A stretch of DNA of 37,552 nt from Acetatifactor sp. (GTDB lineage: Bacteria; Bacillota; Clostridia; Lachnospirales; Lachnospiraceae), in contig JAFLRO010000020.1 in the NCBI GenBank assembly GCA_022511425.1, forward strand, positions 1 to 37,552. Direction: 5' to 3'. Positions 1 to 37,552 of the stretch are shown here, piece by piece. The notes under the pieces are model-generated. The model had not been told where the DNA came from. It searched no databases and saw only the letters and a list, made by a program, of their open reading frames with translations. Positions within the stretch are counted from its first letter, which is position 1; the number at the start of each line of letters is the position of its first letter. The translations under genes were made by a program, and so were the position numbers.

Positions 1-162
1 CTGTCCCATTATAAGAAACTTCCCATGGAAGAAATTGTGGATGAGATGCTGGCTATCTTAAGCGACAGGAATCGCATCATGCAGAAAAAAGAATTAGAGC
101 ATGCCAATGCTGCCTGGAATGAATATTTGATGTCTGGATTTGGCGAGGACGAAGAAGATTGA
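1..162 (+). CDS. 3' end of an unidentified gene (C-terminal 53 aa)
   Basis: The reading frame is open from the first base and stops with TGA at 160-162, so this is the tail of a gene that begins outside the window. The visible part is hydrophilic, probably helical, and ends in an acidic tail (GEDEED). I do not recognise it. Only 27 bases separate it from the next gene on the same strand, so the two are probably co-transcribed. No domain can be assigned from this fragment. Confidence 0.6.
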   Translation: MSHYKKLPMEEIVDEMLAILSDRNRIMQKKELEHANAAWNEYLMSGFGEDEED

Positions 163-189
163 CCATCTTTTCGGGAAGATGATTTCACT

Positions 190-786
190 ATGAACCAAAA
201 TGAGATGCAATGGGATAAACTGCTGAAGATAAAGACAACCGGACGTGATGATTCCAATTCAGATCAGTACTGTTATCCGTACGAGCCGACGCCGTATTGT
301 ATTTTAGAAAGGCTTGCAAGCAGCGGTTATATCGGAAAGAGAAATAAACTTCTTGATTATGGAACAGGAAAAGGCCGGGTGTGCTTTTACCTGTCCTATC
401 AGTGTAAGTGCAAGTCTATTGGAATTGAATATGATGAACGCCTTTATGATGGAGCAAAAATGAATCAGGAAACTGCGTCTATCGGCAGGGGAACGGATTT
501 TGTCATGGAGAATGCAGAAAACTACATAGTTCCGGCTGATGTGGATCGATGTTATTTCTTCAACCCATTTTCTGTAGAGCTTCTGCAGACTGTACTGGCA
601 AAGATAATGGATTCTTATTATGAGAATCCGAGGGAGCTTCAATTATTTTTCTATTATCCTTCGGAGGAATATGTGGCATATCTGATGACTCAGGATAATC
701 TGATGTTTATGGACGAGATAGACTGTATAGACTTATTTCCGGGTCATGATCCGCGAGAAAGGATTTTAATATTTGAGGTGGCCTGA
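190..786 (+). CDS. Class I SAM-dependent methyltransferase, substrate unknown
   Basis: A 198-aa protein with a Rossmann-type SAM-binding start: the glycine motif LLDYGTGKGRVCFYL lies around residues 54-68 and an acidic strand end (GIEYDE) follows about 20 residues later, as in motifs I and II of class I methyltransferases. A motif IV-like segment, YFFNPF, follows near residue 122 and may contact the target. No target-recognition domain is present, so the substrate (small molecule, protein or RNA) cannot be named. The start at 190 follows a GGGAAG-like site. It probably shares a transcript with the truncated upstream gene. Fold confidence is good; role is open. Confidence 0.75.
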   Translation: MNQNEMQWDKLLKIKTTGRDDSNSDQYCYPYEPTPYCILERLASSGYIGKRNKLLDYGTGKGRVCFYLSYQCKCKSIGIEYDERLYDGAKMNQETASIGRGTDFVMENAENYIVPADVDRCYFFNPFSVELLQTVLAKIMDSYYENPRELQLFFYYPSEEYVAYLMTQDNLMFMDEIDCIDLFPGHDPRERILIFEVA

Positions 787-929
787 GTGTGATATTTGAT
801 ATCAGAAATTGAGCTCCATCTGCTCCTCCGCTTGTTAAAAGAAAAGACTTGGAATTAGGGAAATAGGGATATACTCATTGTTAAGCTTATGTGATAACAG
901 GAAAAACGCTATATGAAAGGATTTTAACC

Positions 930-1403
930 ATGACCGAATTCGAAAACTTCCAACAAATCATCGCCCGTCTCCGGGCGAAAGACGGCTGCCCCTGGGACCG
1001 GGAGCAGACCCATATGAGCTTAAAGCCCGCCTGCATTGAAGAAGCGGCAGAAGTGATCTGCGGGATCAATATCCTGGACCAGACCGGAAACCCGGACAAT
1101 TTGAAAGAGGAATTGGGCGATCTGCTGCTGCAGGTGGTGATGCATGCCCAGATAGCAGAGGAAGAGGGACTGTTTACCATGGATGACGTCATCAAGGGCG
1201 TATCGGAGAAGATGATCCGCAGGCATCCCCATGTATTCGGAGAAACAGTAGTGGCTGATTCCGGGGAGGTATTAGAAAACTGGGACAAAATCAAGAAGCA
1301 GGAAAAGTCCGGGAAAGAATGGACAGCGGATTACCTGCCCGGTGCCTTTGAAGAGGCAAAGGTACTGATTGATGCTGCAAAGAAGCGTAAGGAAGGCAAA
1401 TAG
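930..1403 (+). CDS. mazG: MazG-family nucleoside triphosphate pyrophosphohydrolase
   Basis: A 157-aa single-domain MazG protein. This family hydrolyses NTPs or dNTPs to monophosphate and pyrophosphate and is thought to clean aberrant nucleotides from the pool. The Mg-binding motifs are visible: EEAAEV (ExxE) near residues 36-41 and EELGDLL (ExxD) near 59-65, after the typical lead CPWDREQTHMSL. An in-frame ATG at 891 also exists, but the start at 930 has a GAAAGG site 9 bases upstream and gives the usual MazG N-terminus (MTEFENFQQIIARLR). Standard MazG has two such domains; this is the one-domain form common in Clostridia. The stop codon lies inside the hairpin at 1401-1426. Confidence 0.9.
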   Translation: MTEFENFQQIIARLRAKDGCPWDREQTHMSLKPACIEEAAEVICGINILDQTGNPDNLKEELGDLLLQVVMHAQIAEEEGLFTMDDVIKGVSEKMIRRHPHVFGETVVADSGEVLENWDKIKKQEKSGKEWTADYLPGAFEEAKVLIDAAKKRKEGK

Positions 1404-1426
1404 TCTCCCCATGCTCGGGGAGACTA
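1401..1426 (+). terminator. Hairpin at the end of mazG
   Basis: A perfect 10-bp inverted repeat (TAGTCTCCCC / GGGGAGACTA) with a 6-base loop starts at the mazG stop codon. There is no clean T-run after it on either strand, so efficient intrinsic termination is uncertain. Its position between converging genes suggests it blocks read-through. Confidence 0.5.
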
Positions 1427-1865
1427 CGGTCTTTCCGCATATTTCCATGTGACATAATGTTACCTTCTTTGCCCTACCGGGAACTATCCCCCATGTCATT
1501 TCTCTGCCCGAGTAATTCCAATAACGAATATCTTGCTCTATAAAGAGCCACTTGATTGTTTTTAATATATGGTCCACGGGTAATCCTACAGTAAAATGTA
1601 TATCAGCATATTCATTTGGATAAACATCGTGACATTCATATACCATCAAAAGTAAATCATACAATCTATTATACATTATAGGGTCAGATAATTTCTTTAG
1701 TACTAAGTCGGAACGCAAGTCTTCATGTTTGGGATAATTTCTTATGGAATGGTCCATAGGAGCATAATTAGTATTTTCAACACAAACTAAAAAATCAAAT
1801 CCGTTGTGAAGATATGCAGGGCGTTGGAGATATACGCGGTTTCCGTCTTCTAATTGCTCCACATA

Positions 1866-1877
1866 ATATATATATAT
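1866..1877. repeat. (AT)6 dinucleotide tract inside a coding region
   Basis: Six AT units lie where two reading frames of the minus-strand gene fail to connect by two bases. Dinucleotide tracts inside genes are known slippage sites. Loss of one unit here restores a continuous frame. Six units is short for a highly mutable tract, so a fixed mutation or a sequencing error is also possible. Confidence 0.6.
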
Positions 1878-1992
1878 CGTGACGCATTTTTACCTTTTCC
1901 TGTTCCGCTTATTTCTTCTGCCAGTTTATTTATAACCCTCATACGAACGTCATTTCTGGTGCCTTCATTTGAGAAAAAATATGTTATTTCGG

Positions 1993-2553
1993 TTACTCCA
2001 TATCCTGCCATATTTTCCGTCCCTTTTTATTTTGTAAGCCGAGTGCTTCAAGCGGGATTTCGTTATAAAAATAATAACATCCAACCTCTTCTATATACTC
2101 GAGAGTATCACTGTATCGACGATCCAAAAACCAATCATTAAATATATATATGAACTCTACATCAAATCCCAATGGCGCGCAGAGTTTCGTATACTCCCAT
2201 TTCTTAAAATCGCAGCTGGGCAGCTTTTCGTCTACAGAGCCGGGTGTGTTTTGAAATTTTTTCTCTATTATGTAAACGGTTTTATTCGTAAAATTTACAA
2301 ACGCTTCATCAGGGCGCCATTCTTTGGAATTATAATCACTGTAATCAATTCCGTTTGGCTCAAGAAAATAGGTGTAAAATTTTTTTTGTGGAACAGAAAG
2401 TCCAATTTTCTCTCCGTCATAATAAACTGTACGTCCCTGCATTTGATATCCGGCAGCGTACAGTGCATCATCGAGAGAAGTCGTCTGTTCGAAATATAGT
2501 CCGTTAGCATTTGTTTGGGCTCCGCCCCCGAAACGGTTTGGTTGTTTTGGCAT
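1993..2553 (-). CDS. PD-(D/E)XK restriction endonuclease, probable type II
   Basis: A 186-aa protein. A PD-(D/E)XK nuclease signature is visible near the middle: PDEAF, a spacer, then YIIEKK (acidic residues of PD and E, then K), flanked by predicted strands. The N-terminus (PNRFGGGAQTN, NGLYFEQTTSL) is hydrophilic and glycine-rich. It sits beside two DNA adenine methyltransferases, so it is most likely the cutting subunit of this restriction-modification locus, presumably with GATC specificity given the DpnA-like partner. It is not similar to DpnII or MboI nucleases as I recall them. The start at 2553 has a strong AGGAGG site that lies within the end of the controller gene, whose stop is four bases upstream, indicating translational coupling. 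Confidence 0.7.
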   Translation of the reverse strand: MPKQPNRFGGGAQTNANGLYFEQTTSLDDALYAAGYQMQGRTVYYDGEKIGLSVPQKKFYTYFLEPNGIDYSDYNSKEWRPDEAFVNFTNKTVYIIEKKFQNTPGSVDEKLPSCDFKKWEYTKLCAPLGFDVEFIYIFNDWFLDRRYSDTLEYIEEVGCYYFYNEIPLEALGLQNKKGRKIWQDME

Positions 2554-2557
2554 AATG

Positions 2558-2791
2558 TTACCTCCTTACAAAGAAATTTGTGATATCCACATTAAGCGTA
2601 TTTGCAATATGATTTAACATAGAGATAGACAAGCTTTTATTGCAGCCCGGGGCTTCCAGTTTTGATAAATAGCTGATACTTATCTGAAGCTATTCTGCTA
2701 ATTGTATTTGTGTAAGGTTTGCCTGTTCTCTAAAATATTTAATATTTGAACCGATAACCTGATATAATTCAGCTTCATTCGAAAATTGCAT
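2558..2791 (-). pseudogene. Xre-type controller (C) protein with in-frame amber stop
   Basis: The minus strand from ATG 2791 to TAA 2558 encodes 77 codons of a helix-turn-helix repressor: IGSNIKYFREQANLTQIQLAE, then a TAG at codon 34 (2690-2692), then LQISISYLSKLE and a C-terminus ending NVDITNFFVRR. This is the shape of the small Xre/HTH_3 controller proteins that sit next to restriction genes and time nuclease expression. The stop falls within the helix-turn-helix. A CAG to TAG change would explain it. Unless the amber codon is suppressed, no working controller is made. The gene ends four bases before the nuclease start. Confidence 0.8.
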
Positions 2792-2813
2792 ATTAAACCT
2801 CTTGAGTTATTTC

Positions 2814-2831
2814 ATAATATTATAATATTAT
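2814..2831. promoter_or_regulatory. 18-bp AT palindrome upstream of the controller gene
   Basis: ATAATATTATAATATTAT is a perfect palindrome and lies 23 bases upstream of the controller start codon. It contains TATAAT-like hexamers on both strands, so it may combine a -10 element with an operator (C-box). Pure A+T content makes chance more likely than for a mixed palindrome. Confidence 0.35.
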
Positions 2832-2882
2832 AGCACACCTATTAAAATTTACATATAGTGAAAGTTTGGCTTCTAATTACCT

Positions 2883-2948
2883 GTTCGTATAACGCGAAGG
2901 TTTTGTTCATATAACACAGAGGTTTTGTTTATATAACACAAAGGTTTC
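2883..2948 (+). repeat. Three tandem 22-bp direct repeats in the restriction-modification control region
   Basis: Three copies in perfect register begin at 2883, 2905 and 2927. The shared core is GTT-ATATAAC-C-A-AGGTTT, with substitutions at only a few positions. The third copy ends two bases before the -35 box of the methyltransferase promoter. The 22-bp period, about two helical turns, suggests repeated binding on one face of the DNA, probably by the controller or by one of the methyltransferases. Confidence 0.75.
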
Positions 2949-2950
2949 CA

Positions 2951-2979
2951 TTGAAAAAACAAGCTCTCTCTCTTATAAT
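2951..2979 (+). promoter_or_regulatory. Sigma-A promoter of the methyltransferase operon
   Basis: TTGAAA at 2951-2956 and TATAAT at 2974-2979 are separated by exactly 17 bases, a near-consensus housekeeping promoter. It lies immediately downstream of the three 22-bp repeats and about 34 bases before the first methyltransferase start. Confidence 0.8.
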
Positions 2980-3012
2980 GGAAATGGATTATTACAGAAA
3001 GAGGGTATTAAA

Positions 3013-3858
3013 ATGCCGAATAATAATATAGCGCCTTTTGTAAAATGGGCAGGTGGCAAACGGCAGTTGCTCGATAGAATTGCAGAAAGGATGCCGGAGT
3101 TTTACGGCAATTATTTTGAGCCATTTATCGGAGGGGGAGCTGTTTTGTTTGGATTACAACCTCAAAGTGCTGTGATAAACGATATAAACCCTTCGCTCAC
3201 TAACACCTATAAGATTATTAGAGAAAGCCCTGATAGCTTCATAAGAGAAATTAAAAAAATAGATTGTGAAATGTGGGAAGATGGGAAAAAGTATTATTAT
3301 GCCCTTAGAGAGTATTATAATAAAAAACTTATGAATGAAGAGTTTGATATTGAATTAGCTGCTTTGTTTGTTTTTATTAATAAGCATTGTTTTAACGGAT
3401 TATATAGGGTAAATGGGAGAGGTTTGTTTAATGTTCCCTATAACAACAGCAGACAAGAATCTATCGACGAATCATCAATTATGGATGTCTCAGAGTATCT
3501 TAAGAAAATAAAGATATTAACAGGAGATTTTGAAGTGGCGTGTAATGAGGCAAAAGCCGGAGATTTTGTTTTTTTTGACAGTCCGTATGCGCCGTTAAAT
3601 CCGACTTCGTTTGAATCATATACTAAAGAGGGATTTGATGTGGAAAGTCATAAAAGACTTGCGGCTTTATTTGATGAGCTGACAGCGCGGGGCTGTTATT
3701 GTATGCTTACAAATCATAACACTGAATTTATAAATGAACTGTATGGAAATAAAGATTATAAAATAGACGTTGTGAGTGTGAAACGTTTTATTAATTCTGA
3801 TGCATCAAAAAGAACAGGGGAAGAAGTTATAATCCGTAACTACCAGAGGAGGTATTGA
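3013..3858 (+). CDS. Dam/DpnM-type DNA adenine methyltransferase (D12 class)
   Basis: A 281-aa N6-adenine methyltransferase of the Dam/DpnM class, which usually methylates A in GATC on double-stranded DNA and protects the host from its own nuclease. Visible landmarks are FVKWAGGKRQLL near residues 8-19, the SAM motif YFEPFIGGGAVLF near 36-48, VINDINPSL, FNGLYRVNGRGLFNVPY, and the catalytic motif FFDSPYAPL near 193-201. The catalytic tetrapeptide reads DSPY rather than the common DPPY. A GAGGG site precedes the start. It is the first gene of a two-methyltransferase operon; the next gene begins one base after its stop codon. Confidence 0.9.
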   Translation: MPNNNIAPFVKWAGGKRQLLDRIAERMPEFYGNYFEPFIGGGAVLFGLQPQSAVINDINPSLTNTYKIIRESPDSFIREIKKIDCEMWEDGKKYYYALREYYNKKLMNEEFDIELAALFVFINKHCFNGLYRVNGRGLFNVPYNNSRQESIDESSIMDVSEYLKKIKILTGDFEVACNEAKAGDFVFFDSPYAPLNPTSFESYTKEGFDVESHKRLAALFDELTARGCYCMLTNHNTEFINELYGNKDYKIDVVSVKRFINSDASKRTGEEVIIRNYQRRY

Positions 3859-3859
3859 G

Positions 3860-4669
3860 TTGGAGGACATTCTGAGCAAACAACAAAAATATTTCTATGA
3901 AAGTGCGTCGGTGCGGCTTGTCCGGGATGATACATTTAAATTACTTCCCAAAATAAAAGCAGAGAGTGTGGATATGGTATTTGCGGATCCGCCTTATTTT
4001 TTGAGTAATGATGGTGTGACTTGTAAAGGCGGGAGGATGGTATCTGTTAATAAAGGTAACTGGGATAAGATAGGTGATAGTGCCACAGATATCACACAGA
4101 AACACAAGTTTAACCGTAAATGGATAAAACAGTGCAAAAGAGTTTTAAAGCCTAATGGCAGTATTTGGATTTCCGGGACATTGCATAATATTTATTCTAT
4201 CGGTATGGCGTTAGAACAAGAAGGGTTTAAAATTATTAATAATATAACTTGGCAAAAAACAAATCCGCCACCGAATCTTTCCTGTCGCTGTTTTACACAT
4301 TCAACAGAAACCATTATATGGGCACAAAAAGCGGATAAAAAATCACATCATTTTTTTAATTATGAGTTGATGAAAGAGCTGAACGGCGGTAAGCAGATGA
4401 AAGATGTATGGACGGGTAGCTTAACAACACCGTCTGAGAAAAAAGCCGGAAAGCATCCTACCCAAAAACCGGAATACCTGTTGGAAAGAATTATATTGGC
4501 ATCAACTGAACCCGGTGCCGTAGTATTAGACCCATTTTGTGGCTCGGGGACTACAGGTGTGGTAGCAGTAAGGTATGGAAGAAAATTTATAGGTATCGAT
4601 AATGAAGAGGACTATTTAAAAATTACAAGGGATAGATTGGAGATGGAAAATATCAAAACGAGAATATAG
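3860..4669 (+). CDS. dpnA: DpnA-like DNA adenine methyltransferase (second DpnII-type enzyme)
   Basis: A 269-aa beta-type methyltransferase that closely resembles DpnA (M2.DpnII) of Streptococcus. DpnA can methylate single-stranded DNA, which protects incoming DNA during transformation or conjugation. The catalytic motif FADPPYFLSNDG comes early (near residues 41-52). WISGTLHNIYSIGMALEQEGF and ITWQKTNP follow, then KHPTQKPEYLLERII, and the SAM-binding motif DPFCGSGTTGVVA comes late (near 222-234), the permuted order of this class. It starts with TTG at 3860, inside a GAGGAGGTATTGAG context that overlaps the end of the previous gene, so translation is coupled. No damage is visible. The symbol rests on remembered sequence resemblance. 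Confidence 0.88.
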   Translation: MEDILSKQQKYFYESASVRLVRDDTFKLLPKIKAESVDMVFADPPYFLSNDGVTCKGGRMVSVNKGNWDKIGDSATDITQKHKFNRKWIKQCKRVLKPNGSIWISGTLHNIYSIGMALEQEGFKIINNITWQKTNPPPNLSCRCFTHSTETIIWAQKADKKSHHFFNYELMKELNGGKQMKDVWTGSLTTPSEKKAGKHPTQKPEYLLERIILASTEPGAVVLDPFCGSGTTGVVAVRYGRKFIGIDNEEDYLKITRDRLEMENIKTRI

Positions 4670-4678
4670 AATCCTCTC

Positions 4679-5143
4679 CTAAAAGAGCCTGCTCTGCCAT
4701 TTCCCGTCCTCTATCACATACTGGAATTCCGTCAGATCATCCTGCTCCATCACCTGCAGCAGCTCATCCAGATCGTTGACTGCAGGAACACTGGTCAGCG
4801 CATCCCGTCGGATCCACTTCATCTTTCCCTCTTCTGAGGAGACCAGTTCTCCCTCAAACTGATTGGTGCGAAACAGAAAGACCAAATATCGCCCCTTAAC
4901 CTGTCCGTTATCTGTAATCGGAAACTGCTTGACACCGCAGAGTTGCGGATGCTTGATGGTCAGTCCGGTTTCTTCCTTCATCTCCCGGATGACAGCCTCT
5001 ACAATGGACTCACCCGGCTCCACATGGCCGCCGGGAAGCGTGAACCCCTTCCAGTCCTTCTTTACTCTATTTTGCAAAAGAATCATGTCTTCATCATAAA
5101 TCAGGCATAGTGTTGTCAGTTCCACGGTTTCTGTCCGGTTCAT
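4679..5143 (-). CDS. Nudix hydrolase (MutT-like)
   Basis: A 154-aa Nudix protein. The Nudix box is complete: GHVEPGESIVEAVIREMKEE at about residues 39-58, then TGL, with the Gx5Ex7REUxEExGU pattern that binds Mg and hydrolyses a nucleoside diphosphate linked to another group. MutT relatives remove 8-oxo-dGTP, but many Nudix enzymes have other substrates and nothing here decides it. The start at 5143 has a GGGAGG site. It converges on the second methyltransferase gene with only nine bases between them, and marks the return from the AT-rich island to the higher-GC chromosome. Confidence 0.85.
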   Translation of the reverse strand: MNRTETVELTTLCLIYDEDMILLQNRVKKDWKGFTLPGGHVEPGESIVEAVIREMKEETGLTIKHPQLCGVKQFPITDNGQVKGRYLVFLFRTNQFEGELVSSEEGKMKWIRRDALTSVPAVNDLDELLQVMEQDDLTEFQYVIEDGKWQSRLF

Positions 5144-5331
5144 GGCGTACCTCCCTTATAATTCTCAGTTGAGTATATCATAAATTACCTTTTTAGGAAA
5201 GCAATCTGGTTGCTGTCCACTCACTGGGCATCACTCGTATAGATATGTGTGAACAGTAACATCTATTCTAGTGTTGTTTTCCATAATGTGATATACTTAA
5301 GCCAACCAAAAAATTGCAGAGAGGATAAGCC

Positions 5332-6090
5332 ATGTCCGCCAAGCGTCAGTCACATATTGCACATACCGAACCGGCTCCATATGAAACTGGTTATCAACTT
5401 CCCGCCAATCCATCCCGCCTGCCCCGTTCCTTTTTTACCCGGAACGGCATCACTCTGGCTAAAGACCTTCTGGGGAAGATCTTGGTGCATGAGACGTACC
5501 TTGGTACTGTTCGGGGTATCATCACCGAGGTGGAGAGCTACATGGGCGAGACGGACAAGGGTTCCCACACCTACGGCGGGAAGCGCACGGAGCGCACGGA
5601 ACCCATGTACCATATAGGCGGTACATCCTATGTATATTTGATCTACGGCATGTACAGCTGTATGAACATCGCCGCCATGACAGAGGGCATACCCCAGGCG
5701 GTGCTGCTTCGGAGCGTTGTTCCGGCGGATGTAGAATCAGAGAAGCGGATGATTCTGCTGCGTCTGGAACAGCTGAACCGCAAGCAGGCGAAGAAGAACC
5801 TTCCGCTTTATACACCGCAGAACTGCCCGGCTTCTGTAAAAAAGCATTTAGCAGACGGACCCGGTAAGCTCTGTATTGCCATGGGAATCACTCGGGCGGA
5901 TAATGACATGGATATGGTGAAAAGCGATAGCTTCTATGTGACGGAAGGTGTGGACATTTCGCCAGAGAAAATTATGGCGGGCAAGCGAATCGGTATTGAT
6001 TATGCAGAGGAAGCCGCTGATTATCTATGGCGGTTCTATGTGCCGGTATCAGAAGTAGTCTGGAATGGCAATATACAATTTGGAGAATAA
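5332..6090 (+). CDS. mpg: 3-methyladenine DNA glycosylase (AAG/MPG family)
   Basis: A 252-aa AAG-type glycosylase, which flips out alkylated purines, hypoxanthine or ethenoadenine and cuts the N-glycosidic bond to start base-excision repair. Family landmarks are FFTRNGITLAKDLLGKILVH, the catalytic region GIITEVESYMGETDKGSH (E in TEVE), the intercalating-loop region MYHIGGTSYVYLIYGMY, and DGPGKLCIAMGI. A stretch of about 34 residues before the core is longer than usual. The start has an AGAGAGGA site. AddB begins five bases after the stop, so this enzyme belongs to a repair operon. Confidence 0.93.
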   Translation: MSAKRQSHIAHTEPAPYETGYQLPANPSRLPRSFFTRNGITLAKDLLGKILVHETYLGTVRGIITEVESYMGETDKGSHTYGGKRTERTEPMYHIGGTSYVYLIYGMYSCMNIAAMTEGIPQAVLLRSVVPADVESEKRMILLRLEQLNRKQAKKNLPLYTPQNCPASVKKHLADGPGKLCIAMGITRADNDMDMVKSDSFYVTEGVDISPEKIMAGKRIGIDYAEEAADYLWRFYVPVSEVVWNGNIQFGE

Positions 6091-6095
6091 GTATC

Positions 6096-9000
6096 ATGAG
6101 TCTTCAATTTTACTTCGGTCCTTCAGGATCGGGAAAAAGCCGACAACTTTATCAGGAAATCACACGACGGGCTGGGGAAAATCCGAAACAGAATTTTCTC
6201 ATCATTGTGCCCGACCAGTTCACCATGCAGACCCAGAAGGATCTTGTTCTCTTAAATGACAAGGGCGGCATCATGAACATCGATGTGCTCAGTTTTGGCC
6301 GCTTGAGTCACCGGATTCTGGAAGAGGTGGGCAGGGAGGAGACTCCTGTGCTGGACGATACAGGAAAGAGCCTGGTGCTTCAGAAAGTGGCAGCGGGCAT
6401 GAAGGAAGATCTGCCCGCCCTGGGCAGCTTCCTGCACCGTCAAGGCTACATACACGAGGTAAAAAGCGCCATTTCCGAATTCATGCAGTATGGCATCGGA
6501 ACGGAGGATGTGTCAAAGCTCATTGCTTGTGCACAGAAGCGGGGAGCCTTGGCTCAGAAGTTGAAGGATTTGGAGAAGCTCTACAAGGGCTTCATGAACT
6601 ATATTCACGGCAGCTTTATCACCACGGAGGAGACTCTGGACGTACTGTGCCGCTCTCTGGAAAAGTCAAAGATCCTGCCGGGAAGTGTGGTGGTCTTTGA
6701 CGGCTTTACGGGCTTTACTCCCATCCAGAACCGGGTGATTCAGGAGCTGATGCGCCTCTGTGGGGAGGTCATCGTGACCCTGACCCTGGGAGAGGGCGAG
6801 GATCCCTACCGTCTGGACGGGGAGCAGAAACTGTTTCATTTGAGCAAGAAGACAGTGGCGGACTTAAGCCGCCTGGCAAAGGAGGCCGGGGTGGACAGGC
6901 AGGAGGATGTGTTCATTCTGCCCAGTGACTGTATCTCAACGGGTTGTATTTCCACAATGGGCGATTCCGAAAAAGGTGTTGCCGCACAGAACCTTGCAAC
7001 GGAAAGTAGAACTTTGAAAACCGCACTCCCTGGCTACCGGCTTCAATACAATACACGTTTTCGGTTTGAAAACGCCCCCGCCCTTCAACATTTGGAGCAT
7101 CATCTGTTCCGTTATGTAGTGACTCCCTATGAGCAACCCCAGGAGGAAATCCGCCTCTTTGAGACCATTACTCCCCGGGACGAGGTACATCAGACTGGGT
7201 TGGAAATACGGCGGCTGCTTCGGGAAGAGGGAATGGCCTACCGGGATATCGCAGTGATTGTAGGGGATTTAGGAAGCTATGCCCCCTATGTGGAGACGGA
7301 GTTTGCCCAGATGGACATCCCCTGTTTTATTGATCGGACCAGGGGCATCGTATTGAATCCCATGATCGAGTATATCAAGAGTGCTCTGGAGCTGTACCTC
7401 AAGGACTTTTCCTATGAGGCAGTGTTCCACTATCTGCGCAGCGGTCTGGCGGACATGGAGCCGGAGCAGGTAGATTTGCTGGAGAACTATGTAATTCAGA
7501 CCGGTATCAAAGGCTATCGCTATTACAGTCGGCTGTTTGCCCACAAGACTGCCTGGATGGAGGGCGATGAGGAGGCTCTGGCGGCAGTGAATGACCTGCG
7601 CCGGAAGCTTATGGACCAGACGGACATGCTGCGCATGGAGGGGGAGGAGCCGGTCAGAAGCTATATTGACAAGCTCTATGACTTCCTGGTGCAGAATGAG
7701 GTACAGGCTAAGCTTGTGACATTTCAGGCTCAGTTTGAGGCCGAGGGACAGGCGGCCCGGGCTCGGGAGTATGCCCAGATTTACCGCTTGGTCATGGAAC
7801 TTTTGGATCAGATTTTTAATCTCCTTGGGGAAGAGACCATCACCTTGCAAGAGTTTGCTGACATCTTGGAGGCGGGCTTCGGGGAAATCCAGGTGGGTAC
7901 TATTCCACAGAATGTGGACCGTGTTGTGGTGGGGGATATGGAGCGCACCCGCTTAAAACAGGTGAAAGCCTTGTTTTTCCTGGGGATAAACGATGGCAAC
8001 ATTCCAAAGAACGCCTCCAAGGGCGGTATCATCTCCGATATGGACCGGGAATTCCTGCGGGAGTCGAATCTGGAGCTGGCGCCCAGTCCCAGGCAGCAGA
8101 TGTACATACAGCGGTTGTATTTGTATCTGAACATGACAAAGCCCTCCCACAGGCTTTATCTGTCTTATTCCAAGATGAACAGTGCGGGGAAATCCCTGCG
8201 TCCGGCTTATCTGATTGACACGGTCAAAAAGCTGTTCCCGGGACTTACCGTGGAGTATCCTCAACTGCGCAGCCCGCTGGAGCAGATCGTGACCAGGCAG
8301 GAGGGCGCGGGCTATCTGGCGGAGGGGCTTAGGGAATATGCCGCGGGCACGCTTCCCAAGGAGCGGGAGACAGAGTTCTTTACGATTTATCAGGCTTATG
8401 GGGAGGAGGCTCTTTGGGGCAGGCGTTCTGCATTGACGGATGCGGCCTTTAAGCGTTATCAGGACAGCGGTCTTTCAGCGGCAGTGGCCAGGGCTCTCTA
8501 CGGCAGGCACCTGGAGAACAGCGTCACACGCTTGGAGACCTATGCGGCCTGCGCTTATCGGCATTTTCTCCAGTATGGCCTTACCTTAAAGGAGCGTCAG
8601 GAGTTTTCCTTCGAGAATGTGGACATGGGAAATGTCTACCATGAGGTGTTGGAGGCCTTTGCGTGGAAGCTGGAGGAGCATCATTTCACCTGGTTCGATT
8701 TTCCGGAGGAATTTGCCAGACAGGCGGTGCAGGAGGCGCTGGAGAGCTGTGCGGCATCCTATGGCGATACGGTGCTGTACAGCAGCGCCCGGAACGAGTA
8801 TGCCATCACGAGAATGGGCCGCATTCTCACCAGGACGGTGCTGACCCTTCAGAGGCAGCTGCAAAAGGGGAGCTTTAGACCCGATGCTTACGAGCTTTCC
8901 TTTAAGTTTGCGGAGGATCTTGCCAGTGTCAATGTGGCGCTGTCCGAGGAGGAGCGCATGCGGCTCCAGGGGCGCATCGACAGGATCGATGTGGATGAGG

Positions 9001-9656
9001 ATGAGGAGCACGTGTATGTGAAGGTCATCGATTATAAGTCCGGAAATAAGAAGTTCGATTTGGCTGCGCTGTACTATGGGCTGCAACTGCAGTTAGTGGT
9101 GTATATGAATGCCGGGCTGGAGCTGGAGGCCAGGAAGCACCCGGACAAGGAGATTGTGCCGGCAGCGCTTCTTTACTATCATATCGATGACCCTTCCGTG
9201 GAGACTCCGGTGGAGCTGACTGCAGAAGAGATCAATGAGGAGATCAACAAACAGCTTCGGATGAACGGTGTGGTGAACAGTGAGCCGGATATTGTGGAGC
9301 GGCTGGACCGCACATTGGAGGATAAGTCGGATGTAATTCCCGTTGAAAGGAAGAAGGACGGCAACTTTTCAGCCCGGTCTTCGGTGATGAACGGGGAGGA
9401 GCTGAAGACGGTGTCAGGGTATGTGAGCCGGAAGATCGTGGAGATCGGCAGGGAGATTTTGGATGGACGGATTTCGCTGGATCCTTATGAGAAGGGAAAT
9501 GAGGAGGCCTGCACCTACTGTGCTTATAAAAAGGTCTGCGGGTTCGAGCCTGCTATTCCGGGATGCGAGAAGCGGAAGTTAGAGGAGTTGGACAAAGAAA
9601 CGGCGCTGGAAAAGATGCAATTGCAGATATCTGTCGGTAACGGACTTAAGCCGTAG
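6096..9656 (+). CDS. addB: AddB, helicase-nuclease subunit B
   Basis: An 1186-aa subunit of the AddAB (RexAB) complex, which processes double-strand breaks for recombination in Firmicutes. The Walker A motif GPSGSGKS is at residues 8-15. The nuclease motif VIDYKSGNKKFD lies near residue 980. The iron-sulphur staple is present: one cysteine in YAACAYRHF and a C-terminal CTYCAYKKVC plus PGC cluster. A start 69 bases earlier is possible, but the ATG at 6096 gives the normal N-terminus and has a GGAG site. The stretch at about 6925-7080 looks less GC-rich than the rest and may be a variable insert. AddA follows after 51 bases. Confidence 0.95.
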   Translation: MSLQFYFGPSGSGKSRQLYQEITRRAGENPKQNFLIIVPDQFTMQTQKDLVLLNDKGGIMNIDVLSFGRLSHRILEEVGREETPVLDDTGKSLVLQKVAAGMKEDLPALGSFLHRQGYIHEVKSAISEFMQYGIGTEDVSKLIACAQKRGALAQKLKDLEKLYKGFMNYIHGSFITTEETLDVLCRSLEKSKILPGSVVVFDGFTGFTPIQNRVIQELMRLCGEVIVTLTLGEGEDPYRLDGEQKLFHLSKKTVADLSRLAKEAGVDRQEDVFILPSDCISTGCISTMGDSEKGVAAQNLATESRTLKTALPGYRLQYNTRFRFENAPALQHLEHHLFRYVVTPYEQPQEEIRLFETITPRDEVHQTGLEIRRLLREEGMAYRDIAVIVGDLGSYAPYVETEFAQMDIPCFIDRTRGIVLNPMIEYIKSALELYLKDFSYEAVFHYLRSGLADMEPEQVDLLENYVIQTGIKGYRYYSRLFAHKTAWMEGDEEALAAVNDLRRKLMDQTDMLRMEGEEPVRSYIDKLYDFLVQNEVQAKLVTFQAQFEAEGQAARAREYAQIYRLVMELLDQIFNLLGEETITLQEFADILEAGFGEIQVGTIPQNVDRVVVGDMERTRLKQVKALFFLGINDGNIPKNASKGGIISDMDREFLRESNLELAPSPRQQMYIQRLYLYLNMTKPSHRLYLSYSKMNSAGKSLRPAYLIDTVKKLFPGLTVEYPQLRSPLEQIVTRQEGAGYLAEGLREYAAGTLPKERETEFFTIYQAYGEEALWGRRSALTDAAFKRYQDSGLSAAVARALYGRHLENSVTRLETYAACAYRHFLQYGLTLKERQEFSFENVDMGNVYHEVLEAFAWKLEEHHFTWFDFPEEFARQAVQEALESCAASYGDTVLYSSARNEYAITRMGRILTRTVLTLQRQLQKGSFRPDAYELSFKFAEDLASVNVALSEEERMRLQGRIDRIDVDEDEEHVYVKVIDYKSGNKKFDLAALYYGLQLQLVVYMNAGLELEARKHPDKEIVPAALLYYHIDDPSVETPVELTAEEINEEINKQLRMNGVVNSEPDIVERLDRTLEDKSDVIPVERKKDGNFSARSSVMNGEELKTVSGYVSRKIVEIGREILDGRISLDPYEKGNEEACTYCAYKKVCGFEPAIPGCEKRKLEELDKETALEKMQLQISVGNGLKP

Positions 9657-9707
9657 GAATGTATGTGATTCCATAGGCGACACTTGTGAAAATAAAAGGT
9701 TGAGAAA

Positions 9708-12700
9708 ATGGCAATATCATTTACCCCTGAACAACAAAAAGTAATAGACCTTCACGGCTGTAATATTCTTGTCTCCGCGGCGGCGGGCAGCGGTAAGACA
9801 GCAGTACTGGTGGAGAGGATCATACAGATGGTCTGTAACGAGGCACAGCCCGTGGATATTGACAGGCTGCTGATCGTGACCTTTACCAATGCGGCAGCAG
9901 CGGAAATGCGGGAGCGAATTGCGGCGGGCATTACGGCGCGGCTTGCTCTAAACCCTGAGTCGGAGCATATTCAGAGACAGGCTACGTTACTACATAACGC
10001 CCAGATTACTACCATCGACAGCTTCTGTCTGTTTTTGCTTCGGAATCATTTTAACGAGATTGGGCTGGATCCGGCCTTCCGCATCGCGGATGAGGGAGAG
10101 GTAAAGCTCTTGGAGCAAGAGGTGCTTAAGGAGCTTCTGGAGGAGTCCTATGCAGGGGGCAGCGACACCTTTCGGTTCTGCGTGGAGTATTTCTGCCCCG
10201 GGGGCAGGGAGAGTGTGCTGGAGCGGCATATTTTGAATCTCTCACGATATGCGGCCAGCTTCCCCTGGCCGGAGGAATGGCTGAACCAGCGGAAAGAGGA
10301 CTATCAGGCGACCACGGTGGAGGAATTGGGCGCCGGCAAGTGGCGGGAGTATCTGTTAAGACATCTGGAGCGGATGATTCAGGGATGCATTGAAAAGATG
10401 CGCCGCGTTCAGGCGCTCTGTCATGAGCCGGACGGCCCCCATATGTTCGGAGAACTGGTGGACGGGGAACTGGAGCAGCTGGAGGAGCTTAAGAATTGCA
10501 GCACCTTGTCTGACTATGCAGCAAAGCTGCCGGCAGTGGCTTTTGGGCGCCTGTCCACGAAAAAGAACGAGACTGTAAGCCAGGAGAAGCGGGAGCTGGC
10601 GAAAAATCTGCGGGCGGAGGTAAAGGACAGTGTTCAGGGATTGGGGGAGAAGTTTTTCTCTACGCCTCTGGAGTTAGCCGCAGTTCAGGGAGCTGCCTGC
10701 AGAGAGCCGGTATGCACCCTGATTGACCTGGTGTTGGATTTTAACAGGCGTATGGCGGAGAAAAAACAGGAGCGGAAAGTCATAGACTTTTCCGACATGG
10801 AGCACTTTGCCCTGGACATTTTATTGGACAGACAGGGGGAGGAGATCCGTCCCAGCCGAGTGGCACTGGAGTACCGCCAGCACTTTGTGGAGATTCTGAT
10901 CGACGAGTATCAGGACAGCAACCTGGTCCAGGAGTACTTGCTCCGAGCTGTTTCCGGTGAGGAGGACGGGCATTTCAACCGATTTATGGTTGGGGATGTG
11001 AAGCAGAGCATTTACAAGTTTCGTCTTGCAAGGCCGGAACTGTTTTTGGAGAAATATCAGACTTATACCGCGGGTGCCGGAAACTGTCAGCGGATTGACC
11101 TTGCAAGGAATTTTCGGAGCCGTGTTCAGGTGGTGGATGCGGTAAATGAGGTGTTTTCCCGGATTATGGGCGAGCATACCGGGGGCGTCGATTATGATGA
11201 GCGGGCAGCGTTGTACCCGGGAGCCTCCTATCCCGAGAATCAGAACGGAGAAAGCGAGCTTCTGCTTACAGAGAAACCGGGCAGTGAGTCGGAGCTGGGG
11301 GCAAGGCAGATAGAAGCCCGGGTTATTGCTGCGAAGATAAAGGAACTGCGAAGCGGCTTTCAGGTGACGGATAAGGAGAGCGGGAAGCTGCGGCCTGTCC
11401 GGTTTTCGGACATGGTGATTTTACTTCGCTCTAACAGTGGCTGGGATGAGGAGTTTAAGGAGGTGCTGGAAGAGGAAGGAATTCCGGTGTATATCACCTC
11501 AAAGACAGGATATTTCGGAGCTACGGAGGTCCAGGAGTTGCTGCAGTTTCTGCGGGTGCTGGATAATCCCACACAGGACATTCCACTGTTTGGGGTGATG
11601 AAGTCTGTCTTTGGAGGATTCTCTGAGGAAGAGATTGCCCTGATCCGCAGTCATCGCAAGGGGTGCAGCTTGTATGAGGCTCTGAAAGAGTTTGCCGGGG
11701 AAGGGACAGATGTCCAAAGGGCGGAACGGGATTCTATGGATTTGTCCTTACGGAATAAGGTCGCCATTTTTCTGACGACTCTGCGCACCTACCGAAGCTA
11801 TACCGTCTATCTGCCCATCCGCGATCTGCTGACGAAGATCGTGATGGACTTCGATTATATGAACTATGTCACTGCCCTGCCTGCGGGCAGCAAGCGCCGG
11901 GCTAACGTAGAGATGCTGTTCACCAAGGCGTCGGATTTTGAGAAGACCAGCTATTTCGGCCTGTTCCATTTTGTACGCTATATGGAGCAGCTGGAAAAAT
12001 ACGATGTGGACTACGGTGAAGCGGAGCTGCTGGATGAAAACGCGGATGTAGTGCGCATTATGAGTATTCATAAGAGTAAAGGCCTGGAGTTTCCCGTCAC
12101 CTTCGTCGCAGGCCTTAGCAAGCGGTTCAATATGCAGGATGTGAACCAGTCTTTGATTGTGGACATGGATTTGGGGCTGGGAACGGATTATGTGGATCCG
12201 GAGCGCAGGTTGCGGAACAAGACGCTGCGGAGACTGGCTCTGGCTGCGAAGCTGAAGGAGGACAGTTTGGCGGAGGAACTTCGCGTGTTGTACGTGGCAC
12301 TGACCAGAGCCCGGGAGAAGTTAATTCTGATCGCCACTTCGGATAATGTGGCGGAGAAATGGGAGTTTTACAGAGAGCGCGGTGTGGAGCGGCTGACTTA
12401 TCTGGACTTTATGGAGGCAGGGAGTTTTCTGGACATGCTACTGCCGGTGCTTAGCCGGACGAGCATTCGGGTCACCACAGTTCAGGAAGAGGAGCTTCAG
12501 GCGGAGGGCATGAAGGAGCAGCTGGAGCTGTATGATCGGCGGGAACGCTTGAACCGGCTGGAACAGGCGGGGCTGCAGGCAGAGGTAACGAAAACAGCAC
12601 GGAAAGGGCGGCAGGATGAGAAGACAGCGGCTGAGCCGGACAAAAGCTGGCCGGCTGCGAACCGGTCGATTGAGAGTCGGCCGGACAAGTGTCTGGGTGA

Positions 12701-13571
12701 TCCGGAGGCACTTAAGAAGCTGCAGGAGCGGCTGAACACTTCATATCAATTCTCGGGCCTTGCCGGACTTTACACCAAGACCACAGTGTCAGAGCTTAAG
12801 ATCGCCGCTATGGCGGACCGGGATGAGGAGGCTTATCATACCTTTGAGGAGAAGGAGATACAGCCCTATATCCCAGCCTTCAAAAGAGGTGAGGAGAAGG
12901 TCAGCGGTACTGTCAGGGGTAATGCATATCACAGAGTTATGGAGTTGCTTGACTTTGAGAAGTTGATGGAAGCAGGTCTTGGCAGCGGCGCAAGTGCAGT
13001 AAGTAAACCGGGTGTGGGAGGAACTGTGGATAGCAAGACGGCTGATGATGCAGATGTAGGCAACGCTGTGAATAGTGAGGCGGACTTTCCACAGGATTAT
13101 GGTACATATGGAAAATGTGTCTCACGACAGAAACTTATGTCAGCATTGCAATCTTTCCTGGAGGATCAGGTAGCCCAGAAGCGCCTGAGTAGAGAGTATC
13201 GGGATGCAGTGCGTGATCAGCGGATAGTCAGTTTGCTTTTGAGCCCTTTAGGCTACCGCATGTGGCAGGCGGACAGGGCGGGGAAGCTTTATCGAGAGCA
13301 GCCCTTTGTACTGGGCATAGATGCAAGCCGCCTGAATGCTGAACTGCCGGAGACAGAGACAGTGCTGATCCAGGGTATCATTGACGTATTCTTCGTGGAG
13401 GAGGACGGGATGGTGTTGCTGGATTACAAGACGGATTCCGTGGATACCATGGAGGAACTCTGGAACCGCTATGAGACCCAGCTGGACTATTATCAGGAGG
13501 CCCTGCAGAAGCTGATGGGACTGCCTGTGAAGGAGCGGATTTTATATTCGTTTCACCTGGAGGAATATTAA
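9708..13571 (+). CDS. addA: AddA, helicase-nuclease subunit A
   Basis: A 1287-aa UvrD-type helicase with a C-terminal RecB-like nuclease, partner of AddB. Helicase motifs run in order: Walker A AAAGSGKT (residues 24-31), FTNAAAAEMRERI, Walker B IDEYQDSN, GDVKQSIYKFR, SIHKSKGLEFP and VALTRAREKL. The nuclease motif VLLDYKTDSVD is near residue 1240. Two low-complexity, probably disordered segments interrupt the C-terminal half (roughly residues 955-1005 and 1085-1130). The start has an AAAGG site. Together with mpg and addB this forms a repair cluster. Confidence 0.95.
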   Translation: MAISFTPEQQKVIDLHGCNILVSAAAGSGKTAVLVERIIQMVCNEAQPVDIDRLLIVTFTNAAAAEMRERIAAGITARLALNPESEHIQRQATLLHNAQITTIDSFCLFLLRNHFNEIGLDPAFRIADEGEVKLLEQEVLKELLEESYAGGSDTFRFCVEYFCPGGRESVLERHILNLSRYAASFPWPEEWLNQRKEDYQATTVEELGAGKWREYLLRHLERMIQGCIEKMRRVQALCHEPDGPHMFGELVDGELEQLEELKNCSTLSDYAAKLPAVAFGRLSTKKNETVSQEKRELAKNLRAEVKDSVQGLGEKFFSTPLELAAVQGAACREPVCTLIDLVLDFNRRMAEKKQERKVIDFSDMEHFALDILLDRQGEEIRPSRVALEYRQHFVEILIDEYQDSNLVQEYLLRAVSGEEDGHFNRFMVGDVKQSIYKFRLARPELFLEKYQTYTAGAGNCQRIDLARNFRSRVQVVDAVNEVFSRIMGEHTGGVDYDERAALYPGASYPENQNGESELLLTEKPGSESELGARQIEARVIAAKIKELRSGFQVTDKESGKLRPVRFSDMVILLRSNSGWDEEFKEVLEEEGIPVYITSKTGYFGATEVQELLQFLRVLDNPTQDIPLFGVMKSVFGGFSEEEIALIRSHRKGCSLYEALKEFAGEGTDVQRAERDSMDLSLRNKVAIFLTTLRTYRSYTVYLPIRDLLTKIVMDFDYMNYVTALPAGSKRRANVEMLFTKASDFEKTSYFGLFHFVRYMEQLEKYDVDYGEAELLDENADVVRIMSIHKSKGLEFPVTFVAGLSKRFNMQDVNQSLIVDMDLGLGTDYVDPERRLRNKTLRRLALAAKLKEDSLAEELRVLYVALTRAREKLILIATSDNVAEKWEFYRERGVERLTYLDFMEAGSFLDMLLPVLSRTSIRVTTVQEEELQAEGMKEQLELYDRRERLNRLEQAGLQAEVTKTARKGRQDEKTAAEPDKSWPAANRSIESRPDKCLGDPEALKKLQERLNTSYQFSGLAGLYTKTTVSELKIAAMADRDEEAYHTFEEKEIQPYIPAFKRGEEKVSGTVRGNAYHRVMELLDFEKLMEAGLGSGASAVSKPGVGGTVDSKTADDADVGNAVNSEADFPQDYGTYGKCVSRQKLMSALQSFLEDQVAQKRLSREYRDAVRDQRIVSLLLSPLGYRMWQADRAGKLYREQPFVLGIDASRLNAELPETETVLIQGIIDVFFVEEDGMVLLDYKTDSVDTMEELWNRYETQLDYYQEALQKLMGLPVKERILYSFHLEEY

Positions 13572-13706
13572 TAGGGTAAATTAATGGACTTGAATATTCA
13601 CTTGCAGAGAAATTATAAAAAATAGAAAATATAGAGAATAGAGAAAAAAGAAAGAATAAAGAAAGTAGAAAGAGTTAAGAAGTAGAAAGAATAAAGGAAA
13701 GGATCA
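13572..13706 (+). other. Purine-rich leader between addA and the SGNH hydrolase gene
   Basis: From about 13610 to 13706 the plus strand is almost all A and G, with repeated AGAAAG/AATAGA-like words. No hairpin terminator or clear promoter is visible. It ends in the AAAGGAAAGG ribosome binding site of the next gene. Confidence 0.5.
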
Positions 13707-14438
13707 ATGAAGAAGAGTAGAGAATTTAGTGTGAGACAACTGGGATTTTATGTTTCTGCGGCAGCGGCAATACTGTATATTATCCGAAAGCTTCTATATG
13801 CAGTTTTGGAAATCCCTAGAAAAGAGAAAGCATCTCTTGGCAAAAAGCGAATCGCCTGCGTGGGAGACAGCATCACCTTTGGCACAGGGGTGATATGGAA
13901 CAGAAAAAGAGATGCCTGGCCCTATCAGCTTGGCAGGCTGCTTGGGGAGAAATATCAAGTAGTTAATTACGGTATCAGCGGTGCCTCCGTGCAAAAAGAA
14001 AGCGACAAGCCCTACCGCGATGATTTCATGAAAAAGGTAGAGCAAATGGAGACGGAGGCAGTGATACTGATGTTGGGCTCCAACGACTCTAAGGCCTGCA
14101 ACTGGGATTCTGAGCAGTTTGAGAAGGCTTACTCCGAGACCGTAGAACGATTAATGGCAAGCACAAAGAATCTGTATGTGATGATACCTCCCAAGGCTTT
14201 TGTTGTGAGATTCAGAAGGAAAGTGAAGTTTGGCATCCGCAATGAAGTGATACGGGATGAAATTTATCCTGCCATACTTCGCCTGGCAAAAGCACATAAT
14301 GTACCGGTCATTGACCTGTACCGACTGACGGAGGATTATCCGGAATATTTCGAGGATGGAGTACATCCCAACAAGCTAGGAAACAGAGTGATTGCTAAGT
14401 ATGTGCTTTCTCAACTTCTTTTTTGCGAAGTTGTTTGA
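13707..14438 (+). CDS. Membrane-anchored SGNH/GDSL hydrolase
   Basis: A 243-aa SGNH-fold esterase or lipase-like enzyme. The conserved blocks are present: block I CVGDSITFGTG (Ser about residue 55), block II NYGISGASV (Gly), block III MLGSNDSK (Asn) and block V DGVHPNKLGN (catalytic Asp and His). A hydrophobic segment at about residues 12-31 with positive flanks predicts an N-terminal anchor, so the enzyme probably works outside the membrane on a cell-wall, polysaccharide or lipid ester. The substrate is not determined. Its 3' end overlaps the convergent downstream gene by 44 bases. Confidence 0.85.
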   Translation: MKKSREFSVRQLGFYVSAAAAILYIIRKLLYAVLEIPRKEKASLGKKRIACVGDSITFGTGVIWNRKRDAWPYQLGRLLGEKYQVVNYGISGASVQKESDKPYRDDFMKKVEQMETEAVILMLGSNDSKACNWDSEQFEKAYSETVERLMASTKNLYVMIPPKAFVVRFRRKVKFGIRNEVIRDEIYPAILRLAKAHNVPVIDLYRLTEDYPEYFEDGVHPNKLGNRVIAKYVLSQLLFCEVV

Positions 14439-16713
14439 CTTTATAGAGTTGTTCATCGGCCTCTGCAAGAGCCTCTGCCAGAGTTGTTTCGCTTTCAGCT
14501 TCCAGCAGGCAGCAACCGGCTGAAACTGTTATGTTGTAAGTCTTAGAACTGGTTCTGTTAAAACTGTCGAAAGCATCATAAATCGCACTCAGAATGTCTT
14601 CTCCCCTGGCCGTACCTTGATATGTAAGCACGCAGGCATACTCGTCTCCGCCGATTCTTCCCACAATGCCATTGCTGTCCACAATATGGGACAGGGTTTC
14701 TGCGATGTGCTTAAGGGAAAAGTCGCCCTCCTCATGTCCATAGCGGTCATTAATGATCTTTAAGTTGTTCATGTCAACGTATATGGCCAGGGTATTTCTG
14801 CCGGATTGTCTGTTTAAATCCAGCAGATGCCCGGCGCTGTCTTCAAAGCCGCGCCTATTAAGGATTCCGGTGAGTCCGTCCGATTTGGACAGAGCATCCA
14901 GGACAATATTGTTTTCCCGCAGTGTGACAAGATTGTCTTCCAGCTGCTGCTGAATCTCTTTATTGCTCAGCAAGAGGTGGATCATCTTTGCAGCGGTACT
15001 CATCTGACTGGTCAAAAACTCTCCGTGTTCGTACACAGAGTCCGCCAGATCGCAGAGCAGCAGACCATGGAGCATCTCACTGGCAAAAAGCGGAAGGAGC
15101 ACCAGGCGATAGTTTTCCGTCGGTTCCATAAAGCTGTTGTGATATATTTTTGCAAAGGGAACCGTCTGCTTCAAAAGCGGCACCATGGAAATATTACCCT
15201 TTTGCATGACTGCCTTCAGGTACAATTGCTCGGGCGGAGTAAATTGCTCCCTGTTCAGGTGAAGAATAGGCTTTTCAAAGATATATAAAAATGCATTCTC
15301 TATGTTCAGCCATTTCAGGCTGCTTAAAAGATAAGGATAACTCTGGTCGCTTCCTCTCTCAAAGGAGAAAAGACCATAGATAAACATCTTGATAATATTG
15401 TTCTCCTGACTGTTTTGGTTTGACAGGATGCTGATCCGGCAGTCCATTGAGGAGATGATATCTTGATAGATTGCAGAAAAGACATCCCTGAGTTCGCGTA
15501 TTCTGTCTGCATCGGGCTGCAGATTGGTCAGCATATGGTTGATTCGCTCAAAAACAAGCAGCAGAATACCCATATCTGCGTATTGGATTGCTCCGGCATT
15601 CAGGAAGGTATCTGTGCAGGTCATGATTTCCTCTATGGAGCAGGAAGGAGACGCATTTTTCCCATAACGGCAGAAAATGTTATGAATCAGGTTATGGAAG
15701 GCTTCTCTCAGCGGTTTCAGTTCCTCTGCGAACATATCCCTGTCATAACGGTAAAATACCTCGTTAAACAGCACATCCGGATCAAAGAGGTGAGATGTCT
15801 GCGATGCATCATCGCCATTATTAACGGGTGTACTGCAAATAGAAGCTCGCTGGACAAATTTCGTAGGGAGTGCGATACTTTCTATCTTTTGACCCTCCAG
15901 AAGCTGCATAGCTGACAGCAGCGCCTGATGACCCAAGGCCACAGGGCTTGCCGATACGGAGGAGAGAGGGGGATTCGCTCTGATGGCGCTCAGTGAGTCA
16001 TCAAAGCCCAGGATGGATATATCTCTCCCCGGAACTATGCCCCTTCCCTGAAGATATTCGTACAGGTTTAGAGCGGTTGCGTCATTGACGCAGAATACCG
16101 CCTCTAAATCGGGATTGTGATCAAATAAACAGTCCAGGCTTTCTTTGGGGCATTCGGAAAGATTTCCCTCAGCATAAGCATCCTGACTATATTCTATGTG
16201 GTGCTCAGCCAGTACTTCTAAAAAGATCTGCTTCCTCTCATGGGCGTCATAGTTATCGTCAGGACCGCCAATCATACCAAATCGGCGGTAACCAAGGACA
16301 TTGATCAAGTATTCTAATCCTTCTTTGATACCTGCGCCATTGTCGTAAGACACATTCGGATATCCTTCCAGTCTTGAAGCTACAAGTACAGTGGGGATTC
16401 CGCGGTAGGTTTCCATTAGCTTGACCAAACTGTCACGGGTGGTGAGACAGCCAATGCAGTCCGCCGCTACAAGTATGGCATCCACGTTTTCAGGTCTGGC
16501 ATAGGAAAATATGGTGTTATGCTGGTATTCGTACATAAGACCGATATCTCCCGGGGGCAGCTCCCTGTCCAGATATTTACCGGGCATCACAACAATGGTC
16601 ACATCAAACTTCTTAGCTGCCTGCAGCACACCTTGACAGAGTTGTCTGGTATAATCGTCCATAATTCCGCTCACCAGGAAGCCGATGATCGGTTTTCTGC
16701 GCTTTTGCACCAT
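14395..16713 (-). CDS. Cytoplasmic LacI-type sugar-sensor/diguanylate cyclase fusion
   Basis: A 772-aa multidomain protein. Residues about 8-290 are a periplasmic-binding-like sensor of the LacI/GalR effector type (GFLVSGIMDDYTRQLCQGVL; later VFCVNDATALNLYEYLQGRG and ISILGFDDSLSA), but without the N-terminal DNA-binding headpiece. Then come a helical region, a GAF-like segment (about 430-570), a short coiled coil and a GGDEF domain (about 595-765) with signature GRIGGDEY (GGDEY about 688-692). No signal peptide or membrane segment is seen, so it should sense a cytoplasmic ligand and make cyclic di-GMP. No RxxD inhibitory site is visible just before the signature. A GGAAGGAGG site precedes the start. 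It is divergent from a GH27 gene, suggesting a galactoside-related signal. Confidence 0.88.
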   Translation of the reverse strand: MVQKRRKPIIGFLVSGIMDDYTRQLCQGVLQAAKKFDVTIVVMPGKYLDRELPPGDIGLMYEYQHNTIFSYARPENVDAILVAADCIGCLTTRDSLVKLMETYRGIPTVLVASRLEGYPNVSYDNGAGIKEGLEYLINVLGYRRFGMIGGPDDNYDAHERKQIFLEVLAEHHIEYSQDAYAEGNLSECPKESLDCLFDHNPDLEAVFCVNDATALNLYEYLQGRGIVPGRDISILGFDDSLSAIRANPPLSSVSASPVALGHQALLSAMQLLEGQKIESIALPTKFVQRASICSTPVNNGDDASQTSHLFDPDVLFNEVFYRYDRDMFAEELKPLREAFHNLIHNIFCRYGKNASPSCSIEEIMTCTDTFLNAGAIQYADMGILLLVFERINHMLTNLQPDADRIRELRDVFSAIYQDIISSMDCRISILSNQNSQENNIIKMFIYGLFSFERGSDQSYPYLLSSLKWLNIENAFLYIFEKPILHLNREQFTPPEQLYLKAVMQKGNISMVPLLKQTVPFAKIYHNSFMEPTENYRLVLLPLFASEMLHGLLLCDLADSVYEHGEFLTSQMSTAAKMIHLLLSNKEIQQQLEDNLVTLRENNIVLDALSKSDGLTGILNRRGFEDSAGHLLDLNRQSGRNTLAIYVDMNNLKIINDRYGHEEGDFSLKHIAETLSHIVDSNGIVGRIGGDEYACVLTYQGTARGEDILSAIYDAFDSFNRTSSKTYNITVSAGCCLLEAESETTLAEALAEADEQLYKVKQLRKKEVEKAHT

Positions 16714-16817
16714 TTAATCCTCCTTCCGGACACTGATCCGGATACAGCATAACTTCTCTATGTTTTCAATTATAATGTATTCGGAAGAAAATGAAAAGAG
16801 GGAAAGCAAGATTTAAG

Positions 16818-16846
16818 TAGCAATGAACAGAGTGCCTCTGTATAAT
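16818..16846 (+). promoter_or_regulatory. Probable promoter of the GH27 gene
   Basis: A perfect TATAAT at 16841-16846 lies about 34 bases before the start codon of the alpha-galactosidase gene, with a weak -35 (TAGCAA, 16818-16823) at 17 bases. The poor -35 suggests an activator or weak basal expression. Confidence 0.5.
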
Positions 16847-16880
16847 GAGAGTAACTTAACTCAAAAGGAGGTCAAACATT

Positions 16881-18011
16881 ATGGTTAAATTAACACCGCC
16901 CATGGGGTGGAATTCCTGGAACACATTTGGGGACAAGATCAATGAGCAACTAATCTTTGATACTGCTGATATCATGGTGGAAAAGGGGCTTTTGGCAAAG
17001 GGCTATGAATACCTTGTCATTGACGACTGCTGGTCTCTGAAGGAGCGTGACAGCAATGAGCGGCTGGTGGCGGATCCGGAGAAGTTCCCCCACGGCATGA
17101 AAGCAGTGGCGGATTATGTACATTCTAAGGGACTTAAGTTCGGTATGTATTCCTGTGCCGGCAATCTGACCTGTGCAGGCTATCCGGGCAGTTTTGAACA
17201 TGAATTTATCGATGCTGAGACCTTTGCTGAGTGGGGCGTGGATTTCCTGAAATATGATTATTGTTATCACAGCCCCATCATACATGGAAAGTATCTCTAC
17301 AGCCGCATGGGGCTGGCTTTGGAGAATTGCGGCAGGGATATTTTATTCAGTGCATGCTCCTGGGGCGCTGACGAGACCCATGAGTGGATCAAGAGGACCG
17401 GCGCTTCCATGTGGAGATCCACCGGAGACATTTTTGATACCTGGGATTCCATCAAGGATTTGGTCAAGCAGCAGGAGAGGCTGCATCCTTATAATGGGGT
17501 TGGCTGCTTTAATGACATGGATATGCTGGTGGTGGGTATGTACGGCAAAGGGAACGTGGGCCTGAAGGGCTGTAATGATACCCAGTACAAGACCCATTTC
17601 TCCATGTGGGCCTTCATGGGCTCACCGCTGATGATTGGCTGTGATATCCGCAGCATGAATCAGGAGACCCTTGACATTCTCACCAATGAGGAAATGATCC
17701 GTATCAACCAAGATCCCGCGTGTCGCCAGCCGATGAAACTGGTGGGAACCTGGACGGGAGATGACCTGCTGCTCTACGCAAAACAGCTGGCAGGGGGCGA
17801 TATCGCTATCGGACTGTTTAATCTGAGGGAGGAAAAGGCTTATGCACGGGTTAATTTAGACGAGGTGGGCCTTCCTTTCAGTACCGGCAAAACTCTGGAA
17901 TTGACGGAAGTGTGGACAGGAGAGAAGACTACGGTAAAGAACGCCAACTTCATAAAGGGCTTGGAACCCTTTGACTGTGCTGTTTATCGTGCGAAGGTGG
18001 TCAATCTGTAA
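16881..18011 (+). CDS. Alpha-galactosidase, glycoside hydrolase family 27
   Basis: A 376-aa GH27 retaining glycosidase. The family opens with TPPMGWNSWNTFG; IDDCW follows near residue 49. The nucleophile is the Asp of LKYDYC (about residue 126) and the acid/base is the Asp of STGDI (about residue 183). WAFMGSPLMIGCDI leads into the C-terminal beta domain. The most likely reaction is removal of terminal alpha-galactose from raffinose-type sugars or galactomannan, although GH27 also contains alpha-N-acetylgalactosaminidases. There is no signal peptide, so the substrate is imported first. A very strong AAAAGGAGG site precedes the start. The stop overlaps the start of the following small gene by one base. 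Confidence 0.92.
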   Translation: MVKLTPPMGWNSWNTFGDKINEQLIFDTADIMVEKGLLAKGYEYLVIDDCWSLKERDSNERLVADPEKFPHGMKAVADYVHSKGLKFGMYSCAGNLTCAGYPGSFEHEFIDAETFAEWGVDFLKYDYCYHSPIIHGKYLYSRMGLALENCGRDILFSACSWGADETHEWIKRTGASMWRSTGDIFDTWDSIKDLVKQQERLHPYNGVGCFNDMDMLVVGMYGKGNVGLKGCNDTQYKTHFSMWAFMGSPLMIGCDIRSMNQETLDILTNEEMIRINQDPACRQPMKLVGTWTGDDLLLYAKQLAGGDIAIGLFNLREEKAYARVNLDEVGLPFSTGKTLELTEVWTGEKTTVKNANFIKGLEPFDCAVYRAKVVNL

Positions 18012-18208
18012 TGAGTGTCTGTATGCAATGCGCCAAGGAATTGACCTACAATGAAATTGGGGCTCATAAGAAGTTTGTAAACAGGGGAAGCACCAGCTTC
18101 CTCTGTAAGCCCTGCCTTGCAAAAAAGCTGGGAGTTACGGTTGAGGATATTGACCGGAAAATCGGGGAGTTCATAGAACAGGGATGTACGCTGTTTGTGG
18201 AGGAGTAG
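18011..18208 (+). CDS. Small zinc-ribbon-like protein, unknown function
   Basis: A 65-aa protein with two CxxC knuckles (CMQC near residues 4-7 and CKPC near 32-35) about 24 residues apart, the spacing of a zinc ribbon, followed by a helical tail (VEDIDRKIGEFIEQGC). The start codon overlaps the GH27 stop (TAATG), so translation is coupled to the glycosidase. I do not recognise a named family. A regulatory or adaptor role is possible but not shown. Confidence 0.75.
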   Translation: MSVCMQCAKELTYNEIGAHKKFVNRGSTSFLCKPCLAKKLGVTVEDIDRKIGEFIEQGCTLFVEE

Positions 18209-18422
18209 GAAAAGATCCATTTGTGCTTGTTTCACAGCATACATAGTGTCTTTGCAGTGTTGCCAGAGTATGTGTCCGTTGGAGTTATAAGAAATGTGAT
18301 GCTCGTAAAAAACGGGTATGGGGGTATAAATAATGATCATTGATGACAAGGCATAGGCAAGGTATCTCAAAGAAACATTTTGTAGGCTGTAGTCGTAGCG
18401 GTAGATAAAAAAACATATAATC

Positions 18423-18451
18423 TTGACGAATAGTATTGCATATAGTATCAT
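18423..18451 (+). promoter_or_regulatory. Promoter of the hicAB operon
   Basis: TTGACG at 18423-18428 and TATCAT at 18446-18451 are 17 bases apart. The site lies 23 bases upstream of the proposed hicA start, leaving a very short leader. Confidence 0.65.
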
Positions 18452-18473
18452 ATATAAAAAGGAGATGATGTCG

Positions 18474-18701
18474 GTGCCAAGTGTAGAAAAAATAATAGAT
18501 AAAATGAAACGTCAGCCGAATGGAATCAGAGCTGATGATGCTGACAAGGTTTTAGAGGCTTATGGCTACAAGTCGGTGAGACAAAAAGGAAGTCATAAAC
18601 ACTATTTGAATATAAAAACTGGAGACCTGATTACGATAAAGCAAGAGAACCCATTAAAGAAAGTATATGTGATAGATATTTTAAATCGAATAGGGGAGTA
18701 A
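18474..18701 (+). CDS. hicA: HicA toxin (mRNA interferase)
   Basis: A 75-aa HicA-type toxin. The family has a double-stranded-RNA-binding fold and cleaves mRNA during translation. Landmarks are VEKIIDKMKRQPNG, LEAYGYKSVRQKGSHKHY with the catalytic histidine in GSH, and the C-terminal VYVIDILNRI. I chose the GTG at 18474 because AGGAG lies nine bases upstream and the N-terminus then reads MPSVEKI, as in relatives. ATG codons at 18465 and 18468 are in frame but too close to the Shine-Dalgarno. HicB follows after an 89-base gap, longer than is usual for this pair. Confidence 0.85.
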   Translation: MPSVEKIIDKMKRQPNGIRADDADKVLEAYGYKSVRQKGSHKHYLNIKTGDLITIKQENPLKKVYVIDILNRIGE

Positions 18702-18726
18702 AACCATTAAATCGGATATAATGGTT
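18702..18726 (+). promoter_or_regulatory. Inverted repeat between hicA and hicB
   Basis: AACCATTA and TAATGGTT form a perfect 8-bp dyad around a 9-base spacer, starting at the hicA stop codon. No T-run follows, so it is not an obvious terminator. It may be an operator or an RNA hairpin that sets the toxin-to-antitoxin ratio. Confidence 0.5.
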
Positions 18727-18790
18727 GTAGAAAAGGTTGAGGGCGAATGATTGAAAGAAGATAACGAAAAAAGAACCTGGAGGAAAGAAG

Positions 18791-19135
18791 ATGGAATTAA
18801 AGGATTATATGGAATTACCCTATACAAGAGTTGTCCAAGAGAAAAATGATGAAAGTGGACATTATTTTTATGGCTATATTCTGGAACTTGACGGATGTCA
18901 AAGTACAGGAGAAACGTTAGATGAGTTGTACCAGAACTTGAATGAGGCAATGGAAGGATATTTGGAAATAAAGATTGAAAACAATCTTCCCATACCTATA
19001 CCGGAATCCGCAGATGATTATAGTGGTAAATTTGTTGTTAGGATACCCAAAACGCTGCATAAAAGGTTGGTCATAGAGGCAAATAAAGAGGGAGTAAGTC
19101 TGAATCAATTAGCTTTGTTTAAATTATCCAGTTGA
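18791..19135 (+). CDS. hicB: HicB antitoxin
   Basis: A 114-aa HicB-type antitoxin. The N-terminal half is the degraded RNase H-like fold that covers the toxin (YGYILELDGCQSTGETLDELYQNLNEAMEGYLE). The C-terminal part (KFVVRIPKTLHKRLVIEANKEG, SLNQL) is a ribbon-helix-helix DNA-binding domain, so it should also repress its own operon. A GGAGGAAAG site precedes the start. It is the partner of the upstream HicA. Confidence 0.88.
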   Translation: MELKDYMELPYTRVVQEKNDESGHYFYGYILELDGCQSTGETLDELYQNLNEAMEGYLEIKIENNLPIPIPESADDYSGKFVVRIPKTLHKRLVIEANKEGVSLNQLALFKLSS

Positions 19136-19205
19136 TTGAAAGGGCTAATATAATCAGATTCTAGCCATAGAGTATTTTGGACAATGTATTGGAAAAGAAA
19201 TGTTG

Positions 19206-19234
19206 TTGACAAATGGAAAGTGCTGTATTATACT
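19206..19234 (+). promoter_or_regulatory. Consensus promoter of the ABC transporter operon
   Basis: TTGACA at 19206-19211 and TATACT at 19229-19234 are separated by 17 bases. The first palindromic operator begins six bases downstream of the -10 element, over the expected transcription start. The strong core and overlapping operator point to control by repression. The 5' leader is about 200 bases long. Confidence 0.8.
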
Positions 19235-19239
19235 CCATA

Positions 19240-19257
19240 TTAGTTAGACATAACTAA
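19240..19257. promoter_or_regulatory. DtxR/IdeR-like operator 1
   Basis: TTAGTTA, 4 bases, TAACTAA is a perfect 7-bp dyad located at the predicted transcription start. The pattern resembles the TTAGG-TTAG-CTAACC type boxes of DtxR-family metal-dependent repressors. The match is by eye, so another repressor family is possible. Confidence 0.6.
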
Positions 19258-19351
19258 CCTTGAGAGATATAGCACATAATATTTGTTGTACAGATAACAA
19301 GGCTATTTGTAGAGAAGCTGCTTGAAAGAGCGGTTTTCTTTCTCTTTCTAA

Positions 19352-19367
19352 GTTAGGTAAAACTAAC
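19352..19367. promoter_or_regulatory. DtxR/IdeR-like operator 2
   Basis: GTTAG, 6 bases, CTAAC repeats the core of operator 1 with the same spacing, about 109 bases further downstream inside the leader. Two matching dyads in one control region support a shared regulator. Confidence 0.55.
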
Positions 19368-19446
19368 CCGAATCAATCCAAAACATCTCTGTTTTTTACC
19401 GAAAGGACAGGGGTAAATAATCAAAAGGAATGAGGGAGGAAGCTAT

Positions 19447-20148
19447 ATGGCGATCGTTACATTTGAAAATGTGACCCGCATTTACAAAAGCGGAGATCAC
19501 GAACAAAAAGCTCTGGACAGTGTAAATCTGTCCTTGGAAGAAGGGAAATTTGTGGTTATCCTCGGACCCAGCGGGGCGGGGAAGAGTACACTGCTCAATC
19601 TGCTGGGAGGACTTGACAGCCCTACAAGCGGCAAGATTACTGTTAACGGCCGCGACATCTCTACGCTCACCGCCAATGAACTTGCCGATTACCGGGCAGC
19701 AACGGTGGGATTTGTGTTTCAGTTCTATAATCTGATTCCTACTTTGACAGTGTTAGAAAACGTCTCATTGGTCAAGGAGATTGCGACGGATCCATTGGAT
19801 GCAAAGCAGATGCTGGCAGAAGTCGGTCTTGCCAATCACATGAAAAAATTTCCCGCGGAGCTTTCGGGGGGAGAACAGCAGCGCGTCTCCATTGCCCGGG
19901 CACTGGCCAAGAATCCAAAGATTCTGCTCTGTGATGAGCCCACCGGCGCCCTGGATTCCGAGACCGGTGTGTTGGTATTAAAGCTGTTGCTCTCTATGGC
20001 GCGCAACTACAACAAGACCATTGTGATCGTGACCCATAATCAGAACATTGCCAAGATGGCGGATGTGGTGATTCGCGTGAAAAACGGTAAAATCCGCTCC
20101 TATGAGGAGCAGTCTGCACCTTTGAGTGCGGAAGAAGTGGAGTGGTGA
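19447..20148 (+). CDS. ABC transporter ATPase (MacB/LolD type)
   Basis: A 233-aa ATPase of the MacB/LolD/FtsE branch. The Walker A motif is GPSGAGKST (about residues 38-46), the Q-loop region is [18 protein letters not shown], the signature is [15 protein letters not shown], and Walker B is [15 protein letters not shown], with the H-loop in VTHNQ. These ATPases power FtsX-like permeases in lipoprotein release, peptide export or antimicrobial resistance. The start has a GAGGGAGGAAG site. The permease gene begins three bases after the stop. Confidence 0.93.
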
Positions 20149-20151
20149 GTT

Positions 20152-22422
20152 ATGATGATGCGGAAATTGCTGCGCACAGCGTGGAAGTATAAGACACAAT
20201 TTATCTCTATGATTATCATGGTTGCCATAGGCGTAGGGATTTTTCTCGGTTTCAATATTGAGTGGAAAAGCATTGAAGCAGACACTTCATCCTTTTTTGA
20301 GGCGACAAAGTACGCTGACTTCAGGCTGTATGACCAGAATGGTTTTTCAGAGGAGGATATTGAAGCAATCCGGAAAATAGAAGGCGTGGATGCAGCTACC
20401 CGATTTTTTTCTGTGAATGTGGATTTGGAGGACTCTAAAAAGTCCATCTGTCTGAACATATCAGAGAGTTATAATGTTTCTACCATGCTTGTGATGAAGG
20501 GTATGGAATATGATGAAGAATGCGACGGTATCTGGATTTCTGACCGATTTGCCGAGGCGAACGGTCTGGATGTGGGTGACACCCTTACTATGGTTTTTGA
20601 CGGTACTAAAGTCAGCAGAGAGATTGTCGGACTGGTCAAAAGCGGAGAGATGATGATATGTACATCGGGAGAGAATCAGCTAATGCCTGATTTTACTACT
20701 TTTGGCTTTGCCTATGTGACACCGGAGACATTAAGACAGGTTTTGGGTGTAGCATTCTATCCACAGATCAATCTGCGCTCCGAGCTGGAAAAGGTCAAGC
20801 TGGAGCAGGCGGTGGCGGAGGCGCTGGGTCGAACGATACTGACTCTTTCCAAGGAACAGCATGTGTCCTACGCCGGCGCTCTGAGTGAGACGGAGGAGGG
20901 TCAGACCATGGGCTCCATACTGCCGGTGCTGTTTCTTGTGATTGCAATATTGACCATGGTTACCACTATGCACCGAATTACCGCAAATGAAAAGACCCAG
21001 ATTGGAACGCTAAAGGCGCTGGGCTTTCGCGACCGTCGCATCCTTCGGCATTATACCTCCTATGGTTTTGTGATTGGTCTTGTGGGCACGGTTTTGGGAA
21101 TTATACTGGGGTATTGGATATCCTCATTTATTATCAGTGCCGACGGTATGATGGGCACCTATTTTGATCTACCGGACTGGTCGCTTGTAATGCCGGATTT
21201 CTGTTGGCCGCTTATTGTGCTGATTGTACTACTGCTGACTTTGATTAGTTTTCTTTCTGTCAGGCAGATGTTGAAAGGAACAGCTGCTGACGCGCTGCGC
21301 CCCTATGCGCCGAAGGCAATGAAACAAAGTTTGGTGGAACGTTTGCCATTTTTAAGCAGCATGTCCTTTGGAACAAAATGGAATTTACGTGATGTGCTAC
21401 GCCATAAATCCCGCTCTGCCATGACCCTGATTGGTGTGGCCGGCTGTATGATTCTGCTGGTGGGCGGATTTGGCATGAAGGATACCCTGGCAGAATACCT
21501 GAGACTGCTGGACGAGGATATCTGCAATTATGCTACACAGGTGAATCTGTCCGAGACTGCGTCAAAAGACGATGCCCTTGCACTTGCCGGACAACTGAAT
21601 GGGGACTGGCTGGCTTCCTGCGGAGTAAGCTACCGGGGAGAGGCTGTCAGTTTGGAAATCTATTCAGCGGAGAGAGGAAAAATCCGCTTTGTGGACGGGG
21701 ATAATATCCTTATGGAGCTGACTGACGAAGGAGTTTATCTTTGTCAAAGGCTGATGGACACGGCAAAGATAGGCGATATCATTGAATTCTCTCCCTATGG
21801 CAGCGAAGAAACATACCGGGTCAAGGTGGCGGGGTATTATAGGTCAGTGATAACTGAGAGTATTGTCATGACCGATGCATGTGCCGACCGCATGGGGATT
21901 TCCTATAACATTTCCGCTATTTATACCGACGAGAAATCGGATGATATCGGAGTTTCATCCGTCATAGCAGGAAAACAGGATAAGCAGACACTGATGGATT
22001 CCTATGACTCCTTTTTGGAAATCATGAATGTAATGGTGCTGCTTCTGGTGATTGCCGCAGTGGTATTGGGTATTATTGTTCTATACAATCTGGGCGTGAT
22101 GAGTTATCTGGAGCGCAGTCGGGAGCTGGCAACATTGAAAGTACTGGGTTTCCGTGATCAGCATATTGGCCGTCTGCTGGTCAGCCAAAATCTCTGGCTG
22201 ACAGTGATCGGTGTTCTGATCGGGCTGCCGGGCGGATTTGGCACTCTCTATTGGCTGCTCAAAGCCTTGGCTACGGAATATGAGTTGAAGATGTCAATCG
22301 GGATTGTGACATATGCATTCAGTGTCCTGCTGACTTTTGGAACTTCCTTGTTGGTGGGCTGGATGGTAGCAGGTAAGAATAGGAAAATCGACATGGTGGA
22401 AGCGCTGAAAGGTGCGGAGTAG
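20152..22422 (+). CDS. FtsX/MacB-like ABC permease
   Basis: A 756-aa permease with the two-FtsX-unit layout. The first transmembrane segment is at about residues 13-33, followed by a large extracellular domain. A three-helix cluster follows at about residues 260-385, then a linker and another helix near 425. A second extracellular domain follows, and a final three-helix cluster lies at about 630-740. The repeated FtsX motifs KALGFRDRRILRHY and KVLGFRDQHIGRLL show the duplicated unit. Mechanotransmission from the ATPase to extracellular domains is expected; the substrate is unknown. Three ATG codons in a row occur at 20152, 20155 and 20158, and any could be used. Confidence 0.9.
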   Translation: MMMRKLLRTAWKYKTQFISMIIMVAIGVGIFLGFNIEWKSIEADTSSFFEATKYADFRLYDQNGFSEEDIEAIRKIEGVDAATRFFSVNVDLEDSKKSICLNISESYNVSTMLVMKGMEYDEECDGIWISDRFAEANGLDVGDTLTMVFDGTKVSREIVGLVKSGEMMICTSGENQLMPDFTTFGFAYVTPETLRQVLGVAFYPQINLRSELEKVKLEQAVAEALGRTILTLSKEQHVSYAGALSETEEGQTMGSILPVLFLVIAILTMVTTMHRITANEKTQIGTLKALGFRDRRILRHYTSYGFVIGLVGTVLGIILGYWISSFIISADGMMGTYFDLPDWSLVMPDFCWPLIVLIVLLLTLISFLSVRQMLKGTAADALRPYAPKAMKQSLVERLPFLSSMSFGTKWNLRDVLRHKSRSAMTLIGVAGCMILLVGGFGMKDTLAEYLRLLDEDICNYATQVNLSETASKDDALALAGQLNGDWLASCGVSYRGEAVSLEIYSAERGKIRFVDGDNILMELTDEGVYLCQRLMDTAKIGDIIEFSPYGSEETYRVKVAGYYRSVITESIVMTDACADRMGISYNISAIYTDEKSDDIGVSSVIAGKQDKQTLMDSYDSFLEIMNVMVLLLVIAAVVLGIIVLYNLGVMSYLERSRELATLKVLGFRDQHIGRLLVSQNLWLTVIGVLIGLPGGFGTLYWLLKALATEYELKMSIGIVTYAFSVLLTFGTSLLVGWMVAGKNRKIDMVEALKGAE

Positions 22423-22470
22423 CGGCATAAAGGTATACTTAGAATACTTATAGAACTTAGAACGCGCTTA

Positions 22471-22499
22471 TTGACTTCTGAAAATTCCAACGGTAAAAT
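22471..22499 (+). promoter_or_regulatory. Promoter of the chemoreceptor gene
   Basis: TTGACT at 22471-22476 and TAAAAT at 22494-22499 are 17 bases apart, about 74 bases before the receptor start. No flagellar sigma-28 motif was obvious nearby. Confidence 0.6.
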
Positions 22500-22572
22500 G
22501 TAAAGTTAGATAGCAATCATTAATATACGGTATGGATCTAACATACAAGTATCAACACGGAGGAATGGGCAA

Positions 22573-24300
22573 ATGAAAAGCATTGGTTTAAAAGTTTATT
22601 TAACAGTGGCATTTATGGGTATTTTATTCCTGGTGATCGTATTTCTGAACATCAGCGGATTGCAAATAATTAATAATTTTAACGATAGCCTGGGGAGTAC
22701 CTATATGGAGCTGGAAATCGCAGAAGGAAAAGTATCCACAGTCTTTCAACAGGTTCAGTTGTACGCTAATTTAGTTTTCTATAACAAGGATGAAGATGAC
22801 CTGGATATGGTAAAGGGTAAGCTTCTGACAGCGATTTCTGAGGAACGGGAATTTGTAGCTGATGCGAAAGCTCTGTGCGTGCGCAGCGGCGATCAGGAGT
22901 TGACAAATGCATATGCGGCTTACGAAAGCAATATAAGCGCTTTTCTGGATTACGCACAGCAGATTTATGACAGTGCTGATGCGGGAGATTTTGAGAATGT
23001 AGAAAAACTGGTGGATTCTGTATATCCGATGAAAGCGGGTGTTGAGCAGACCGAGAGTGTCTACCTTGAAGTCCTTACAGCAAAAGCAGCGGAAGTCATG
23101 AGGCGAAGCAGCACCCAGATTTTTGGAACTAAAATGTTCAACTATGTGGCTGTAGCTTTGTATATAGTCATTTTTGCAATTACCGTGATCAGTGTGGCAC
23201 TTACCATAGTGAAACCGGCAAGAGAGTCCGGAAATGCGCTCCGGGCAATAACCGCCAAACTCAACGCCGGCCAGGGGGATCTGACAGAGCGTGTGCCCGT
23301 AAAGACAAAAGATGAGATAGGCCAGATGGCAGCGGGCATCAACAACTTTATGGATCAGCTGCAGAAAATCATGCGGGAGCTGAAAGCCGAGTCGGTTAAT
23401 ATGGCGCAGTCCGTCCAGGTCATCACCGGTCAGGTCATCGAGTCCAACGAGAGCGCCAGTAACGTGTCTGCAGCTACAGAAGAGATGGCCGCGAGTATGG
23501 AGGAGATTTCCGCTACACTGGGTCAGCTTTCTACCGGAAGTACCAATGTGCTCAGTGAGATTCAGTCCGTGGACACCAGTGTCAGGGATGGCGTAGGCTT
23601 GGTACAGGATATCAAGGATCGTGCCACAAAGATGCATCGGAGCACTGTTGAGGGTAAGGAGAAGGCTGGCAAGACCATCATGCATATCAGAACGAACCTT
23701 CAGGCGGCTTTGGAGGAGAGCCGAAGCGCTCAGAAGATCAACGAGATGACACAGGAAATCTTAAGCATAACCAGTCAGACCAACCTGCTGTCACTGAATG
23801 CTTCCATTGAGGCTGCCAGAGCCGGTGAGGCCGGAAGAGGCTTTGCAGTAGTTGCCGATGAGATCAGAGGCCTGGCAGACAGCAGTGCAGAGGCGGCAAA
23901 CAATATCCAGAGCATCAGTGCACTTGTGACAGAGGCTGTGGAGAAGCTGGCAAAAAATGCAGAGGAAATGCTGCAGTTTGTAGACGTAGAGATCATGAGG
24001 GATTACGACAACTTTGTGGAAGTTGTGGAGCAGTACAAGCAGGATGCAGACAGTGTGGATGAGATTTTGAGCGAAGTAGCGAGAAATACCGCTGATGTCA
24101 GTGAAACCATGAACGGTATGAATACAGGAATCAATGATATTTCCACAGCAGTAGAGGAAAACGCAAAGGGTATCACAAATGTGGCTGACAGTGCTGTGAC
24201 GCTGGTGGAAGCTATGTCTGAAATTCAGAAGGAGACGGAGAACAACCAGCAGATTTCCGATAAGCTGAATAGCGAGGTAAACCGATTCAAGAAAGTATAA
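22573..24300 (+). CDS. Methyl-accepting chemotaxis protein
   Basis: A 575-aa transmembrane chemoreceptor. The first membrane helix is at about residues 7-29, followed by a helical extracellular sensor of about 160 residues that looks like a four-helix bundle (4HB_MCP). The second membrane helix is at about 190-212, then a HAMP domain (about 213-270) and the cytoplasmic signalling coiled coil. The hairpin tip that binds CheA and CheW is clear ([20 protein letters not shown], then [12 protein letters not shown]). The ligand is unknown. The start has a CGGAGGAA site and the gene ends at a strong terminator. It implies a motile organism, although no other chemotaxis genes are in the window. Confidence 0.93.
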
Positions 24301-24372
24301 GAAATTTTATTAGTTATGTGAATATTTAAAAAATTAGGCGAATAGTTGGAAGTTAGGATTAGAAAATCCATC

Positions 24373-24419
24373 AGCGAAATGCGTAAGTCCAGATTAGGGC
24401 TTGCGCATTTCGCTTTTTC
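24373..24419 (+). terminator. Intrinsic terminator after the chemoreceptor gene
   Basis: A 15-bp stem with one G-T pair (arms 24373-24387 and 24400-24414; core GCGAAATGCG / CGCATTTCGC) is followed by a run of T residues. It also lies just beyond the end of the convergent thiT gene. Confidence 0.85.
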
Positions 24420-24426
24420 TATATCT

Positions 24427-25143
24427 TTATTGCAAAGCCAGTTTTTTTATACTGGTCATGGCCTTCTTCACAGGGGGCAGGCAAAGTATGATGATTGTGA
24501 TAACGCCTTCTGCCAAAATGTAGGAATAGTTATAGGCAATGGGGTATATGGCGGCCAGAGAAGACGGGAAGTTTTCCGGCATATAATCCATCCAATATAG
24601 ATAACCGCCTATTGTATGAAAAAGACCTCTGGCGAGAATGGCGGCAATATATCCCTTGATAAGGCCGTTTTTCCGGTTGGCGAAAAAGCCTGAGCAGCCA
24701 AGTGCCGCAAAGGCAACAATATAATCCAAGCAGGCTTGAAGCAGAGAGAGAATATAACTACCGCCATCCTGTACGAACTGTAACAGACCATACGCAAATC
24801 CAGCACAGAGACCGATCTTTGGTCCATACCAGTAGCCGATCAGCGCAACAAAGAGCATGGAGCAGAGAGTGATGGAACCGCCCCAGGGCATAGTAAAAAT
24901 CCTTACATAGGAAGTGGCGAAGCCAAGTGCAAGGGCCATGGCACTGAAGACTAGCTGCTTTACGGAAAACAAGCTCTTGCGCTTTGATTCTGTTTTTGTT
25001 TTCTGTTCCTCACTGACCGCCTTTCCCTTACGGGCAATCAGAGCTGTTAGTATAACAAGGATGGCGATTATGACGACACACAGGACTATACCTGCGGTAG
25101 TCAGGGCATAATACCCATCTTCTGCGGAAATAAAGTATGACAT
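24427..25143 (-). CDS. thiT: ThiT, S-component of the ECF thiamine transporter
   Basis: A 238-aa integral membrane protein. The six-helix S-component core starts near residue 62 (LVFSAMALALGFATSYVRIF) and carries the ThiT landmarks MPWGGSITLCSMLFVALIGYWYG and FVQDGGSY, which belong to the thiamine pocket. It would bind thiamine and dock on a shared EcfAAT module encoded elsewhere. The N-terminus has an extra hydrophobic helix (about residues 15-37) and a charged linker before the core. A TPP riboswitch in the leader confirms the role. The start at 25143 has an AAGGAGG site that is held in a hairpin. Confidence 0.92.
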   Translation of the reverse strand: MSYFISAEDGYYALTTAGIVLCVVIIAILVILTALIARKGKAVSEEQKTKTESKRKSLFSVKQLVFSAMALALGFATSYVRIFTMPWGGSITLCSMLFVALIGYWYGPKIGLCAGFAYGLLQFVQDGGSYILSLLQACLDYIVAFAALGCSGFFANRKNGLIKGYIAAILARGLFHTIGGYLYWMDYMPENFPSSLAAIYPIAYNYSYILAEGVITIIILCLPPVKKAMTSIKKLALQ

Positions 25144-25150
25144 AAAAAAT

Positions 25151-25173
25151 CCTCCTTATTCTAGCTAAGGAGG
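25151..25173 (-). promoter_or_regulatory. Hairpin sequestering the thiT ribosome binding site
   Basis: CCTCCTTA pairs perfectly with TAAGGAGG around a 7-base loop, and the second arm is the thiT Shine-Dalgarno. On the transcript the stem is followed by ATTTTTT and the start codon. It could act by hiding the ribosome binding site or as an intrinsic terminator, both known output modes of TPP riboswitches. Confidence 0.7.
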
Positions 25174-25256
25174 AACCCATCGTGCCCATTTCATACGGGC
25201 GCAGCCGAATATGTGGGCGCAGCAGAAAAATCCACTTACATGCAACGACTGCTTTG

Positions 25257-25347
25257 CTTCCTTACGCCGGTATTATCCGGTTCAAGTAGTGAGGGTCTTG
25301 GGGCGGTAATTTAGTACCGCCTTGATCTCAGCGATGTGCTCCCCTAG
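25257..25347 (-). ncRNA. TPP (THI) riboswitch
   Basis: On the minus strand the conserved THI elements occur in order: GGGGAGC, GCTGAGATCAAG, a stable P3a-like hairpin (GGCGGTA / TACCGCC), GACCCTCACTACTTGAACC and GGATAATACCGGCGTAAGGAAG. This is the thiamine pyrophosphate aptamer. About 110 bases of expression platform separate it from thiT, including two copies of GGGCGCAGC and the hairpin over the ribosome binding site. High TPP should reduce thiT expression. Confidence 0.93.
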
Positions 25348-25366
25348 CGGTTATTTAGTTAGGACT

Positions 25367-25395
25367 ACTATATATTATTTGAAACGGCCTGTCAA
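25367..25395 (-). promoter_or_regulatory. Promoter of the TPP riboswitch-thiT transcript
   Basis: Read on the minus strand, TTGACA (25390-25395) and TATAGT (25367-25372) are 17 bases apart, a near-consensus sigma-A promoter placed about 20 bases before the aptamer. Confidence 0.82.
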
Positions 25396-25414
25396 GTCCA
25401 GCAAATCTTAAAGG

Positions 25415-25443
25415 TTCACAAATATCCTGTTTTCTGGTATGCT
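25415..25443 (+). promoter_or_regulatory. Possible promoter of the GTPase-NYN fusion gene
   Basis: TTCACA (25415-25420) and TATGCT (25438-25443) are separated by 17 bases, with TGG just before the -10 as in extended -10 promoters. It lies back to back with the thiT promoter and about 107 bases before the proposed start codon. Confidence 0.5.
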
Positions 25444-25549
25444 TATTCACAGAAGATACTGCGGCACTAGGGCGGCATTAGGACAGGATATGACTGGGCA
25501 TGACTGGAAATAACCGGAAATGACCGGCAATGGAAAGGAAACAGCAACT

Positions 25550-28396
25550 ATGCGGGGAAATCAGATAGTCATTGGCATCCTGGCTCATGTGGATGCGGGA
25601 AAGACCACCCTCTCGGAGGCTCTTCTCTATACCGGGGGCTCCCTGCGCAAGTTGGGCAGAGTGGATCATGGCGATGCCTTTCTGGACAATTTCTCCCTGG
25701 AGAGAGCCCGGGGCATCACAATCTTTTCCAAGCAGGCGAAACTGACTTGGGAGGGTTTGGATATGACCCTTCTGGACACACCGGGGCATGTAGATTTCAG
25801 CGCGGAGATGGAGCGGACACTTCAGGTGCTGGATTACTGTATACTGGTGATCAGCGGATCGGATGGAGTCCAGAGCCACACAGCTACCCTGTGGCGGCTG
25901 CTGGAACAATATAAAATCCCCACATTTCTCTTTATAAATAAGATGGATCAACCTGACACGGATCGGGAGAAGCTTCTGGAAGAATTGCGGGCCAGGCTGG
26001 ATTCAAGCTGCATGAATTTTGAGCCGGAGGCGGAACGGGACACGCAGTTTACAGAAAATCTTTCCCTTTGCAGCGAGGAACTGCTGGAGGAATATCTGGA
26101 GACAGGGGGACTGGAAGATGCTTCCCTGGCAGCAGCTATCAGCGACAGACGCATTTTCCCCTGTTACTTCGGATCAGCCCTTAAGCTGGAGGGAGTGGAA
26201 GAACTGCTGAGCGGACTTCGCAGATTTGCCCTTGCACCGGATTACCCGGAGCAGTTCGGAGCCAGGGTGTACAAGATTTCCCGGGATGCAAACGGAAATC
26301 GGCTGACTCACCTGAAGGTCACAGGAGGAACGCTGCGGGTGAAAATGCCTGTGAGTAACGGGGCAGGTACATCGGACTCGGAGCAGGTCTGGGAGGAGAA
26401 GGCGGACCAGCTGCGGGTGTACGACGGAGCGCAGTTTACTACCGTGGAGCAGGTGGAGGCAGGTGGCATCTGCGCTGTGATGGGCTTGGGAAGAACCTTT
26501 GCAGGGCAGGGATTGGGAGCGGAATCTGAAAGCCGGCTGCCCATTTTAGCTCCGGTGATGACCTACCGGGTGATTTTGCCGGAGGGCAGTGATGTCCTGA
26601 AGGTGCTGGGGCAGTTAAAGCAGCTGGAGGAGGAAGTGCCGGAACTTCATCTGGTCTGGAGAGAAGCTGTCAGGGAGATTCATGTCCAAGTCATGGGAGA
26701 GGTGCAGATTGAGATCCTGAAAGGTATGATCCTGGAGCGGTTTGGGCTGGAGGTGGAGTTCGGCAACGGAAATATTGTCTACCGGGAGACCATCGCTTCT
26801 CCGGTGGTGGGAATCGGGCATTTTGAGCCCCTGCGCCACTATGCGGAGGTACATCTTTTGCTGGAACCAGGAGAGCCGGGCAGCGGATTGCATTTTGCCT
26901 CCACGTGCAGCGAGGATGTACTGAATCGGAACTGGCAGCGGTTGGTCATCACCCACCTGGAGGAGAAGACCCACGTGGGGGTACTGACTGGCTCAGCCAT
27001 TACTGATATGAATATTACTCTGCTCACAGGCCGTGCCCATTTGAAGCATACCGAGGGAGGGGATTTCAGACAGGCTACTTATCGGGCCCTGCGCCAGGGG
27101 CTGATGCAGAGCGAGAGTGTGCTGCTGGAGCCGGTATATGCCTTTACTCTGGAGGTGCCCACAGAACAGCTGGGCCGGGCAATGTCGGATATTCAGCGGA
27201 TGCAGGGCAGCTTTGACAGTCCGGTGACGGAAGGGGAATGCAGTATCCTCAAAGGCAGTGTGCCTGTTTCGGAATTTGGTTCCTATCAGCGGGAAGTGAA
27301 TGCCTACACTAAGGGAAGGGGCAGGCTTTCCTTTACCCTGAAGGGATACGAACCCTGCCATAATGCGGAGGAGGTAATTAGCGCAAAAGGCTATGATCCT
27401 GAGGGGGATATGGAAAATCCTTCGTCCTCGGTATTCTGTTCCCATGGAGCTGGATTTTTGGTCAGTTGGGATCAGGTACCGGATTATGCTCATTTAGAGA
27501 GTGGATGGCAGCAGCCACAGGGTAGGAAACCGGGGATGGAGGACGTTTACGGTGGGGAGATTGGACAGGTGGACGAGGCAAATCGCCTTGCAGTCAATGG
27601 AGGTTTTGCCGCCGCAGGTTCCCGGTCAGCGCCCCCCAGCCAGACCGGCAGCGGCAGATCCGATTACATCACCCAGGAAGAGATTGAAGATATCTTTCAG
27701 CGCACCTATAAAAAGGGAGCTCAGGATTATGAGCCTTACCGCTACCACAATCGAAACCTGGGCGTTACGGTGACGGCGGAGGAAACTGATCAGGCTCCGA
27801 AATGCAATATGCGAAAAGGTTATCCAGCAGAAGGCGATTCCGAAAGCCCGGGCACCCACACAGGAGGCAGCAGACGGACTGCCTCAAAGCAGCAAACATT
27901 GGAAAACCGGGAGGAGTACCTGCTGGTAGATGGGTATAACATTATCTTTGCCTGGGAGGAACTTCGAAGTCTTGCTTCTGTCAATATAGACAGCGCCAGG
28001 GATAAACTTATGGACATCTGTTGCAACTATCAGGGCTATGCGGGCTGCACCCTGATCCTGGTCTACGATGCGTACAAGGTCAAGGGAAATCCCGGTTCTG
28101 TGCTGCAATACCACAATATACATGTAGTCTACACAAAAGAGGCAGAGACCGCAGACCAGTACATTGAGAAGACCGTTCATAAGATTGGCCGAAAGAATAG
28201 AGTAACTGTGGCCACTTCCGATGCTCTGGAGCAGATGATCATCTGGGGTGAGGGCGCTACAAGGCTGTCAGCAGCGGGATTTAAAGGGGCGGTGGAAACT
28301 GCTGAGCGGCAGCTTAAGGAGACTTACTCTGTTCAGAGCCGAGTTTATAACAAAATCGATGTGGATAAAATATTCCTTTCCAGAGGTGAAGAATAG
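25550..28396 (+). CDS. Tet(M)/EF-G-like translational GTPase fused to a Rae1/YacP-type NYN endonuclease
   Basis: A 948-aa fusion. The N-terminal part is a ribosomal-protection/EF-G-type GTPase: G1 AHVDAGKT (residues 12-19), switch ERARGITIFS, G3 DTPGH (76-80), G4 NKMD (130-133), and later EF-G-like domains including GRLSFTLKGYEPCH. A linker of about 130 residues rich in G, S, Q and E leads to a NYN domain from about residue 788. That domain matches Rae1 (YacP): LLVDGYN (Asp 794), NYQGYAG, VYDAYKVKG, TKEAETADQYIEK and VATSDALEQ, so the acidic active-site residues are kept. Rae1 of Bacillus subtilis cuts mRNA in the ribosomal A site. The inferred role is a GTPase that brings an mRNA endonuclease to the ribosome. 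I chose 25550 because GGAAAGGAA precedes it; 25520 is in frame. Confidence 0.88.
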   Translation: MRGNQIVIGILAHVDAGKTTLSEALLYTGGSLRKLGRVDHGDAFLDNFSLERARGITIFSKQAKLTWEGLDMTLLDTPGHVDFSAEMERTLQVLDYCILVISGSDGVQSHTATLWRLLEQYKIPTFLFINKMDQPDTDREKLLEELRARLDSSCMNFEPEAERDTQFTENLSLCSEELLEEYLETGGLEDASLAAAISDRRIFPCYFGSALKLEGVEELLSGLRRFALAPDYPEQFGARVYKISRDANGNRLTHLKVTGGTLRVKMPVSNGAGTSDSEQVWEEKADQLRVYDGAQFTTVEQVEAGGICAVMGLGRTFAGQGLGAESESRLPILAPVMTYRVILPEGSDVLKVLGQLKQLEEEVPELHLVWREAVREIHVQVMGEVQIEILKGMILERFGLEVEFGNGNIVYRETIASPVVGIGHFEPLRHYAEVHLLLEPGEPGSGLHFASTCSEDVLNRNWQRLVITHLEEKTHVGVLTGSAITDMNITLLTGRAHLKHTEGGDFRQATYRALRQGLMQSESVLLEPVYAFTLEVPTEQLGRAMSDIQRMQGSFDSPVTEGECSILKGSVPVSEFGSYQREVNAYTKGRGRLSFTLKGYEPCHNAEEVISAKGYDPEGDMENPSSSVFCSHGAGFLVSWDQVPDYAHLESGWQQPQGRKPGMEDVYGGEIGQVDEANRLAVNGGFAAAGSRSAPPSQTGSGRSDYITQEEIEDIFQRTYKKGAQDYEPYRYHNRNLGVTVTAEETDQAPKCNMRKGYPAEGDSESPGTHTGGSRRTASKQQTLENREEYLLVDGYNIIFAWEELRSLASVNIDSARDKLMDICCNYQGYAGCTLILVYDAYKVKGNPGSVLQYHNIHVVYTKEAETADQYIEKTVHKIGRKNRVTVATSDALEQMIIWGEGATRLSAAGFKGAVETAERQLKETYSVQSRVYNKIDVDKIFLSRGEE

Positions 28397-28532
28397 CTGG
28401 TAAAAGGTAGACATGGATGGTATAATGTCCGCAAAGGGCTGAGTCAATTGAACCAATAAACATATGCCTTCACTTGAGGAAAATAGCAGGTTTTTCGGGT
28501 CTCTGCCCGTAACTTGCGGAAAAGAGGTAAAC

Positions 28533-31500
28533 ATGGACGCACATTTGATTCCCTTTTATGACGGTTGGACTTTTCTGCGGACCGATCTGGGCGTGGAGCC
28601 GGCGGATATCCAGGGACGGAAGTTGGATTTTGCCGCTGTGGAGCTGCCCCACGACTGGCTGATCTACAATGCAAAGGATCTGTATCAAGATGGCACTGGC
28701 TGGTACAGGAAGGAGTTTACTCTGGATGAAGCGCCTGCAGCAGGGGAATCTTTGATCCTGCGCTTTGAGGGTGTGTACATGAACTCCACCCTGTATGTGA
28801 ACGGAAAGAAGATCGGTGACTGGAAGTACGGCTATTCCACATTTGATATGGACATTACCGATGCGGTGGTCCAGGGCAGGAACGAGGTTCTGGTGCAGGT
28901 GCGCCATCAGTCGCCCAACAGCAGATGGTATTCCGGCGCCGGTATTTACCGTAAAGTATGGATGAAGCGATGCGGCAGGGCATATCTGCCTTTAGACGGT
29001 ACCTATGTGACTATAAGACCCGCTGAACAGGGATTTTTACTGGAGGCTGAGACAGAGCTGGGGGGAGCCGACTGGGAGAATGCGGAGTGCCGCTATACCC
29101 TCTGGCAGGGGGAAGAGCTGGTGCAGGATTTCGGTTCTGGACAGTGGAAGCGTTCTGTCGGGGAGAGACGGTCGGGTGAGTGCGGAACAGACACTTTTGC
29201 ACCGGGACTTACGGGTATCAGCGTCACAGTAAATTCTCCGAAGTTGTGGGATATCGACGATCCCCAATGCTATCAGCTGCGGGTGGAGTTGTGCCTGGAC
29301 GGTCAGACTGTGGATAGACAGGACATCACTGTGGGCTTTCGCAGCTTTGTGTTTGACCGGGAAAAAGGATTTTTCCTGAATGGCCGTCATGTGAAAATAC
29401 ACGGTGTCTGCGAACACCACGATTTGGGCTGTCTGGGAGCTGCCTTCCATGCGCCCGCATTTGAAAGAAAGCTTCGAATCTTAAGGGAGATGGGCTGCAA
29501 TGCCATCCGTACCAGCCATAATATGCCCGCCCCGGAGCTGATGGACCTGGCGGACAGAATGGGCTTTCTGATCGTGGACGAGGCTTTTGACATGTGGGAG
29601 CGTCCCAAGACGGACTATGACTACGGGCGGTTTTTCAAGGAATGGTGTCCCATGGATGTGCGAAGTTGGGTGCGCAGAGATAGAAATCATCCCAGTCTAC
29701 TCATGTGGTCCATTGGCAACGAGATCTATGACACCCACGCGGACGAGCACGGCCAGGAGATTACAAGACGTCTCCAGAGTCTGGTGAAGCTTCATGATCC
29801 CAAGGGGAATGCCCTGATTACCATCGGTTCCAACTATATGCCCTGGGAGGGTGCCCAGAAGTGTGCAGATATCCTGAAGACAGCGGGCTATAACTATGCC
29901 GAGCGGCTCTACAGGGAGCACCATGAGGAGCATCCTGACTGGATCATGTACGGCAGCGAGACGGCTTCCTTGGTGCACAGCCGGGGCATCTACCGGTTCC
30001 CTTTAAGCCAGTCGGTGCTGTCTGATGACGACGAACAATGCTCCGCTTTGGGCAATTGCTGTACCAGCTGGGGCGCTAAGAGTTGGGAATATGTCATTGT
30101 GGATGACAGGGACTGCGACTTTATTCTGGGACAGTTTATGTGGACCGGTTTTGACTATATCGGCGAGCCCACCCCCTATCACACGAAGAACAGTTATTTT
30201 GGACAGATTGACACCGCGGGCTTCCCCAAGGATCCCTTCTATTTCTACCAGGCGGAGTGGACGGATGTGGAGAAGGCGCCCATGGTGCATCTTTTCCCTT
30301 ACTGGGATTTCAATCCCGGTCAGAAGATTGATGTTCGAGCCTGCACCAACGCTCCGGAGGTGGAGCTGTTTGTAAACGGCGTTTCTCAGGGGAGACGGCA
30401 GATCGACCATGCCCATGGGGAGAAACTTGTGGCGGACTGGCAGTTGGAGTATGCCCCCGGCACCATCACCGCTGTGGCCTATGACAAGAACGGCAGGGAG
30501 GTGGCAAGGGACAGCCGCACCTCCTTCGGTGACAGCAGCCACATTGTGCTGACTGCTGACAAGACAAAGCTTTCTGCCGACGGAAAGGATATGTGCTTTA
30601 TTACGGTGGAGACCCTTGATGATCAGGGAAATAAAGTGGAGAATGCCTCCGACTATGTGAAGGTTTCTCTGGAGGGCCCCGGGCGCATCCTTGGCATGGA
30701 CAACGGCGACAGCACGGATTACGACAATTATAAGACGAATGTGAGAAAGCTCTTCTCCGGAAAACTGCTGGTGGTGATAGGAACTACGGGAGAGCCCGGT
30801 GAGATCAGGCTGCAGGTAAGCGGCAGAGATTTGGAGAGCGCAGAGCTTACTTTACAGGCAGTGGAAGCAGGCGGCGCGGACCAGGCTTATCTGGAGGATT
30901 GCGGGAAGCTGGCCACGGCAATGGAAGAGCTGCCGGATCGGATTCCTGTGAGAAAGGTTGAATTGCGGGCATTGGACGGTCGCTGTATCACTGAGGAGAA
31001 GCGTGAGCTGATTGTGGAAGCTGTACTGTATCCTGAGAATACCACCGACAGGGAGCTTGTGTGGAAACCGGTTAATCAGGCCGGTATACCGGTGAGCTTC
31101 GTGACTGTGGAGCCTATAGAGAGCCCTGACGGCAGGAATCTGGCCCGAGTGGCGGCTCTGGGAGACGGTGATTTCGTGGTGCGCTGCATGGTGAAGAGCG
31201 GTGACCATACTCTCCTTATTTCTCAGTTGGAGTATCAGGCCCAGGGGATTGGTCAGGCATTCCTGGATCCCTATGAGTTTATCACAGGCGGTCTGTACAC
31301 CAGATCCTATGGTCGAATGGGCAACGGAAATGAAAAGGGAGTGGCCACTGACAGAGAGTGCATCAGCGGGCCGGTGTACGATAATGTGGACTTCGGGGAG
31401 TTTGGATCCGATGAGCTCACAATTCCTATCTTTGCATTGGATGGCAAGCCTTATGATATTGATATCTGGCTGGGAATGCCCTATGAGGAGGGAAGTCGGA

Positions 31501-32030
31501 TCCTGACTTCCGTGGTCTATCAGAAGCCCTCTATCTGGAATACTTACCAGGAGGAGACCTTCAAGCTTCCGGAACGGATCAAGGGAATGTCTACGATTGC
31601 ATTTACTCTGCGGGATAAGATACATATCAAGGGCTTTGTGTTCAAAAAGCCGGAGAAGGCCTTTGAACAGCTATGGGCGGAGGATGCCTCCGCGGTATAC
31701 GGCGACAGCTTTCGGCGGGATGGCCGGGCTGTGCGGGGCATTGGCAATAATGTGGTGCTGGTTTATGAGGGCATGGACTTCGGAGAGAACGGTGCGTCAG
31801 GTCTGACTATCTGCGGCGGTACAGCTCTTGCAGGTAATACCATTCATCTCCACTTTACCGATGAGACCGGTGCGACCACCAATTACATCCTGGAGTTTAC
31901 GGGTACCGGCGGCGCCTGCAAAGAACAGACCTTTTCTCTGGAGGGCCTGAAGGGCAAGGGAAAGATTGAGCTGATTTTCCTGCCGGGCAGCAGCTTTGAT
32001 CTGGAGTACCTGCAATTTCAGAAAAGGTAA
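28533..32030 (+). CDS. Glycoside hydrolase family 2 (beta-galactosidase type) with long C-terminal extension
   Basis: An 1165-aa GH2 enzyme. The N-terminal jelly roll (ELPHDWLIYN, GTGWYRKEF) and the immunoglobulin-like domain lead into a TIM barrel starting near residue 290. The acid/base Glu is in SIGNEIYD (about residue 397) and the nucleophile Glu in MYGSETAS (about residue 476). Next come a DUF4982-like domain (FPYWDFNPGQKIDV, APEVELFVNG) and an Ig-like segment (ADKTKLSADGKD). The last roughly 250 residues look like one or two carbohydrate-binding jelly rolls (QAFLDPYEFITGGLYTRSYG; ending LEYLQFQKR). No signal peptide is present. An AGAGGT site supports 28533 over the in-frame ATG at 28464. 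Beta-galactosidase is likely, but specificity is not proven. Confidence 0.9.
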   Translation: MDAHLIPFYDGWTFLRTDLGVEPADIQGRKLDFAAVELPHDWLIYNAKDLYQDGTGWYRKEFTLDEAPAAGESLILRFEGVYMNSTLYVNGKKIGDWKYGYSTFDMDITDAVVQGRNEVLVQVRHQSPNSRWYSGAGIYRKVWMKRCGRAYLPLDGTYVTIRPAEQGFLLEAETELGGADWENAECRYTLWQGEELVQDFGSGQWKRSVGERRSGECGTDTFAPGLTGISVTVNSPKLWDIDDPQCYQLRVELCLDGQTVDRQDITVGFRSFVFDREKGFFLNGRHVKIHGVCEHHDLGCLGAAFHAPAFERKLRILREMGCNAIRTSHNMPAPELMDLADRMGFLIVDEAFDMWERPKTDYDYGRFFKEWCPMDVRSWVRRDRNHPSLLMWSIGNEIYDTHADEHGQEITRRLQSLVKLHDPKGNALITIGSNYMPWEGAQKCADILKTAGYNYAERLYREHHEEHPDWIMYGSETASLVHSRGIYRFPLSQSVLSDDDEQCSALGNCCTSWGAKSWEYVIVDDRDCDFILGQFMWTGFDYIGEPTPYHTKNSYFGQIDTAGFPKDPFYFYQAEWTDVEKAPMVHLFPYWDFNPGQKIDVRACTNAPEVELFVNGVSQGRRQIDHAHGEKLVADWQLEYAPGTITAVAYDKNGREVARDSRTSFGDSSHIVLTADKTKLSADGKDMCFITVETLDDQGNKVENASDYVKVSLEGPGRILGMDNGDSTDYDNYKTNVRKLFSGKLLVVIGTTGEPGEIRLQVSGRDLESAELTLQAVEAGGADQAYLEDCGKLATAMEELPDRIPVRKVELRALDGRCITEEKRELIVEAVLYPENTTDRELVWKPVNQAGIPVSFVTVEPIESPDGRNLARVAALGDGDFVVRCMVKSGDHTLLISQLEYQAQGIGQAFLDPYEFITGGLYTRSYGRMGNGNEKGVATDRECISGPVYDNVDFGEFGSDELTIPIFALDGKPYDIDIWLGMPYEEGSRILTSVVYQKPSIWNTYQEETFKLPERIKGMSTIAFTLRDKIHIKGFVFKKPEKAFEQLWAEDASAVYGDSFRRDGRAVRGIGNNVVLVYEGMDFGENGASGLTICGGTALAGNTIHLHFTDETGATTNYILEFTGTGGACKEQTFSLEGLKGKGKIELIFLPGSSFDLEYLQFQKR

Positions 32031-32055
32031 ACTGATTTTAGGAATCTTAGAATCG

Positions 32056-32085
32056 GGGCTGTGGCCGTAATGGCTGTAGCCCTTT
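32056..32085 (+). terminator. Probable terminator after the GH2 gene
   Basis: GGGCTGTGGCC and GGCTGTAGCCC form an 11-bp stem with G-T pairs around a 5-base loop, followed by TTTTAT. It lies about 25 bases after the stop codon. Confidence 0.7.
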
Positions 32086-32217
32086 TATGACTAACGGTCA
32101 CGGAAACAAGCAGATGATGACTGTCCACTGGTCATTTTCTGCAATATCTATCCATTTTCTGCAATGAATCTTGATATATATAGTAATGATACGATATATT
32201 AAGTAAGAATAATGTAA

Positions 32218-32245
32218 TTTTTGAAATATTATATTATTTCAAAAA
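32218..32245. repeat. 28-bp near-perfect palindrome upstream of the 309-aa gene
   Basis: TTTTTGAAATA and TATTTCAAAAA form 11-bp arms around TTATAT. A TATAAT follows at 32249-32254 with no good -35 at 17 bases. The dyad could be an operator just upstream of a -10 element or an RNA hairpin. It is mostly A+T. Confidence 0.5.
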
Positions 32246-32317
32246 AAGTATAATACATTCTGTCCTCTGATATTAGTTGGGTTTTATTGAAGCAGATTTC
32301 AGGAGGAGGTATAAGAC

Positions 32318-33247
32318 ATGACTAATATGATTAACTCTATTGCTACTCAGATACAGATAAGGGAGGTTCCGAAAGATTCTGAAATCTATAAAATGGCGGA
32401 TCCGAAACTTAAAGTGCCGGAATATGCTAAAAAGCAGGTATTACCGAGCTTTGTAGTGGATATATCCGAGGAGGGCAAAGCAAAGCTCGAAAACAGTACC
32501 AGCCCTACTAAAAAAGCGGGGATGACCAGCGCAAGAGAAGCATGGGAAGATAATGCGGCTGAATTAAAGAAATCCTCTGTTTATCACTCGGATGGCTCAT
32601 ATAAGCTGGAGGAAGTTATGAGATTGGATGAGCCGGACACTTATGCAAATTGGAGAGAACTGTCTAACAAGGTATGGGCATTATTTCCTTCAGATAATGC
32701 TACTGAGGAAGAAATAGCGGAATTTAAAAACGCTGTTCGTGAAGAAAATGATTTTTTTATGGATTGGTTTGAGAGAAGGTGCATGTCCACCGGTCGGTTC
32801 CATGTTCCGCGCACTGGACGCGGGGCAGTTCTGGATAGTTTAGAGGCTAAGTATTCAACGGAAGGGCATGATACAAGTTTTAATTATTATACACCCGGAG
32901 TGCAGGATGGCAGAAACAGCAGTCTCTGGAGATTCTGCTCCAAGTTCAATGTTCTTTTATCCTCAGAAATGTATAAAAGCTTAGATAGATTTGGGAATAT
33001 AAACACATCATCTAAGGATAAAAGCGCAGTAAGCGCTCTGCTGGAAAGAATAGACAAAGCCGTTAAGGAAATGAAAAATGTAGAAAAACAATATGAAGGT
33101 AATTTGCAGGGACTTCAATTCGGTGTGAAATTATGGGAAGATGGTAAAGTAACATTCCACGCCCGATATGCAGGCTGCGGAAATGAAGAGGGAATTATGG
33201 CAGATAGTGCGAAAGAGCTTTTGGAAATGCTGGTGAATAAGGAATAA
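32318..33247 (+). CDS. Unrecognised 309-aa protein
   Basis: A hydrophilic protein with no signal peptide or membrane segment. The N-terminal third contains PSFVVDISEEGKAKLE, a motif style I associate loosely with uncharacterised Lachnospiraceae proteins. The middle is rich in charged residues, Trp and Tyr (DEPDTYANWRELSNKVWALFP, FFMDWFERRC). A helical region (LLERIDKAVKEMKNVEKQYEG) precedes a short C-terminal domain. I cannot assign a family or function. A strong AGGAGGAGG site precedes the start. It is flanked by terminators on both sides and stands alone as a single-gene unit. Confidence 0.75.
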   Translation: MTNMINSIATQIQIREVPKDSEIYKMADPKLKVPEYAKKQVLPSFVVDISEEGKAKLENSTSPTKKAGMTSAREAWEDNAAELKKSSVYHSDGSYKLEEVMRLDEPDTYANWRELSNKVWALFPSDNATEEEIAEFKNAVREENDFFMDWFERRCMSTGRFHVPRTGRGAVLDSLEAKYSTEGHDTSFNYYTPGVQDGRNSSLWRFCSKFNVLLSSEMYKSLDRFGNINTSSKDKSAVSALLERIDKAVKEMKNVEKQYEGNLQGLQFGVKLWEDGKVTFHARYAGCGNEEGIMADSAKELLEMLVNKE

Positions 33248-33255
33248 TTGTAGCC

Positions 33256-33286
33256 AAAGCCACGGGCAATAACGCTTGTGGCTTTT
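33256..33286 (+). terminator. Terminator after the 309-aa gene
   Basis: AAAGCCAC and GTGGCTTTT form an 8-bp stem around a 14-base loop, ending in a short T-run, nine bases after the stop codon. Confidence 0.7.
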
Positions 33287-33432
33287 GTGTTGTTGCTACT
33301 ATTAGGGTCATAAACAAATATAGATATATTAAAGTTTTGTGCACAATTTCCGAAATACAATATATATATATTTCAAAAGCCGAACAAAATCACACTAAAA
33401 TAGAACAAAAATTAATGGAAAGGAGGCAGCAA

Positions 33433-34158
33433 ATGTTTAATATTGCGATATGTGATGACGAAAAATATTTTATTAAAGAATTCAAGGAACTTGTATCAGA
33501 TTACATGTTAGAGCATGGGTATGCTTATAGTATTGATACATTTTGTTCCGGAGAAGAATTTTTATCACTGGGAATAGAGATGTTGAAATATACAGTGGTG
33601 TTTTTGGATATCAATATGGATGAATTGGATGGCATTACGACCGCGCTAAAAATTCGCGAAGTAAGCAAGGATATTTTTATAGTGTTTGTAACTGCTTATG
33701 TAGAATATACACTGGAAGGATATAAAGTAAACGCAATACGTTATTTGTTGAAAGATAATCGCACTCTTCAAAGTATGCTTAATGAGTGCATGAATGCCAT
33801 TGTGGAAAGTATGAATTATAAAGTGATAAAAAAGACATTTGAATTTAGTGATGGAAAAAGAGAAGTATCATTAGATACTATATTATATATAGAAAGTAAA
33901 TTACATAAACTGGAGTTCCATGTTATGGAAGGCTGCATGACAGTTCATACAATGTATGCTACTCTTAATGAAATAGAAGAAGAGTTAGTAGGAACTAATT
34001 TTGTTAGAATACATCAAAGCTTTCTTGTGAATTTAAAATACATAAAAAACGTTTCCAGATATAAGGTTGTATTAAAAAATGGAAAAGAATTGATAATTCC
34101 CAAAGTAAGATATACAAGTGTTATAGAACGGTTTATTGCATACCAAGGAGAAGTTTAG
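33433..34158 (+). CDS. AgrA-like response regulator (receiver plus LytTR)
   Basis: A 241-aa regulator. The receiver domain shows the acidic pair ICDDE (residues 6-10), the phospho-acceptor Asp of VVFLDIN (about residue 59) and the VTAY switch, with RYLLKDN near the end. The C-terminal LytTR DNA-binding domain (about residues 135-238) contains LDTILYIES, NFVRIHQSFLVNLKYI and VVLKNGKELIIPKVRY. The start at 33433 has a perfect AGGAGG site; an in-frame ATG at 33337 lacks one. The kinase gene begins directly after the stop. Such pairs usually control peptide quorum sensing or bacteriocin genes, but no agrB or agrD is visible here. Confidence 0.9.
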   Translation: MFNIAICDDEKYFIKEFKELVSDYMLEHGYAYSIDTFCSGEEFLSLGIEMLKYTVVFLDINMDELDGITTALKIREVSKDIFIVFVTAYVEYTLEGYKVNAIRYLLKDNRTLQSMLNECMNAIVESMNYKVIKKTFEFSDGKREVSLDTILYIESKLHKLEFHVMEGCMTVHTMYATLNEIEEELVGTNFVRIHQSFLVNLKYIKNVSRYKVVLKNGKELIIPKVRYTSVIERFIAYQGEV

Positions 34159-35241
34159 ATGTCAGATATAATAATTAATGTGTTATTAATTGTTTTTGAA
34201 ATATTTTGTTGTAAAATCTTTTATGAAACTTTTGGAAAAGTGCGTTACAAAGGTTTTGTCAATATAATACAATTATTTGTTCTTTCTGGATGTCAATGCG
34301 TTGTAGCTTTCAGCTTATCTAATTACTTTGTAATCAAGCAGGTTGCTATAGTAATTGTTTTTTCAGGCTTTATGTTTTGGCATATTAAAATAAGTGTAAA
34401 AAAATCATTTGTACTTTCGATTTTGTATGAATCATTGTTATTGGCGGTTGATTATATAGCTTTTACCGTTAATAGCAGTTTTTTTTCAGGTATAGAAGTA
34501 AAAGAGGAATATTATCCATTTAATGGTGCTTTGGTAGTTCTATTAAGTAAAGTAATTCTTTTTTTATGCATTCTTATTATCAGAAAGCAGTTCGCTAGGA
34601 AATCAACAGATATGCTTGTGGACACAGAATGGCTACGTTTTCTTTTTTTCCCTGTTTTTACAATCGCAATTACATCAGCCATGCTTTCTGTTTTTGAATA
34701 TGTAAATACCAAAGAGCAGGCTATTTTGTTATTTATTATTGCATTTGGAATGGCAGGAATGAATTTGATGGTATTTTACCTAATTAACGACATTATGAGG
34801 CGGGAAACACATTCACATCAAAATCAGATTTTTGATTTACAAATTAAAAATCAAGCAGAAATGTATCGAGCCATATCAGAAAATCTTGATAAACAAAGGC
34901 GAAAAGCTCATGAGTATGAAAATCAAATTATGTGTATAGAATCTATGTTAAATAAAAAACAATATGGTGAATGTGAGAATTTTGTAAAAGAAATATATGG
35001 GAATATACATGAAGAAAAAGAGGCGATTAATACAAATAATGTAATAGTAAATGCTATAATCAATACAAAATATCAGGAAATGGCATCTAAAGGGATTGCA
35101 TTCGTATTTCGCGTGAATGATCTTTCTAATTTGAAAATCAAAGATGAGGATGTAGTAACAATACTGTCTAACTTGCTAAATAATGCTATTGAAGCTTGTG
35201 AGGGATGCAAAAAAGAAAAAATAGTCAAATTCAAATTCTGA
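34159..35241 (+). CDS. AgrC-like sensor histidine kinase, C-terminally truncated
   Basis: A 360-aa membrane kinase. About six or seven hydrophobic segments fill residues 1-210. The cytoplasmic part has the dimerisation helix with the candidate His in RKAHEYENQI and the N box SNLLNNAIEACEGC near the end. The protein stops eleven residues after the N box, so the remaining ATP-binding boxes (GxG region, typically 60-80 more residues) are missing. No continuation was found in the other two forward frames. As it stands it should not phosphorylate normally. It begins directly after the regulator gene. Confidence 0.8.
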   Translation: MSDIIINVLLIVFEIFCCKIFYETFGKVRYKGFVNIIQLFVLSGCQCVVAFSLSNYFVIKQVAIVIVFSGFMFWHIKISVKKSFVLSILYESLLLAVDYIAFTVNSSFFSGIEVKEEYYPFNGALVVLLSKVILFLCILIIRKQFARKSTDMLVDTEWLRFLFFPVFTIAITSAMLSVFEYVNTKEQAILLFIIAFGMAGMNLMVFYLINDIMRRETHSHQNQIFDLQIKNQAEMYRAISENLDKQRRKAHEYENQIMCIESMLNKKQYGECENFVKEIYGNIHEEKEAINTNNVIVNAIINTKYQEMASKGIAFVFRVNDLSNLKIKDEDVVTILSNLLNNAIEACEGCKKEKIVKFKF

Positions 35242-35699
35242 TAAGACAAAATTCTTAGCATTTAATAACTGTTATATTTTATCTTCGTAAAGTTCGCAAA
35301 CCCTTGAAAATGCTAAATTTATAGCAAGTGAGCTTGCCCCTATTCTTTCCCTCGTATTATATCCTTTTCCCCCGTGTTACGAACTCTCATAAGGGCAAAA
35401 ATAAGGGAAAGAGAAACCTGTAACAAATTATAACACAATATGAACAAGATATGAAGAACTGATTGAAATGCTTTCGAATTATTTATTAAAAATGATAAAT
35501 ATAAGTCAGCAAATAATATAATACTACAAACTGCAAACACAATTATTGTTGCACTTTTGAAAATATGTTGCTATAATAGTGAAGGTGTATAAAGGGTAGT
35601 TTTTTTGATATAGCCATATACGGCACAAATAAAAATGAACTATTTATGTCTGTATTTTGGCATCCAAATCTTATATTATATCCACCAAGGAGAAAACAA
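35242..35699. other. AT-rich intergenic stretch between the truncated kinase and the RelA/SpoT operon
   Basis: It holds a possible minus-strand frame (35340-35540, GTG start, 66 aa) with hydrophobic stretches ending RVRNTGEKDIIRGKE. No good ribosome binding site was seen, so I do not call it a gene. A 9-bp dyad (TCTTTCCCT near 35344 and AGGGAAAGA near 35403) and a small GCAAG/CTTGC hairpin are present. The promoter of the next operon lies at 35549-35577. The stretch may record a rearrangement that removed the kinase C-terminus. Confidence 0.5.
35549..35577 (+). promoter_or_regulatory. Promoter of the RelA/SpoT three-gene operon
   Basis: TTGCAC (35549-35554) and TATAAT (35572-35577) are 17 bases apart, with TGC immediately before the -10 as in an extended -10. 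The first gene starts 122 bases downstream, leaving a fairly long leader. Confidence 0.75.
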
Positions 35700-36731
35700 A
35701 TGTACTCTTTTGATAAAATCCGGGCAATTATTTCTGAAGCGGATTTAGATGACAAGTTTGAAGAAGCAGCATCAAAAACACCCAATATTAATAAACATAT
35801 TTTGAAAATCGCGGAAGATTACGATGGAAAAGATATGTGCTATAGAAACAAATGTGAATCAACAGCGCAGCAACTTTTAATGGCAATTCTTAGAGCTGAA
35901 AAGTTACGCGATATTCATTCGGCACGATATAGAGTTAAGACAGCGGATAGTTTGATAGCTAAATATGTGAAAAAGAGAGCGATGCTTCCTAAAGATCCGG
36001 GCAATAATTATAATATTGAAAAATATCGTCCTATGGACAGCAGTAATTATCATAAAATAATTACAGACTTAATTGGAATCAGAATCTTAATCCGCTACCA
36101 ACAACAATGGGCGTTAGTACATGATTGGATTTGGGATACTTTTTTCAAACCGGAGAAAGAATACATTAAAAACTGGATTGATGATTATCCATCCGGAGAA
36201 CGGGTAGATTTTATTGTAGAAAAACCCCGTATATATCTTCGTGATAACAAGGAAAGACCTTTATATGAAACAAGAGGAAAAAACACATTTGAAATACACG
36301 ATTCGAATGAAGGATACAATAGCCTGCATTATTTGATATGGTATGATGGCAAGTATGTAGAAATTCAAGTAAGGACGATTTACGATGAGGCATGGAGCGA
36401 GTGTACGCATGATTTGGTATATAAATGTAAGAATAAAAAGCATAAGGCTGAATTAGAAGATATGTCGGTATGTTTGGCAACGCAGACTCAGGCAGCCGGT
36501 ATGCTTGCCAGCATGATGTATGAAAAATCAGACCTAAACAAAGAAAAGAAAAAGCCAGAGAAAGAAGAACTCCTGCAGAATTCAAGTCAATCAGAAAAGC
36601 TAAATAAAAGATTTACCCAGATTGAAAAACGAATTCATAAAATGGATCAATCGAAAAAAGAAAAAGTCATTTTTGATGGGCGTTTAGATGAGCTGATTGA
36701 TGAGAAAGGGGAGAATAAAGAAAATGAGTAG
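35700..36731 (+). CDS. RelA/SpoT-type alarmone synthetase, possible toxin of a three-gene module
   Basis: A 343-aa protein with a (p)ppGpp synthetase-like domain at about residues 75-245. Catalytic landmarks are RVKTADSL (R and K), DLIGIRIL (Asp about 123), GYNSLHY (Tyr about 206), VEIQVRT (Glu about 221) and a downstream His-Asp (THDLVYK). The hydrolase domain and the ACT/TGS regions of long Rel proteins are absent. An N-terminal helical region of about 75 residues and a Lys/Glu-rich coiled-coil tail (260-343) flank it. It could make alarmones or, like toxSAS enzymes, act as a toxin by pyrophosphorylating nucleotides or tRNA. The start has an AAGGAG site at ideal spacing. The next gene overlaps its end by eight bases. 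Confidence 0.87.
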   Translation: MYSFDKIRAIISEADLDDKFEEAASKTPNINKHILKIAEDYDGKDMCYRNKCESTAQQLLMAILRAEKLRDIHSARYRVKTADSLIAKYVKKRAMLPKDPGNNYNIEKYRPMDSSNYHKIITDLIGIRILIRYQQQWALVHDWIWDTFFKPEKEYIKNWIDDYPSGERVDFIVEKPRIYLRDNKERPLYETRGKNTFEIHDSNEGYNSLHYLIWYDGKYVEIQVRTIYDEAWSECTHDLVYKCKNKKHKAELEDMSVCLATQTQAAGMLASMMYEKSDLNKEKKKPEKEELLQNSSQSEKLNKRFTQIEKRIHKMDQSKKEKVIFDGRLDELIDEKGENKENE

Positions 36732-36924
36732 AGCAGAAAGATTTATAGAATTATTAGAAAACGGAAAAATAAAAAAGCACCTATTACCTAATAATGCACC
36801 TGATTATACCCAGTCTCAGGAAAGGAGAGACATTGAAGCGTATCGTTTCTTTGCAAACAGTTTTGCCTTTGATAAAGTAATGGAACGCGGAGGAGTTAAG
36901 TACAATGGCGACGAACAAGTCTAA
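36724..36924 (+). CDS. Small protein in the RelA/SpoT operon (antitoxin candidate)
   Basis: A 66-aa hydrophilic protein (MSRAERFIELLENGKIKKHL; ending GGVKYNGDEQV). It begins inside the last codons of the synthetase gene with a GGGAG site, so translation is coupled. It overlaps the following gene by 20 bases. No family is recognised. Size, charge and position fit an antitoxin or accessory subunit, but this is inference. Confidence 0.7.
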   Translation: MSRAERFIELLENGKIKKHLLPNNAPDYTQSQERRDIEAYRFFANSFAFDKVMERGGVKYNGDEQV

Positions 36925-37453
36925 TTATGATTATGAGGAAATTATTGAACATTTTGGCAAAGATAAAATTATTAGTCGTTATGGTGCCATAGAAAGCTTG
37001 ATGGAAAGTTTTATACAAAAGTGCAATTATCAGGACAAGGTAAAGATTGCTGATAGTGTATTAAACCAAGCTATAATAGATTACTTTATGGATATTCATA
37101 GACTAAAAAATTTTCATCACATAGATAAAATTAATTATGTAAAGATTCATGCGTATTCAGCATATTGGATATTGAGGCGCAAACCAATTCAGATTATCCA
37201 AGATGACGATGAAGATACAGAACTGGCATTTGTGAATGAAAATTTTGTTGCCACTTACTTAATGCAATTTTTGCGAGGCGAATATAAAGGTGTTTTGATT
37301 AGAAAAGAAGATCGTTTGACATATAACGATTTTACAGATAATTTGCACTATGTTTTGCGATATCGTACTATTACGGCACAAACATTAGAGACAATACTAG
37401 AGAGCTATTTTGCAGGTCAGGTATTCGAACGATCCATAGGAATTAGTGATTAA
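36905..37453 (+). CDS. Unrecognised 182-aa protein, third gene of the RelA/SpoT operon
   Basis: A 182-aa soluble, mostly helical protein. It starts EEIIEHFGKDKIISRYGAIE; the middle has IIDYFMDIHRLKNFHHIDKINYVKIHAYSAYW split by basic residues, then an acidic run (QDDDEDTE), and it ends VFERSIGISD. I do not recognise a family. A GGAGGAG site lies upstream within the preceding gene, which it overlaps by 20 bases. Tight overlap with a synthetase and a small protein suggests joint function, as antitoxin, sensor or complex partner. Confidence 0.75.
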   Translation: MATNKSNYDYEEIIEHFGKDKIISRYGAIESLMESFIQKCNYQDKVKIADSVLNQAIIDYFMDIHRLKNFHHIDKINYVKIHAYSAYWILRRKPIQIIQDDDEDTELAFVNENFVATYLMQFLRGEYKGVLIRKEDRLTYNDFTDNLHYVLRYRTITAQTLETILESYFAGQVFERSIGISD

Positions 37454-37552
37454 GCACAAAATTAAATGATGAATATAGGTTATCGGACGATAATAAAGAG
37501 CCTATGAAGAAAAGTCTGTAAATATTGATCTTCTATGATAATTGATAGGGAT

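Follow-up and report, generated by a model that had tools for sequence, protein, structure and literature searches.

The question of how Rae1 and other A-site nucleases locate their ribosome is raised by a gene on the forward strand of a 37,552-nucleotide stretch of DNA from Acetatifactor sp. (the window, meaning the whole stretch of DNA that was analyzed), which joins a translational GTPase to a nuclease of the Rae1 type. The reading that we favor, with a probability of about one half, is that the product would be a GTPase-delivered ribosomal A-site mRNase serving as the cell's Rae1.

Gene and domain architecture

The gene occupies positions 25520–28396 of the forward strand, the strand of all the features described below, as a single open reading frame of 958 codons, counted from the first in-frame ATG, without an internal stop. 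A second in-frame ATG at 25550, the start used by an earlier note on this sequence, gives 948 codons and is the likelier start, since a GGAAAGG stretch lies 5′ of it and the conservation among homologues begins near residue 13. Residues are given here in the 958-residue numbering, in which D794 of the earlier note becomes D804. The chain runs from an EF-G/Tet-type GTPase (residues 16–615) through a poorly conserved linker to a NYN_YacP (Rae1) domain (801–941), and this fusion is a genuine single protein. A frame error uniting two genes, which the earlier note had named as a ground for refutation, or an assembly join is unlikely because full-length fused homologues occur across many separate genomes. 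A genome of Lacrimispora saccharolytica is among those with the gene.

The G domain (GTP_EFTU, residues 16–233, positions 25565–26218; Pfam 8.7e-51) carries an AHVDAGKTT P-loop, DTPGH, and NKMD, and the columns of K28, DTPGH, and N140/K141/D143 are invariant across all 121 fused relatives and all 28 unfused ones. Domains II and III follow (residues 247–415, 26258–26764; Pfam EF-G_D2 and EFG_III, each slightly under its cut-off) and then domains IV and V (26771–27364), matched by EFG_IV at residues 418 to 531 (5.9e-17) and by EFG_C at 534 to 615 (8.1e-19). With the P-loop, DTPGH, and NKxD in GTP_EFTU and EF-G domains II to V, two of them slightly below cut-off, the head belongs to the translational GTPases. 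Compared by sequence with solved relatives, domains IV and V match EF-G best (73.7 bits, against 58.9 bits for TetO). The domain IV tip, HLKHTEGGDF (residues 507–516, 27038–27067), places H507 in alignments at the position of the EF-G tip histidine, H583, whose replacement by lysine is reported to stall translocation (PMC4490557). The tip pattern HxKHTxGGDF, with E, Q, or R allowed at the position of its K, is present in all 28 unfused relatives and in 120 of the 121 fused ones, the sole exception being L276. Fused and unfused members also have in common a C-tail, CHN..EVI...SVFC..G..F.V.W..V..Y.H (residues 613–658, 27356–27493); in L192, a divergent unfused member, its CHN is kept and the SVFC block is absent.

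The nuclease domain (residues 801–941, 27920–28342; Pfam 3.8e-48) scores 164 bits with PF05991 (NYN_YacP), whose cut-off is 24.6, covers model positions 1 to 143 of 166, and is thus a member of the family. Against the PDB at E ≤ 0.001 it has two matches, 5mq8 and 5mq9, both B. subtilis YacP/Rae1 (best 3.8e-27), and the DGYN, DA, ETAD, and TSD blocks align with those of this protein. D804, D850, D879, and D901 correspond to D7, D53, D81, and D104 of Rae1, which we take to be the catalytic aspartates. All four are retained in 121 of 121 fused relatives; the ETAD block is found in 92 of these and reads QTAD, with the aspartate kept, in the other 29. B. subtilis Rae1 differs in being a stand-alone chain of about 180 residues, whereas here the domain is C-terminal, on a long linker behind a GTPase. 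The earlier note had described a complete translational GTPase, a long linker, and a NYN domain that retains the active-site acids of Rae1; it proposed a domain search as a check and named a NYN region unlike Rae1, or lacking the acids, as grounds for refutation. Pfam matched GTP_EFTU, EFG_IV, EFG_C, and NYN_YacP, and the PDB matches and the four aspartates bear the description out.

The linker (residues 659–797, 27494–27910) is poorly conserved and probably disordered, and the span from W650 to D804, compared across 92 fused proteins, ranges from 88 to 155 residues with a median of 109. It was first described as long and flexible, which fits, but it is more than a spacer: residues 719–731 (27674–27712), QEEIEDIFQRTYK, belong to a conserved motif with the consensus ELEEIFxRTYG. 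A strict form of this pattern is present in 89 of 121 fused proteins and a relaxed form in 112, and the motif was found in 0 of 28 unfused heads and 0 of 31 stand-alone NYN proteins; shuffled linkers yielded the strict form once in 4600. The only match of the motif to a solved structure, at E 0.88, was put down to chance.

Distribution in Clostridia and gene neighborhoods

A survey of fused and separate forms, as proposed in the earlier note, was run on 293 Clostridia genomes at least 95% complete. Fused-length members are found in 99 genomes, an unfused head in 21, and a NYN domain without a head in 76. Two quick GTPase trees each place the fused members in one clade with 1 change (59 rows, support 99; 48 rows taken class-wide, support 100), which lends no support to repeated independent fusions; the NYN tree is less clear, with 2 changes, and does not reject one fused clade (p-AU 0.41). 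At the level of sequence, then, both enzymes lie on one chain with their predicted active sites kept, in one class-wide fused clade. Among the matches listed, 95 of the 99 fused genomes have one NYN_YacP match and 4 have a second, so that most fused genomes appear to do without another NYN domain.

The two halves also occur apart. Among 40 hand-picked genomes, the head was present in 15 of 21 with a stand-alone NYN only and in 0 of 16 without NYN, but the strict rule suggested by this set, that the head occurs only with NYN, fails in the 293-genome sample, where 6 of the 21 unfused-head genomes have no NYN. These six proteins fall outside the fused clade, and the idea that NYN-less heads are trimmed fusions is unsupported. 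In the larger sample, NYN is found in 15 of 21 unfused-head genomes versus 76 of 170 head-less ones (p 0.035, or 0.043 with two sub-threshold fragments recounted, kinship being ignored in both); the association of unfused heads alone with NYN is weak.

Because heads occur without NYN and NYN occurs without heads, each half should have a role of its own. This favors a reading of two independent activities, in which the head would be a specialized translation factor for translocation, recycling, or rescue, the NYN domain would be an ordinary Rae1, and fusion would only fix their dosage and location without coupling them. A long, variable linker agrees with that. A single fused clade carried by 99 of the 293 genomes, the retention of both active sites by the 121 proteins examined, a motif confined to fused linkers, and the usual lack of a second NYN domain all speak against it, and we hold it to be unlikely, though to be taken seriously.

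In G042, rae1 sits between rlmB and sigH, and in G290 it adjoins rlmB, whereas the cysS-mrnC-rlmB-sigH cluster of the window is without it, and it stood beside rlmB in none of the nine fused genomes inspected, that of the window among them. Loss of rae1 from this place is not a mark of fusion alone: G229 and G373, which have the unfused GTPase, and G425 and G421, which have no NYN, also lack it there. The idea that C. difficile plasmids carry rae1 was set aside, the one record that we examined containing core chromosomal genes. SmpB is present. Across a set of 100 loci, mostly fused, no gene neighbor is conserved, the commonest cluster reaching 17. The window has no Rfam match at the default threshold; a focused search placed a TPP riboswitch in it just below the gathering score.

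Near the unfused GTPase of G229 and G373 lies an L27-obg-yhbY-rsfS cluster, which would suit a factor for ribosome assembly, rRNA processing, or hibernation whose head recognizes immature or idle subunits and whose NYN domain processes rRNA or tRNA; the NYN domain has indeed been proposed to act in rRNA and tRNA maturation (cited in PMC4342817). Yet among the loci searched the cluster occurs only in G229, in G129 of the same genus, and in G373, and the Rae1 of B. subtilis is reported to cleave mRNA in the A site (PMC6613710, PMC12320835). We regard such a role as improbable.

Position of the GTPase head relative to Tet and EF-G

In NCBIfam and the PDB, Tet proteins are the best matches and EF-G follows closely, and Tet was the first name that the searches suggested. 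Atkinson 2015 describes, from ten Clostridiales species, proteins that bear a YacP-like NYN domain, counts them as Tet, and links them to antibiotic resistance through RNase action (PMC4342817); the architecture is identical, and these are very likely the same protein group. In the literature searched we found no functional characterization of a GTPase–NYN fusion. The earlier note's view that no protein of this layout had been characterized therefore stands for function and falls for architecture, which was in print, and published work on the fusion, one of that note's grounds for refutation, exists for that part.

On their account, and by some record names, the protein would be a tetracycline-resistance (ribosome protection) protein with an acquired RNase. 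The head scores 407.8 bits with the general Tet model (cut-off 775) and 265 bits with another Tet model (cut-off 1100), which a control, L194, passes at 1308. Of the four Tet-like tree rows (L194, L195, L196, and L197), a scan of L194, L196, and L197 found the first two above a Tet cut-off and L197 short of it (702.6 versus 775); in the trees the four rows form a starred clade of their own, and the head clusters apart from Tet, with unfused GTPases of about 650 residues. The Tet tip YYSPVSTPADF is absent, HLKHTEGGDF standing in its place. The head has the five-domain EF-G-like layout of Tet(M), Tet(O), and Tet(W) but departs from them in its tip and C-terminal tail, in the clade to which it belongs, and in its scores against the cut-offs. 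EF-G likewise shares every domain and the tip histidine, and is nearest in domains IV and V, but differs in the remainder of the tip (KHTEGGDF) and in the C-tail, and the head is far below its cut-offs (290.5 versus 659.4; 323.4 versus 583). By these comparisons the head is a separate GTPase clade, roughly as distant from Tet as it is from EF-G. We dropped Tet membership on cut-offs, tip, tail, and tree, and with it the Tet(M) part of the earlier assignment to a Tet(M)/EF-G type.

The suspicion that homologues are filed as tetracycline resistance proteins proved true of one Agathobacter rectalis record, a 933-residue fusion named TetM/TetW/TetO/TetS that scores 262 against a cut-off of 1100. 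TetM/W-type genes above cut-off are found in 20 of the 293 genomes, 6 of which also have the fusion. A resistance function thus seems very unlikely. What Atkinson 2015 made known is the architecture, under a Tet label; what we add is a separate, non-Tet GTPase clade, its class-wide spread, and the tie to Rae1. RelE-type A-site mRNases can act in translation shutdown, but a defense or toxin-like factor of that kind, acting under phage attack, is highly improbable given no match in the PADLOC defense library, no conserved neighbors, and the presence of the gene in roughly one in three of the Clostridia sampled (99 of 293).

A putative GTPase-delivered A-site mRNase

The A-site mRNase reading draws on the Pfam domains, the Rae1 match with its four acids, and the conservation of the G motifs (121/121) and the tip (120/121); on the single fused clade, with mostly one NYN match per genome and a fusion-only linker motif; on the absence of rae1 beside rlmB in the nine fused genomes as against G042 and G290; on the co-occurrence of head and NYN, the tip histidine at the H583 position, and the presence of SmpB; and on the description of B. 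subtilis Rae1 as an A-site endonuclease. Against it we count NYN-less heads, head-less NYN domains, their weak association, the second NYN in 4 of 99 genomes, rae1-less rlmB loci in non-fused genomes, and the lack of a conserved neighbor.

In the mechanism that we propose, the EF-G-like head in its GTP form would bind the factor site of a paused ribosome and place its domain IV into the A site. GTP hydrolysis would make the head withdraw, perhaps after shifting or dislodging the A-site occupant, and the Rae1 domain, on a tether of about 110 residues that is long enough for the A site, would then enter and cleave the exposed codon. The message would be destroyed, and trans-translation would then free the ribosome. 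Because domain IV and Rae1 cannot share one A site, coupling would be sequential or would act on a second ribosome. We infer ribosome binding, the order of events, A-site cleavage, coupling of GTPase and nuclease, and the trigger; a ribosome-rescue or stress role for the fusion may likewise be supposed.

In eukaryotes, Hbs1/Dom34 and the no-go decay nucleases pair a translational GTPase with an A-site factor, and the mRNA is cut. The fusion may work in a like manner, with an unrelated nuclease, on one chain, and in bacteria. More tentatively, and at somewhat less than even odds, we picture a one-chain bacterial no-go-decay machine that about one in three of the sampled Clostridia would use, in most cases with no other Rae1: the head would sense the pause, GTP would clear or reposition the A site, the tethered Rae1 would cut the codon, and ELEEIFxRTYG would dock the tether either to the ribosome or to the head at rest.

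At least one fusion is listed as a tetracycline-resistance determinant despite failing the family cut-off, and such misnaming could for that reason inflate resistance counts in gut commensals. For Rae1 itself, the existence of this fusion in nature suggests a translational GTPase as partner, and the idea can be tested with one protein.

The window gene and its immediate neighborhood

The gene occupies positions 25520-28396 on the + strand as a single open frame of 958 codons with no internal stop. Its start codon is likelier to be 25550 than 25520, because a GGAAAGG stretch lies upstream of the former and the conservation among relatives sets in near residue 13. On the encoded protein, the Pfam families GTP_EFTU, EFG_IV, EFG_C, and NYN_YacP all exceeded their cut-offs, with EF-G_D2 and EFG_III slightly under theirs. 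The NYN part gave two PDB matches at E ≤ 0.001, both to B. subtilis YacP/Rae1 (best 3.8e-27), and its D804, D850, D879, and D901 (numbered from the first in-frame ATG) aligned with Rae1 D7, D53, D81, and D104. When 121 distinct fused proteins were compared, the columns of the P-loop lysine, of DTPGH, and of NKxD were each conserved in 121/121, as were all four NYN aspartates, which are also present in 31/31 stand-alone NYN proteins (TSD in 27, TTD or TGD in 4). The earlier description of a complete GTPase joined in one gene to a Rae1-like domain with its catalytic acids is therefore upheld, and the conserved residues predict that both activities are kept in the fused proteins.

The linker is weakly conserved; in 92 fused proteins the stretch between W650 and D804 measures 88-155 residues. 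What had been called a long flexible linker is indeed long and poorly conserved, and it also carries a conserved motif, ELEEIFxRTYG, found in 89/121 fused proteins in strict form and 112/121 in relaxed form, in 0/28 unfused heads and 0/31 stand-alone NYN proteins, and once in 4600 shuffled linkers. Seven of the nine fused proteins without the motif have look-alike forms, and two (L152 and L157) have none. A random chain of this length would extend about 70-95 Å end to end, and on that basis the linker was taken as long enough to bridge the factor site and the A site.

The window also holds a TPP riboswitch aptamer at 25242-25355 on the - strand; it was missed by the default scan because its 51.1 bits fall just under the gathering score of 54.3. 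A thiamine transporter gene (Thia_YuaJ; 24427-25143, - strand) lies downstream of the aptamer.

Relation of the GTPase head to Tet and EF-G

The earlier note had placed the head in the Tet(M)/EF-G type. It is a translational GTPase, but Tet membership did not hold. The window head scored 407.8 bits on the NCBIfam general Tet model (cut-off 775), 265 on the TetM/W model (cut-off 1100), and 290.5 on the EF-G model (cut-off 659.4); a comparison Tet protein, L194, scored 1308 bits on the TetM/W model. The head-family profile is roughly equally distant from TetO/TetM (449) and EF-G (435), and EF-G is the nearest relative of domains IV-V. The domain IV tip reads HxKHTxGGDF in 120/121 fused proteins (the exception being L276) and 28/28 unfused relatives, whereas aligned Tet rows have YYSPVSTPADF or a variant; the EF-G-type row L061 reads SYHPVDSSEQAF. 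The first histidine of the family tip aligns with the EF-G tip histidine, H583 in E. coli numbering. A C-terminal tail with CHN and SVFC..G blocks is common to fused and unfused members and missing from Tet rows; L192, the most divergent unfused row, keeps CHN and not the remaining blocks. H583K is reported to stall EF-G translocation (PMC4490557), and the tip loops of Tet are described as the part that dislodges tetracycline (Atkinson 2015, PMC4342817). With scores far under the Tet cut-offs, a different tip, and a tail of its own, we rejected the head as a Tet protein on sequence grounds.

The earlier note knew of no characterised protein with this layout. The architecture itself was in fact published: Atkinson 2015 (PMC4342817) reports it for ten Clostridiales species, classing the proteins as Tet, and proposes resistance through RNase action as well as testing for rRNA RNase ability. 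Our literature searches, thin on subscription journals, found no functional study of the fusion and no other description of the GTPase-NYN architecture, and a YacP-like NYN term is absent from the main text of PMC8547433. At least one homologue is filed as a tetracycline resistance protein, a possibility the earlier note had raised. The fusion occurs on two large plasmid-type replicons; in one (L286, NZ_CP143948.1, Agathobacter rectalis) the 933-aa protein is named TetM/TetW/TetO/TetS family tetracycline resistance protein, with 262 bits of 1100 on that model, and in the second it is named translation factor GTPase family protein. TetM/W-type genes above cut-off occur in 20/293 Clostridia genomes, 6 of which also carry the fusion, with none among the matches listed for the window's genome; six such rows, spread over five families, score exactly 1284.4 bits.

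Distribution and ancestry of the two halves

Distribution was surveyed in 293 evenly sampled Clostridia genomes, each at least 95% complete. Matches to the head-family profile A2 were listed down to about 448 bits, and the member threshold was placed at 640 bits because of a gap beneath 647 bits; the next full-length matches (≤596 bits) end near position 604-624 of 653 and are Tet- or EF-G-like. The family is present in 123 genomes, of which 99 are fused (frames of at least 800 aa, two of them, in G514 and G622, with a stop within the profile match), 21 unfused, and 3 broken-looking fusions. Because full-length fused homologues recur in separate genomes, a frame error or assembly join is unlikely. 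The broken-looking genes (L272-L274, in G589, G593, and G497) lie in separate frames or are cut at a contig end. Two short matches, in G594 (492 bits, 357 positions) and G633 (451 bits, 374 positions), have a member-like score per position and are probably fragments of family members, yet were entered as genomes without the family. One genome, G551, has two unfused copies, and in two Lachnospiraceae genera (L211 and L213) lexA and the ribosome-assembly cluster L27-obg-yhbY-rsfS are found close to the unfused GTPase.

NYN_YacP is present in 193/293 Clostridia genomes. In a search with the NYN half alone, it was found in 127/140 Lachnospiraceae genomes (nearly one per genus): 115 fused-length (at least 690 aa), 5 short or cut (214-601 aa), and 7 stand-alone (174-185 aa). 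A phylum sample of 299 genomes gave 26 with the head family, 20 of them fused-length, some outside Clostridia. Carriers by record name include Blautia, Faecalicatena, Murimonas, Sellimonas, and Lacrimispora, and the closest relative of the window fusion is an Acetatifactor record. The fusion, at about 52% identity, is also encoded in two human faecal records deposited as 'Bacteriophage sp.' and lacking annotation (MT835563.1 and MT835514.1); these sequences may be bacterial flanks.

In the head tree, a single change (support 99) accounts for the 59 fused rows, made up of the window's, 45 drawn at random from the Lachnospiraceae rows, and 13 more. The same holds (support 100) in a class-wide tree with 48 fused rows picked for spread, where none of the 28 unfused rows falls inside the fused clade. 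These are quick trees, and the placement of long rows, L192 and L275 among them, is unsure. In the NYN tree two changes are required, since two f22-family fused rows sit among stand-alone ones, but a single fused clade was not rejected (p-AU 0.41). The phylogenies thus indicate that fused heads form one clade.

Head and NYN co-occur in 117 of the 293 genomes, with 6 head only, 76 NYN only, and 94 neither (p 1e-21), the bulk of which is the fusion itself. Setting aside fused and broken genomes, NYN is present in 15/21 genomes with an unfused head (as stand-alone proteins) vs 76/170 without a head (p 0.035; 15/22 vs 75/168 with G594 and G633 recounted, p 0.043), both values ignoring kinship; the other 6 unfused-head genomes have no NYN at all. 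In 40 hand-picked genomes, the head occurs in 15/21 whose only NYN is stand-alone (as a partial or divergent match in G405, G059, and G049) and in 0/16 without NYN, where two matches (G057 and G094) are Tet; the remaining three carry the fusion. From these counts, head and NYN do go together, though not strictly, and either half can exist without the other.

Stand-alone rae1 lies in the order cysS-mrnC-thyX-rlmB-rae1-sigH in G042, as annotated in C. difficile, and adjoins rlmB in G290. It is absent beside rlmB in 9/9 fused genomes inspected, the window's own included. We rejected this departure as a mark of fusion because unfused G229 and G373 (rae1 elsewhere) and NYN-less G425 and G421 also have none there. 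Among the matches listed, NYN appears once in 95/99 fused genomes and twice in G563, G610, G637, and G697. Twelve C. difficile 'plasmid' records also match NYN; one, L288 (NZ_CP149721.1, 96.6 kb), carries cysS, rlmB, rae1, sigH, tuf, nusG, rplK, and rplA and, given these genes, is probably a chromosome piece deposited as a plasmid.

Proposed action on the ribosome

The best-supported reading, drawn from sequence comparison, is that the fusion would be a Rae1 equipped with a translational GTPase of its own. B. subtilis Rae1 is reported to act in the A site (PMC6613710 and PMC12320835). Among the GTP_EFTU matches listed for the window's genome, just one is of EF-G type and none is clearly of EF-Tu size, which probably reflects a gap in the 198-contig assembly. 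In the proposed sequence, the head would dock on a paused ribosome, domain IV would probe or clear the A site, the head would depart upon GTP hydrolysis, and the tethered Rae1-like nuclease would cut the A-site codon. Because the A site would have to serve both domain IV and Rae1, their action must be sequential or on a neighboring ribosome. SmpB is encoded, so trans-translation could follow cleavage.
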